Part shown: positions 1 through 49,552 of the stretch, one piece after another
Layout: each line of letters starts with the position of its first letter
Numbering within the stretch: position 1 is the first letter of the stretch
NCBI GenBank assembly: GCA_002731275.1
Contig: PCBK01000154.1
Location: 1 to 49,552 of the forward strand
Length of the DNA: 49,552 bases
Source of the DNA: Deltaproteobacteria bacterium
Lineage (GTDB): Bacteria; Myxococcota_C; UBA6777
Direction: 5' to 3'
Translations under genes and position numbers: made by a program
Notes under the pieces: model-generated
Database searches by the model: none
What the model was told of the DNA's origin: nothing
Seen by the model: only the letters and a program-made list of their open reading frames with translations

Positions 1-54
1 TATCGGGGGACATGAATGCCCCCCAGGCGCGCTTCGCTTGCCTTCCCCCCCAAT

Positions 55-78
55 TGAACCCCTTCGGGGTTGTTTTTT
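55..78 (+). terminator. Candidate Rho-independent terminator
   Basis: A 6-bp stem (AACCCC/GGGGTT, loop TTC) is followed directly by GTTTTTT on the plus strand. This would end a plus-strand gene lying left of the window. The same stem read on the minus strand has no T-run, so it is not a terminator for the NHL gene whose stop lies at 183. The surrounding bases are rich in short GC/TTCG hairpins, so the site may also belong to a dispersed repeat. Confidence 0.4.
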
Positions 79-182
79 GCGCTTCGCTTTGGGTTTGCCT
101 AGAATGCAAAAAGCCCTACCGAAGTAGAGCGTTCAAGCGTTGATACAGATGTCAGCTTCGTATCATCGAAGCGATCAATCGA

Positions 183-2204
183 TTAGGGCGTGAGCTTACG
201 AAGCGCATGGTTGTTGGTATCGGCGACATAGATGTTACCGTTCCCATCAACAGCGATCCCTGTAGGCGCATCAAACCCGGCATTGGTACCAATACCATCG
301 GAGAAGTCTGCGCTGGCCTTCCCACCAATCGTGATCAAGATCCCTTGCGTCGTCAGCTTACGAATACGGTGGTTACCTGTGTCCGTAATGTAGAGCGCAC
401 CAGCCGCATCGACGGCGAGACCTGTTGGTGTGTCCAGTCGAGCGACAGAGACGCGACCATCAGAGAATCCAGCCGTTGCAATCCCCGCAACTGTCGTAAC
501 AACACCAGCCGAGGTGATCTTACGAATACGATGGTTACCTGTGTCGGCGACGTAGACATTCCCGCTCCCATCAACAGCCAATCCCCAAGGTTGGTTAAAT
601 TGTGCAGCAGCTCCTGTCGCGTCATTGTGACCAGCCGTTGCAATCCCCGCAAAGGTCGTGACAACACCAGCTGGGGTGATCTTACGAATACGGTGGTTGT
701 TTGTGTCTGCGATATAAAGGTTTCCGGCGTTGTCCATGCCGATCCCGTGTGGTTGGTCAAACTGTGCAACAACACCTGTCGCGTCTGTGAAACCAGCGGT
801 CCCACTCCCTGCGATAGTCGTGACACTGTTATCTTGAATGTCGATCTTACGAATACGATGGTTCCCTGTGTCCGATACGTAAAGTGTATTTCCGTCGGCA
901 CTCGCGACAATTCCTCTTGGAGAGTTAAAAGATGAAGAGGCAAGTGTACTGTCTGCAAATCCGGCACTTCCGTCACCAGCCACTGTCGTCACAATCCCTG
1001 TGGGTGTGACCTTACGAATACGGTGGTTGTTTGTATCTGCGATATAAAGGTTTCCTGCAGCATCTTTTGCGACACTACCAGGCTCATCGAACCGTGCGCT
1101 GCTTCCTGTGGCGTCGTTGTATCCAGAAGAACTATCACCAGCAAGTGTGCTCACTGTTGCACCTTGGTTGACTTCAAAAGAGAAGTTCTGTGACACACCT
1201 TGATAATTTTCGTTAGAACCATCTGCACGTGACCACACTTGCACCAAGTATGAACCCAATTGTGCGTTACTTGTGTCCCAATTCAATGTTGCAGAAGTCG
1301 ACCAATCTTGTGCCAAAGTCCAGTTACCAGCAGGATCGCGGACATAAAATTTATACGTGGCAATACCACCAGCGACACATGGTGCGTCAGCTTCAAAGAC
1401 AACTTGTACCCCTTGTGGCTGAGGACTGTTTGGTTCGGCCTGCACTGTAGGTGATGTACAGTTTGGTACACTGGAGGTCAACTTGTAAGCGAGCAATGTG
1501 GACGCACCCTCATAAGCGGCGGTACTGTTTTTTCGACGAACCCAAATCTGAAAGGCGTAATCACCAGCAGCAAATGTACTTGTATCCCACGCAAATTGGG
1601 TACTTGTGTTCCAATCTCGTTCAAGGGACCACTCTCCACTGGGTTGTTTCAAATAGACTTTAAACTCAGGCGTTGCAGTACCTGTACAGCTCGCGAGGAA
1701 GGTCAACTCGATATTTTCGCCGACCTCTTGGGGACTTGTGGGGTCAAACACCACACTCACATCATTACATCGTATGGTCCCACCTGTGATCTCAAATGGG
1801 AGTGATGAAGAGGTACCTTCATAACTGATGGTTTCGCCTTTACGACGTGTCCATACCTGAAACAGATAGTCACCTGTCGAGGCAGAGGAGGTATCCCAAT
1901 CAAATGACATGTCATCTGACCAATCTTGTGCGACAATCCATTTGCCGTCCGCACCTCGTTGATAGAATTTGTACTCTGCAGCTGCGCCATTCTTACACGT
2001 CGCAGACGCAGTCAATGAAACAGTCACACCTGATGCTTGTGGGCTCGTCTTATCTGCTGACAATGTCACTGAACAATCACCGACAAGTTTTTTCCCCATC
2101 ACCCCGATCTCATCACCTGCGCCAGGCCCCACCTGACAACCAAGCATCAACAATGGAAGCGAAAGCATCCAACCTAAAATCATCAATACATTTCGTTTTC
2201 TCAT
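183..2204 (-). CDS. NHL-repeat beta-propeller lipoprotein with three Ig-like repeats
   Basis: 673-residue lipoprotein. The start at 2204 is chosen because AGGAG precedes it and the N-terminus then reads MRKRNVLMILGW..., a signal peptide ending in the lipobox LMLGC; longer upstream reading is not protein-like. Residues ~35-330 hold three ~100-residue Ig-like repeats, each with a pattern C..V....SPQ...V.L...C and an 'AQDWS....W(D)TS' segment. Residues ~340-673 hold six NHL blades, each with 'LYIADTNNHRIRK(V/I)TP.G.VTT(V/F)AG', enough for a closed six-bladed propeller. The family knowledge is that NHL propellers bind proteins, carbohydrates or other ligands; no catalytic residues are evident. 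It probably sits on the outer membrane or cell surface. The target is unknown. Confidence 0.9.
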   Translation of the reverse strand: MRKRNVLMILGWMLSLPLLMLGCQVGPGAGDEIGVMGKKLVGDCSVTLSADKTSPQASGVTVSLTASATCKNGAAAEYKFYQRGADGKWIVAQDWSDDMSFDWDTSSASTGDYLFQVWTRRKGETISYEGTSSSLPFEITGGTIRCNDVSVVFDPTSPQEVGENIELTFLASCTGTATPEFKVYLKQPSGEWSLERDWNTSTQFAWDTSTFAAGDYAFQIWVRRKNSTAAYEGASTLLAYKLTSSVPNCTSPTVQAEPNSPQPQGVQVVFEADAPCVAGGIATYKFYVRDPAGNWTLAQDWSTSATLNWDTSNAQLGSYLVQVWSRADGSNENYQGVSQNFSFEVNQGATVSTLAGDSSSGYNDATGSSARFDEPGSVAKDAAGNLYIADTNNHRIRKVTPTGIVTTVAGDGSAGFADSTLASSSFNSPRGIVASADGNTLYVSDTGNHRIRKIDIQDNSVTTIAGSGTAGFTDATGVVAQFDQPHGIGMDNAGNLYIADTNNHRIRKITPAGVVTTFAGIATAGHNDATGAAAQFNQPWGLAVDGSGNVYVADTGNHRIRKITSAGVVTTVAGIATAGFSDGRVSVARLDTPTGLAVDAAGALYITDTGNHRIRKLTTQGILITIGGKASADFSDGIGTNAGFDAPTGIAVDGNGNIYVADTNNHALRKLTP

Positions 2205-2591
2205 AAAATCTCCTAAACAATCAAAACAAGGCAGAAATATCCACCAAAACATACATTCCAAAGGGGAACTCTGTCCGAAACAAAGACCCAAAAGGCGAAA
2301 TATATAATAGATATACATATCGTGAGCGTGGGGAGGATGAAGCCTTCTCCACCAGCACATAAAGAACCTAATATGCTGTATTCACGGCACTCTAAATAAG
2401 CAAACGACATACCAAGACAGCAAACCACTGATTCTATATGACTTTCATCCAAAGTCGTCCCGCAATGACTGACCTCGCCCCCATGTATTCAGTCAATACG
2501 AGAGACAAAACACACAAACATGACCAAAACAGCACAATGTCCATCAAAAAGAGATGCACACTTCACATATATGCCAAGACACACATCAAAA
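2205..2591. other. Intergenic region, no gene seen
   Basis: About 390 bases upstream of the NHL lipoprotein. Reading frames here lack ribosome binding sites and have unnatural composition. The region presumably holds the minus-strand promoter of the lipoprotein gene, but I could not pick a convincing -35/-10 pair. Confidence 0.5.
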
Positions 2592-2628
2592 CAGCCTAAA
2601 TCGAGCACATATCATCTCATTTAGGCTG
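2592..2628. promoter_or_regulatory. Alternative hairpin competing with the terminal helix of copy 1
   Basis: CAGCCTAAAT at 2592-2601 is the exact reverse complement of ATTTAGGCTG at 2619-2628. The second arm is also the 5' arm of the terminal helix of the 2621-2799 element, so the two pairings exclude one another. This resembles a switch between two folds, but copy 2 at 36147 has no equivalent upstream arm, so it may be incidental. Confidence 0.3.
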
Positions 2629-2799
2629 CTCCAAGGAAAAAAGCACACGAAAGAGGGCAGTCGATGGAGCCTCAGACAAGGCATGGGAAGGAGCCGTGGC
2701 GTCGCCAGTGTGGCGACGAATCACGCCGCTTGCGGTTTCATCTGCAACCTCTGCGTATGTATCTTTTTCCTACACTCTTTTTTTCTTGGAGCAGCCTTA
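2621..2799. ncRNA. Structured element, copy 1 (candidate non-coding RNA or ERIC-like repeat)
   Basis: 179-nt element closed by a terminal helix: TTAGGCTGCTCCAAG at 2621 pairs with CTTGGAGCAGCCTTA at 2785-2799 and continues through an A-run/T-run. Inside is a second helix (CACACG..AGAGG near 2644-2655 with CCTCT.CGTATGT near 2749-2761), and an 8-bp hairpin at 2700-2718 (CGTCGCCA-GTG-TGGCGACG). A second copy lies at 36147-36324. Unpaired blocks are conserved (TCAG.CAAGGCATG.GAAGG; CGACGAAT.ACG), while the helices differ in sequence and still pair. That pattern points to selection on RNA (or single-strand DNA) structure. Orientation of transcription is not known. It could be a small RNA, a cis-element or a mobile palindromic repeat; it matches no RNA family I can name. 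Confidence 0.55.
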
Positions 2800-2800
2800 T

Positions 2801-2906
2801 TGGTCCTCTCGCGAAAAGGACATACAACATCGAGGTCGGACACAAGGCCCGACCCTACGAAAAAAATGCAACATCATACTCGTGCGTTTACTTCGCGAGA
2901 GGACCA
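2801..2906. repeat. Second structured element with perfect 15-bp inverted ends
   Basis: TGGTCCTCTCGCGAA (2801-2815) and TTCGCGAGAGGACCA (2892-2906) are perfect inverted repeats, enclosing a 6-bp hairpin GGTCGG/CCGACC (2834-2839 with 2849-2854). It begins two bases after copy 1 of the 179-nt element ends. No coding frame is convincing across it. It may be a further structured RNA, a cruciform-forming site or a miniature mobile element. Confidence 0.45.
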
Positions 2907-3392
2907 CTTATTCATCCGCTCGGCAAGTGACGTACAGAATGACAGAAGAGGGATACAAGTCAGTCACTCTCTCACATCACCACACATGTATCGCGTCTCT
3001 CAGGCCACTGGTTGAAAAAAAGATACGGAACATGAGACGTCCTGAGGCGAACGCAAGAAGAACGAGCGCCGTTCACCTGAGCCTGCTGAAAGGAAAAAGC
3101 GCAAGGAGCAGGAAGAAGCAAGAAGTGGTGGGCAAATCCCGCTTGAAAGAGTTTGAGGTCTTTTTTCGACTCTATCATTATATATACGCCCTCCCTTCAC
3201 AAAAACGAGAATATCAATTCTCCCAAATTGCTCACTAGGTATGAATGAGAAATTGTTTTCTCACACTTACCAGAAACACCACAAGACATCTCATTTTTCG
3301 ATGGCATATCGATTGCAATTCATAAAGAACACAAGGCCAACAGCCTCCTCAAATAAGAACTTCTCAATAGCATGAATATAAAGGAGTCTCTC
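2907..3392. other. Non-coding stretch with further hairpins
   Basis: No supported gene. It holds a hairpin CCTGCT/AGCAGG near 3080-3116 and an A-run/T-run pairing (GGTTGAAAAAAAGA near 3010 with TCTTTTTTCGAC near 3160), the same style as the 179-nt element but without its conserved blocks. The last ~80 bases should carry the promoter of the gene starting at 3393. Confidence 0.4.
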
Positions 3393-4271
3393 ATGAAAAG
3401 AATGATGATATCGATCTCTGTGTTATGTGTATATTTATTCACCTGGACAGCTGATGTCCACGCAGCCAAGCGTTCACACTCCATCGTCTGTGATGATGAC
3501 GATGTACTCAAACTCAACAAGAGTGTGTTACTCAACCGAGATGTCGCGTTACTCGTAAAGGGTCATTGCCAGGTTTATCTCAAACAAGGTCAGATCAAAG
3601 GCGAGAAGATCGGCATCAAAGTCATCGAGAATGGCATTGTCTACCTGAAAAATACAGACGTCGAGGGTCAACACGCAGGTGTCCTCCTCGAAGACAACGG
3701 TGTGCTCGTCCTCAACGACTCCACAGTAGAAGGAAAAGCCGCGGCCATCTGGAAGACCAAAGACACAAACGTCTTCGATCGAGGCGGTTCCTACATCATG
3801 GGCCGCACCATCAAACGCCCCTACATGAAGACCCGCGCAAAGAAGCTCCTCAAAAAGAAGATCAAAAAGACCTTCTATACAAAAGTCCCAGCTCCTTACA
3901 CAAATGCAAAGAAACGAACAAACACAACACTCGAAAAGATCGCCCCTATCCGCTGCACTGAGTCAAAAAAGGTCAAAGTGCTGAAACGCAAGTGGCTCAA
4001 AACAAAAGGGAACGCGATCCACGTAGAGAAGGGATGTACGCTCCGATTGTTCGACTCCTATGTCGAAGCAGACGGACTCGGTGTCTTCATAAAAGGTGGC
4101 GGACGTGTGGAGCTCGTACGCTCCATCTTGATCGGAAAACGCGCCGCGATCAAAGCCCTCTCCCTTGGAAGTCTCAAAGCAAAGAACTCTCGCGTGTTTG
4201 GTAAAATCCAAAGGACAGGCTATGCGATCATCGAACGTGGTCTTGGCTCTGTCTTCAAAAGTACACCCTGA
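3393..4271 (+). CDS. Secreted right-handed beta-helix-like protein
   Basis: 292 residues. The start at 3393 is set by AAGGAG six bases upstream; an ATG 21 bases earlier has no site. Residues 1-24 form a signal peptide (MKRMMISISVLCVYLFTWTA, cleavage near VHAA). The rest alternates short beta strands of the type 'G..V.LKN..VEG...GV.LEDNGVLVLNDSTVEG', as in right-handed beta-helix or polygalacturonase-like coils, interrupted by a very basic Lys-rich linker (residues ~150-205) before a second block of coils. Two cysteines flank each block. No catalytic motif is recognisable. It lies 65 bases upstream of the Cys-repeat gene in the same direction, so the two may be co-transcribed. Function unknown; surface binding is a guess. 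Confidence 0.8.
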   Translation: MKRMMISISVLCVYLFTWTADVHAAKRSHSIVCDDDDVLKLNKSVLLNRDVALLVKGHCQVYLKQGQIKGEKIGIKVIENGIVYLKNTDVEGQHAGVLLEDNGVLVLNDSTVEGKAAAIWKTKDTNVFDRGGSYIMGRTIKRPYMKTRAKKLLKKKIKKTFYTKVPAPYTNAKKRTNTTLEKIAPIRCTESKKVKVLKRKWLKTKGNAIHVEKGCTLRLFDSYVEADGLGVFIKGGGRVELVRSILIGKRAAIKALSLGSLKAKNSRVFGKIQRTGYAIIERGLGSVFKSTP

Positions 4272-4336
4272 GACGAACACACCCATCACAACACCCACCT
4301 TATTCGACTGACACAACACAAAAGGAGCGCCACCCC

Positions 4337-6115
4337 ATGTCCAGGAATATATTGACTCTTGTATGTATGTTGACATGTTTATGTATCCCCACCCTCTCTC
4401 ACGGGCTCTGCCCCGCAGGTACGCATTCTAGCCGTATGAACGGCACCAAACCATGCTTACCTTGTCCAGCTGGAACGTATCAGGATAAAAAAGGCCAAAA
4501 TGTCTGCAAGCTCTGCCCTGTTGGACAATACCAAAACAAAAAAGGTCAAACCTCCTGTACGTCCTGCCCAGCCGGTACACACGGGACTGGAAAAGGAGGA
4601 AAACATATCGGCGTCTGTCAACCTTGTATCGCAGGGACATATCAAGACGAGAAAGGAAAGTGGCTCTGTAAGGTATGTCCTGTGGGAACCTACCAACCCA
4701 AAACAGGGCAACGAACACGTAGCGCCTGTCTCCCCTGCCCTCCAGGTCAATACCAACCAGGTCGTGGACAAAAAGCCTGCCTCTCTTGTCCTTCAGGGAC
4801 GTACAATAGCCTCAGAGGGAAAACCTCTTGTACGCCCTGTCCCATCGGTACATATAACGATAAGTCCGGCAAAACACATTGTCGTCCATGCCAACGCGGT
4901 ACATTCCAACCAAAAACAGGCCAAACCACCTGCAATATCTGCCCCAAAGGGCAATACCAGGACAGCGTCCAACAAGCTGTCTGTAAGATCTGCCCCAAAG
5001 GGACATTCAACGACAAAAAGGGACAAAAAAGCATCAAGTCCTGCACGCTCTGTCCCAAAGGCTTCTTTCAACATAAAGCCGGTCGGACATCTTGTATCGC
5101 CTGCCCAAAAGGCGCATTCCAGGATAAAAAAGGTCAAAAAGCATGTCGTCTCTGTACACCAGGAACCTACCAGGAAAAAACAGGCCAGTCCTTTTGTACT
5201 CCTTGCCCTCCAGGTACATACGGAAAACAAGTAGGACGCACCAAACAAACAGTCTGTCTCCCTTGTCCTGCCGGCTCCTACCAGGACAAAGCTGGTCAAC
5301 GCTCTTGTCAGGTTTGCCCCAAAGGAACCTTTCAACCCACAAAAGGTGCGCGTACTTGTCAGGCCTGCCCAAAAGGCACCTTCCAACCCACAAAAGGTCA
5401 AGCCTTCTGTCGCTCCTGTCGAAAAGGAACCTACCAACCCAAAAAAGGACAAACAGCCTGTTTGCTCTGCGCAAAAGGTACCTACCAGGATAAAAAAGGG
5501 CAATCTTCATGCACACTTTGTGTACCAGGGACCTTCCAACCCTCCAAAGGACAGACCAAGGCGTGTGCATCCTGTCCCAAAGGGACACGCCAACCAAAAT
5601 CCGGCCAAAGCGTCTGCCTCTCGTGCCCCATCGGCACCTACCAAAATAAAACGAAGGCACTCGTCTGTATCTCTTGCCCTATCGGCACATTCGGTACAAA
5701 AAAACAACAGACAACCCCCCTCGCTTGTCGCCCCTGTCCAGCAGGAACACATCAGAATAAAGCTGGTCAACGTCGCTGTATCCCCTGTCCCCCTGGGACA
5801 TATCAAAACCGCAAGGGACGCGGCGCATGTCTGCGATGCCCCGCCGGAACATACAACAACAAGTATGGCCAATCGTCCTGTGCATCTTGCCCCTTTGGGA
5901 CATACCAACCCAAGGTCGGACGTACAACGTGTGTCTCATGTCCAAAAGGACAATTCCAGGACCGGATGGGACAAACCTCTTGTAAGGCCTGCCCCAAAAA
6001 CACCTATAACAACCAAAAACACGCCATCACCAAAGACGCCTGTAAAGTCTGCCCCAAAGGCACATTCCAACCCTACACAGGACAATTCACCTGCCTCAAA
6101 CGTTCCACCAAATAA
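4337..6115 (+). CDS. Secreted protein of 32 tandem Cys-rich GCC2/GCC3 (ephrin-receptor/TNFR-like) repeats
   Basis: 592 residues, start preceded by AAAGGAG. Residues 1-23 are a signal peptide. Everything after is about 32 head-to-tail repeats of 17-20 residues with the pattern C(P)xGT(Y/F)Qx(K)xGQxxCxxC, giving roughly 64 cysteines and an elongated disulphide-stabilised rod, as in GCC2/GCC3 and TNFR-like modules of eukaryotic receptors. No membrane anchor, sorting signal or enzyme domain is present. Repeats differ in sequence but keep length, so the array has expanded and then drifted. A smaller relative is encoded at 29004-30086. Likely role: surface fibre, spacer or adhesin (inference). Confidence 0.88.
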   Translation: MSRNILTLVCMLTCLCIPTLSHGLCPAGTHSSRMNGTKPCLPCPAGTYQDKKGQNVCKLCPVGQYQNKKGQTSCTSCPAGTHGTGKGGKHIGVCQPCIAGTYQDEKGKWLCKVCPVGTYQPKTGQRTRSACLPCPPGQYQPGRGQKACLSCPSGTYNSLRGKTSCTPCPIGTYNDKSGKTHCRPCQRGTFQPKTGQTTCNICPKGQYQDSVQQAVCKICPKGTFNDKKGQKSIKSCTLCPKGFFQHKAGRTSCIACPKGAFQDKKGQKACRLCTPGTYQEKTGQSFCTPCPPGTYGKQVGRTKQTVCLPCPAGSYQDKAGQRSCQVCPKGTFQPTKGARTCQACPKGTFQPTKGQAFCRSCRKGTYQPKKGQTACLLCAKGTYQDKKGQSSCTLCVPGTFQPSKGQTKACASCPKGTRQPKSGQSVCLSCPIGTYQNKTKALVCISCPIGTFGTKKQQTTPLACRPCPAGTHQNKAGQRRCIPCPPGTYQNRKGRGACLRCPAGTYNNKYGQSSCASCPFGTYQPKVGRTTCVSCPKGQFQDRMGQTSCKACPKNTYNNQKHAITKDACKVCPKGTFQPYTGQFTCLKRSTK

Positions 6116-6133
6116 GCCCTCTTCAAAAGAACA

Positions 6134-6754
6134 CTATCTCTTCTCAATCAAACGCTTTTTGTGTATACGGACAGAAAGATAGGGACGTAGACGTGTCAGC
6201 GTCTTGGGTCCAATCCCACGGACACGAACGAGCGCTTCGAGTTGTGAAAAAGAGCCATGTTTCTGACGATATGCCACGATCCTTTGGGCGAGACGAAGGG
6301 ACAAGCCTGGCACATACACGAGGTCTTGCAGTGTCGCACTGTTCACATCGATACGCAGCCCAAGCATGATGCGTTGTTTGCCTCTCATCCTGAGGCGTTG
6401 AAAAACACAACGACCATCAGCTCTGCGTTGGACGGAGATGCGTTCACCGTGTGCGATCCAAGGGATGTCTTTGGGGAGCTGACAGGACGGTTTGGATTTC
6501 TCCAAAAAGAGGCGAATGTATCGTTGCTTCATCGTGAGACTACGTGCTCTGATACAGCGCATAGAAGGTCGCCCAACATCCCCCTCGATACGGATCCAGT
6601 GGCGGCATGAGAAGAGCATCTTTTGCTTGGGATCGTCCACTTTGACCACCCACAGCGCATAGGCCCCCCAAAGCAACAGCGGCAACAACAGCATCCCCAA
6701 CCAAAAGGCGTGGGGTTCAGATGTTTTGGCCTGCTGCTCCCCTTCCATCGTCAT
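6134..6754 (-). CDS. ComEA-like helix-hairpin-helix membrane protein
   Basis: 206 residues. One N-terminal membrane segment (residues ~18-36, FWLGMLLLPLLLWGAYALWV) is followed by a ~100-residue basic region with four cysteines, then a C-terminal helix-hairpin-helix pair (residues ~140-200: 'IDVNSATLQDLVYVPGLS', 'RIVAYRQKHGSF..LEALVRVRGIGPKTL'). That is the ComEA DNA-binding signature used in uptake of transforming DNA. The single anchor fits a periplasmic DNA receptor, but the middle region is not part of standard ComEA, and a structural or unrelated role is possible. It starts three bases after the PhoH stop, so the two genes share a transcript. It converges on the Cys-repeat gene. Confidence 0.8.
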   Translation of the reverse strand: MTMEGEQQAKTSEPHAFWLGMLLLPLLLWGAYALWVVKVDDPKQKMLFSCRHWIRIEGDVGRPSMRCIRARSLTMKQRYIRLFLEKSKPSCQLPKDIPWIAHGERISVQRRADGRCVFQRLRMRGKQRIMLGLRIDVNSATLQDLVYVPGLSLRLAQRIVAYRQKHGSFSQLEALVRVRGIGPKTLTRLRPYLSVRIHKKRLIEKR

Positions 6755-6757
6755 CTC

Positions 6758-9205
6758 TTACAGCAAGTTCGCCGCAAGCTCGGCAAGCTCCGAACGCTCT
6801 CCCTTGATCAGGGTGACGTGTCCAGCGATCCCTTGCTCAATGAAGCGGTTCACAGTGTGAACAAGGCCGTTATCCGACGCGTCGACGTATGGATGATCGA
6901 TCTGGTACGGATCGCCTGTCAGGACGATTTTCGTGTTCTCACCGGCCCTGGAGATGATCGTTTTGACTTCGTGTGGGGTCAGGTTTTGACTGTTATGGAC
7001 AACGACGGCAGCCTGTCCTGCACATTTTCCTCGGGAAGCAGAGGGGATCAAGAAGTTATGCAGCTCATCCACCTCCATATCGAACACATGGTGCATTCCA
7101 GGGAGTGGCTTCACGCCCTTCACGACAACATATCCCCACTCTAGCTGTGGATTGTCCCAGCGACGTTGTCCTATCGCGTGTCGATCGTCAGGGTGGATTT
7201 TGTACGCCATCGAAGGAGGTACCAAAGGCGCGATAAGTTGACTGAGTCGACGATATCCAGCAGCGTTGATGGAGAGGATGAAGTGCTTGTCTTTGTACTT
7301 CATCGGTTTTGACTGGATACCAAAGTCCTCCAAACGTTTGCTCATACGGACAACAGACGCTTGATCAAATGATTCTGTGTGGAGGCGTGCGCTATTGAAT
7401 TGCGGACCAACACGTCCATCATCCATAAACCAAATCGCCAAAGCGCGAACATCCATCGTGTCCAGAACCCACTGTGGACAATGGTCTTTGGGTAAAGGAA
7501 ACGTCCGACGATCGCCAAACATTTTTGTTGAGAATGTGTACTTCGGCTTCTCTGGCGAGTCACCACAACCAAAGACACTCCTCACCTCCCTGTGTAAAAT
7601 GTCGGCTTTCCACCTGCAATACTCTTCTTGCTCTTGCCCGTGGATGATCGTCAAGCGATAGCGACTCTCTCCATGTGATGAGATGGAACCATCACCAAGG
7701 AAAGAGCCCAGTAAGATCTGCTCTTCGACCTCTGTAGGTTCCATAAGCACTTGATGCTCATGTGGATGGGATGCGACGACAAGATCGCCGGACTGAAGCT
7801 CGTTTGCAGGAATCCAGCCTTTATCTGTCAAAAATGGGTGGTTCTCGGTGCAGCGAATTTTTCGATTGGAGAGTTGCACTTCACAGAGGGCTTTTTTCCC
7901 TCGATGCCACATACACGTAATGTCTTTCCAGACAAAACGTTTTTGTTCGGGATCAAAGGACTTCACACGTGGCAATTTGTTGTCACGAATCCACGAGGAG
8001 AAGAGTCCGCCGATCTTTCGGGGCCCTTCTTCTGTGACAACAGGAGTCTCGTAAGGCACACATTCGTCGATGATCATGAACTGCTGTGGGATAGAGCGCC
8101 CACGGATATAAGTGAGCGGCTCGATCTCGAGCATCCCCATCTCGATCAACTCTTGGAACCCTCTCCCCTGTCGTTTGTCTTGCTGACTCAACCCCATCAA
8201 AAACTCTGTATTGTCGACGATGGGCTGCATCCAAGGTGACAGCTTCTCTTCGATGGTACCAGGAAGATAACCAAGATCTCGTCCCATCGGCAAGATCGGT
8301 CGACTGACCAGCAGCTTTTGGTAGATCTGCTCTTCAACGGTACATTGAAGACCCGCAGCGATCGCGAGCAACGTCTTTCCGGTCCCGGCTTTCCCGACAA
8401 GCGATATCAATTTAATGCGCTCATCGAGGAGCAGATCCAGGGCGAAGTTTTGCTCCCTGTTTCGTCCACGAATCCCCCAGATGAGATCACGACTTCTCTT
8501 GGAGAGGGCCTTGATGGCCTTGCCATCGGGCTCAATCCGGGCAACCGCCGAATGCTGTTCATCACCGATATTCTGTAACCAAAGGTATTGGTTGGGATAA
8601 AGTGAAGTGGCGTGTTCATCACCGTCTTTCACTTTTGCCGAGAGGTATTGCTGCAGCTCGTCAACGGAGAACTCTTCTCGGTCGAAGATCTTGTCGACGA
8701 GCTGTGCGGAGACCTTGAAGTCCGCGAAACCTTTGTAGAGCTCGTCGATGGTGACGGCTTCGGGGTCGTAGTCTTCAGTGTGAAGCCCGACCGCGTCACC
8801 ACGAATCCGCAGGTTTGTGTCTTTACTGATGAAGATCAAGGGGATATCCGGCTCGCGCTCTTTCAGATCGAGGGCGAGGGCGAGGATCTTGTTGTCCGCC
8901 ATATGCTTGTCTTGGAACAACCCCTCAGTCTTCACAGTGTGCCTTGTGTCTGTGAGTAGGACGCGTAGATTGCCACCGTTGGGCAACGTCGCGCCATCAC
9001 CAGAGAGACAACCTTCTTTTCTGTACTGATCGATATACCGGGCAAGTTGCCTTGCGTTACGGCCGAGCTCGTTGGCGTGCTTTTTAAAGCTGTCGAGCTC
9101 TTCGATGACGTAAATGGGGATCACGACGTTGTTATCTTCAAAGTGGAATATCGCACGAGGATCGTGAAGGAGGACGTTTGTATCAAAGACAAAATTTTTC
9201 TTCAT
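6758..9205 (-). CDS. PIN-PhoH family ATPase interrupted by an intein
   Basis: 815-residue precursor; start chosen at MKKNFVFDTN, the usual start of the PIN domain. Residues 1-~150: PIN nuclease domain (FVFDTNVLLHDP, EELDSFKK, acidic DTN and later ISKDTNLR). Residues ~240-381 and 739-815: PhoH P-loop ATPase with Walker A GKAGTGKT (271-278) and Walker B FMIIDE directly before the intein. Residues 382-738 are a complete intein. Removing it gives a 458-residue protein, normal for the YlaK-type PIN-PhoH family, and rejoins IIDE to SQNLTPHEVK. The family is linked to RNA metabolism and toxin-like RNase activity. The ComEA-like gene follows three bases downstream. Confidence 0.95.
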   Translation of the reverse strand: MKKNFVFDTNVLLHDPRAIFHFEDNNVVIPIYVIEELDSFKKHANELGRNARQLARYIDQYRKEGCLSGDGATLPNGGNLRVLLTDTRHTVKTEGLFQDKHMADNKILALALDLKEREPDIPLIFISKDTNLRIRGDAVGLHTEDYDPEAVTIDELYKGFADFKVSAQLVDKIFDREEFSVDELQQYLSAKVKDGDEHATSLYPNQYLWLQNIGDEQHSAVARIEPDGKAIKALSKRSRDLIWGIRGRNREQNFALDLLLDERIKLISLVGKAGTGKTLLAIAAGLQCTVEEQIYQKLLVSRPILPMGRDLGYLPGTIEEKLSPWMQPIVDNTEFLMGLSQQDKRQGRGFQELIEMGMLEIEPLTYIRGRSIPQQFMIIDECVPYETPVVTEEGPRKIGGLFSSWIRDNKLPRVKSFDPEQKRFVWKDITCMWHRGKKALCEVQLSNRKIRCTENHPFLTDKGWIPANELQSGDLVVASHPHEHQVLMEPTEVEEQILLGSFLGDGSISSHGESRYRLTIIHGQEQEEYCRWKADILHREVRSVFGCGDSPEKPKYTFSTKMFGDRRTFPLPKDHCPQWVLDTMDVRALAIWFMDDGRVGPQFNSARLHTESFDQASVVRMSKRLEDFGIQSKPMKYKDKHFILSINAAGYRRLSQLIAPLVPPSMAYKIHPDDRHAIGQRRWDNPQLEWGYVVVKGVKPLPGMHHVFDMEVDELHNFLIPSASRGKCAGQAAVVVHNSQNLTPHEVKTIISRAGENTKIVLTGDPYQIDHPYVDASDNGLVHTVNRFIEQGIAGHVTLIKGERSELAELAANLL
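6992..8062 (-). mobile_element. Intein with LAGLIDADG homing endonuclease inside phoH
   Basis: 357 residues (382-738 of the precursor). First residue Cys (CVPYETPVVTEEG, block A); block B carries TENHPF with the usual Thr and His; two LAGLIDADG-type motifs, LLGSFLGDGSIS and ALAIWFMDDGRV, mark the homing endonuclease; block F is VFDMEVDELHNF; block G ends VVVHN followed by Ser as the +1 extein nucleophile. All residues needed for splicing (Cys1, block B His, penultimate His, terminal Asn, +1 Ser) are present, so it should be active. The insertion point is the Walker B loop of the ATPase, a conserved site of the sort homing elements favour. Confidence 0.95.
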
Positions 9206-9580
9206 CAAGCACCCACGTATTCGTATGAGAGGATTGTGACGGCAAAAGATAAGCATATGCCAGAAGACTCCCGAGCGCAATAAGGCCACAACAAGAAAAA
9301 GGAGGTCTTGGAAAAAACCACCCCCCCACCCACGATAGGGAACCGCCAGACACAAGAGAAAACACATTGTGGGGAGTGAGAAAAAAGAGGACAAAACCAC
9401 GGAATATTGGTCAAGAAACACAACCACTTGTGTGCGTCTACCGAAACATACAAAAAATGAGGTGGAAAAGTCGCGTCAGATGTGATATCCCCTCCTGCGT
9501 TCAAGGACGAGATCGAAAGTTGACAGGAGAGAACGAATTCAATAGGATAGCGCATCGTCCGACCTGACAAAGGGAGTCCC
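9206..9580. other. Divergent intergenic region
   Basis: 375 bases between the divergently read PhoH and IscA-like genes. It holds C-runs and A-runs but no convincing gene, repeat or terminator. Promoters for both genes should lie here; none is clear enough to place. Confidence 0.4.
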
Positions 9581-9904
9581 ATGGCCAGACCAAAAGATAA
9601 AGAAGACAAAAAATACCCGGTCACCCTCACAAAGGCTGCTTCAGCGCAGCTAAAGAAGGCGCTTGCTCGCGAGAGAGCGCCTGATGGTGGTGTACGGATA
9701 TTGCTGATCGAAGCCGGAAACGGCTACAGATACGACATGCAAATCGAGAAGAAGAGCAGCGAGGGAGACCACGTCTCCACACAAGGCGGCGTCAAGGTGT
9801 TCGTCGATCGCTTCGCAGCGCAACACCTTAACGGCACACAACTCGACTTCATCGATGCTCCAAACGGTACGGGCTTTTTATTTCATCGACCAGAAAGTAC
9901 ATAG
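9581..9904 (+). CDS. IscA/HesB-fold protein lacking all cluster-binding cysteines
   Basis: 107 residues; AGGGAG precedes the start. The sequence aligns along its length with A-type iron-sulphur carriers: 'VTLTKAASAQLKKALA' matches the N-terminal helix and 'GGVKVFVDRFAAQHLNGTQLDFID' matches the IscA segment GVKVVVD..SLQFLDGTQLDFV. The three conserved cysteines are gone: the GCSG loop reads GNGY, and the C-terminal CGCG is absent (NGTGFLFHRP). There is no cysteine anywhere in the protein. It therefore cannot bind a cluster in the standard way. It may be a structural or regulatory paralog. No other Fe-S genes lie nearby. Confidence 0.8.
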   Translation: MARPKDKEDKKYPVTLTKAASAQLKKALARERAPDGGVRILLIEAGNGYRYDMQIEKKSSEGDHVSTQGGVKVFVDRFAAQHLNGTQLDFIDAPNGTGFLFHRPEST

Positions 9905-10204
9905 AGCCGATCGCCCCTGGACAAAAGGTGACAACATCCACCATCTTTTTGTAAGATATCCTTTTTCCTTGTGCTGATACCACGTCAGGACAAAGGATAC
10001 GTACTGGGATGAATGTATGTCTGAATCCATGCCAGCACGGGCACAATCTGGAAGTACTCTGCTCGATGTCACCCCACACAAGGTGACATCGACAAACGAT
10101 TGCTCCTCATAGCAGGCCTTTTCGTCGAAATGGCCTCCATTAACCATCGCTCGATGCAGGCGTTTTTGGTGTTTTGTTCTCATAGGAAGTGGAGAAAAAC
10201 AAGC
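9905..10204. other. Intergenic region containing a perfect hairpin
   Basis: 300 bases without a supported gene. The only clear structure is the 11-bp inverted repeat at 10063-10092. Confidence 0.4.
10063..10092. repeat. Perfect 11-bp inverted repeat
   Basis: TCGATGTCACC (10063-10073) and GGTGACATCGA (10082-10092) are perfect inverted repeats around an 8-base loop. There is no T-run on either side, so it is not a typical terminator. It sits ~110 bases upstream of the lipoprotein start at 10205 and could be an operator. Confidence 0.5.
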
Positions 10205-11131
10205 ATGTTTATGGGTCTTTTTGTAAGAATCAACCTCCTCGTATGGCTGCTCATCGGGGTGTCCATGCTCGGCAGCGGTTGTGGAGCAGGTAGTATTGAA
10301 TGTTCGGCGCCCACCAGCCTAGCAACTGTCTTCCCAAATCTCACCGTCACAGGGCTCGATCAAACCCCCACCTACAAACTCTTTGAAAAAGGGTCTGAGT
10401 TTGGTTGCCTCGGTCTCATCTGGGATGAACAATCAGGTGAACCCCCAGCTTACCGCGTCCAGCTCAACGCAGATGGTACCTACAAGCTGCAAAATCCCAC
10501 CACAAAAGAATTTGTCGACGCACCACTCAACGCGACTGTCGCTGCTGGCGTCCCCAAAGTCGACATGCACGTGTACATCTTCCGCAACGTCACAGACGTC
10601 AACGCCCTCGACTGTACCAACATCATCAGAGGAAAGTTGGACGGTGGGTGCTGGAACAACTCCAACTGTGTCTTCGCTATCTTAATGAAAGATCTCCCCT
10701 CAGGAGGCGGTAGCGCAACATGCAGCATCTGCCAGCGCGAGATCTGCAACACCAAAGACGACGACTGTGATGGACAGGTCGATGAAGGCGATCCCGAAAC
10801 AGGTGTCGCACCATGTGGCTCTGTGATCGGCGCCGCATGTCAATCCGCTCCCTCCGTCCCCACGTCGGCTTGCCCTGCGACCTCCGCGTGTAGCTGTCTC
10901 AACGTCAATGGCCAGATCTATGTCTGCGCAGGCGCGGACGCCGCTTCACAAGCATGGACACCCATCAACACCGTCGCAGGACTCTGCGCAAGTGGCGCTG
11001 ATGACGGAAAATCCCACTTCTGCGGTAGCGACGAGATGCTCTGCGATGAATGTGACAATAAACGCGTCTTCCGCAAAAAAGTCATCGCAGCCGGCGCCAC
11101 ACGATGCCGCGATAAGCTCGTCGCCCAATAA
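10205..11131 (+). CDS. Lipoprotein with a MopE-type Asp-rich motif
   Basis: 308 residues. The start is chosen so that a signal peptide (MFMGLFVRINLLVWLLIGV) leads to the lipobox LGSGC. The N-terminal ~165 residues are a domain I do not recognise. Around residue 180 comes ICNTKDDDCDGQVDEGDPET, the Asp/Cys metal-binding-type motif found repeatedly in MopE-like proteins of Myxococcota and relatives. The rest holds many paired cysteines. Exported and probably surface lipid-anchored. The same motif occurs nine times in the lipoprotein at 21956. Function unknown. Confidence 0.8.
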   Translation: MFMGLFVRINLLVWLLIGVSMLGSGCGAGSIECSAPTSLATVFPNLTVTGLDQTPTYKLFEKGSEFGCLGLIWDEQSGEPPAYRVQLNADGTYKLQNPTTKEFVDAPLNATVAAGVPKVDMHVYIFRNVTDVNALDCTNIIRGKLDGGCWNNSNCVFAILMKDLPSGGGSATCSICQREICNTKDDDCDGQVDEGDPETGVAPCGSVIGAACQSAPSVPTSACPATSACSCLNVNGQIYVCAGADAASQAWTPINTVAGLCASGADDGKSHFCGSDEMLCDECDNKRVFRKKVIAAGATRCRDKLVAQ

Positions 11132-11298
11132 GCCCTCCCACACCACGCTCCCCCTGCCCAAAGCCTCTCTCGCAAGACATGCTCCCCCCATCACATTCCA
11201 CCGGTCTCCTTTGCCTCACGACTTTTTTTGGCTTTGTCTTCACAAGGTGTAAGCTCTTTGGTACAAGCAACGTTTTTGTATTGTCTGTGGAAAATAGA

Positions 11299-11327
11299 TC
11301 CACATTTTTGAAAAAAAACGGTATACT
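11299..11327 (+). promoter_or_regulatory. Weak candidate promoter
   Basis: TATACT at 11322-11327 is a good -10 box, 17 bases after TCCACA, a poor -35. It lies ~80 bases upstream of the PEGA-domain gene start. Only the -10 is persuasive. Confidence 0.3.
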
Positions 11328-11404
11328 TCATAAGTCTGTGCACACATCTTGGTTTGTACGTGCACATCTTCATCAAATGAACAGAGACAAAAAAGGAGGA
11401 CAGC

Positions 11405-12343
11405 ATGCGGCATTATTTGGTGATCTCAGCCATGTGTCTGGGCGCACTCATTATGTTCCCAATGCAATCCCACGCAGACCGCGTCAAACAAGCAACATCC
11501 TGGTACTTGAAAGGTTCCGGCTACCTGAAAGCCGGCCAGTACAGCAAGGCGATCAGCGCACTTGGTCGTGCCTACCGCTTGCTCCCACGTCACCCCCACT
11601 TTAACTGTCACCGGGCGTCCTTCCTCAATTACCAGGGACAGGCCTATGAGCGTATGAAAAAACCATACGCAGCGATGAGGGTTTACTACAAAGCCGCATA
11701 CAAATCACGCTGTCGCAAAACCCACTCCACCCACGCCGCGAGAAAATACCAACGCCTCTACGGACGCTGGATGTGCTCGATCAGCTTCACGACAACACCT
11801 CCCAAAGCTCGTATCTTCAAGATCGTCGGGAGTCGTGACACACAGATCGGCCACACCCCCATGAAAAAAGTATTCTCTCCAGGGACATACAAATTCAAGA
11901 TCCGCCTGTACGATCACAAAACGCAATACCTCAACATCAAACTGCGTCCAGGGATGCACGTCAAAAAGGTCTTCACACTCGTCAAAGGTGATGATCCTGT
12001 TAACAGACCCGAAAAGGTCGATGTTGCGCCTCCTCCCCCCATGGCCGCAAATGGCAAAAAGCAACCCGCACCTGTCGCAGGCCTGAGCAAAAAACCCAAA
12101 CGCATCGCCCTCGGCGTCAACAACTCACTCAACGGTGGTCGTGGTATCGGTGGCGCAACAGAGACTGATGGTGTCGGATTGATCGACCCCAGCAAGCGCA
12201 AAAAAGCTGGCCCACCACTCTACAAACAAGCCTGGTTCTGGGGCGTTGTTGGTGGTGTTGTCGTTGGCGCAACTGTCGTCGCCATCGTCATCCCCAAAGA
12301 ACAACAGCTCACCGTCAACCAAACCACCCTCTTCAACCCCTGA
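11405..12343 (+). CDS. Exported TPR-PEGA protein with C-terminal membrane segment
   Basis: 312 residues, start preceded by AAGGAGG. Signal peptide in residues 1-24 (cleavage after SHA). Residues ~28-110 form TPR-like helices (YLKGSGYLKAGQYSKAISALGRAY; YLNYQGQAYERM type). Residues ~120-200 resemble a PEGA domain (CSISFTTTPPKARIFK, G.TPMKK.F.PGTYKFKI, a beta sandwich often linked to envelope binding). A Pro-rich linker leads to one hydrophobic helix near residues 275-297 (AWFWGVVGGVVVGATVVAIVI). The TPR-PEGA-TM layout is common in myxobacterial envelope proteins. FmdB follows 9 bases after the stop, so these genes are probably co-transcribed. Confidence 0.82.
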   Translation: MRHYLVISAMCLGALIMFPMQSHADRVKQATSWYLKGSGYLKAGQYSKAISALGRAYRLLPRHPHFNCHRASFLNYQGQAYERMKKPYAAMRVYYKAAYKSRCRKTHSTHAARKYQRLYGRWMCSISFTTTPPKARIFKIVGSRDTQIGHTPMKKVFSPGTYKFKIRLYDHKTQYLNIKLRPGMHVKKVFTLVKGDDPVNRPEKVDVAPPPPMAANGKKQPAPVAGLSKKPKRIALGVNNSLNGGRGIGGATETDGVGLIDPSKRKKAGPPLYKQAWFWGVVGGVVVGATVVAIVIPKEQQLTVNQTTLFNP

Positions 12344-12352
12344 TCAAACCCC

Positions 12353-12613
12353 ATGCCCATCTACGAATTTTACTGCCCCGAATGTTCTCGCCAATTTGAA
12401 CTGTTGGTCTCACGCAAAGAAGCCGACCAGACAGAATGTCCAGAGTGTGGTCACCACCAAATGGAACGTATGATGTCGATCTTCTCGTCGCGCTCTTCTG
12501 CCTCTTCGGAGGAGGCCGCGCCTGCCTCCTCACACACCCCCTCTACCCCCGCCGCCTCCAAAGAAGGTGCCATCTTCGACCACTGCTCCCAATCCTGGAA
12601 ACATGTCGGTTAA
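12353..12613 (+). CDS. FmdB-family zinc-ribbon protein
   Basis: 86 residues. The N-terminal 40 residues match the FmdB/putative regulatory zinc ribbon: MPIYEFYCPECSRQFELL followed by a second pair CPECG, giving four cysteines for one zinc. The tail is Ser/Ala/Pro-rich and disordered, as is usual for the family. Family members are small cytoplasmic proteins of unclear role once linked to formamidase regulation. Its last 11 bases overlap the start of the next gene, suggesting translational coupling. Confidence 0.85.
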   Translation: MPIYEFYCPECSRQFELLVSRKEADQTECPECGHHQMERMMSIFSSRSSASSEEAAPASSHTPSTPAASKEGAIFDHCSQSWKHVG

Positions 12614-13178
12614 ACCAACAATGACATGGCTTGTCCTGTCAGTATGTTGTTGCCTCACAGGTTGTGGTTCGATCACAACTGTCATCAGCCAACCCCCTAA
12701 CGCCTCCATCCACATGAAGATCACAAAGAGAGGCAAGTTCATCAAAGAACAAAAGGGGACAGGTGCCCTCTCCTACATGACATTCTCAAAAAGAACACTC
12801 CACGTCACAGCACATGACAGAGGATGTGAGCGCTCGATCACAATCGAAAACCACTTCTCCCCACTCAACGCGACATTACAAGCGACACTCTTTGGCGGGC
12901 TCTTTGCGACACATACATTTCTGCTCATGCCCCTCCTCATCTTCGAGAAGCCACACATTCTCTGGTTAGCCACTGCGGGCAGTTGGGCGCTGGGGAGTGC
13001 AGTGTCGTTGCTGTGGGTGTTACATACAAGTCATGTGTTCCACAAAAGAATCTACAAGCTCGACTTGCGCCCTTGTTTACGTGCGCTCAAACGCGAAGAA
13101 CTGGAAGCAGCACGCCCTCCAACAGCGCCCCCATCCAACGACCTAAAACAACAAATACACAAACACTCCCCCAAGTAA
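12603..13178 (+). CDS. Membrane lipoprotein of unknown function
   Basis: 191 residues from ATG 12603 inside the end of fmdB; a second ATG at 12621 is possible. The N-terminus (TWLVLSVCCCLTGCGS) is a lipoprotein signal with lipobox LTGC. Residues ~20-85 form a soluble part; residues ~92-145 hold two hydrophobic helices (FGGLFATHTFLLMPLLIF; WLATAGSWALGSAVSLLWV) separated by a short turn. The tail is basic and Pro-rich. Its 3' end overlaps the convergent gene at 13143-13739 by 36 bases. No family recognised. Confidence 0.7.
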   Translation: MSVKPTMTWLVLSVCCCLTGCGSITTVISQPPNASIHMKITKRGKFIKEQKGTGALSYMTFSKRTLHVTAHDRGCERSITIENHFSPLNATLQATLFGGLFATHTFLLMPLLIFEKPHILWLATAGSWALGSAVSLLWVLHTSHVFHKRIYKLDLRPCLRALKREELEAARPPTAPPSNDLKQQIHKHSPK

Positions 13179-13739
13179 CAACACCAGCCCTGACAACACC
13201 CCGACCCTCCAATCCAAAGACGAACGCGTGACTTCAGGCGCAACGGCCTCTCGCTCTTCCTCCTCTCGGTGGATCAACGCGCCGCTGATCTTGACGGCGT
13301 CTTCTGCCACGATCGTCTTCGCTCCTGTCAGGATACGTGGCGCTTCGGTCTTTGGAAGGTCCATCTCCTCAGGAGAATACGGCGTTGTCTTGACAGTCTT
13401 GGGAGGCGTTGTCGAGCATCTAGAAGACTCTGTCCCACGAGAGTTTACGCGATACGTCCCGATATCATGAAAGGTCGGTCTTGGTGTCGTCTCAGGGTTG
13501 GGGATGAGGTCTTCATCGAGATCTTCTGGTGGGAACTCAAGCGCAGCCGATGGCGCGATAGAGAGAGGGGCTTGTGTGGCACGCGGTGCATCCACTCCAA
13601 GCAGCTGCTCGGGTGCCACGAGTTGAGGTGCGATGTCTCCATAAGTCGTTTCGGCTCCAGAGAATGCCTTTGATGGCCTCGTCTGTGGCGAGATCGGACT
13701 GGAGAGCAAGGTTTTGCCATTTTCTTCGGAAGTCATCAT
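13143..13739 (-). CDS. Tail-anchored protein of unknown function
   Basis: 198 residues; start at 13739 is set by GAGGAG six bases upstream. The first ~170 residues are Pro/Thr/Ser/Glu-rich and look disordered, with acidic patches (PPEDLDEDLIPNPE). The last ~22 residues are one membrane helix (VGVLSGLVLLLGGVFVYLLF) ending at the C-terminus, typical of a tail-anchored protein with a cytoplasmic domain. No family recognised. Its end overlaps the convergent lipoprotein gene. Confidence 0.68.
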   Translation of the reverse strand: MMTSEENGKTLLSSPISPQTRPSKAFSGAETTYGDIAPQLVAPEQLLGVDAPRATQAPLSIAPSAALEFPPEDLDEDLIPNPETTPRPTFHDIGTYRVNSRGTESSRCSTTPPKTVKTTPYSPEEMDLPKTEAPRILTGAKTIVAEDAVKISGALIHREEEEREAVAPEVTRSSLDWRVGVLSGLVLLLGGVFVYLLF

Positions 13740-13882
13740 GTGCGCTCCTCTCAACAAAAAACAACGTCAATACCTGTTGTACGTGTTGTGATGGGGCATA
13801 CATAGAAGAAACCAAGGAGCTCCTACAAAACGTCTGAAATCAACAACATTCTGTTCAGATCCACAGAAAAAAGAGTCACCCC

Positions 13883-14650
13883 TTAACGGCAAAATCCACG
13901 TCGAACCCATCGACCACTGCGACATTGATACTTACGTCGGAGTGTACATCGATAGGTCCCATTTCGATAGACACGTCGACCATACCGACAGACCGTCGCC
14001 CCACAACGTCCAGCGCGTGCCCAGCGTCCTCGCACACACCGAAACCGAACGCGACCCACACAACGAGAGGCACCTGGACGGTAAACACGTCGTCCAACGC
14101 GACAGTTTGCAGGTCCACAACGCCCGACACGAACCCATCGACCACTACGGCACTGGTACTTACGCCGTGCCAAGCATCTATAAGCACCACTTCTGTAAGT
14201 ACGTCGACCAAAACGACAGGTCACGGGTCCACAACGTCCAACGCGAACCCATCGACCACTGCGACATTGATACTTACGCCGTGCCAGACATCTGTAAGCA
14301 CCACTTCTGTAAGTACGTCGGCCAAAACGACAGTTTGCAGGTCTACATCGCCCCGCACGCACCCATCGCCCTCCCACGCAACGATACTTGCGTCGGAGGG
14401 TGCATCGATATGCACCACTTCGATACGTGCGTCGACCAAATCGACAGGTAGATCGTCCACATCGACCAGACAAACGCCAACGTCCATTGAGACATCGCAA
14501 CTTACGCGTCGCAACACAGCGATACGAACCGTGCCTATAATTCCTTGTGCCATACCGACAAGACGAAGCGGCCTCTGCAACATCCGCAATCAGAAAGACT
14601 CCCCCCACCATACATAACATCAGAGCATAATTAAGAATCTTGACTTTCAT
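13883..14650 (-). CDS. Secreted, extremely Arg-rich protein of six Cys-containing repeats
   Basis: 255 residues; AGGAGA lies five bases before the start. Residues 1-27 are a signal peptide (cleavage after AEA). The remainder is six tandem ~37-residue repeats, pattern C(R)xGxRxYRxGxYRCxxRRKxxCxxGRWxRxGRC, four cysteines each. About a quarter of residues are arginine with almost no acidic residues, so the net charge is very high. Repeats three and four are nearly identical in DNA and protein, indicating recent duplication. The pattern resembles small disulphide modules with a G-x-W end seen in other secreted bacterial proteins, but I cannot name the family. Possible roles: polyanion (DNA, LPS, polysaccharide) binding or an antimicrobial factor; both are inference. 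Confidence 0.85.
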   Translation of the reverse strand: MKVKILNYALMLCMVGGVFLIADVAEAASSCRYGTRNYRHGSYRCVATRKLRCLNGRWRLSGRCGRSTCRFGRRTYRSGAYRCTLRRKYRCVGGRWVRAGRCRPANCRFGRRTYRSGAYRCLARRKYQCRSGRWVRVGRCGPVTCRFGRRTYRSGAYRCLARRKYQCRSGRWVRVGRCGPANCRVGRRVYRPGASRCVGRVRFRCVRGRWARAGRCGATVCRYGRRVYRNGTYRCTLRRKYQCRSGRWVRRGFCR

Positions 14651-15086
14651 CTGTTCTCCTATTCTCTACATCTCCACCTCTGCGCCTCACTCCATCAAAC
14701 AAAGTCATGTGCTCCCAAAGTAGAGCACCTAAAGGCAAACGTCAGGCGCATCAATTATCGACATCACCTGAAAAAAGCTCATCTTTTGATACAAATAGAC
14801 AATCACCCATCGATGAGCCAAGTGGAGACAAAAGTCATCCAAAGACATCACTTCGTGTGATGTGGGCTGTCTTCTTCATACGATCTTTTTGTTCTCACAG
14901 TTGTAACCATAAGGGTACAGATCTCAGGAGAGATTGCAAACCAAAGCGGCCCCCTCATGACACACTTTGGTCTACAAAAACAAACCACTACAAGAATACA
15001 AAGCATTATCAAGGGGGACTCTTTTTTCCCAAACCACCCTCAACAACCCCAAAACACAAAAAGAGAGCGATGGGAAAAGAAATGGC
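14651..15086. other. Intergenic region, no gene seen
   Basis: 436 bases. A short hairpin (ATCAC/GTGAT near 14846-14862) is the only structure noticed. It should include the minus-strand promoter of the Arg-rich repeat gene. Confidence 0.4.
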
Positions 15087-15752
15087 TCAGGGCAGTCCAA
15101 TCGCTCTCGCGCCTTGAAGCTGAGAAGAGAAGACGACAATGGGATTGCTCGCCTGTGTCACGGCAAATTGTGTCGAGGTAAAGTCAAGTTGATGATCAGA
15201 GTTGTCCACACGGACCTTCCACAACAAACCACTCGTGTTGAGATCGATCGCCATTACCCAAGAGCGTCGGAATGGGATCGCCACACTCTGTGCAGCGATC
15301 GCTCCCACGAGCATCACTGGTTGTGAAGCTGGTCCCGCGATCGTTATCGCCGAAGATGGAGAGTACGTACCACGTTGACCAAGAAGGCTCGTCACGTTGA
15401 TACTTGTGAGTATCGCCCCTGTTGTCATGCTTCTTCGCTCAAGAGTGCCACTGCCCACACCAAAGCTCCAGAATCCACCACGAGGATCGACCGCAAAAGA
15501 GGCCTGTACATTCCCGTTGATATCGTTCTTCGACCAGAGCAATTGTGGCTGCAAAGAACCATTTACGTTCTGCTCGGTCACAGCGAAGAGATGAGGTTGC
15601 CCATCATCACCAGGGTTGAGGCCACTGCCGTCGAAGTACACGACCCCATTTTGCACGAGAGGACTCGCACCGCTTGGACCACCGAAGGCAAAATGCCATG
15701 CTTTTGTGAGAACTTGTGTGGGATGATTGCGGTCGATATCGACCGCAATCAT
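15087..15752 (-). pseudogene. PQQ-like propeller lipoprotein, C-terminal part (after frameshift)
   Basis: 221 codons continuing the protein whose N-terminal part is read from 16585. It carries propeller-blade sequence (AWHFAFGGPSGASPLVQNGV; 'LLWKVRVDN' near the end). It has no ribosome binding site of its own: its apparent start MIAVDIDR lies within the 40-bp palindrome, at the point where the upstream frame hits TGA. Adding one base near 15750 would fuse both parts into one 499-residue protein over 15087-16585. Whether this is a real mutation, a sequencing error at a hairpin or programmed frameshifting cannot be told from the sequence. Confidence 0.75.
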
Positions 15753-15757
15753 CCCAC
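15718..15757. repeat. Perfect 40-bp palindrome inside a gene
   Basis: GTGGGATGATTGCGGTCGAT (15718-15737) is followed immediately by its exact reverse complement (15738-15757), with no spacer. It lies in the PQQ-propeller gene at the frameshift and encodes roughly MIAVDIDRNHP. Such a perfect palindrome can extrude a cruciform and stall polymerases. Confidence 0.95.
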
Positions 15758-16585
15758 GTTGTCAGCGTCTGGTTTGGCCATCGAGATATACGCGCGGTTC
15801 CCTTCGACGCCAGGGGTGTTGATGGTGTCAAAACAATTCGCGTCAGTGGGATTCTCTTTGACACACAATTCACCAAGCGCAGCGCCTGTTTGACTGTCAT
15901 AGGTAGAGAGCGGACTGGAGGCCGCAGCGCCCTGGCCAGATGCTGCGATCAAGATGACACCACTCGACGTGACCACAGGGCTGATGGGCAACCCTTCGGG
16001 CAAAGTGGTACGCCAGATGACCTTCCCGTTGGCGTCAAAGCGCACCATGTATCCTTCAGAGGCCGCAATGACGCTCCCATCTTGCCCAATCAATGGGGCT
16101 GAGCCCAACGCCAAACGCCCCATACAATTCCCAGAAGACCACAACCGCTGACCACTCGCATTATACGCCACAACTGTATCCACACCTGGGTCATCTGCGT
16201 TGGCATAACTGCACACGACGATGGAGCCATTTGAGGAACAACCCAGACCAAAAGAAGAACCTATCGGTGCTTGATCCTGCCAAAGTGTCTGGACCTGACT
16301 GCTGCGAGGTGGAGCGATGCTCACACGATCGGACATGTCAGGTGAACAGTGCGCCATCGGACATCCCGATGTCGCCAGCGCAAAGGTTGGCTTTGTCGTC
16401 GCATACTCAGGTGCGACAGCGCACGTTGTCAGCCCCTTCTCTTGTGTGTTAGCCGGCGAGGACGCCGTGGGAGTCACATCATTGACCGCCGACGGCTCTG
16501 TCCCCGTAGAAGAGCACCCACTCACCAATAGACCACCGACCAACACGAACAACATCTTCGATTTCTTTAACTGTTGCCAGCTCAT
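15749..16585 (-). pseudogene. PQQ-like propeller lipoprotein, N-terminal part
   Basis: 278 codons, start preceded by AAAGGAGAAAAG. The N-terminus MSWQQLKKSKMLFVLVGGLL with lipobox VSGC makes it a lipoprotein. Blades resemble PQQ/pyrrolo-quinoline quinone-like propeller repeats: 'GSIVVCSYANADDPGVDTVV', 'ASGQRLWSSG', 'DGSVIAASEGYMVRFDANGK', 'VIWRTTLPEGLPISPVV'. The reading ends '..DADNVG' at a TGA where the downstream frame takes up '(G)MIAVDID', exactly the sequence expected next in a blade. These propellers often act as scaffolds (BamB-like) rather than enzymes. See the C-terminal part at 15087-15752. Confidence 0.8.
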
Positions 16586-16751
16586 CTTTTCTCCTTTGTT
16601 TGACCTACAATATTTCGTTCTTTGGATGCTCTGTATGATTGACCAAAGATGTTGAGAAATTGTGCACAGATCGACAAAAAGTGAGAAAAGATGAAGCGAT
16701 AGAGATCCCCTTCATTATATAAACATCAGCAGCTCCAATGTGGTGATCCCT

Positions 16752-17633
16752 TCAACTGAGCGTATCCCTTAACGACGCACGGACAACTGACAAGAGTGGA
16801 TCATCTCTTCGTGTCGCGAGCTGCGCAAAGAAGGTGGAGATCGTCTCTTGGTGGATCTCACAGAGCAACACAAGCTCCCCACGAGATGCCGCATCCATCG
16901 CAGTATATGAGTGCAAAATCCCTACCCCCACGCCGGCCGCGACGAGCTCCCTCGTGACGCCCTCCCGATCGACCCGGATGACCTGCGAGGGGGCGATCTG
17001 ATGGAGACGAAACAACTGTGAAAGTGCTCTCCCACAGCAAGTCTCTTCATCCGGACAGATCCAGGGCAGTTGCTCCAAAAGCGTCCAGTCCAAAGGCGCT
17101 GTTGACGGAACACGTCCAGGAGGTGCGACCAAGTGTAACCCAAAATCGGAGACCTTTTGTGTGAGCAAACGCTCATCATCACGATGATGAGCGTTGTAGA
17201 AACCGACGTCCAACTGCCCTCGTAAAAGTCCCTGTATGACGTCATCAGAGTCGCCTTCGTGAAGAGAGATCTGCACATCGGGGTAGTGTATCGAGAGCGA
17301 ATGTAAGAGGTGTGCGAGCGCACCACGACTGGAGTTCGCCCCAACGCCGAGCCGAAGAGGTCCAGAGAGGTGTGTCTTCAGTCGCGTGGACTCTTCGACG
17401 AGCTCCTGCTGTGCGCGCAAAATGTCCCTGGCCCGCTCACACAAACGCTGTCCGGCAGTCGTCAGACGCATCCCTTTGGGTGTCCGCACGAATAACTCCA
17501 GACCAAGCTCCTCTTCGAGTGATTTGATGTGGGCGCTGACTGCGGGCTGGCTCAAATACAAGATCTCAGACGCTTGGGTAATACTGCCTTCGTCTGCGAC
17601 AGCGATGAATGTCTTGAGTTGATAGAACTCCAT
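16752..17633 (-). CDS. LysR-family transcriptional regulator
   Basis: 293 residues, typical LysR length. Residues 1-60 are the winged helix-turn-helix (MEFYQLKTFIAVADEGSIT, ASEILYLSQPAVSAHIKSLE, EELGLELFVRTPKGMRLT). Residues ~90-290 are the periplasmic-binding-like effector domain (LRLGVGANSSRGALAHLLHS; DVGFYNAHHRDDERLL). It begins eight bases after the stop of the methyltransferase gene, so the two form an operon with the regulator second, unlike the common divergent LysR arrangement. The effector is unknown. Confidence 0.93.
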   Translation of the reverse strand: MEFYQLKTFIAVADEGSITQASEILYLSQPAVSAHIKSLEEELGLELFVRTPKGMRLTTAGQRLCERARDILRAQQELVEESTRLKTHLSGPLRLGVGANSSRGALAHLLHSLSIHYPDVQISLHEGDSDDVIQGLLRGQLDVGFYNAHHRDDERLLTQKVSDFGLHLVAPPGRVPSTAPLDWTLLEQLPWICPDEETCCGRALSQLFRLHQIAPSQVIRVDREGVTRELVAAGVGVGILHSYTAMDAASRGELVLLCEIHQETISTFFAQLATRRDDPLLSVVRASLRDTLS

Positions 17634-17641
17634 CTTTCCTC

Positions 17642-18478
17642 TCAGCTCACAGCGCCTGTCACAAGATGCACAAGCGCATCAATCCGAACAATACCATCGC
17701 GCTCATAAGGAGCAAAGCGTTCTGTCAGTGTGTGATGAGCTCGTGCATATACATCTGCTCCGGCGTCATCAAGTAGCTCGCGAAAAGAGGAGAAGGAGGA
17801 CAACGCAAAACGCGCGGCCTCTTCCGCGACAAAGCCGCCTCCCACAGGGAGCGCTCCGCGCCATGAACGATGTGTTACGTCGGAAAAGCCTGCTTCTTCG
17901 AGTAGCGAAACAAAAGCGTCGACGTCGGCGTATCGAAAGGGTCCAGGAGAGTCAGGAACAGAAGGCGCGAGACCGAGCACTTCATCGACAACATCGCGGA
18001 CCATCTTTGCCCACACGTTCTCAGAGGGGGCTCCCCAAACCGCGAACGCAAAGGTTCCCCCCTCTCTTAGCCACGTTCGCAAATTCGAGAACGCCACGAG
18101 TGGCTCTTTGAAGAACATCACACCAAAACGCGAGACGAGACGATCGTAGGGGGCTTGTGAATGTCTTTTGGTTGAGACATCTGCGTGCTCAAAGAGCAGG
18201 TCGTCGTACTGTGTCCGTGCCCGCGCAGCTTCCACGAGGGTCTTCGAGATATCAAACCCATGTATCACGCTACCTTTCGGTGCCTGTGCTCTTAGCGCTT
18301 GTGTGGTGCCACCTCCACCGCAGCCAATTTCAGCGACGCGACAGGGTGTATCAAGTGAGAGCGCTTCGATGAGCGGCGTATCGACAGCCTGCAACATCGC
18401 CTCCATGCAAACGAGATGTTCACACCACTTATCACCACGCCCAGAAGGCCAATCATATTGGATTTTCTTTTGGTTCAT
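17642..18478 (-). CDS. SAM-dependent class I methyltransferase
   Basis: 278 residues with AAAGGAG before the start. Motif I is VAEIGCGGGGTTQALR (residues ~48-63), followed by motif II 'VIHGFDISKTLVEAAR' and 'FEHADVST', then 'VSRFGVMFFKEPLVAFSNL' and 'LREGGTFAFAVWG', the usual order in UbiE/Methyltransf_25 enzymes. The methyl acceptor cannot be deduced; relatives act on small molecules. First gene of a two-gene operon with the LysR regulator, which may control it. Confidence 0.9.
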   Translation of the reverse strand: MNQKKIQYDWPSGRGDKWCEHLVCMEAMLQAVDTPLIEALSLDTPCRVAEIGCGGGGTTQALRAQAPKGSVIHGFDISKTLVEAARARTQYDDLLFEHADVSTKRHSQAPYDRLVSRFGVMFFKEPLVAFSNLRTWLREGGTFAFAVWGAPSENVWAKMVRDVVDEVLGLAPSVPDSPGPFRYADVDAFVSLLEEAGFSDVTHRSWRGALPVGGGFVAEEAARFALSSFSSFRELLDDAGADVYARAHHTLTERFAPYERDGIVRIDALVHLVTGAVS

Positions 18479-18828
18479 ACCTTACTCCTTTGCTCGTGAG
18501 TTGAAATGTCAACGCATTGTGCAAGCGAAGATAAGAATATCTACCAGACAAGATCAAATCGTTTCTACAAAACCCTCCCCTCAGCAATCCTGAGGTCATC
18601 ACGGCCCGATGAGTCCATGAAACACTTGCACCAATCACATCGGCTCTTCCGAAGCTGTATGTCTTATGTGCGCTGATTTTGCGCTTGACGAGCATTGACC
18701 AACTGGTCCAAACTACTATGACACGAAAACACTGCAAGAAGGACTCCACCACACTGGATTGTCCACAGTCTCTTTTCTTGCAATGGACACAAATAAGAGA
18801 CATCGCTCGCGTGACAAAGGACTGTACC
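18479..18828. other. Divergent intergenic region
   Basis: 350 bases between the methyltransferase and response-regulator starts. No separate gene is supported. The reading frame of the response regulator is open back to 18679, so an earlier start (ATG 18718) is possible. Promoters for both directions should lie here. Confidence 0.4.
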
Positions 18829-19479
18829 GTGAACATTGTGTGTTGTGACGATCATCCCATATTCCGTCATGCGTTGGTGCATCTACTCCACGAGCTCATC
18901 GAAGACGCGAAGTGCACGGAGGTCTCATCAGGTGCAGAGCTCAAACAGCTCTGTCTACATGAGACGGACCTCGACATGCTCTTTTTGGATCTGGAGCTAC
19001 CAGACGGAAGTGGGCGCTCACTCTTCAAACACCACCACACCTCCTTCTCGAAAGGTGTTGTGTTTGTCTCGGCCTGTGAAGATTCAGCCACAATCCTCTC
19101 GACTCTCTCCGACGGGGCGCTTGGCTTTATCCCCAAATCCACTTCCATCGCCGTCTTACGACAGGCCATTCAGTTGATCCTCTCTGGTGGTCAGTACATC
19201 CCGCCACAGGCACTCACACAAAAAGCGAAGCCACAACAAGAACATACCAATACACACGCCTACATTGAGCAGTTGACAAGTCGACAACAAGAGATCCTCA
19301 AGCTCGCGACAAAAGGACTGACCAACCGCGAAATCGCCAGCCTCTTAACGCTCTCAGAGAACACCATCAAAGCCCATCTGCGCGCGATCTACCGCACTCT
19401 GGATGTCTCGAACAGGACAGAAGCGACGATGCTGTGGATGGCTTCTGCATCCTCTGAAAAACGGACGCCCACCTCATGA
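18829..19479 (+). CDS. NarL/FixJ-type response regulator
   Basis: 216 residues from a GTG start (VNIVCCDDHP) preceded by AAAGGA; this gives the standard length, while the frame is open further upstream. The receiver domain holds the acid pocket DD (7-8), phospho-acceptor D54 in LFLDLELPDG, and the conserved Lys in GFIPKSTS. The C-terminal LuxR-type helix-turn-helix reads LTSRQQEILKLATKGLTNRE...LSENTIKAHLRAIYRTL. The histidine kinase gene starts 28 bases downstream, so this is a cognate pair in one operon. The signal and target genes are unknown. Confidence 0.92.
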   Translation: MNIVCCDDHPIFRHALVHLLHELIEDAKCTEVSSGAELKQLCLHETDLDMLFLDLELPDGSGRSLFKHHHTSFSKGVVFVSACEDSATILSTLSDGALGFIPKSTSIAVLRQAIQLILSGGQYIPPQALTQKAKPQQEHTNTHAYIEQLTSRQQEILKLATKGLTNREIASLLTLSENTIKAHLRAIYRTLDVSNRTEATMLWMASASSEKRTPTS

Positions 19480-19507
19480 CCCCACCGCCCCAGAGAGACC
19501 ACCCATC

Positions 19508-21712
19508 ATGCCACAGTCACTAGACAGGCTCTTGCTGCTCTGTTTTGTTCCTCTCTACCTCATCTTACTGGTCGTGAAGATCAACGCCTTACAAGCCCCC
19601 GTCTCCCCATATGCCGAAACGATGCCTTTAGAGCAAACGCAGGCAAGACACAAGCAAACAACAACGCCCCCAAAGCAAAAACCCCCTCTTTGGCATAAAA
19701 TCCCTTCGACATTGTCTATGGCGGCGCTGGCCTTTTTGGTCCTATGGCGTTCCTGGCAACGCAACATGGCCCGTCTCTTCTTTGTCGGCCTGATAACCCT
19801 CGCGATCGGTGAATTGGGTCCATTTGGCACGGACATCGAGCCACATTCTGCGCTCTTTTTCTTCAACCTGGGACTCGATCTGCTCGGCTCATGTGGGGTT
19901 GGCTTGCTGTGTTTGTTTTGTCTGCGTTTTCCCGTCGAGCTCCCCGTCGAAAAGCGCTGGCCCTCTATCCTCGCGCTGTGTGTGGGATGCCTCGACGCCA
20001 TCCCAAGAGCGCTCAACGCACTTCAGCCCACAAGTGGAGCGTTCTCAACAGAATCCCTCATATTACACAGTGACGCGCTCGTCTCGCTGTTGTTTGTCGT
20101 CATCGCGACACGAAACTACTGGTTCTCTCCACCGATCGGGAAGATTCGCTATCGCTGGGGACTTGCAGGGCTCTTGATCGGCCTTGTCCCCTGGCTTCTC
20201 CTCTCCATCATCAGCTCACTTTCTCCAACATGGCCTTACATGGGTGTTGGCCTTGTGATCGCATATTTGTGTTATATGCTGCTCCCCATTGGATTCCTGA
20301 TGGCGATGCTCGCGGACGACATGCTCCAAATTGATGGACAGAGTAAACTCGCGACGTTATACGTCATGCTCATCGTGCTTCTGGCAGCCTGTACCCAATT
20401 TGCGTTCCCCTGGCTCGCATACCACACGGAGCTGCACCTTGGCCTCAAAGAAAACATCGGACGCTATCTGTTGACGAGCAGCTCGGTCCTGGCCTTTACG
20501 TGGTTTGGGGTTCGACAATACACCCCACTGTCACACTACTTTTTGCCCGAAACAAACATCACCCCAACCCCCCCCGAAACACACAAAACACATACACAAC
20601 AGCTCCCCCCACCAAAAGAATCCCTCTCCCTATTGCTCGAACAAATCGAACAAATGATGTGCCCTCAAGACCTCGTCGCGCTTTGGAGACAGGAGGTCAA
20701 CTCAGAGTGGACACCACTCTCGACATCCACCCCCACACAGCAACAGGAACTCTGTGATTGGTACGCAACACACCACGAGACCACGACGCATATCGTGCTC
20801 GACACCTTTGAGGAGAAAGAACCCCACCAAATCAATATGTTCTTACACACAAAGACAGGTGAACAGGCGCTCTTGTCACTTGGCCCCAAGCAGTCACGTG
20901 TTGCATACACAGAGACCGATGTAAGAACGATTCAGTCGATGCTTCAGTCGGTACAAGAGCGCATTCAGGCCCATCACACCCAACAAACGCTCTTGCAACA
21001 ACAACAACAAATACACGCCCTACAAGACGCTTATCACACGAGCCTTCAGCGACAAAAAGAACGCGAGTATCAGTTCGCCTCCATCAACCACGATCTCAAA
21101 CAACCTCTTGAGAGTATTCGATTGCTCAGTGAGATCCTCGAAGAGAGAGCCCTCGATGAAGGTAGCCAAACGCTCCTTCAAGATCTCCGAATCTCTGCGG
21201 TGACGCTCCGTTCGATGATTCATCAACAGCTTCAAGAGAGCCGAGAGCAGGCACAACACGAAACACAGTTTCGGCTCTCGTCGATGAACACTTCTTTTCG
21301 CGCGCTCTTTGGACCACAAGCGCAGCAAAAAGGACTTGAGTTTTTGTGTGAACTTGGTGACACAAAGGTCTACACAGACGCACGTCTGCTCGAACGGATC
21401 TTACACAATCTCATCTCAAACGCGATCCGGTACACCAGCACAGGACACGTGATCGTCCTCTCCACAGAACAAGATGGACACGTCTTACTCTGTGTTGAGG
21501 ACACAGGCTGTGGCTTCGCTCCGGCACAACAACAAGCTGCGTTTGAAGCCTGGAAACAACTCGCGTCAGGGAGTGATGATGGACATGGTCTTGGTCTCGC
21601 CATCGCATATCAACTCTCCAAAGAGATCGGTACGGAGCTCTCTGTCCAATCAACCCCAGAGCAGGGCAGCACCTTCTGCTTCTCGCTTCCAACTGACACA
21701 GCAACCTCGTGA
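19508..21712 (+). CDS. Membrane sensor histidine kinase
   Basis: 734 residues. The start at 19508 gives an N-terminal hydrophobic helix; upstream sequence overlaps the response regulator. Residues 1-~350 contain about eight membrane helices (a 7TM-type sensor module). A variable GAF-like region (~380-490) and a Gln-rich coiled coil (~490-515) lead to the HisKA domain with phospho-acceptor H528 in SINHDLKQPLESIRL. The HATPase domain follows: N box NLISNAIRYTS, G1 DTGCGF, G2 DGHGLGLAIA. The kinase presumably phosphorylates the NarL-type regulator encoded just upstream. The signal is unknown; the multi-helix sensor suggests a membrane-soluble or membrane-state cue. Confidence 0.93.
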   Translation: MPQSLDRLLLLCFVPLYLILLVVKINALQAPVSPYAETMPLEQTQARHKQTTTPPKQKPPLWHKIPSTLSMAALAFLVLWRSWQRNMARLFFVGLITLAIGELGPFGTDIEPHSALFFFNLGLDLLGSCGVGLLCLFCLRFPVELPVEKRWPSILALCVGCLDAIPRALNALQPTSGAFSTESLILHSDALVSLLFVVIATRNYWFSPPIGKIRYRWGLAGLLIGLVPWLLLSIISSLSPTWPYMGVGLVIAYLCYMLLPIGFLMAMLADDMLQIDGQSKLATLYVMLIVLLAACTQFAFPWLAYHTELHLGLKENIGRYLLTSSSVLAFTWFGVRQYTPLSHYFLPETNITPTPPETHKTHTQQLPPPKESLSLLLEQIEQMMCPQDLVALWRQEVNSEWTPLSTSTPTQQQELCDWYATHHETTTHIVLDTFEEKEPHQINMFLHTKTGEQALLSLGPKQSRVAYTETDVRTIQSMLQSVQERIQAHHTQQTLLQQQQQIHALQDAYHTSLQRQKEREYQFASINHDLKQPLESIRLLSEILEERALDEGSQTLLQDLRISAVTLRSMIHQQLQESREQAQHETQFRLSSMNTSFRALFGPQAQQKGLEFLCELGDTKVYTDARLLERILHNLISNAIRYTSTGHVIVLSTEQDGHVLLCVEDTGCGFAPAQQQAAFEAWKQLASGSDDGHGLGLAIAYQLSKEIGTELSVQSTPEQGSTFCFSLPTDTATS

Positions 21713-21955
21713 TACGCTCATCATACCTGCGAGCAGGTCATCCGTGTATCCTCCCTTTGGGTAATCTCCCACAAGCCACAAAAGACATTTCTCCCCGAAG
21801 GAAGAGAGATAACCCCGTCCCCCTCCCCTCTCACCCATTGGGATTAACCCGATGTGCTCATTGTCATACACCTTGTGCCCTTAGTACGATCAGTCCGAAA
21901 CAACAAGAAATTCGACTTCATGTGCACGATTCCCATGTCGCAAAGGAGTGCCATC

Positions 21956-24370
21956 ATGGTATACACCAAGCCTATCAACGTTTTTTCTCTTGGACCGTTC
22001 TTATGTGCGGTATGTCTTATGTTCACCTTGGTGGCAGGCGGATGTAGTGGTACAGAGATATGTGAAGGAGAGTACGGTACACACAAAGTCGATCCAACAG
22101 GCAGCCCGTGCCAAAAAAAATGTGAGTGTCACACGTTCTATTATGTAGGCCAATGTCTCGAAGGAGCTTGTGTTTCAACCCCCAGAGAGTCCTGTGAGAT
22201 CAAAGGCATCACACGTTCCTGCAAGGTCGAAACGACAAGCGCAGGACAATGTAATGAAGGGATACAGACGTGTCAGCCTGACCCCTTCGACGTTGCACGG
22301 TGGGGGGACTGCAAACCTATCGAGGCGAAACCACGCGAAGATGGCAAAACGATGTGTCTCGATGGCATCGACAATGACTGTGACGGCAAGGTCGATCTTG
22401 CAGATGATGACTGCCAGGCTTACTGCATCAAAGGTAACAAAGAACCCTGCTACAGTGGCAAACAAGGCACACAAAGTGTCGGGGTTTGCAAAACGGGGAT
22501 TCGCACGTGTACGGCAGACAACCAGTGGGGTGCATGTGAAAGTGAGACGCTCCCCTCCGCCGAGATCTGTGATGGTCTCGACAACAACTGCAACGGTCTT
22601 GTCGATGAAACTTGCGCCTGTAAGAAAGGCGACTCCCAAGAATGTTACTCCGGACAAAGCCAGGAACCCGGTGTCGGTCCCTGTAAAAAAGGTCTTCAGC
22701 AGTGTATCAACGGCGAGTGGTCCAAAAACTGCGTCGGTGAAGTCCTCCCCCGTACAGAATCCTGCAACAAAAATGACGATGACTGTGACGGTCAAATCGA
22801 TGAAGACCTCAAACGCCCTTGCTTCTCAGGTGCCGAGAAATCACGCAATGTTGGTGAATGCAAAGACGGCACACAGACCTGCACCGACGGCCAATGGTCC
22901 ACATGTGTAGGAGATATCAAACCCACCACTGAGATCTGTGATGACAAAGACAACAACTGTGACGGAAAAGTCGACGAATCCGTCTCACAGCTCTGTTATA
23001 CAGGACCACAAGGCACACAAGGTGTCGGGATCTGTAAAGGTGGCACACAGACATGTGTCCGTGGGAAGTGGAGTGATTGCAGCAACGAAGTCGTCCCCAA
23101 AGCCGAGACGTGTAACAACCAGGATGATAACTGTGACGGTCAAATTGATGATAAGGTCGAACGCACATGTTACACAGGTCCCACAAACACCCGCAACACA
23201 GGGACATGCACAGACGGTACACAGACATGTGTGAACGGAAAGTGGGGGCTCTGCAAAAACGAAGTCATCCCCACAACAGAGATCTGCAACAACAAAGATG
23301 ACAACTGTGACGGAAAAATCGATGAAAATGTATCTCGCGCCTGCTACACAGGCCCAAGTGGGACGCAAGGGATCGGAGTCTGCAAAGCCGGGACACAAAC
23401 CTGTCAGGCCGGTATCTGGGGTACATGTACAAATCAGCAGCTTCCTAGCAAGGAGATCTGTAACAACAAAGATGATGACTGTAACGGGAATGTCGATGAA
23501 GACGTGCAAAAAGCCTGTTACACAGGTCCCAGCTCGACCCAAGGAGTCGGCCTGTGCAAAGCTGGCGTAAGCGCCTGTGCAAAGGGCGTCTGGGGGACCT
23601 GCTTCAATCAACAACTCCCAGCCAGTGAGACGTGTAACAACAAAGATGACAATTGTGACGGAAAAATCGACGAAAATGTCACACGTGCTTGCTATGACTT
23701 CGCCAACGGGTGCCAACTCCAAACCAACGGCACCTACCAATGCAAAGGACTCTGCAACACCGGAACACAACAATGCACAGGAGGCCAATGGGCCTCATGT
23801 CAGGGCAAGATCACACCTGCAACTGAGATCTGTAACGGAAAAGATGAAGACTGTGACGGCGCAGTCGATAACAACGCAAGATGTTCCTCTGGCGTATGTT
23901 GCAACGGCTCATGTCAGGCCTGCTGTGTCGACGCAGACTGTAAGAGCGACCAATCCTGTCAATCCAACAAATGTGTCTGTAAGGCGAGCTGCAAACATGG
24001 TTGCACGAGCGCACAAGAGTGCAAAAGAAAACTCAAAATAGAGCTGTCTTACCTCGACTGTAGAGCCTGTGATGACAACTCCTTTGTTTCGAACAACAAA
24101 GCCGATCCCTATATCATCTTGCGTGTTGGCGGACAGACATTCACGAGCAGTAACATATCGAACACTTGTGGCCTCATCTCGTCGCTCTCTCTGTCGCCAA
24201 GCCAGACCTTCGACCCTGTACAGCTTCGCTCTGTCACGATCGAAGTCTACGACAGTGACTCACCTGACGGTGATGACTTCTGTGGTAAAGTCGACAGAGT
24301 GGATGTAAGTCAACCAGGAACAAAGACTGTTGGGACGAGTGTTGTCTTTAGAGTGACGACGAGTTTCTAG
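21956..24370 (+). CDS. Large MopE-like lipoprotein with nine Asp/Cys repeats and a C2-like domain
   Basis: 804 residues; AAAGGAG precedes ATG 21956 and the N-terminus then carries a lipobox (LVAGGC). Residues ~110-640 contain nine repeats of ~55-60 residues, each with a (N/D)(N)KDD(N/D)C(D/N)G(K/Q)(I/V)DE motif plus 'CYTGP..TQGVG.CK.GTQTC..G.WG.C'. Such motifs occur in MopE of Methylococcus and many deltaproteobacterial surface proteins and are thought to bind metal; that is family knowledge. A short Cys-rich linker (~640-685) precedes a C-terminal C2-like beta sandwich (SYLDCRACDDNS, NKADPYIILRVGGQ, VTIEVYDSDSPDGDDFCGKV). The loops rich in Asp suggest calcium binding. Probably a large surface protein. 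Confidence 0.88.
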   Translation: MVYTKPINVFSLGPFLCAVCLMFTLVAGGCSGTEICEGEYGTHKVDPTGSPCQKKCECHTFYYVGQCLEGACVSTPRESCEIKGITRSCKVETTSAGQCNEGIQTCQPDPFDVARWGDCKPIEAKPREDGKTMCLDGIDNDCDGKVDLADDDCQAYCIKGNKEPCYSGKQGTQSVGVCKTGIRTCTADNQWGACESETLPSAEICDGLDNNCNGLVDETCACKKGDSQECYSGQSQEPGVGPCKKGLQQCINGEWSKNCVGEVLPRTESCNKNDDDCDGQIDEDLKRPCFSGAEKSRNVGECKDGTQTCTDGQWSTCVGDIKPTTEICDDKDNNCDGKVDESVSQLCYTGPQGTQGVGICKGGTQTCVRGKWSDCSNEVVPKAETCNNQDDNCDGQIDDKVERTCYTGPTNTRNTGTCTDGTQTCVNGKWGLCKNEVIPTTEICNNKDDNCDGKIDENVSRACYTGPSGTQGIGVCKAGTQTCQAGIWGTCTNQQLPSKEICNNKDDDCNGNVDEDVQKACYTGPSSTQGVGLCKAGVSACAKGVWGTCFNQQLPASETCNNKDDNCDGKIDENVTRACYDFANGCQLQTNGTYQCKGLCNTGTQQCTGGQWASCQGKITPATEICNGKDEDCDGAVDNNARCSSGVCCNGSCQACCVDADCKSDQSCQSNKCVCKASCKHGCTSAQECKRKLKIELSYLDCRACDDNSFVSNNKADPYIILRVGGQTFTSSNISNTCGLISSLSLSPSQTFDPVQLRSVTIEVYDSDSPDGDDFCGKVDRVDVSQPGTKTVGTSVVFRVTTSF

Positions 24371-24420
24371 TGGTTGTTGGGGAGGGCCTGAGGTCGTTGG
24401 ATGGAAAAAAGGGGGAGCGC

Positions 24421-25449
24421 TCAGTAGAGGAGGTCATCGATGGGTTGTTCTTTTTCGGGCAGGTCCGTCTCACCAAGCATCTGACGAAGATCGATCTCAA
24501 TCGTCCGACACAGAGCGTTCATGGGGACATCATTCATACTGCGCTCGAAGGGATCTTCGCTCGCGTCACCGATCGACTCCATCGAGAAAAAGACCCACGA
24601 GATCAACGCCGAAGACAAGATCATCGGCAAGATAGGCAGAAACGTCTCCAGCCCAGGTGCCAGCTTCGCCGCATGACTCGCGAAGACATCGAGCAAACCA
24701 AAGGGTATTAACAACACAAAGATACGCGTAAACCAACGACTATACTCACCATACAATCGAGGGAATGGTGTGTTCTTGATCCGCTCACACTTACCTTGCA
24801 GTGTGTAGAGCTCCTCAATGATCTCCATCATCGCGATTTGGTGGAACAAGTCGAGCTTCTCATTGCGCACGAGCTCCGCGAGCTCTGTCCCCTGCTTCGT
24901 GAGCAGGTGGGTCGCGGTGTTGGCCATCGCAGAGAGCTCTTTAAACTCATCCTCATCGAGAAAAGGGGCGATCTCCTTGTCCCAATCATTGCGCATATGT
25001 TCGGCGTGATTGTCGAGGCGCTTCTTGGTAGCTCTCGCAGGTTTATCAAAGAAGCGAGATGTCCGCCGTAGCTGCAGACGTAGCGCGTTGATCCAGGCCA
25101 GCTGTCTGTAGATCAGCTCCTTGCGCTTCTCCGCAGAGGCAGGTTCGTCTGAGCCAGGATGAATGTAACTCATCACAAAGTTGGCCCACGTCCGACTGGA
25201 GTTGACAATCCCACCCCAGATCTTGCGACCTTCCCAAAAACGCTCATACGCCGCGTTATTCTTAAAACCAACGTAAAAAGCCACCGCCGTACCAATGGTC
25301 GCGATAGGCAAGAAAGGGATACGCAGAAATTTGAGCCCAGCATACGTATACAACACATACACGACCGCGGACCAAATGCCACCAATGGACGCCAAATACG
25401 TCGCAAAATATGCAATCCTTCGGAAAGGAAGTCGTCGCCTCACTATCAT
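24421..25449 (-). CDS. Bestrophin-like (UPF0187/RFP-TM) channel protein
   Basis: 342 residues from ATG 25449, which has GAGGTG six bases upstream; a GTG nine bases earlier is also in frame. The N-terminal half fits the bestrophin/UPF0187 family: a short basic N-terminus, helices at ~12-35 and ~40-60, and the signature 'FYVGFKNNAAYERFWEGRKIWGGIVNSSRTWA' region (residues ~56-85), then a cytoplasmic helical domain and two further helices near 255-300. Family members are pentameric anion or cation channels of the inner membrane. It converges with the MopE-like gene. Confidence 0.88.
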   Translation of the reverse strand: MIVRRRLPFRRIAYFATYLASIGGIWSAVVYVLYTYAGLKFLRIPFLPIATIGTAVAFYVGFKNNAAYERFWEGRKIWGGIVNSSRTWANFVMSYIHPGSDEPASAEKRKELIYRQLAWINALRLQLRRTSRFFDKPARATKKRLDNHAEHMRNDWDKEIAPFLDEDEFKELSAMANTATHLLTKQGTELAELVRNEKLDLFHQIAMMEIIEELYTLQGKCERIKNTPFPRLYGEYSRWFTRIFVLLIPFGLLDVFASHAAKLAPGLETFLPILPMILSSALISWVFFSMESIGDASEDPFERSMNDVPMNALCRTIEIDLRQMLGETDLPEKEQPIDDLLY

Positions 25450-25474
25450 GAAAAACACCTCATTGTTTTTTGGG

Positions 25475-25504
25475 GGTTAGGATGTTGTGCACGACATCCT
25501 AACC
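25475..25504. repeat. Perfect 11-bp inverted repeat
   Basis: GGTTAGGATGT (25475-25485) pairs with ACATCCTAACC (25494-25504) around an 8-base loop that itself contains GTGCAC. It lies 26 bases upstream of the bestrophin-like start. No T-run follows on either strand in the right place, so an operator or cruciform is more likely than a terminator. Confidence 0.5.
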
Positions 25505-25567
25505 ACAACCCACCCAAATCTCAATCACCACCACCGAAAAATCTTCCACAAAACCCCACACACAAAT

Positions 25568-25692
25568 ACAACAGTGACTACACCAACATCAGATTGGTCA
25601 TGCAAAACGACGGAAACCTCGTACAGTATGGCACACTCGACGGTCAATATAATAAGGTCATCTACCAATCCAATACCCGCCGCGTCTACTGA
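25568..25692 (+). pseudogene. Remnant of a bulb-type (mannose-binding) lectin domain
   Basis: About 40 codons ending at TGA 25690-25692. They encode '..NIRLVMQNDGNLVQYG' and then 'VIYQSNTRRVY'. The LVMQNDGNLVxY motif is the hallmark of bulb-type (B_lectin) mannose-binding repeats, here one of the usual three. There is no start codon, ribosome binding site or signal peptide; upstream sequence in this frame is unrelated. It is the 3' end of a lectin gene whose front has been lost, squeezed between the bestrophin-like and LRR genes. Confidence 0.6.
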
Positions 25693-26648
25693 TTCTCCCT
25701 TTTGTCTTGCAGCTCGTCCTCCCACAGTCGACGAACCAAAGTCTCCTCATCATGGAATTCATCACTATCTGGTAGACCTCGCTCTTTGCTCTCTTCGAGC
25801 AGTCGCTGACGACTGACAGAGGACAGGAAATGTAGACGTACAGCCTCAGGGAGTTGTCTGGACAACAACACACTCTTGAACCCTTCAGGGCCGATGTCAT
25901 TGTACGCAAGCATTAGCTCCCGCAGACGACCGAGGTGATACGACGCAGCGATCGAACGACATCCTCTATCAGTGAGCTCATTGTGACGCAGATCAAGCAC
26001 CTCAAGGTGCGACAAGTTTTTCGACTCCACCAACGCCTTACAACTGGCATCAGAGATCTTGTTGTGAGACAACCCCAACACCTTCAATTGTGTCATCTGT
26101 GTTGTGCGTCCAATCCATCGACATCCGACAAGACCAACTTGATTGCCTCCAAGCTCCAACTCCTCAACACCTGACAGGTGGGGAGATGTCACGAGGTCTT
26201 CACATGAGCTGCCACCAAGTTGATTGCGAGAGAGTCGTAAGACACGCACATTGGACAGGTACGACGAGGCCGCAAGCGCCCGAACCCCTAATATGCTGAT
26301 CTTGTTTTTGTCCAGGATGAGTCCTCGCAGGTGAAGAAGCAAAGGTTCATCCGCAAGCTCCTGACAGCCTTCATTTCCGAGCGCCTGCCCCTTCAGATCG
26401 AGAAAGAGCTCTGCAAATGGACACAAGACATGCCACTCCTCCAGCTCTTGCAACGACTGTACGAATAGACGCAGAGGTCGCATGAGGTCTTTGGCGTGTT
26501 GTTCGGTGTAGGGCAGCCAGACCCCACAAAAAGTGTCCTCATCCAGTTTGTGTGCGTGCTTTAAGAGTTGGGATAATGTCCGCGCCCATGTTTGGTCTTG
26601 TGTCGGCTGGGAGAGTAATGCTCGTAAACGCGAAAACTCTTCTTTCAT
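25686..26648 (-). CDS. Leucine-rich-repeat protein
   Basis: 320 residues. The N-terminal ~80 residues are a helical cap. Residues ~85-265 contain about seven RNI-type leucine-rich repeats ('LRGLILDKNKISILGVRALA', 'VRVLRLSRNQLGG', 'LKVLGLSHNKISDASCKAL', 'LEVLDLRHNELTDRGCRSI'). There is no signal peptide, so it is cytoplasmic. Similar solitary LRR proteins are numerous in Myxococcota and Planctomycetes and are assumed to bind other proteins. Its end overlaps the lectin remnant by seven bases. It is read divergently from the PP2C-like gene. Confidence 0.88.
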   Translation of the reverse strand: MKEEFSRLRALLSQPTQDQTWARTLSQLLKHAHKLDEDTFCGVWLPYTEQHAKDLMRPLRLFVQSLQELEEWHVLCPFAELFLDLKGQALGNEGCQELADEPLLLHLRGLILDKNKISILGVRALAASSYLSNVRVLRLSRNQLGGSSCEDLVTSPHLSGVEELELGGNQVGLVGCRWIGRTTQMTQLKVLGLSHNKISDASCKALVESKNLSHLEVLDLRHNELTDRGCRSIAASYHLGRLRELMLAYNDIGPEGFKSVLLSRQLPEAVRLHFLSSVSRQRLLEESKERGLPDSDEFHDEETLVRRLWEDELQDKRENQ

Positions 26649-26753
26649 CGAAACCTCTCATCTCCAAAGAACAAAATTGTCTGTATTGTGTATAGTGTAC
26701 GCTTTGAAACGAAACAAGGCGATAAACGTACAACACCCACCCTTGGAGTGTCG

Positions 26754-27509
26754 ATGAAGTGGAAGATCTTACAGCACCCAGAAGCCCCGGAACATCCATT
26801 CTATTGGTGTTCTATCCAGACAACATTTGCATCCTCCCGCCTTCTACTCTGTGATGGTTCGGGTTCTTGGGGATATGGTATCGAAACAGCCGAGCGTGTT
26901 TTTGAAACACTCACACAATCCCCCACTTGGCAAGAGAACACCTCCTTTCAAGCGCTCACTCAGCAACTCGAACAGACAGCGATTCACGCTGCCAAAGAGG
27001 TCCAGAAAGAGAGAGGGTCGGAAGAGCCGCATGCCTTCGACGACACGATCTTCGGCGCTCTGCTGCTTCAACAAGTCCACAACACATTGTATATCGCACG
27101 AGCTGGTGCGCACGAAGTCACGCTCCTGCGTGCGAACAAAATCATCCATAGAACCCACACCCCCATTCTTGGCGAAAGACTCATCCGTGAGCTCGGTGAT
27201 GATACAATCACCTCCAATAACCCGACCTTTTTTGTTTACGCAGGCCCACTGTTAGGCAAAGATCTCGAAACCACTGATTGCCTACACGTCGAAGAGCCTT
27301 GGACGCTTCAGGATGGTGATGAGCTTATCATCTCGTCCTTCCGGTATCGAAATAGAGAACAACAGACAAGTGAGCGACCGACACAAGCCGCTTCGCACGA
27401 CTATCTCAACAAGTATTCCGACTTCATCGAACCACTGTGGCACCTCAAATGTATCCCAGCCGATTCTGTCAACCGACAGCAACACAACCTCGAAGACATC
27501 CTGTTTTAA
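26754..27509 (+). CDS. PP2C-like (possibly inactive) phosphatase
   Basis: 251 residues; GGAG six bases before ATG 26754. The order of motifs resembles PP2C: 'LLLCDGSGSWGYGIETAERV' corresponds to the metal-binding DGxGG segment, and 'FGALLLQQVHNTLYIARAGA' with 'HEVTLLRANKIIHRTHT' corresponds to the T..A.I..L..A.VGDSR.YL.R.G....T.DH segment. The catalytic GD of GDSR is replaced by GAHE, while the first DG is kept. Other acidic metal ligands are not obvious. It could be a pseudo-phosphatase that binds a phosphoprotein. Assignment rests on motif order. Confidence 0.62.
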   Translation: MKWKILQHPEAPEHPFYWCSIQTTFASSRLLLCDGSGSWGYGIETAERVFETLTQSPTWQENTSFQALTQQLEQTAIHAAKEVQKERGSEEPHAFDDTIFGALLLQQVHNTLYIARAGAHEVTLLRANKIIHRTHTPILGERLIRELGDDTITSNNPTFFVYAGPLLGKDLETTDCLHVEEPWTLQDGDELIISSFRYRNREQQTSERPTQAASHDYLNKYSDFIEPLWHLKCIPADSVNRQQHNLEDILF

Positions 27510-27658
27510 CGATGCTTCAACAAGAGGGCCATTCGTATTCTGAAACCCGTCCGTGTAGGATTTCATTCGTATCCGTTTGGTGTGCCTTGGTGGGAGCGTT
27601 GATTGGGTGACCATTCATACGTTGGACGATTGGATAGAGGGATTCGTTTGGTGGGTAT

Positions 27659-27678
27659 CACCGGGTTCAAACCCGGTG
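27659..27678. repeat. Hairpin with a GTTCAAA-type loop
   Basis: CACCGGGTT-CA-AACCCGGTG forms a strong hairpin. It is one of several short palindromes between 27650 and 27780, which also include GGGACT/AGTCCC near 27729-27743. They appear to be dispersed palindromic repeats; the tRNA-like look is discussed and rejected elsewhere. Confidence 0.5.
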
Positions 27679-27837
27679 CTATAGAGAGGGTACGCTCGCC
27701 TTAAAGGCTTCGCATTGATCTGAATGCGGCGGGACTCAAAGTCCCACCTTAACACATTGCATTCAGCTCGATAAACGAGGTGGTCAACACAAAGACATCA
27801 CACCGAATGTAGCCCGTCAAACGGAGTGCGACAGCCT

Positions 27838-27926
27838 GCGCCGGTAGGCGCAACACAAACAATGCGTGAGCATTGTGGGGTCTGGGGTTGAACAAACCCC
27901 AGGCAGGTGTGGACGGCAAGTCCACA
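27838..27926 (+). repeat. Palindromic repeat, forward copy F1
   Basis: A run of four short hairpins: GCGCC/GGCGC, CAATGC/GCATTG, a CTGGGGTTTG-type stem, and GTGGAC/GTCCAC. The same ordered set occurs forward at 42761, 44004 and 45330, and inverted (complete or partial) at 39220, 42504, 43626 and 44957. Stems vary in sequence between copies but keep pairing (CAATGC/GCATTG here, CGATGC/GCATCG elsewhere). This copy stands alone, without an inverted partner. Confidence 0.75.
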
Positions 27927-27992
27927 ATCCCAACACTTTGTGTTTGTGACACCGTGTACCATAAACACAAAAAAGAAGGTAGGGAGCAAGTC

Positions 27993-28595
27993 TCAACGAT
28001 ATGACTTCAAGAGATAGGCGTAGTAACCAAAGAATTCGCGGAAGAGAGAGTAAAACTCCCTCCATTCAAAGTGGTAGATCGCGTGGGCGGAATAGACCTT
28101 CTTGATCCCAAAGCGCGAGGCTGCGAGTTTGCTCCGGCTGATGTGAAAGTATTGGCTGATCAACAGCACCGAGCGCCACCCTCTTTGCTTCAACAGAGAC
28201 TTTGTGTATTTCATCGTGTGGAACGTGGTATTTCCAGCGCTGTCGACGATGATGTCTTTGGCAGGGAGGCCATGTTTGACGAGATACTGCTTCATGACCT
28301 TCGCCTCATCGTGCCCCTCTTTGCCGACCCCACCGCTGACCAACACAGATGAAAAGTAATGCTTTCTGTATAACTGAACGGTCCGATCCAATCGCATTTG
28401 GAGGCGTATCGAGGGGATACCATTGGGATGGACTTTGTTGCCTAACACGACCGCGACATCGGCCTTGTGTAGCTCATCAGAGAAGCCATCCACCGTGATC
28501 ATGACGAGATGGAGGACAAACCACAGACAACCAGCCAGCAAAAGATACAGCATGTATTTACGATATCGACGGACAGGCTGTGTAGACTGGCTCAT
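27993..28595 (-). CDS. YdcF/SanA-like DUF218 membrane protein
   Basis: 200 residues. One N-terminal membrane helix (residues ~15-33) is followed by a DUF218 domain: 'ADVAVVLGNKVHPNGIPSIR', 'RLDRTVQLYRKHYFSSVLVS', GGVGKEGHDEA, 'DSAGNTTFHTMKYTKSLLKQ', 'VLLISQYFHISRSKL'. DUF218 proteins (YdcF, SanA, ElyC) act at the envelope; ElyC and SanA are linked to peptidoglycan and membrane barrier function in enterobacteria. The exact reaction is unknown. It starts three bases after the small membrane-protein gene, so they form an operon. Confidence 0.88.
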   Translation of the reverse strand: MSQSTQPVRRYRKYMLYLLLAGCLWFVLHLVMITVDGFSDELHKADVAVVLGNKVHPNGIPSIRLQMRLDRTVQLYRKHYFSSVLVSGGVGKEGHDEAKVMKQYLVKHGLPAKDIIVDSAGNTTFHTMKYTKSLLKQRGWRSVLLISQYFHISRSKLAASRFGIKKVYSAHAIYHFEWREFYSLFREFFGYYAYLLKSYR

Positions 28596-28598
28596 CGT

Positions 28599-28862
28599 CT
28601 ATGCCCCTTCTTTGTGTGTGAGGACAAAGAAGTGCTTGGCCGCCGCGACAAAGCACAGGATACCGACTCCACCGTATGCGAGTGCGAAGAGCAGTGATTT
28701 GGACTCAAACCATGAGTAGGCTGTCAGGAGCGTCATCAACAAACCGAGCAATACGGAGAATACGGCGAGGATGTTGTTCTTTGTGCTGGAGATGAGCAAG
28801 CCCACAGGCAACAATAAAAAGACGAGGAAGATGGCGAGGACGAGTAATGGACCCAAAGTCAT
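28599..28862 (-). CDS. Small integral membrane protein
   Basis: 87 residues from ATG 28862, which has AAGGAG upstream; the frame is open slightly further. Three hydrophobic segments cover most of the protein (TLGPLLVLAIFLVFLLLPVG; ILAVFSVLLGLLMTLLTAYS; LLFALAYGGVGILCFVAAAK). No family recognised. First gene of the operon with the DUF218 protein, so a shared envelope role is likely. Confidence 0.7.
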   Translation of the reverse strand: MTLGPLLVLAIFLVFLLLPVGLLISSTKNNILAVFSVLLGLLMTLLTAYSWFESKSLLFALAYGGVGILCFVAAAKHFFVLTHKEGA

Positions 28863-29003
28863 GAGGGGCTCCTTCTGGGGCAAAGAGAGAAAACCTATCG
28901 ATACAATGGGTATGACAGAAGTGAGTGGGGAGAATCAAGAAAAGCGAGTGAGATCACAAGAAAACAGTGACTCTGGATGGAAAGTCAGCCTTTGTAGCCA
29001 GAA

Positions 29004-30086
29004 CTATTGGCAGGAGCGACGATCAGCAGCGCTGCTTGTTCCTGATGGACATTGTCTACACTTTCCATGCCATGCAGCCTTCTTAAACCAACCATTTGGA
29101 CATAAGACACACACATCGGTATCTTTTCCTTGCCTGACCCCCGCCTTGGGTTGTTTCCCTGGAGGACAATAGCGACATCCAGGCACACTCAAGTTGGTCT
29201 TAAAGTACATCCCCGATTTTGTACAGCTTCCTACAGTGTCCGGTTTTCTTCGGCACGATCTTCTATCACGTGTGCTGATCATCCCACTTTGACAGCGCAC
29301 ACACGCTCCTTGCCGACTGGATCGTTTATACCAACCTTCGGGACACAGCTCACAGACGCCCTTCTCCGAACCAATCGACTTGCCTTTTTTGGGTTGCTTA
29401 CCAGCAGGACAGTACTCACATCGAGGTTTTCCACCATCCAATCGATAATAAGAAGGATAACGACACTCTTGTCTTTTGCAGCGTTTGCCAAGGACACTCC
29501 GATACCCAGAAGGACAGGTCCGACATGAAGCGCTGCCAGCTCTTGCGTAAGTGTTTCCCTGACAGAGGGCGCACCTTGTCGCCCCTTTCGGTGCATATGT
29601 TCCAGCACGACAGGATTCACAGCGACCATTTTTGGGGATCTTGCCAGCAGGACACATCACACACGCCGAATGATTCGCGTTAGGTACTTTGTTTCCAGGA
29701 CAAGAGACACAAGCTGTATGTGTGCGGTTAGCGATCTTGCCAGCAGGACACTTACTGCAGCCTGTACGTGAAGCGTTCCCGATCTCGCCAGCACCACACC
29801 TTTGACAATGTCCCCAGCGATGCTTCGAAAATGTCCCGACAGGACAACGTCGACAGTGACGCCACCCGGCTTTTGCGTACTGACCTGCCGGACAGGCTTT
29901 GCAGCCGAGGCTGGTGATCAGATGATCTTTGTAAGCATGTGTTCCCGCAGGACACTTCAGGCATTTGAACAAACCAAATTGTCCAGGAGGGCACTTCTTG
30001 GCCATCGCCTCAGCAGGTACAAACAACACAAACAACGCAGCCATCGCCAACGCCAGCCATCCTGGCAGATGATATGTCTTCTTCAT
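29004..30086 (-). CDS. Secreted Cys-rich GCC2/GCC3-like repeat protein
   Basis: 360 residues; AAAGGAG lies seven bases before ATG 30086. Residues 1-30 form a signal peptide (cleavage after AMA). About 15 short Cys repeats follow (CPAGTHAYKDHLITSLGCKA, CPAGQYAKAGWRHCRR, CPVGTFSKHRWGHCQR and so on). The last ~150 residues use longer repeats: 'CEYCPAGKQPKKGKSIGSEK' and 'CRYCPPGKQPKAGVRQGKDT' are duplicated ~90-residue units. It is related to the 592-residue protein at 4337, but is more varied and ends with this duplication. Probable surface or extracellular protein of unknown binding target. Confidence 0.85.
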   Translation of the reverse strand: MKKTYHLPGWLALAMAALFVLFVPAEAMAKKCPPGQFGLFKCLKCPAGTHAYKDHLITSLGCKACPAGQYAKAGWRHCRRCPVGTFSKHRWGHCQRCGAGEIGNASRTGCSKCPAGKIANRTHTACVSCPGNKVPNANHSACVMCPAGKIPKNGRCESCRAGTYAPKGATRCALCQGNTYARAGSASCRTCPSGYRSVLGKRCKRQECRYPSYYRLDGGKPRCEYCPAGKQPKKGKSIGSEKGVCELCPEGWYKRSSRQGACVRCQSGMISTRDRRSCRRKPDTVGSCTKSGMYFKTNLSVPGCRYCPPGKQPKAGVRQGKDTDVCVLCPNGWFKKAAWHGKCRQCPSGTSSAADRRSCQ

Positions 30087-30286
30087 CAACTCACTCCTTT
30101 GTCAACGCATATCCGATACGTTTGATAAGCTCACGGGAACAAATGACGCCGCATCCCACCTGAACACAGCTCGTAAAGGACTCGCGTGAGCACACAGAAA
30201 AGTGACAAAAGGAAGAAAAAAGTTTGTCAGGAAGGAAAACACTTTGAAAGGACTCGTCGAGCGTTAAGGGTCACAATGATCTATCA

Positions 30287-31375
30287 TCAGCTCGGAAGCA
30301 TAGACCACAGCTCATGAGCGAGAGGGCGTTCAGTGATGTCATAGTCGTCTACAGCCTCCTGCAAAAAGGGACGTGAGATATCCAGAGAGCGCCTGACATA
30401 ATCACTCGAAACCTTCAAAGGCTTGCTCTCATCATCCATACGAAAAACAAAAAACTCTGCGACCTCAGGATGTTTGATCACAGCCAAGACCTTGAGCAGC
30501 CGCTCCTTCTCTTCCTCCCATGAAGGTATATTGTACGCCAGCTCCAACAGCTCTCTCCAGATCTCGACGCCGTGATATTCGAGCGCACAGGCCAGATAGC
30601 TAGCGTTGTGTGGCGAGACGTTTGGATACTTCTTCATCAACGACTGCCAGGATGACAGTGACGCACCACTCGCGAGCAAAAACAAACGCCCCTGTTCTCG
30701 TCCAGATGACACGCACTCCTCTATCGCCTCATCCCCCCACACCTGCTTCTCAGGGAACATATAGGCAAATGCCGCCTTCCAATAGAGACCGTCCAATGTT
30801 GGCCACAACGCCTCAGCCCGTTCGACCGCCGCCTTATAGTGTTCCTCCGGAATATACGCCAACGCCTTTCGGATCAACTTGAGACCCGGCTCAATCTTCC
30901 CACCGGAGTGCTCCATCACAGAATCCTCGTCGGGATATAATTCCTTCATCAGAGTTTGCGCTTGCATGAGCGCTTCGAGCGCAAAGAGCGGACCTTCACA
31001 CGCGATCCACAGCTTGAAGAGTTCGTCATGTGCGTCATCACGATGCCAATGTTTGACCCACCAATAACACGCCATCGCCTCATGTTCGACACAGAGCGGT
31101 CTATCAGAGACCTCCTGCCAATCCTCTTGCATCTCTTTGGCCCGCTGTTTGTGTACATCCCCCATCGTATCCGTCAGGATGCCATCTTGCTGAAGCCAAT
31201 TGCAAAAGTTGAGCCGCGCGCTCTGTAACGTCTCCCGAAACACTCTGTGGCTCATATGACTAGGCGTTGTCGAGGTTTTCGGATTCATGATGCTCCCACG
31301 TCTTGGATGGAACATCCTCTTTGCGCCTCTGATCCATTGCAACGTAGGTACGTATTCTTCGGTGGATTCGCTCAT
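30287..31375 (-). CDS. Helical-repeat protein of unknown function
   Basis: 362 residues; AGGAG lies ~12 bases before ATG 31375. It has no signal peptide or membrane segment. It is acidic, Trp- and Glu-rich, with repeated helical hairpins of the kind seen in TPR/HEAT proteins ('YWWVKHWHRDDAHDELFKLW', 'FALEALMQAQTLMKELYPDE', 'LYWKAAFAYMFPEKQVWGDE'). It begins 30 bases after the WD40/TPR gene and probably shares its transcript, so the two may act in one complex. No family recognised. Confidence 0.7.
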   Translation of the reverse strand: MSESTEEYVPTLQWIRGAKRMFHPRRGSIMNPKTSTTPSHMSHRVFRETLQSARLNFCNWLQQDGILTDTMGDVHKQRAKEMQEDWQEVSDRPLCVEHEAMACYWWVKHWHRDDAHDELFKLWIACEGPLFALEALMQAQTLMKELYPDEDSVMEHSGGKIEPGLKLIRKALAYIPEEHYKAAVERAEALWPTLDGLYWKAAFAYMFPEKQVWGDEAIEECVSSGREQGRLFLLASGASLSSWQSLMKKYPNVSPHNASYLACALEYHGVEIWRELLELAYNIPSWEEEKERLLKVLAVIKHPEVAEFFVFRMDDESKPLKVSSDYVRRSLDISRPFLQEAVDDYDITERPLAHELWSMLPS

Positions 31376-31405
31376 GTCAACTCTCGCTCCTGTACACAAA
31401 AGACA

Positions 31406-34400
31406 TCACAACTCATGGGTATATCGACTCTGAGGGATGCGGCGATGGACAAAGCCTTCAAGAGCTCTCGCGATCGAGAACAGGCGTTCATCCTTGGGGA
31501 TCTTGTAGACGAGTAACGCGAGCGCGTCCAACATCCCCTCCTCACCTAACGCTCTAAAGAACTCACGAGACGCACTTTTACGCGCACTCGCTGCAAGCTT
31601 CGACCAAAAAACGTAGGCCTCCTCAAAACGCCCTAACTTCGTAAGTTCGCTCACAATACTCTCAATCGCCCAGGTTTTGTCGTGCCCGCTTAACGACAAA
31701 AGCCCCTCCGCGAGCTGTTCCATGCAAACATCAAAGGCCTCTTGTTCACCGAGCAGATGAGCCGCCTTGAGGAGCAACAGGCGCGTGCTTTGCCTGTCTT
31801 CGTCAAGCTCCTCATGAAGCGCAGCCCAACAAGCCCTTCGGACCTCTACGTCGATGTGTTCATTGGCGCAGAGTGTCGCGAGCAGCTCCGCCCTCTTCTC
31901 GACATCGGGATACAACATCGTGAGCTGCTTTACGACCTCAATCTTCCCGACAAGTGCGGCTGCGGAGGCCAGAGAGATGACATAGTAGAGGCAATATCTG
32001 TTGGCTTTGATGTATGTCGGTGCGTCTTCTATACGCTCCTCTAACTCCGCAGCCGTCGCCTCTCTGTCAAACAACACCTGAAGATCGAACAGCTCAATCT
32101 CACGACCCTCCAACAGCTCTTCCTCAGCGAGGACACATCCCAAGACCTCTTGTGCCTTTTGCTTTTGCCCCAACTCATACATCGCCATCAATACATCTCT
32201 GACGACTTGTGTCCGATACCATGCCCCCTTCACAGAACGTTTTAACCACAGGATGAGCGTGTCCCAATCACCATCAACGATGAAGCGCGCCTTGAAAGGT
32301 TCGAGTAGATCGTTGTTGTTGTCGACGACGTTGGGAGCGAGGATGCCCATAAATCGCTCATATACGTCTTTAGGCGCACGTTCTATCATCAACTTGACGA
32401 CAGGCATCTCCATACGCAAACTAAAGTGCCCTCCCCTCTCACCGTGCTTCTCGTATATTTCTAACGCCTCTTCAAAGCGATCATTATATATATAGGCCTC
32501 CATCAACAGACGCTTCTTTTGGAATCCATTGGACTCATCGTCAAACTTCACAAGCGCCTTTTGAAGAGCGTCTTCGGCCCTCTCATCACCGAGCAGCGCA
32601 TACGCACCGTACATTGGTGCATACACATAGGTCATAGACCAATCCCCCAACTCTTCCTCTGCGAGAAGCTGTTCTGCTTTGTCGAGGAAGTCTCTTGCTT
32701 CGTCCTTGTGGCCAGCGACAGCCGCCATCATCGCCCCTTGTGTCAACGCTGAGAGGCTCTCGTAGCGCTCAGAACAAAGCATCGCACGTTCGATCGCCTG
32801 CTCTACACGCCCACACATCGACTCATACACACATTGCAGGTAATAGTGGTCGTTGTGACCTCCAGCTCGCTCATCAGCCGTCTCGTCGTACCACCTGTCA
32901 AAACGCTCAAAAGATGGCCTCTGTTCGGATGTCGGGACACTCACCTCAAGAGAGAAGACCTCTTCTTTATCGGCTTGTGCGGCTTGTTTGATAAGCTCTT
33001 CACGTAGGTCATCTTCGATATCGATGGATGGATCGGCCAGACCCTCTTCGAAGTTGTCATACACAGCCACCTCTCCCCAACGGTATGGCCATGTCATCGC
33101 ACCAAGAGGCCCATCTTCGTCTTCGTAGATGGACGTATAATGAAGGTGCGCGTCAAGCGTCTCTTGCAGATGTTTTGGGCAGATGACAGGTCCACGTGCG
33201 AACGCCCCTAACCAATGAAATGTATCGCGCGCTTCAGGTTCTTGTATGGGCAGTAGAGGCTTGATCGGGAAGGTGTCGTTGAGCTCTGTCTCACCGAGTA
33301 AAAGGGGTGATGGAGTCTGGACCATCAGCTCCTCTCGTGAGCCAAGCATCCGATATGTATGAAGGACTGTTTTTGTCGACATATCGTAGAATTCGAGTCC
33401 ATGAGAAGACGCAGAGACGATCACGTCCTCTGCTCCCCAAAAGATCGCCGACATCTCCTTCGCACAGGAGAAGATATCCAGCTGTTTGGGGGTCTCTTCA
33501 ATGGCCCAACACTCAACGCCTTGTCGTGTCAGGACGAGTCCTTTTGTTCCATCAGGTGACCACGACCATAGACATCGATCGGGTAACTCACCATACAAAT
33601 CTTCGGGATGTAGACCTGTCTCAAATGAACAGAGTTGTTGTGTCCCTTGAAAGATATGAACCATCCCCTTTTCTTCGGAGGGACGTGTGATCACTGCGAG
33701 CTTACTGTCTTTGCGCTCATCGGACCAATGAAGTTCGACAATGCCGTCGATGTCATGTGCTTCTGCCAGGGTCTTGCCGGTGCGCGCATCAGCCCACTCC
33801 AACCCTGTGTAGGCCATACGTTTGGAGCCCTTCACGACACCCCCGCCCCCTCCAGGTACAGTGAACGCGATGTATTGTTCATCGGGGCTGTAGGCGACAT
33901 GGCGTCCGACCTTGATGGAGTAGAGGGGTTTGCCATTGGAGGCGTTGACACAGTAAGCTCTTGCGGTGCTGCTGTTGTAGATGCGATCGACAGTATAGCC
34001 GAAGATACGCTCACCATCCTGACTCCATCCGAGCCAACCGAGCCAGGGGTATTCTTCTTTGTTGTACGCAAAGCGCGTGGTTTCTTCCGGGATGTCTTCA
34101 TCAGGTTCACATTCTTCGTATTCGTCGGAATCTTCGAGCTCGATCGGATCGACATCGTGGTAGGCCCATCCACCATGAAGGTCCTGCACACCGAGGGGGA
34201 GTCGCTCCTCGCCAAAGTGGTAGGGGAACGCCATTTTGTCTCCGTCGGGGCTCCAAGCGTACGCAGCGTAGCCAGAGCCATCGAGGAAGGCGACACAAGT
34301 GCGAAAGGGAGAATCATCCGCGGCGGCAGGTCTCTCGAATGGGTTGAGGTGTGTGACGTGATTTTCGGCATAGACGACACCAAGTTCACGTGTATTGGGC

Positions 34401-34837
34401 GACCACTGGAATGTACCGGCGACTTCGTTACGTTGACTACCAGCCCCCCACGGGATCGCACAGAAGATATTCACACAGCGCCCTGTCGCGACCTCCCACA
34501 CCTGGAGAACTGCGCCCAAATCGTAGTTGGATGTCAACTCACTTCCAGTCACGAGATAGCGACCATCTGGGCTGAGTGAACAACATGAGAGCTCGGCTTC
34601 GTGACCAAAGTTGTGCATCAGGTACATATCCGATGTACGTAGCTTCTCGATACTCCAGTGGTGTAATATGCAGACACCTTCTTGGGCTTCGATGTGTTGC
34701 AGGAGTTGTCGCAGAGTGCGACCATCTCGCCGAAGAGAGAAGCTCTCCCAGTTTGCGTCTTGGAACGCCTCTAGCCAGCCCTCAGCCGTCTCGTCTGTCG
34801 GTTTGATCGTCTCCCAAAAAGGCCCTTTGCGTTCCAT
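31406..34837 (-). CDS. Large WD40-like propeller plus TPR protein
   Basis: 1143 residues; start MERKGPFWETI has GGAG seven bases upstream. Residues ~65-560 contain WD40/TolB-like propeller blades ('AELSCCSLSPDGRYLVTGSE', 'LQVWEVATGRCVNIF', 'GYAAYAWSPDGDKMAFPY', 'SWSPDGTKGLVLTRQGVECW'). Residues ~640-1130 are TPR-like helical repeats ('KDEARDFLDKAEQLLAEE', 'YGAYALLGDERAEDALQKAL', 'RFEEALEIYEKHGERGGHFS'). It has no signal peptide, so it is cytoplasmic. Such propeller-TPR proteins are common in Myxococcota and are assumed to be scaffolds. The helical-repeat gene follows 30 bases downstream. Confidence 0.85.
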   Translation of the reverse strand: MERKGPFWETIKPTDETAEGWLEAFQDANWESFSLRRDGRTLRQLLQHIEAQEGVCILHHWSIEKLRTSDMYLMHNFGHEAELSCCSLSPDGRYLVTGSELTSNYDLGAVLQVWEVATGRCVNIFCAIPWGAGSQRNEVAGTFQWSPNTRELGVVYAENHVTHLNPFERPAAADDSPFRTCVAFLDGSGYAAYAWSPDGDKMAFPYHFGEERLPLGVQDLHGGWAYHDVDPIELEDSDEYEECEPDEDIPEETTRFAYNKEEYPWLGWLGWSQDGERIFGYTVDRIYNSSTARAYCVNASNGKPLYSIKVGRHVAYSPDEQYIAFTVPGGGGGVVKGSKRMAYTGLEWADARTGKTLAEAHDIDGIVELHWSDERKDSKLAVITRPSEEKGMVHIFQGTQQLCSFETGLHPEDLYGELPDRCLWSWSPDGTKGLVLTRQGVECWAIEETPKQLDIFSCAKEMSAIFWGAEDVIVSASSHGLEFYDMSTKTVLHTYRMLGSREELMVQTPSPLLLGETELNDTFPIKPLLPIQEPEARDTFHWLGAFARGPVICPKHLQETLDAHLHYTSIYEDEDGPLGAMTWPYRWGEVAVYDNFEEGLADPSIDIEDDLREELIKQAAQADKEEVFSLEVSVPTSEQRPSFERFDRWYDETADERAGGHNDHYYLQCVYESMCGRVEQAIERAMLCSERYESLSALTQGAMMAAVAGHKDEARDFLDKAEQLLAEEELGDWSMTYVYAPMYGAYALLGDERAEDALQKALVKFDDESNGFQKKRLLMEAYIYNDRFEEALEIYEKHGERGGHFSLRMEMPVVKLMIERAPKDVYERFMGILAPNVVDNNNDLLEPFKARFIVDGDWDTLILWLKRSVKGAWYRTQVVRDVLMAMYELGQKQKAQEVLGCVLAEEELLEGREIELFDLQVLFDREATAAELEERIEDAPTYIKANRYCLYYVISLASAAALVGKIEVVKQLTMLYPDVEKRAELLATLCANEHIDVEVRRACWAALHEELDEDRQSTRLLLLKAAHLLGEQEAFDVCMEQLAEGLLSLSGHDKTWAIESIVSELTKLGRFEEAYVFWSKLAASARKSASREFFRALGEEGMLDALALLVYKIPKDERLFSIARALEGFVHRRIPQSRYTHEL

Positions 34838-35035
34838 CACTCTTCTCCACGGTGCGTGTTGTGTTGTTTTCTTGAGGGATACTATACACACCAAACAACA
34901 AGAATGGGACACACTTGTGTTTTTTTGAGAGGCAAAAAAAAATTCCTCGTTTGTAAGATCCGCCCTTGCTCTTCGACCAACTTGATCAAACCAACGAAAC
35001 TTGGTTCCCAAAACATCCAGGGCTTCAAAGGAGGC

Positions 35036-35524
35036 ATGTTGAATACCAAGCAGGAAAGATACCAAGAGATGGTAGAGAACAACCTCGGCAGGCTCAAGAT
35101 GATAGCCCGCAACTATAGCGCATTCGACAACTCAGAAGACTTGTTACAGGAGATGCTTTACCAACTGTGGAGAAGCTTCGACAAATTCAAAGGAGAGTCT
35201 GCTCTCTCCACCTGGGTGTACCGGGTTGCGCTCAACACAGCCATCAGTTTTTCCAGAAGCAGGAACAAGAAAATACAACTGCTCACCCACAGTGATGTCG
35301 GGCTCGATGAACCTCAACACAAAGGAGACATCAGTCAATCCGTCCGGGTACTGGAGCAATTTTTGGCCAACCTCGGCAAAATCGACAGAGCCATTTTGAT
35401 GCTCTACCTCGACGATATCAGCAACAAGGAGATCTCAACCATCACAGGACAAACAGAGAGTGCAGTTGGTGTTCGAATTCATCGAATGAAACAGCGTTTC
35501 AAACAAGAGTATGTGGAGGAATAA
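35036..35524 (+). CDS. ECF-type RNA polymerase sigma factor
   Basis: 162 residues from ATG 35036, preceded by AAAGGAGG with very short spacing. Sigma-70 region 2 covers residues ~10-75 (FDNSEDLLQEMLYQLWRSF; ALSTWVYRVALNTAISFSRS). Region 4 covers ~100-160 (LGKIDRAILMLYLDDISNKE, followed by a helix-turn-helix TGQTESAVGVRIHRMKQRFK). Length and domain order fit an ECF sigma factor. The membrane protein starting three bases downstream is the likely partner or anti-sigma. The target promoters are unknown. Confidence 0.92.
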   Translation: MLNTKQERYQEMVENNLGRLKMIARNYSAFDNSEDLLQEMLYQLWRSFDKFKGESALSTWVYRVALNTAISFSRSRNKKIQLLTHSDVGLDEPQHKGDISQSVRVLEQFLANLGKIDRAILMLYLDDISNKEISTITGQTESAVGVRIHRMKQRFKQEYVEE

Positions 35525-35527
35525 GTC

Positions 35528-36115
35528 ATGGATATGGATACAGCCAAAAACTTGTGGAAAGAGCAATTCTCCCAACCGTCGAACATGCAAGAGCAGCCGA
35601 CGATGAAAGCGATCGAAGACAAAATGACGCGGCTGGACAATGAGGTGAGAAAGCGAGCCATCATCGGTGGGACGACCTTTGCGATCTTGTTCGTCGCCAT
35701 GAGCGTCTTTCTGTACTTCTTGTACCTGACACAGGTCTCAGGACTTGCGATTCTCGGAATCGCCAGCTGGCTGGTGAGCCTCGTGATAACAATTGGCATT
35801 CTGTTCAAAATGAAGCGTGATGTGGACCAGATCGATCACAACGGCCCAACAGACACCGTGCTCAAGGTGCATCTCTCTCACGTGCAAACCGAATCACAAT
35901 TCTACCATACGATCGTCTGGTGGTTGCTCGCTCCGATGAGCGTCGGTTTTGTGATGATACTCATCGGAACAAAGGCTTCACTCATGAGCAGCGCCTTCGA
36001 ACTCACATTGTTTGCCTTGTGCTGCTTCTGGGCACAACGCCACAACAAACGCCATGTCGAAGAGAAGCTCAAACCCATAGAAGAGGAACTCAAGACAATC
36101 CTGGCAAGTTTGTAG
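35528..36115 (+). CDS. Membrane partner (putative anti-sigma) of the ECF sigma factor
   Basis: 195 residues; the ribosome binding site GGAGG lies inside the end of the sigma gene. The N-terminal ~50 residues are cytoplasmic (MDMDTAKNLWKEQFSQPSN...), starting with the 'MD..K.LW..Q' pattern frequent in proteins encoded next to sigma factors. Four hydrophobic helices follow: ~46-68, ~70-92, ~130-150 and ~153-170. A charged tail ends the protein. It lacks a recognisable zinc-binding anti-sigma (ZAS) motif. Role as anti-sigma is inferred from position and topology. Confidence 0.75.
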   Translation: MDMDTAKNLWKEQFSQPSNMQEQPTMKAIEDKMTRLDNEVRKRAIIGGTTFAILFVAMSVFLYFLYLTQVSGLAILGIASWLVSLVITIGILFKMKRDVDQIDHNGPTDTVLKVHLSHVQTESQFYHTIVWWLLAPMSVGFVMILIGTKASLMSSAFELTLFALCCFWAQRHNKRHVEEKLKPIEEELKTILASL

Positions 36116-36146
36116 GATGCCCTTGCTGTTGTGTTTTCTGGGTGGA

Positions 36147-36324
36147 TTAGGCCGTTGGATGAAAAAAAGCGTACGTAAGAGGGTCGGTGATGGAGTCTCA
36201 GGCAAGGCATGAGAAGGCGCAATAGCAGCGCTATTGCAACGACGAATAACGATGCTTGGGGCTTCAGCAACAACCTCTACGGACGTTTCTTTTTCTGTAT
36301 CCTTTTTTGCATCCGATGGCCTTA
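36147..36324. ncRNA. Structured element, copy 2 (candidate non-coding RNA or ERIC-like repeat)
   Basis: 178-nt partner of 2621-2799. Terminal helix: TTAGGCCGTTGGATG at 36147 pairs with CATCCGATGGCCTTA at 36310-36324. The second helix is CGTACGTAAGAGG with CCTCTACGGACG. The central hairpin is GCAATAGC-AGC-GCTATTGC at 36219-36237, against CGTCGCCA/TGGCGACG in copy 1: different bases on both arms, same pairing. Conserved blocks (TCAG.CAAGGCATG.GAAGG; CGACGAAT.ACG; TTCA.C..CAACCTCT) sit in loops or junctions. It lies between the convergent sigma operon and response-regulator genes; its right end overlaps the last three bases (stop codon) of the latter. Confidence 0.55.
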
Positions 36325-36756
36325 TGCTTGCAAGGCATCCTCGATCGTACGCGCAAATGTCTCAGAGCCCAGGTCATCTTTCAGCACATAACCTTTGACA
36401 CATGAGTAGGATGCAGCTCGCTCCATATCGGATGGGTGGGACGATGAAGTGAACATCACGACAACAATGGAGTGGAAACGACTCTCTTGTTGTAACGCCT
36501 CAAACTCCTCTAAAAAATCAAATCCCCCGACGATCGGCATGTTAATATCGAGAAAAATAAGACAGGGCGGAAAATCATCAGGATAGAGGCGCGTGTTGTT
36601 TTCATAATCCTTCAAGAAGGACAACGCCACCTCCCCATCTTCGGCCTCAAATACCTTTGAAAACGAGACTGTGTCCAATTTTTTCAGATAACGTTGCAGG
36701 ATATATCTGTCAGCTTCTTGATCATCGACAATCAACGTGGATATGTTGTTTTTCAT
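36322..36756 (-). CDS. Single-domain (CheY/Rcp1-like) response regulator
   Basis: 144 residues, receiver domain only. Acid pocket D11/D12 (LIVDDQEADRYILQRYL), phospho-acceptor D70 (CLIFLDINMPIVGGFDFLEE), Thr/Ser switch (VVVMFTSSSHPSD) and Lys (GYVLKDDLGSE). This form, with an extended loop before the Asp, is typical of Rcp1-like regulators paired with phytochrome or PAS kinases. Its start codon overlaps the stop of the PAS histidine kinase gene by four bases (ATGA), so the two are translationally coupled. With no output domain it probably relays to other proteins. Confidence 0.92.
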   Translation of the reverse strand: MKNNISTLIVDDQEADRYILQRYLKKLDTVSFSKVFEAEDGEVALSFLKDYENNTRLYPDDFPPCLIFLDINMPIVGGFDFLEEFEALQQESRFHSIVVVMFTSSSHPSDMERAASYSCVKGYVLKDDLGSETFARTIEDALQA

Positions 36757-38984
36757 GAAGAGTGCCCTCCTGCGTTGGGTATGATTATGTGAAATTGGCT
36801 ACCAGAGTCGAGTTTATTGTATGTAATTGTTCCGCCTAAAGCATCCACATTCTTTTGGACGATTGATAAACCAAGGCCACTTCCCTCGGCGGCTACAGGA
36901 TGAAACCGAGTAAAAGCGTCGAAGATTCTTTCTTGATCCGTCTCAGCAACACCAAGTCCATTGTCACTCACTATCAAATGGACATCCTCATCGACACAGT
37001 ATTGAATCGAAACAAAGCGCGTCTCCTTTTGGGGATCGCTGTACTTTATGCCGTTTGAGATGAGATTGGTCAGGATGAGCCGGATACGCGGTCGTTGACT
37101 ATACAACGTTGAACCAGCCGGGAGCTCACAACGAACGTCGACCTTTTTGTTGATGATGAAACTTTGCAAGCTCGCACAGACCTCATCGACAAGCTCTTTG
37201 AGATCAAACGCAGACTTCTCTTGCACCGCGATCTCTGAACGAGCGAGCGCCAAGATATCCACAACCAATCCCAACAGTTTTGAGGCTTGTTTTCCAACAA
37301 ATGCGGCATTCTTTTGTGCTTCGACGAGCTCTCCTGACTTCACATCCTCCTCGATGAACGTCGACAGATTCTTGATGGTCACCAACGGTGCCTTTAAATC
37401 ATGAGATGTCCGGTAAGCAAATTGTTCAAGCTCCGTATTGGCTCGCTGTAGTTGCCTCGCCTGTTTTCTGATCGAGGTGACATCACGCCAACACGCCAAC
37501 AGAAGCGGCTGCCCATCCACACGCATGACAGCAGTCGCCATCTCAAGCAGTATGGCCTGCCCATCAAACCGACTACACAGCCAATCAAAGCGGTTCGAAG
37601 GCCCATCTTCTGCGTTACGCTCATCCAGCGTATCCAACGCAGCACTGAGCCAACGTAGCGCTCCAATACTCGACTTCGTGCCGTCAGGTTGGTACTCAGG
37701 CGAAATGTCAGCGATGGTCATGCCGATGAGTTGTTCTTTTTTCCCCACGAGGAGTAATTCGGTTGCAGGGTTGCAGTCCACAAACCGGCCTTCTGTCAGG
37801 TCCAACACGACATAGGCATCAGGGGACTCATAAAAAAGCGCTCGGAACTTGGCACGTTCGCGCTTGAGTTGGGCTTCGAGCTGCTTGAGCTTGGTGATGT
37901 CGCGCCAACAACATAAGATCGACTCCTGCCCGTCCAAGCTCATGAGAGCAGCCGTGACCTCTAACACGATGTTGCTTCCATCAAAGCGCTTGTGGGTCCA
38001 CTCAAAACGCTTGGAACCTTTCTCCACACACTCCTGAAATAATGGTGGTCCTTTCACATCTGAACGTTGTCCATCAGGCTGAAATTCCGGCGAAATATCT
38101 GTTGGTGATAAGCCTATGAGTTGTTCTTTTGTACATCCAAGCAAGACCTCCGCAGCCGCATTGCAATTGTTGAAGCTCTCATCACCCAAGTCAAAGACAA
38201 CGTAGGCATCAGGCGACTCCTCGAACAATGTCATAAACTTGATACGTTCACTTGCCTGCCATCTGTGCTGTCGGGTTCGTGCGATTTCTTGCAAGACCCC
38301 ATGAACAACGAGAGGCTCCCCATCTTTCGATTTTGTCACAAGCCCTCTCGACTCAACCCAACGAGGAGGTCCATCCTCCTGTGGGATACGAGCTTGGAAT
38401 TCGAAGGGTGTCCCCTCAGCGACAGCGATACGCATTTTCTCGGCGATCATCTCTCTATCATCGGGATGATAGAACTCCAACCCGTCCTCAGTCGCGTCGG
38501 TATCGAGATCAGGTTCACGCTGGTAAAGCTCTGTCACCGTCTGCGTCCAGTACCTTCGCCCTGTGAGGATGTCATAACGCCAGCGTCCCAGTCCGAGCTG
38601 TGTGTCGAGCATCTCGAAAAGGTCTTGTTCCTGCTTGAATGCCAACTCATTGTCTTGTCGTTCGGTGACGTTAGTTCCGGATGCATAGATAGCTCCATCG
38701 TTTACCAAGAAGCTCCACTCGATCCACAGGTAGGTCCCATCGACATGTAACATACGCTGGACCAGCGTAATGTCCTCCCCTGAGGTCAGCACACGCGCAA
38801 TCGCATTGGATGTTTTGACACGATCGTCAGGATGGACCAGCTCCAAAAAATGTCGCTTCTTCACCGTATCGAGTGAGTGGCCCAACGACGTCTCCCATGT
38901 TTTGTTGGCTTCGACAACAACCCAATTGGCGTCGAGGACACACAGAAGTCGATTGGTTATCTGAGCAAACTTGTACCACGGCAT
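36753..38984 (-). CDS. Multi-PAS sensor histidine kinase
   Basis: 743 residues from ATG 38984; an in-frame TTG lies 18 bases earlier. Four PAS domains: ~5-115 (FAQITNRLLCVLDANWVVVE), ~125-235 (LDTQLGLGRWRYDILTGRRY), ~245-370 (ESPDAYVVFDLGDESFNNCN) and ~375-505 (ESPDAYVVLDLTEGRFVDCN). PAS three and four are clear duplicates of each other. The HisKA domain follows with H528 (YRTSHDLKAPLVTIKNLSTF), then HATPase: NLISNGIKYSD, DNGLGVAE, GSGLGLSIVQK. No membrane helix is present, so it is a soluble sensor. It is coupled to the response regulator downstream. Confidence 0.94.
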   Translation of the reverse strand: MPWYKFAQITNRLLCVLDANWVVVEANKTWETSLGHSLDTVKKRHFLELVHPDDRVKTSNAIARVLTSGEDITLVQRMLHVDGTYLWIEWSFLVNDGAIYASGTNVTERQDNELAFKQEQDLFEMLDTQLGLGRWRYDILTGRRYWTQTVTELYQREPDLDTDATEDGLEFYHPDDREMIAEKMRIAVAEGTPFEFQARIPQEDGPPRWVESRGLVTKSKDGEPLVVHGVLQEIARTRQHRWQASERIKFMTLFEESPDAYVVFDLGDESFNNCNAAAEVLLGCTKEQLIGLSPTDISPEFQPDGQRSDVKGPPLFQECVEKGSKRFEWTHKRFDGSNIVLEVTAALMSLDGQESILCCWRDITKLKQLEAQLKRERAKFRALFYESPDAYVVLDLTEGRFVDCNPATELLLVGKKEQLIGMTIADISPEYQPDGTKSSIGALRWLSAALDTLDERNAEDGPSNRFDWLCSRFDGQAILLEMATAVMRVDGQPLLLACWRDVTSIRKQARQLQRANTELEQFAYRTSHDLKAPLVTIKNLSTFIEEDVKSGELVEAQKNAAFVGKQASKLLGLVVDILALARSEIAVQEKSAFDLKELVDEVCASLQSFIINKKVDVRCELPAGSTLYSQRPRIRLILTNLISNGIKYSDPQKETRFVSIQYCVDEDVHLIVSDNGLGVAETDQERIFDAFTRFHPVAAEGSGLGLSIVQKNVDALGGTITYNKLDSGSQFHIIIPNAGGHSS

Positions 38985-39219
38985 GGAGCATCTATCCTGC
39001 AATTCGGTGGCCTGGATGCAACATCAACATGCTCACATCCACCACCATGAGGGATAAGTCTTTACTCTTCTTGGACTTCGGGATCGTAGCACTGCTTGCT
39101 GTGTCAGTCAAACCGTTTTTGTTCGCAGTTATCACAAGACATAATACCCGGTGGGATTGTCCTTTGGACTTACTTCTGCTGCTGCCTGAATACTGGGCGA
39201 TGCTGTCGTCTATATCAGA

Positions 39220-39283
39220 CTGGGGTTGATTCAACCCCAGACCCCACGATACTGCGTATCGTCTGTGTTCCGCCTCTCGGCGG
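39220..39283 (-). repeat. Palindromic repeat, inverted copy R1 (partial)
   Basis: Contains the stems CTGGGGTTGATTCAACCCCAG, CGATAC/GTATCG and CCGCC/GGCGG in the order of the inverted repeat copies at 42504, 43626 and 44957. It lies ~100 bases upstream of the gene at 39381. Confidence 0.65.
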
Positions 39284-39380
39284 TCATCGAACAAAGACAT
39301 TGATGTCATGCCTTGTCAGGAGAGCAGCCTTTTGTTACCATGAGGTCATCTATCCATTCACAATCACAAGAGGTTTTTGT

Positions 39381-39869
39381 TTGTTTTCCATTGAAGAATT
39401 GCTTTTGAGATCATCGTCGCGACAATTGCATCATTTTGCTTGTGGTTGTGCAGAGCACGCTTTGGGCTACCTTGATAATCCTCCCGAACAATGTACACAT
39501 TTGCTATCTTGCAAGCGTCAATGGCTAGAAGGTTTGCTCCCTACCAGCACGTTAAAGTCTGCTTATTGGGAGCTTCATCATCGCTACGAAAGGATGGACT
39601 CTGCGAAGTTGTGTGTGACTTCTTGTTTACGGGCAAGTTCTTGGGAGGTAGAGGAGGATTCTCTTGAGGAAGTTCGGTACAGGATGCAGGACGCAGCTCG
39701 TTGCGCAGCAGCCTTTGTTGGGTTCCACTTAGCGAGACAACACAGGAGCGCAGCCGAAAGTTCCAAGGCTCTGATGAACAGTGACCCTGATGTAAAGGAG
39801 TACCGAGCTTTGGAGGTTCAATGGCAAACGACCTACTTTAACGAGTTGTTTGCTGATGACTCACTGTAA
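39381..39869 (+). CDS. Planctomycete-type helical protein of unknown function
   Basis: 162 residues from a TTG start preceded by AGAGG; the frame is open further, with an ATG at 39303, but the extra residues do not fit the family. It reads (M)FSIEELLLRSSSRQLHHFACGCAEHALGYL..., then '..LKSAYWELHHRYERMDSA' and '..DAARCAAAFVGFHLAR', ending 'Q.TYFNELFADDSL'. This order (R.L.FACACAR..., Ala-rich helix, ...Q..LLRD.FG) is known from many paralogs in Planctomycetes and some deltaproteobacteria; their function is not known. Start and family are moderately sure. Confidence 0.55.
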   Translation: MFSIEELLLRSSSRQLHHFACGCAEHALGYLDNPPEQCTHLLSCKRQWLEGLLPTSTLKSAYWELHHRYERMDSAKLCVTSCLRASSWEVEEDSLEEVRYRMQDAARCAAAFVGFHLARQHRSAAESSKALMNSDPDVKEYRALEVQWQTTYFNELFADDSL

Positions 39870-39971
39870 GGCCGCCAGATGAAAAAAAGGAAACTTTGAG
39901 CATGTGTCTGGCAAGTGCTACAGTGATGAGCACAGTTCTGCAAGCAGCCAAAAAAGAAAGGACAACAGCTC

Positions 39972-40481
39972 ATGCGGTCTCAAATCAATCGACACTCTTT
40001 GCTCCTTGTGACAGCCTTCCTGGCGCTGCTTTTTCCCTCCGATGTGTACGCAAATAGTATGGGTGGGATCGGCGTTGTCTACGTCTTGGCGCTCGCAATC
40101 ATCGGACTTCCGCTCCTTATCAGCGCCCTCTTTCTCATCTTCCATCTCTCTCAATTGACTTTTTCGGGGCTGCCATTTCTCGAAGGCCAAGACCTCACCA
40201 TACGTTCAAAGAAGGTGCTCTTTTGGAACTCCATCTTCTCCGTACTGCTCGTCGTCTTACTTGGCACATGGGCCTATCTGGAGCCAAGAACCCCTCTGTA
40301 CAAATTGATGTTTGGGCTGGTGTGGTGTGTTCCAGGCTTCTATCTGAGCATCACTCGGCTAAAACAGGATGCTATCACTGACAAGAAGTGGTTGTGGACA
40401 CGGCTCATTGGCTGGGCAATCCCTGCGGCGATATCGATGATTTACTTTGCGATCTTCTATCTACCTGCCCACCTACACTGA
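39972..40481 (+). CDS. Four-helix membrane protein of unknown function
   Basis: 169 residues with AAAGGA before the start. A signal-like first helix (SLLLVTAFLALLFPSDVYA) is followed by membrane segments at ~32-60, ~83-100, ~108-125 and ~148-165. Little lies outside the membrane apart from a short loop (FLEGQDLTIRSK). No family recognised. Confidence 0.7.
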   Translation: MRSQINRHSLLLVTAFLALLFPSDVYANSMGGIGVVYVLALAIIGLPLLISALFLIFHLSQLTFSGLPFLEGQDLTIRSKKVLFWNSIFSVLLVVLLGTWAYLEPRTPLYKLMFGLVWCVPGFYLSITRLKQDAITDKKWLWTRLIGWAIPAAISMIYFAIFYLPAHLH

Positions 40482-40692
40482 ATCCCTCACCAAGAACGAC
40501 AAGCCCCTGACCTCCACAATGCAGTCACGTTGTTTGTGTTCCCTCTCCAAGCAGCGAATGGGGCGTTGGGCTATATCCTTCTTGAGGGAAGTCGTGTCTT
40601 TCTTCTCTCGCGGGGATGACATGGATATCGCTCCATCTCAGATGACGAGTGTTCTATTTTAATCCCATGATTTTACATCGGAATATCCGACC
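40482..40692. other. Intergenic region, no gene seen
   Basis: About 210 bases. Short open frames here have no ribosome binding site. It ends at the promoter at 40693. Confidence 0.4.
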
Positions 40693-40720
40693 TTGACATC
40701 CTCTTAAACGATGGTACTCT
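40693..40720 (+). promoter_or_regulatory. Sigma-70-type promoter
   Basis: Consensus -35 TTGACA (40693-40698) and -10 TACTCT (40715-40720) are separated by 16 bases. It faces the coiled-coil gene at 40860. The hairpin ACTCTCT/AGAGAGT (40716-40722 with 40729-40735) overlaps the -10 and the expected start of transcription, which suggests repressor control or a structured 5' end. Confidence 0.55.
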
Positions 40721-40859
40721 CTTTGAGTAGAGAGTCAAACAAGCCTATCCATCTTGATTTGAGTCATCCAGACCACCCAGCGATGAGGGGCACACCCTTC
40801 GCGAAGATGTGGGTTGAGAGCGAATCAATCATGTACCCTTTTACATGGGAGAGCCAGCA

Positions 40860-41315
40860 ATGGGTCACTATATCGGTCAAACAGAGTCGATGTTCGACGG
40901 TGTCAATTACAATTACAAGACCTCTGCCGAAGTCAGAGAAGCAATGACCACCAAAGTCAATGATTTGCAGGGAAATATCTCGAATAGAGAGGAAAGAATC
41001 CTCAAGATACGCGAAGAGTATTCGATTGATGCAGAGCGCCTGGCGACTTTGGTCATGCGCTTTAAAGAGAACAAGAGCAACATGCAATCCTATGAGCATC
41101 AAGATGGTCCGATTGTTCCAGCAGGCGTCATCGCCAACATCATCCAGGAGCGTTCAATGATTGACTCCGAACGCAAGCAGATCCGGAAGTTGGAGTTGGT
41201 TCTTCGTAACTTGCGGGATGAGGAGTTTTACAAACACCCCCGCACAGGAGAACTCTGTACCCGCCAAGCACTCCACTACCTCGATGATGATGAGCTTGAG
41301 TACCTCGGCTTTTAA
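40860..41315 (+). CDS. Coiled-coil protein of unknown function
   Basis: 151 residues from ATG 40860; GGGAGAG lies seven bases upstream. Residues ~25-115 are charged and heptad-like ('EVREAMTTKVNDLQGNISNR', 'EERILKIREEYSIDAERLAT', 'QERSMIDSERKQIRKLELVL'). There is no signal peptide or membrane helix. Likely a small cytoplasmic coiled-coil protein. No family recognised. Confidence 0.65.
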   Translation: MGHYIGQTESMFDGVNYNYKTSAEVREAMTTKVNDLQGNISNREERILKIREEYSIDAERLATLVMRFKENKSNMQSYEHQDGPIVPAGVIANIIQERSMIDSERKQIRKLELVLRNLRDEEFYKHPRTGELCTRQALHYLDDDELEYLGF

Positions 41316-41359
41316 TCATACTCCCTTATTTTATCAGGTGATTTTCCACTCGCTAAGGA

Positions 41360-41863
41360 GTGAGGTTTTTATCGTTTCTCTGTTTTGAGCTCCATTGTCT
41401 AGTGGGATATATCACCTTGAAGCGTCAAATTCTGCTCATCAATTTTTCACTGTATTTCCTGTGCTTTCCATTGGTGAGGTTACTCCTCGGCCCCAATGGA
41501 GATTCTTTCTTTGATGTGAAGTTGCTTCTCACTCCGGTGCTTCTTGGTGGGACTTTCTTTGCGTTCAACATACAGATGGGGCTGTACATGAATCCCCACT
41601 TTCGGACTCCAGCAGAACAAGATGAGAACAGAAAGGCTACCACTACAACTTTCTACTTGAGTTCGGTTGTTGTTCCGCCTTCCCCCTCACAAGCAGGATT
41701 TGATGAAGAGGTTTGTTGTTCGGATAGAGGAGATCGGTTGTACTGTTCAGGTGAACATCTGTATCGTTTTTTGAATCCAATGGCGAAAAAAAGGACCGAT
41801 AAGGTTTTATCATCTCTAAGAAATCTCTCCTCCTCATCAAAAAAATTTCAAACGGTTGCATAG
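41360..41863 (+). CDS. Doubtful small membrane protein
   Basis: 167 codons from GTG 41360, or shorter from TTG 41417. Residues ~20-80 are hydrophobic and protein-like (ILLINFSLYFLCFPLVRLLL; LLLTPVLLGGTFFAFNIQMG), consistent with two membrane helices. From ~residue 95 the composition becomes Ser/Thr-rich and less natural, so the gene may be frameshifted or end earlier. AAGGAG at 41355 is too close to the GTG. Treat as a possible broken gene. Confidence 0.4.
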   Translation: MRFLSFLCFELHCLVGYITLKRQILLINFSLYFLCFPLVRLLLGPNGDSFFDVKLLLTPVLLGGTFFAFNIQMGLYMNPHFRTPAEQDENRKATTTTFYLSSVVVPPSPSQAGFDEEVCCSDRGDRLYCSGEHLYRFLNPMAKKRTDKVLSSLRNLSSSSKKFQTVA

Positions 41864-41955
41864 ATTTGAATATCCTCTCGTCTAACACGACAACAGGTGG
41901 CAAGGATAGCCGCTAGCATTATCCCAATTGTTTGTACTCTTGTAGGAGAGCCAAA

Positions 41956-42384
41956 ATGAGAAGATCTATTTCTTTGTTCATGTTCACAGCCTTTTTGATG
42001 GGTTCTTTCAATGTAATGGCTTTGGGGATATTCACCCCAGAGAAGATGAAAAAGAAAGTTAAGCAATGCAAAGAACTCCGTAGGCTGGAGCGGGAATGCA
42101 GAAAAGCCAAGCGCAGTGCGAAGAAGGATTGTCGCATCACAAAACGCAGTCAAAAAAGCGCGTGTTTCAAAGTACACAAACAATGCAAACGCAAGTGCAG
42201 AAAAGGGGTCCGCGGATTGAAGTGCAAAAGACGATGTTTGGGCGCTCGAATCAAGTGCCTCAGCAGCGCCCGCAAAACCAAACGCTCTTGCGCCAAAGCT
42301 GCACGCAGAGAAAAACGAGCTTGCAAAAAAGCTGCAAAGGCCAGCGCAGCATTCAAACAATGCAAAAAAAGAGTCTTCCTCTAA
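41956..42384 (+). CDS. Secreted Lys/Arg- and Cys-rich protein
   Basis: 142 residues; AGGAGAG before the start. Signal peptide in residues 1-23 (MRRSISLFMFTAFLMGSFNV). The mature part is extremely basic and helical-looking, with twelve cysteines spaced mostly 4-11 apart (KQCKELRRLERECRKAKRSA; KRRCLGARIKCLSS; KACKKAAKASAAFKQCKK type). There are few acidic residues. It recalls the Arg/Cys repeat protein at 13883 in charge and export but has no regular repeat. Possible polyanion binding or antimicrobial role (inference). Confidence 0.75.
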   Translation: MRRSISLFMFTAFLMGSFNVMALGIFTPEKMKKKVKQCKELRRLERECRKAKRSAKKDCRITKRSQKSACFKVHKQCKRKCRKGVRGLKCKRRCLGARIKCLSSARKTKRSCAKAARREKRACKKAAKASAAFKQCKKRVFL

Positions 42385-42503
42385 GCCTCTCCAGAGCAAA
42401 AAGACCTCAACGTGGTGTCTTCGAATCACCTAAGACACAATCATCAAACCAAACATCCCCCCTCCCAAAACCCTTTCAACACACAAACTCTCCCCACAAA
42501 ACA

Positions 42504-42845
42504 AACACGTCTTTGAACGCAGGTTTGTCAGACCCATTTTCAGAAACACCACCTGGAGTTTGTTCAACCCCAGACCCCACAATGCTTACGCATTGTTTGT
42601 GTTCCGACTTCGTCGGTGCTTGAAAATATGATTGCAACCAGCTCAGGAATTGTTTTGGTTTGTTGGTTTGTCTTTGCGTGTCGGAGGGGGGGTTTTTGGG
42701 TTTCTTCTTGTCCTCACGCGAAAGCGTCGCCTTGCGACGGTTGAGCACATGTTCTTCCAAGCGCCGAAGGCGCAACACGAACGATGCGTGAGCATCGTGG
42801 GGTTCGGGGTGAAAGCCCCGAGCGGGTGTGGGCGGCAAGCCCACA
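42504..42845. repeat. Composite palindromic repeat, unit 1
   Basis: Inverted copy (from ~42504 to ~42622) and forward copy F2 (42761-42845) flank a ~140-base spacer. The spacer starts ATGATTGCAACCAGCTCAGG and ends with AAGCGTCGCCTTGCGACGGT, both shared with units 2 and 3. This unit lacks ~200 bases of spacer that the other two have. It separates the Lys/Cys-rich gene from the DUF2834 pair. Confidence 0.75.
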
Positions 42846-42948
42846 AAGACCAAGCAATCGTGCAACGAATTCTTTTTTGGCTCCAACGGCCCAAAATGAT
42901 AATCTGTAGTACACTTGGATGTTGACGACATGATAGGAGAGTTGGTTC

Positions 42949-43296
42949 ATGCCTTTGCAAATGAAGAAGACATTGATTTGGGTTTTTGGACTCCTCGGTT
43001 GGGTCCTATCCTACTTCATGTTCACAAAGTGGCTCTCTGCGAACAACTGGGAATTTTTTCGCGGTTGGGCAGAGGCCTTCACAGTACATGACTTCAATAC
43101 GGGCTTCCTCCTCGACCTCGTCGCTGTAACAGTCATGCTCATAGTACTCGCATTCTCGGACCGTCGACGGTTAGGGCCCAAATGGACAACCGCAGTCATC
43201 GCAAGTCTCGCCCTCTCAGTATCCATCTCACTCGCGATTTATCTCGTAGGGAGTTGGCGGGCAGACGCTCGCGAGAAAGAACGAGCAGAGACATGA
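42949..43296 (+). CDS. DUF2834-like membrane protein
   Basis: 115 residues; AGGAGAG lies seven bases before ATG 42949. Three membrane helices (~8-27, ~50-70, ~80-103) with the pattern '..GWVLSYFMFTKWLSANNW' and 'DLVAVTVMLIVLAFSDRRRL', as in DUF2834 proteins. Function of the family is unknown. Its stop overlaps the start of the next gene (ATGA). Confidence 0.68.
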   Translation: MPLQMKKTLIWVFGLLGWVLSYFMFTKWLSANNWEFFRGWAEAFTVHDFNTGFLLDLVAVTVMLIVLAFSDRRRLGPKWTTAVIASLALSVSISLAIYLVGSWRADAREKERAET

Positions 43297-43619
43297 GACT
43301 TTTTATAGGTGTTGTCCTTTTTGCATTCTCTTTCTATACAGCCTGGATTGTTTGGCAATTCGGTTATACGAGCGTTTTCACAGAAACCCTCCGCTCACAT
43401 CCTTCCACTCAGGTGTTGTTTGACTTGTTCATCTCTGGTGGGTTACTCACACTCGTCATGATCGTAGACAATCACAGAAAAGGCCGCTCCTTTGTCACAC
43501 TCATCCCGTTTCTTCTCCTCACCCTCTCCTTTGCATCGATTGGTCTCCTTCTATACGTTCTCGTCTACCCAGACTTGCTCTCCTTCCGCCCTCAAACCAA
43601 ACAAGACCACACAGAATAA
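43293..43619 (+). CDS. Second DUF2834-like membrane protein
   Basis: 108 residues from ATG 43293, which overlaps the preceding stop. Three helices (~2-22, ~45-62, ~70-95); 'VLFAFSFYTAWIVWQFGYTS' and 'VLFDLFISGGLLTLVMIVDN' resemble DUF2834 of the longer type. The tandem pair may form a heteromeric membrane complex. Confidence 0.68.
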   Translation: MRLFIGVVLFAFSFYTAWIVWQFGYTSVFTETLRSHPSTQVLFDLFISGGLLTLVMIVDNHRKGRSFVTLIPFLLLTLSFASIGLLLYVLVYPDLLSFRPQTKQDHTE

Positions 43620-43625
43620 TCCCCC

Positions 43626-44088
43626 AACACGTCTTTGCCAGACCCATTTTCAGAAACACCACCTGGGGTTTTCACCCCAGACCCCACGATACTGCGTATC
43701 GTTTGTGTTCCGACTTCGTCGGTCCCTGAAAGTATGATTGCAACCAGCTCAGGAATCGTTGGGTTGTCAGTTTGTCTTTGCATCTCGGAGGGGTGTTTTT
43801 TGGTTTCTTCTTACTCAGGGAAGAATGTCATCGTCATAATGATGCATCTTTTGTATGTGTGGACTTGTCTTCAAAACCCCCCACGATGAGGTTGTTTCTT
43901 TTGAGAGGAGCCTGTCTTTGTCCGAAGGTTGGATGAATAGATTGCCCCTCTTGTCCTCACGCGAAAGCGTCGCCGTGCGACGGTTGAGCACATGTTCCTC
44001 CAAGCGCCGAAGGCGCAACACAAACGATGCGTGAGCATCGTGGGGTTCGGGGTGAAAACCCCGAGCGGGTGTGGGCGGCAAGCCCACA
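43626..44088. repeat. Composite palindromic repeat, unit 2
   Basis: Inverted copy (~43626-43725) and forward copy F3 (44004-44088) flank a ~280-base spacer matching unit 3 over its length (ATGATTGCAACC, TTTGTCTTTGCATCTCGG, TGTGTGGACTTGTCTTCAAA, GTCTTTGTCCGAAGGTTGG and so on). No open frame in the spacer is supported. Confidence 0.78.
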
Positions 44089-44136
44089 TTCAAAAACCTA
44101 CCCACATTCAAAAACCCACCTACATTCAAAAAGCAT
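44083..44136 (+). repeat. Three 18-bp tandem repeats
   Basis: Three consecutive copies of CCCACATTCAAAAACCYA-like 18-mers (44083-44100, 44101-44118, 44119-44136) start inside the end of F3. F4 at 45330-45414 is followed by a similar but decayed pair, suggesting the short repeats grew from the end of the palindromic element. Confidence 0.8.
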
Positions 44137-44143
44137 GTGTCGA

Positions 44144-44200
44144 TTCAAGGATCGTTGAGAAAACAACAATCCTTGTGTTGAATTCTCAACGATCCTTGAA
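44144..44200. repeat. Perfect 18-bp inverted repeat
   Basis: TTCAAGGATCGTTGAGAA (44144-44161) and TTCTCAACGATCCTTGAA (44183-44200) are exact inverted repeats separated by 21 bases. It lies 170 bases upstream of the secreted-protein gene at 44371. No T-run follows. Possible operator, recombination site or structured 5' leader. Confidence 0.85.
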
Positions 44201-44370
44201 CCACAACATCCCCCCTTAACAGCTACTCCATCTATTTTCAAAGACAATTTCACATTCTCATGTTTGGTATGTCCTTTGCTCTACGAAAGCGGCAGAGACA
44301 GACACTCTCTGAAAACTTCAAACAAAGAATTCGGTGTTCATTAACCCAGTTTGACAAGGAGTCAAAAGTC

Positions 44371-44793
44371 ATGAAAAAAACATCCCTTATCCTCGCATTC
44401 GTCGTCGCCATCTGTTCCTTCGGTTCTTTCGCAAACGCGGCTGTCCCCTATCGATACGATGGGAACGTGATCAACAAATCGGGCAGCTCGATTCAAATCA
44501 GGAACCTGAAGCTTCGCACATACCGCTACTACTTCAAGAAATTCAAGAACAAGTGGAGTGGCTGGACAACCCTTCAGAGTGGCACAAAAACCATCAACAA
44601 CAACAAATCCATCGAGAAGAAAAAGTTGTACGGTCTGAAGTATAGCAAATACCAATTCAAAGTGGACATCAAATGCGGTGGCAAGTGGAGAACCATCACA
44701 GGCAACAAAACCAAAGCTGATGGCAGTGACTTCGACTCCAACTACTTCTTCACCGTCAAGTCCGGCTGTAACATCAAAAAATCCCACGACTAG
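44371..44793 (+). CDS. Small secreted protein of unknown function
   Basis: 140 residues; AAGGAG precedes ATG 44371. Signal peptide in residues 1-24 (MKKTSLILAFVVAICSFGSF, cleavage after ANA). The mature part is basic and rich in Tyr, Asn and Lys, and looks all-beta ('VINKSGSSIQIRNLKLRTYR', 'KYQFKVDIKCGGKWRTITGN'), with two cysteines that could form one disulphide. No family recognised. Confidence 0.72.
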   Translation: MKKTSLILAFVVAICSFGSFANAAVPYRYDGNVINKSGSSIQIRNLKLRTYRYYFKKFKNKWSGWTTLQSGTKTINNNKSIEKKKLYGLKYSKYQFKVDIKCGGKWRTITGNKTKADGSDFDSNYFFTVKSGCNIKKSHD

Positions 44794-44956
44794 TCTTCCT
44801 CTCAATCCCCCCCCACATCCCCTCTCAACTTCCTCTCTGTCCCTTCTCCATACCACCCAACATCCCCTTCTTTTGTCAGGCTGTTACCACCCATATACGG
44901 GCGAGTTACCACTCGCCCCTGTTGTCTCTGTTGGCTGACGCGCTCCGCTTGTCTCT

Positions 44957-45414
44957 GTGGACTTGCCGTCCACACCAGCCTGGGGTTTGTTCAACCCCAG
45001 ACCCCACAATGCTTACGCATTGTTTGTGTTCCGACTTCGTCGGTCCTTAAAAGTATGATTGCAACCAACTCAGGAGTTGTTGGTCTGTCGATTTGTCTTT
45101 GCGTGTCGGAGGGGGTGTTTTTTGGTTTCTTCTTGTGGGGAAGGGAGAATGTCATCATCATAATGATGAACCTTTCGTATGCGTGGACTTGTCTTCAAAA
45201 TAACCCCCACGATGAGTTCGTTTCTTCTGAGAGGAGACTGTCTTTGTTTGAAGGTTGGTGAATGGATTGTCCCTCTTCTCTTTACACGAAAGCGTCGCCT
45301 TGCGACGGTTGAGCAACATGTTCTTCCAAGCGCCGAAGGCGCAACACAAACGATGCGTGAGCATCGTGGGGTTCGGGGTGCAAACCCCGAGCGGGTGTGG
45401 GCGGCAAGCCCACA
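44957..45414. repeat. Composite palindromic repeat, unit 3
   Basis: Inverted copy (44957-~45045) includes the full set of stems, beginning with GTGGAC/GTCCAC and CTGGGGTTTGTTCAACCCCAG. A ~285-base spacer homologous to unit 2 leads to forward copy F4 (45330-45414). Confidence 0.78.
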
Positions 45415-45522
45415 TTCAAAAACCTATCCACATACAAAAAGCCTACTTCGCAGGAATAACAGCTCTATTCGTGATACTTAGGTAAGCGTTGTATGAGAGC
45501 ATCGGCATCTTCGAGGCGAGGT

Positions 45523-45701
45523 CTCAGCTTCGGTGGAAAAGGCGCAGTTCCACCGAGAACTTGTGCACACCAGTAGTTCGTCCGTAATGGCGAACGGCTG
45601 AGCTGAGCGCATAGCCCACTCGGGGTTTTCCGTACAGCGTCATCTTACACCCAGGAGATACGGTTTGCGAACTCAAAACAAATGAGTCCGTGGCTGTTCG
45701 C
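45523..45701. ncRNA. Highly base-paired region, candidate structured RNA
   Basis: CTCAGCT (45523-45529) pairs with AGCTGAG (45601-45607), enclosing two hairpins: CGGTGGAA/TTCCACCG (45531-45555) and GTTCGTCC/GGCGAAC (45576-45595), a three-way junction. Then CCGTA/TACGG (45630-45634 with 45659-45663), and GCGAAC/GTTCGC (45667-45672 with 45696-45701) around ACTC/GAGT. No supported reading frame spans it. I know no match among common RNA families, and only one copy is seen, so covariation cannot be tested here. Confidence 0.35.
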
Positions 45702-46061
45702 TCCAGCGACTTGTTGTGTTATCTGCGGCGGAGACGAGGTCTTTGTTGGTTGGTTTACACATGTGGTCTACGTTTGGAGCATCGTACATTTATTCTCTAT
45801 GCGTTTCATATGATTCTTTCCATTCAGTCTTGGTGTGAGCATGCTCTGCTATACCTCCCTCTTTCCATCAGGGCATTTCTTTTACTTCAATGACCTCGTG
45901 AACGAGGCTTTTCATCGAAGCGAGCATCGCAAAAAGCAAACAGAACTTTTGTGTTTGATGCTTGCAAAATGCCCGTTTTCTGCTCAGTGGCTTCGCCTTT
46001 CTTCTCTTTGCGCAGTACCAAAGCCGAGGAGACTTTCGGCTGTGAGAGCAGAGAGAGGGTA
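45702..46061. other. Intergenic region, no gene seen
   Basis: About 360 bases without a supported gene; a hairpin CCTCG-TGAA-CGAGG lies near 45893-45906. Short open frames have no ribosome binding site. Confidence 0.4.
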
Positions 46062-46580
46062 TCAAGGAGCATGAGGAGCACAATATGGATCGTATTTTGC
46101 GATACAATAGCCCCGAATGCATGAAGTTGATTTCACATCGGAATGATCGCTTTCGCACTCATAGAGTTTATGCCGACATTTCAAGACCAAGGTAATAAAG
46201 TATTTATCGGTTTCAGATCTGTAATCTTGATTTATCGCAATGCCACCGCGCTTGCATCCACATCCTTCTAAAGCTAAGCTTCCACAATCCCTGTCAGCAT
46301 TGCAGCGTTGTCTCAATCTAATGAAGGATGGCCATTCTTTGATGATTTTCTCACAAGACCAATTCTTGAAATCAACGGCATTTTGTTTTGGAAATGGCGG
46401 CAAGTCCTGTGGTTCTGCATCCAGTGGATTTCCAGCATCTTTTTGAGTGCTTTTTTCACGATGGTGTGCTGTTTCCGATGAACTTTCGTTTTGAATCAAA
46501 ATGTTGCAATCACATCCACCAAAGGAAAAGCAACACAAAAACAACACACAACAACACAACCAAACATTCGACATCTTCAT
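46062..46580 (-). CDS. Cys-rich lipoprotein of unknown function
   Basis: 172 residues from ATG 46580 (a second ATG lies six bases later); the frame is open back to 46670 inside the IS end, which cannot be original. The N-terminus MKMSNVWLCCCVLFLCCFSF with lipobox FGGC gives a lipoprotein. The mature part contains paired cysteines (RCNADRDCGSLALEGCGCKR; LKCRHKLYECESD; SCIRGYCIAKYDPYC), probably disulphide-bonded. The IS inverted repeat ends ~70 bases upstream of the start, likely inside or next to the promoter. Confidence 0.68.
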   Translation of the reverse strand: MKMSNVWLCCCVLFLCCFSFGGCDCNILIQNESSSETAHHREKSTQKDAGNPLDAEPQDLPPFPKQNAVDFKNWSCEKIIKEWPSFIRLRQRCNADRDCGSLALEGCGCKRGGIAINQDYRSETDKYFITLVLKCRHKLYECESDHSDVKSTSCIRGYCIAKYDPYCAPHAP

Positions 46581-46650
46581 TTTCTGACCTGCTTGAAGAG
46601 CGGCTTGAAAAACATTTTCCTTTTTTCTTCTTTCAATTTCGCGAACAGAG

Positions 46651-48367
46651 CCGCTTGGGCGCAACCCCAAAAAGTGGGTAAATCAGAAGAGAGGTCCATT
46701 GGTGCATAACCCTTGAAAAAAAGAGAAGATACCCATAACCTTTGTTAAAACGTAACGACAAGGAGGGTATCTTGATACTCAAAAACCATGCTACACCAGA
46801 AACCGGCTCAATCCAAGCACCAGTTCCTTCCTCTGGAGTGAAACCTTCCGACTTCAGGGGAGAAATGAAGAAAAGGTTGGAGCTTCTATTGGAGACTTTT
46901 GTGCCTGCTACCTTCGACGCCCTTGAGCCCCTATTGACAGCTCCTTCAGGTCTTGCTTTCTACGAATTTGAGCGTTCCATTTTTCAGAGCGCTATCACTC
47001 TTTCAGCCCAAACTGTCGTGGTTTTCCTTTGCATTCTTCATTCTCATACTTCCTGGCCCGTGACAATCGCTGCAAATGCACGCTTGCAACGTCCCTCTCT
47101 CATTCACAAAGGAATGCGAATCACCCCGGTACGTCTGCTTGATGGCTCTTTGGTTCAACTCAAAACCCCTTATCTCATCGAGCCTCCCGAGGACGGAAAA
47201 GACAGAAAGGTCGGTCAAAGGGGAGAGTCTGGTGCTGGTTCTTACCCTGTCCTCGAAGCTCTAGGGATTCAGCACAAAGCAACTCCAATGCTACGAAGTG
47301 AAGTGGCCCAAACAAGCGTGCGATCCGCTTATTTCGAAGAAGCTCAAGAGGTCCTGGCAAACAGAGGATGCTCTTTGTCGCTCAAGGTGGTTCAACGTCT
47401 CGACCAGGCCGTCGCTATAGAAGCTACGGAACAACAAGATACCCGACTTGATGCAGCAGACGCCAACATCCGCTATTCAGATGAGTTTGCAGGCCAGCGT
47501 TTGTTGATTGGGGTTGATGGAGGACGTGCACGCATTCGAATCCCTTTCTAAGAACGCAACCCCAAGACGGGAAGACCGAGGTTTGAGGGGGAATGGAAGG
47601 AACCAAAACTTTACACCATCTACGTGCTCGATGAACGCGGCAAGCCTAAGGCCGGGCATCTTCCTCTGTATGATGCAACGATGGGAGACGCTGATTTTGC
47701 TTTCGAACTACTCATTGCTGAACTCAAACTACGCGGAGCCAGCGAGGCAAAAGAAATCATAGTGACCTCAGATGGAGCCAAATGGATCTTCAAGCGAACA
47801 AAGAAACTGGCGAAAGAGTTGGGAATGGAACCAGAGAAAATCACCCGTGTATTGGACTTCTACCACGTTTGTGAAAGGTTGAGCGATGTCATGAATCTTT
47901 GTAAACGATGGAAGGAAGAGCGAAGGAAAGAGTGGTACGAAAAACATCGCAAGCTGTTGCTGGAAGGAAAGGTGGCTTGGGTGTTATGTGCAATCAGGAA
48001 GCTGTGTACAGGCAAACGAAAAAAGGCGATAGAAGGACATTTGCGTTATCTGGAGGACAAAGAGGAGTTTATGGATTACGGAAATTACCGTGCCCTAGGG
48101 ATTCCAAGAGGAAGTGGAGCAACGGAAAGTGCGATCAGGAGAGTCGTCAATTTGCGATTCAAAGGAAATGGTTGCTTTTGGTTGATCCAGAATTTGGACA
48201 AGCTCCTGCACATGAGAGCAGCCCTCAAATCGGGACGTTGGAGAGAGATTTTATGCCGGGTTCTTCACAAACATCCCAACGGTGAAGCTCCGGTTCTTCC
48301 TCCGATTCAGCCTATCGGAGGTTTGCCGTGAAATGTTTACCCACTTTTTGGGATTGCGCCCAAGCGG
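46651..48367 (+). mobile_element. ISKra4-like insertion sequence
   Basis: 1717 bases bounded by 32-bp inverted repeats with one mismatch: 46651-46682 and 48336-48367 (CCGCTTGGGCGCAAYCCCAA followed by AAAGTGGGTAAA). The exact outer boundary and the target duplication are unclear; only AG is shared by both flanks. It carries one transposase gene, broken by an in-frame stop. Confidence 0.85.
46772..48331 (+). pseudogene. ISKra4-like transposase with an in-frame stop codon
   Basis: 519 codons from TTG 46772 (AAGGAGG five bases upstream). A TAA at 47549-47551 interrupts the reading but the frame continues unchanged: '..GGRARIRIPF' stop 'ERNPKTGRPRFEGEW..'. The second half has the transposase core: '..EIIVTSDGAKWIFKR', 'RVLDFYHVCERLSDV', 'YRALGIPRGSGATESAIRRV', 'LLHMRAALKSGRWREI', like ISKra4-family enzymes, with D and E in the expected places (SDGAKW; SGATES). 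A point mutation to TAA is the simplest reading, so the element is probably immobile unless read through. Confidence 0.88.
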
Positions 48368-48546
48368 AGTGTGCACAAATGGAGGTGGGTCAAGGCCAAA
48401 TAGTAAGAGTGAGCGGAGCGAACGCCTACTATGAGCGAACGGAGTGAGGAAGCCTTGACGCCACCGGAGGCTTGTGTAGAACGTAGCGATAGGAGTACTC
48501 AAGGATCCGAGGTTGCTCATTGGACTTTCGTCGATGAGTGTGTCGT
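48368..48546. other. Short region with nested inverted repeats
   Basis: GTCAAGGC near 48389 pairs with GCCTTGAC near 48453, enclosing ATAGTA/TACTAT and GAGCG-type short repeats. No gene. It may be a dispersed palindrome or the terminator region of the gene at 48547. Confidence 0.4.
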
Positions 48547-49203
48547 CTAATACAGAGTGGCGACAAATTCTCCTCTGTTCATGATCTCATTGAATTTCGC
48601 TTGGGCCATTTTTAAGTACAAAAGGATAGGCGTTGAATCCTTCAATCCTCCGGAGGCGCCAGGTACATTTAATAGCATTGGCTCTCCCCACAAAACAGGC
48701 AAGTCGGGAAATGCCGAATTCGCTCTTTCCCATCTAGCCGGTGGGTAAACGTAAAATGCGACCTCAGTGAATGCTAACAGCGAACCGCTTTCATGCATAC
48801 CACAAACACACACACAATTTTTCAAGATATATGAGAGAGTGTGTCTGGAAGGACTGCCATCATATATCCTGTGAGGAGGATTTGGGTTTGCAGTCAAGAT
48901 ATCTCTGTTTAATCCTTCATACTCCTGCTGCAAACGCTCTCGTAGAGTACTGTAAGGAGTTTCTATATCCAGTGGGACTCCCTCACGAACAATTGGATTA
49001 CTGGGGACAGTTGTCCACACATAGTCAATATCTTGCTCAATATCTCCATATAAACTACTGTCAACAGTCGCAACAGGAGAAAGCCATATGAATATATCAT
49101 TTCCCGTGCCCAAAAAGCAGCCTGTGGGATGAATACTGGAGATAAAGTGTGTAATTTCAAGTATTTCGTACAAAGAGCAAAGTTCTGTTTGTCTTAACCT
49201 CAT
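48547..49203 (-). CDS. Protein of unknown function
   Basis: 218 residues; ATG 49203 has GGAG seven bases upstream and follows a consensus promoter. No signal peptide or membrane helix is evident. It is soluble and mixed alpha/beta in look ('GCFLGTGNDIFIWLSPVATV', 'YVWTTVPSNPIVREGVPLDI', 'CVCVCGMHESGSLLAFTEVA'). The size, Trp/Tyr content and orphan position next to an IS recall immunity or phage-derived proteins, but I recognise no family. Confidence 0.65.
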   Translation of the reverse strand: MRLRQTELCSLYEILEITHFISSIHPTGCFLGTGNDIFIWLSPVATVDSSLYGDIEQDIDYVWTTVPSNPIVREGVPLDIETPYSTLRERLQQEYEGLNRDILTANPNPPHRIYDGSPSRHTLSYILKNCVCVCGMHESGSLLAFTEVAFYVYPPARWERANSAFPDLPVLWGEPMLLNVPGASGGLKDSTPILLYLKMAQAKFNEIMNRGEFVATLY

Positions 49204-49237
49204 AGCGAACTCCATTATTCGGATGGTTGTGTAAGCG

Positions 49238-49266
49238 AGGATAACAAGTGACGGATTAGTTGTCAA
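49238..49266 (-). promoter_or_regulatory. Consensus sigma-70 promoter
   Basis: On the minus strand, TTGACA (49261-49266) and TATCCT (49238-49243) are 17 bases apart, ideal spacing. Transcription would start near 49231, ~28 bases before the ATG at 49203. Confidence 0.7.
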
Positions 49267-49552
49267 CTCGCTTTTTGAGCAATGATATAGGCAAAAATGT
49301 CAGGGGCACCTTCTAGGATAGTTGTAAGAGAGAGGCGGCAACGAAGCCGCTGAACGGGCTCTCTGCCGCAGGAAACCCATCCAAAACAAGGCTGCTTCCT
49401 GAAGGAATGACGTACGCTTGGCGAACTTGTTATTCTATTGAATTCATGCCATGTTTGTCCGTTTTTCCTGACTCTACCGTTTTTTATGTAAAGGGAAAAA
49501 ACTGAGAAAAGATGGTACCATAGACCTTGTAAAAAAAAATCCTTTCGGAATA
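49267..49552. other. Right end of the window, no gene seen
   Basis: About 285 bases with a hairpin AGAGAG..GGCGGC-AACGAA-GCCGC near 49330-49356. No supported coding frame; a gene may start beyond the window. Confidence 0.4.

Follow-up and report, generated by a model that had tools for sequence, protein, structure and literature searches.

ERIC, NEMIS/Correia and RUP have been described as MITEs of 100-200 bp with terminal inverted repeats (TIRs), TA ends and a target duplication, which form stable RNA stem-loops and occupy intergenic positions (PMC2229807). An element of the same kind, alike in size, TIRs, target site duplication (TSD), stem-loops and intergenic sites, is found twice in the window, by which we mean the entire stretch of 49,552 nt that was analysed. 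The MITEs listed in PMC2229807 are, however, each restricted to one bacterial group, whereas the core of the present element spans phyla in which its TIRs and TSD lengths differ. Furthermore, the common view of MITEs is one of transposon ends enclosing filler, while in this element conservation is higher inside than at the ends. We consider it likely that this is a MITE-like, gene-less element of ~180 bp with ~93 copies in its genome, moved in trans by a DDE (cut-and-paste) transposase, and that it carries a covarying core, probably an RNA, which is shared across phyla.

A further system for comparison comes from a 2024 ncRNA survey of 50 genomes (NAR 2024, PMC11109978), which reports ~250 mobile/repeat sequence candidates, with MRSC-65-2 and its conserved UYCCGG repeat as the best example. 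MRSC-65-2 resembles the element in its long stem that covaries, copy numbers of dozens per genome, occurrence in diverse phyla, lack of a consistent gene orientation and an RNA or DNA form that is left undecided. The UYCCGG repeat is, however, present in 0/28 copies from the window's own genome and 0/31 diverse cores, the signature of the element being CAAGGC..GA.GA../..GA.GA..AACG, a difference that pertains to MRSC-65-2 alone of the ~250 candidates. This shared general kind would fit a known family carrying another name, whether as a repeat already named in bacteria or among the survey's candidates, which would be compatible with the MITE-like reading. We nevertheless regard such an identity as fairly unlikely, as the UYCCGG repeat of the survey's best example is missing, an ERIC copy of an E. 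coli locus gives no match to the core model (R2), which also excludes homology to ERIC, and no family of Rfam 15 lies above the gathering threshold, with weak chance matches only when relaxed thresholds were applied as well. The view of the earlier note that no known family has such a fold therefore agrees with the zero Rfam families matched. The intrastrand-triplex repeats (PMC4666352) have a different consensus, and a literature search with the element sequences returned nothing relevant.

Both copies are on the forward strand of the window, at 2621-2799 and 36147-36324, where the earlier note had placed them, and their flanks are unrelated. They had also been given the same length, but measure 179 and 178 nt, respectively. 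Their extents, from TSD to TSD, are supported by the sharp ends of a 28-copy alignment and by covariance model matches of 181.6 and 193.9 bits, while the TTA triplets at their ends are assigned from TSD statistics over 61 copies. Copy 1 comprises a 5′ TTA (2621-2623), the left TIR GGCTGCTCCAAG (2624-2635), the conserved core hairpin (CAAGGC...CGACGAATCACG, 2667-2737; R2 core model: 64.1 bits), the right TIR CTTGGAGCAGCC (2785-2796), which pairs with the left one, and a 3′ TTA (2797-2799). In copy 2, the 5′ TTA (36147-36149) is followed by a left TIR GGCCGTTGGATG (36150-36161) that differs from that of copy 1, the core hairpin (36193-36263; 83.8 bits against the R2 core model, with an E value of 9e-20 for the genome), the pairing right TIR CATCCGATGGCC (36310-36321) and a 3′ TTA (36322-36324). 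Read on the opposite strand, the latter is also TAA, the stop codon of a response-regulator gene (36322-36756; ORF list, Pfam Response_reg). The conserved blocks CTCAG.CAAGGCATG.GAAGG and CGACGAAT.ACG are present in both copies, as was claimed.

A BLAST search of the 10.75-Mb genome to which the window belongs identified 41 matches. Searching this genome with a covariance model built from 28 aligned copies yielded 104 matches at E <= 1, 93 of them at E < 1e-3, extending the family far beyond two copies; close relatives in the genome sample amount to only four genomes of the same family. The ends of the copies are sharp (NNN/GGC...GCC/NNN) with unrelated flanks, and the TIRs constitute helix 1, in which 94.6% of cells are paired. 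The three bases at either end are identical in 32/61 copies, against 17 expected from shuffling (reached in 0/2000 shuffles), while the same statistics over the 61 copies gave no whole-length signal for a TSD of 2 or 4-8 bp. The element therefore generates a 3-bp target duplication, which is of the TNA type and mostly TAA or TTA. Deletion derivatives that have lost the internal part and kept both ends are also present. Among the apparent 'solo ends', some are such derivatives in which little of the second end is left, others consist of a bare end, and they hence provide no evidence of 5′-truncated copies derived by retrotransposition. No gene was found inside the element and, in line with indels between the mostly intergenic copies, no shared reading frame was seen, so that the conserved frame proposed by the earlier note as a sign against a structured element was not observed. 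Derivatives of ~36-60 bp, hardly more than two terminal repeats, occur in Stutzerimonas nitrititolerans (loci L266-L272) and in this genome (L124, L125 and L121).

Insertion can be followed in Stutzerimonas, where the gap between two genes that we take from their encoded proteins to be proC and yggT contains the element in some genomes and is empty in others. The empty site reads GGCAACTAAGGAGCC and the filled site AATTA[GGGTCTGTT...AACAGACCC]TAAGGAGCC, such that TA is duplicated (2 bp) and the proC stop codon is rebuilt as TAG. More than 120 ends with the same TIR are present in S. nitrititolerans, and among the matches listed only MITE-sized or smaller end pairs, rather than an element of autonomous size, were found. 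Older copies at the proC-yggT locus decay with no convincing compensatory changes, so that at this site selection on the fold is not apparent once the element has inserted. The TSD length thus varies by taxon, with 3 bp in this genome and 2 bp in Stutzerimonas, which argues against one and the same transposase.

The short, fixed TA/TNA duplications, the TIRs and the deletion derivatives with both ends retained suggest mobilization in trans by a DDE transposase. TSDs of TA or TNA are a feature of the IS5 family (IS427/IS1031 groups). Insertion sequences (IS) of this family resemble the element in target type and TIR style, and an IS5 transposase is encoded in this genome; they differ in that the element has no transposase gene inside. 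Since the search of this genome produced no IS with the family's own ends (TIR GGCTACTGCAAG or GGCCGTTGGATG), we can only infer, from the TA/TNA targets and TIRs of the GGGYNTGT/AGTGTC type, that an IS5-family transposase is the best candidate for the mobilizer. The match to a known transposon end envisaged by the earlier note as a refutation accordingly holds for the behaviour of the ends, which is transposon-like, and not for their identity with those of an IS in this genome. The TIR of an IS5-family element of this genome is TAGGGCGTGTCTGCAA and that of core elements elsewhere TAGGGCGTGT, both showing partial likeness to the family TIRs. The TIRs of the genome's own IS5-family transposases differ from those of the element and resemble them in part only, and its one intact IS630-like transposase, with its differing TIR TAGTGTACCGGAAC, was rejected as a mobilizer. 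At the loci examined, IS-sized elements with GGGTCTGTT ends contained no convincing transposase. Transposases are not enriched near the copies and none is included among the shared Pfam families listed near cores, the flanking genes being diverse.

The core extends well beyond this genome. The pattern CAAGGCATGAGRAG...CGACGAATNACG was found in 101 stretches of named genomes, belonging to Pseudomonas, Stutzerimonas, Halomonas, Salinicola, Nitrosomonas, Methylobacillus, Porticoccus, several Alphaproteobacteria, and one MAG each of Peregrinibacteria and Saprospiraceae. The R2 core model matches 24/290 diverse bacterial genomes, drawn as relatives, nearly all of which belong to other families, domain-wide, and 70/299 genomes of the Stutzerimonas phylum, often in several copies. 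The terminal ends of core-bearing elements elsewhere differ from those in this genome; the core is thus kept across phyla while the terminal repeats change. One copy of the core element is located on a viral contig (L230, IMG/VR contig 3300006226_000666), and a virus is a possible vehicle between hosts. BLAST of the window copy against phages and plasmids gave no matches.

The helices of the element covary both within the genome and between phyla. Within the genome, double-sided changes affect 14/48 consensus pairs with 95.3% of cells remaining paired, and the covariation score of 0.260 exceeds that of shuffled alignments (0.149 +/- 0.008) and slid controls (<= 0.097). Among 31 diverse cores aligned with plain MAFFT, double changes are observed in 17/18 pairs (score 0.673 vs 0.209 +/- 0.020), while 116 cores score 0.767 against 0.226 +/- 0.009 when shuffled and <= 0.125 when slid, the latter alignment having been fitted to the model and hence leaning towards structure. 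The covariation is significant, the opposite of what would have told against the structured RNA or ERIC-like structured repeat proposed in the earlier note, and both halves of that proposal are supported, the mobile repeat by its ends, TSD and copy number and the structure by the covarying fold. Both arms of the terminal helix change with pairing kept, as had been reported from two copies, the TIR versions GGCTACTGCAAG, GGCCGTTGGATG and GGCTTTTCCAAG each having a matching partner. A central hairpin, different in each copy and perfectly paired in both, had also been put forward; covariation in the element is strongly borne out when all copies are used, but the 8-bp hairpin drawn for copy 1 (CGTCGCCA/TGGCGACG) takes in some of the conserved CGACG block and has no homology with the hairpin of copy 2. 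The homologous helix in the 28-copy alignment is GCCGUGGC/GCCAGUGU, with one mismatch, and the original two-copy argument was therefore based in part on non-homologous helices.

The fold is furthermore strand-specific. G-U pairs far outnumber A-C mismatches on the forward strand (155 vs 27 within this genome, a count biased by derivation of the structure on that strand, and 46 vs 10 in a second count), and an energy comparison free of this bias finds the forward strand more stable in 28/28 own copies and 71/95 other copies. Relative to dinucleotide shuffles, the fold z values are -6.3 (copy 1) and -6.1 (copy 2) on the forward strand, and -4.9 and -3.4 on the reverse strand. The element hence encodes a covarying single-strand fold that is stabler on the forward strand. 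Covarying helices together with the excess of G-U over A-C indicate that a single-stranded fold, probably RNA, has been selected, and RNA is favoured over DNA by the asymmetry between strands as well as by the G-U and G.A positions that are conserved in the alignments, single-stranded DNA being a less probable form with which the same strand preference under DNA energy parameters (27/28) would agree.

The core has the signature CAAGGC-NN-GA-N-GA-N-hairpin-GA-N-GA-NN-AACG with stacked tandem G.A pairs. CAAGGC leads into two covarying pairs; two G-A/G-A units then follow, each with a single covarying pair after it, and next come a short loop and the hairpin, from which the strand returns via AACG. 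A U-A pair in the hairpin is invariant (111/112 cores) and the CAGG/AC core is present in 111/116, while the two tandem G.A pairs are found in 69/116 and 90/116 cores. Two standard pairs take the place of the outer tandem G.A in 21/116 copies, which supports the pairing. Inverted core pairs, always in the same order and mostly 105-110 nt apart, occur 35 times among 76 loci. The usual arrangement is a single core or an inverted pair; locus L325 (G389) harbors three direct-tandem cores at 84-86-nt spacing (1501-1741). Several copies in this genome (L087, L077, L079, L086 and L069:11243-11414) have an extra hairpin-forming stretch of ~40-60 nt (GAAGAGAGCGYACGTGTGCTCTC...) near the internal loop of the core.

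This architecture also bears on whether the fold matters as DNA only, as a hairpin or cruciform formed during transposition or replication, with covariation arising largely through arm-to-arm template switching that corrects the quasi-palindrome. DNA likewise accommodates stable tandem G.A pairs, as in the ATGAG/CGAATA motif. Together with this stability, the overall palindromic layout, in which a constant 105-110 nt lies between two inverted cores, and the preference of DNA energy parameters for the same strand (27/28) would suit such a reading. We consider it unlikely, however, as arm-to-arm correction would erase mismatches, whereas the G.A loops and G-U pairs are kept across phyla with covarying pairs flanking them, and as the excess of G-U over A-C is specific to one strand.

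For the MITE-like element with a probable RNA core, we propose that transposition would take place in trans by an IS5-family-like DDE transposase, that the fold would act as RNA produced by read-through transcription, and that it may be selected by helping the element to spread or to be tolerated. Conservation of the inside despite changing ends and TSD lengths implies that the fold has a function, and suggests either that a widely shared protein binds there or that the core itself takes part in the element's life cycle; most likely, it would be bound by a host or transposition protein that is conserved widely. More tentatively, and with less confidence than in the element as a whole, a single ancient RNA module, either catalytic or bound by a protein that is conserved widely, may reside in unrelated-looking MITEs throughout the bacterial tree, with the core rather than the ends as the unit selected for spreading. 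By a simple ORF-based gene call, the copies are dispersed, mostly intergenic, and without orientation bias relative to neighbouring genes, which is unlike the expectation for a cis-acting RNA and counts against our preferred explanation in this respect. The same lack of bias, together with the diverse flanking genes and high copy number, already disfavours a cis-regulatory RNA (riboswitch, leader or terminator) spread by duplication, which we regard as highly unlikely even though the conserved internal-loop core between variable helices is aptamer-like. Least probable of all is a SINE-like retro-element whose folded RNA is reverse-transcribed and inserted, as its strand-specific fold and many gene-less copies are outweighed by fixed 2- or 3-bp TSDs, TIRs and internal deletions keeping both ends, which are DNA-transposon features, the short fixed TSD by itself largely refuting it.

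A covarying core that spans phyla and is present in about one in four genomes sampled from the Stutzerimonas phylum provides two points of entry for the MITE-like element. With its binding partner named, it would become clear what a gene-less element gains from an RNA (or ssDNA) structure, while a covariance model would allow thousands of unannotated intergenic repeats to be classed.

Additional features can be observed in the window. A second palindromic repeat of ~108 bp (TTGGTCCTCTCGCGAA...TTCGCGAGAGGACCAC), flanked by TTA, abuts copy 1 at 2800-2911. Its ends recur at other loci of the same genome, several times beside the first family, as if TTA/TAA targets were common to both. A PhoH-like/PIN-domain protein encoded on the reverse strand (6758-9427) is split by a LAGLIDADG intein (Pfam), while the forward strand (4337-6115) encodes a protein of 18 ephrin-receptor-like cysteine-rich repeats (Pfam), which is unusual for a bacterium.
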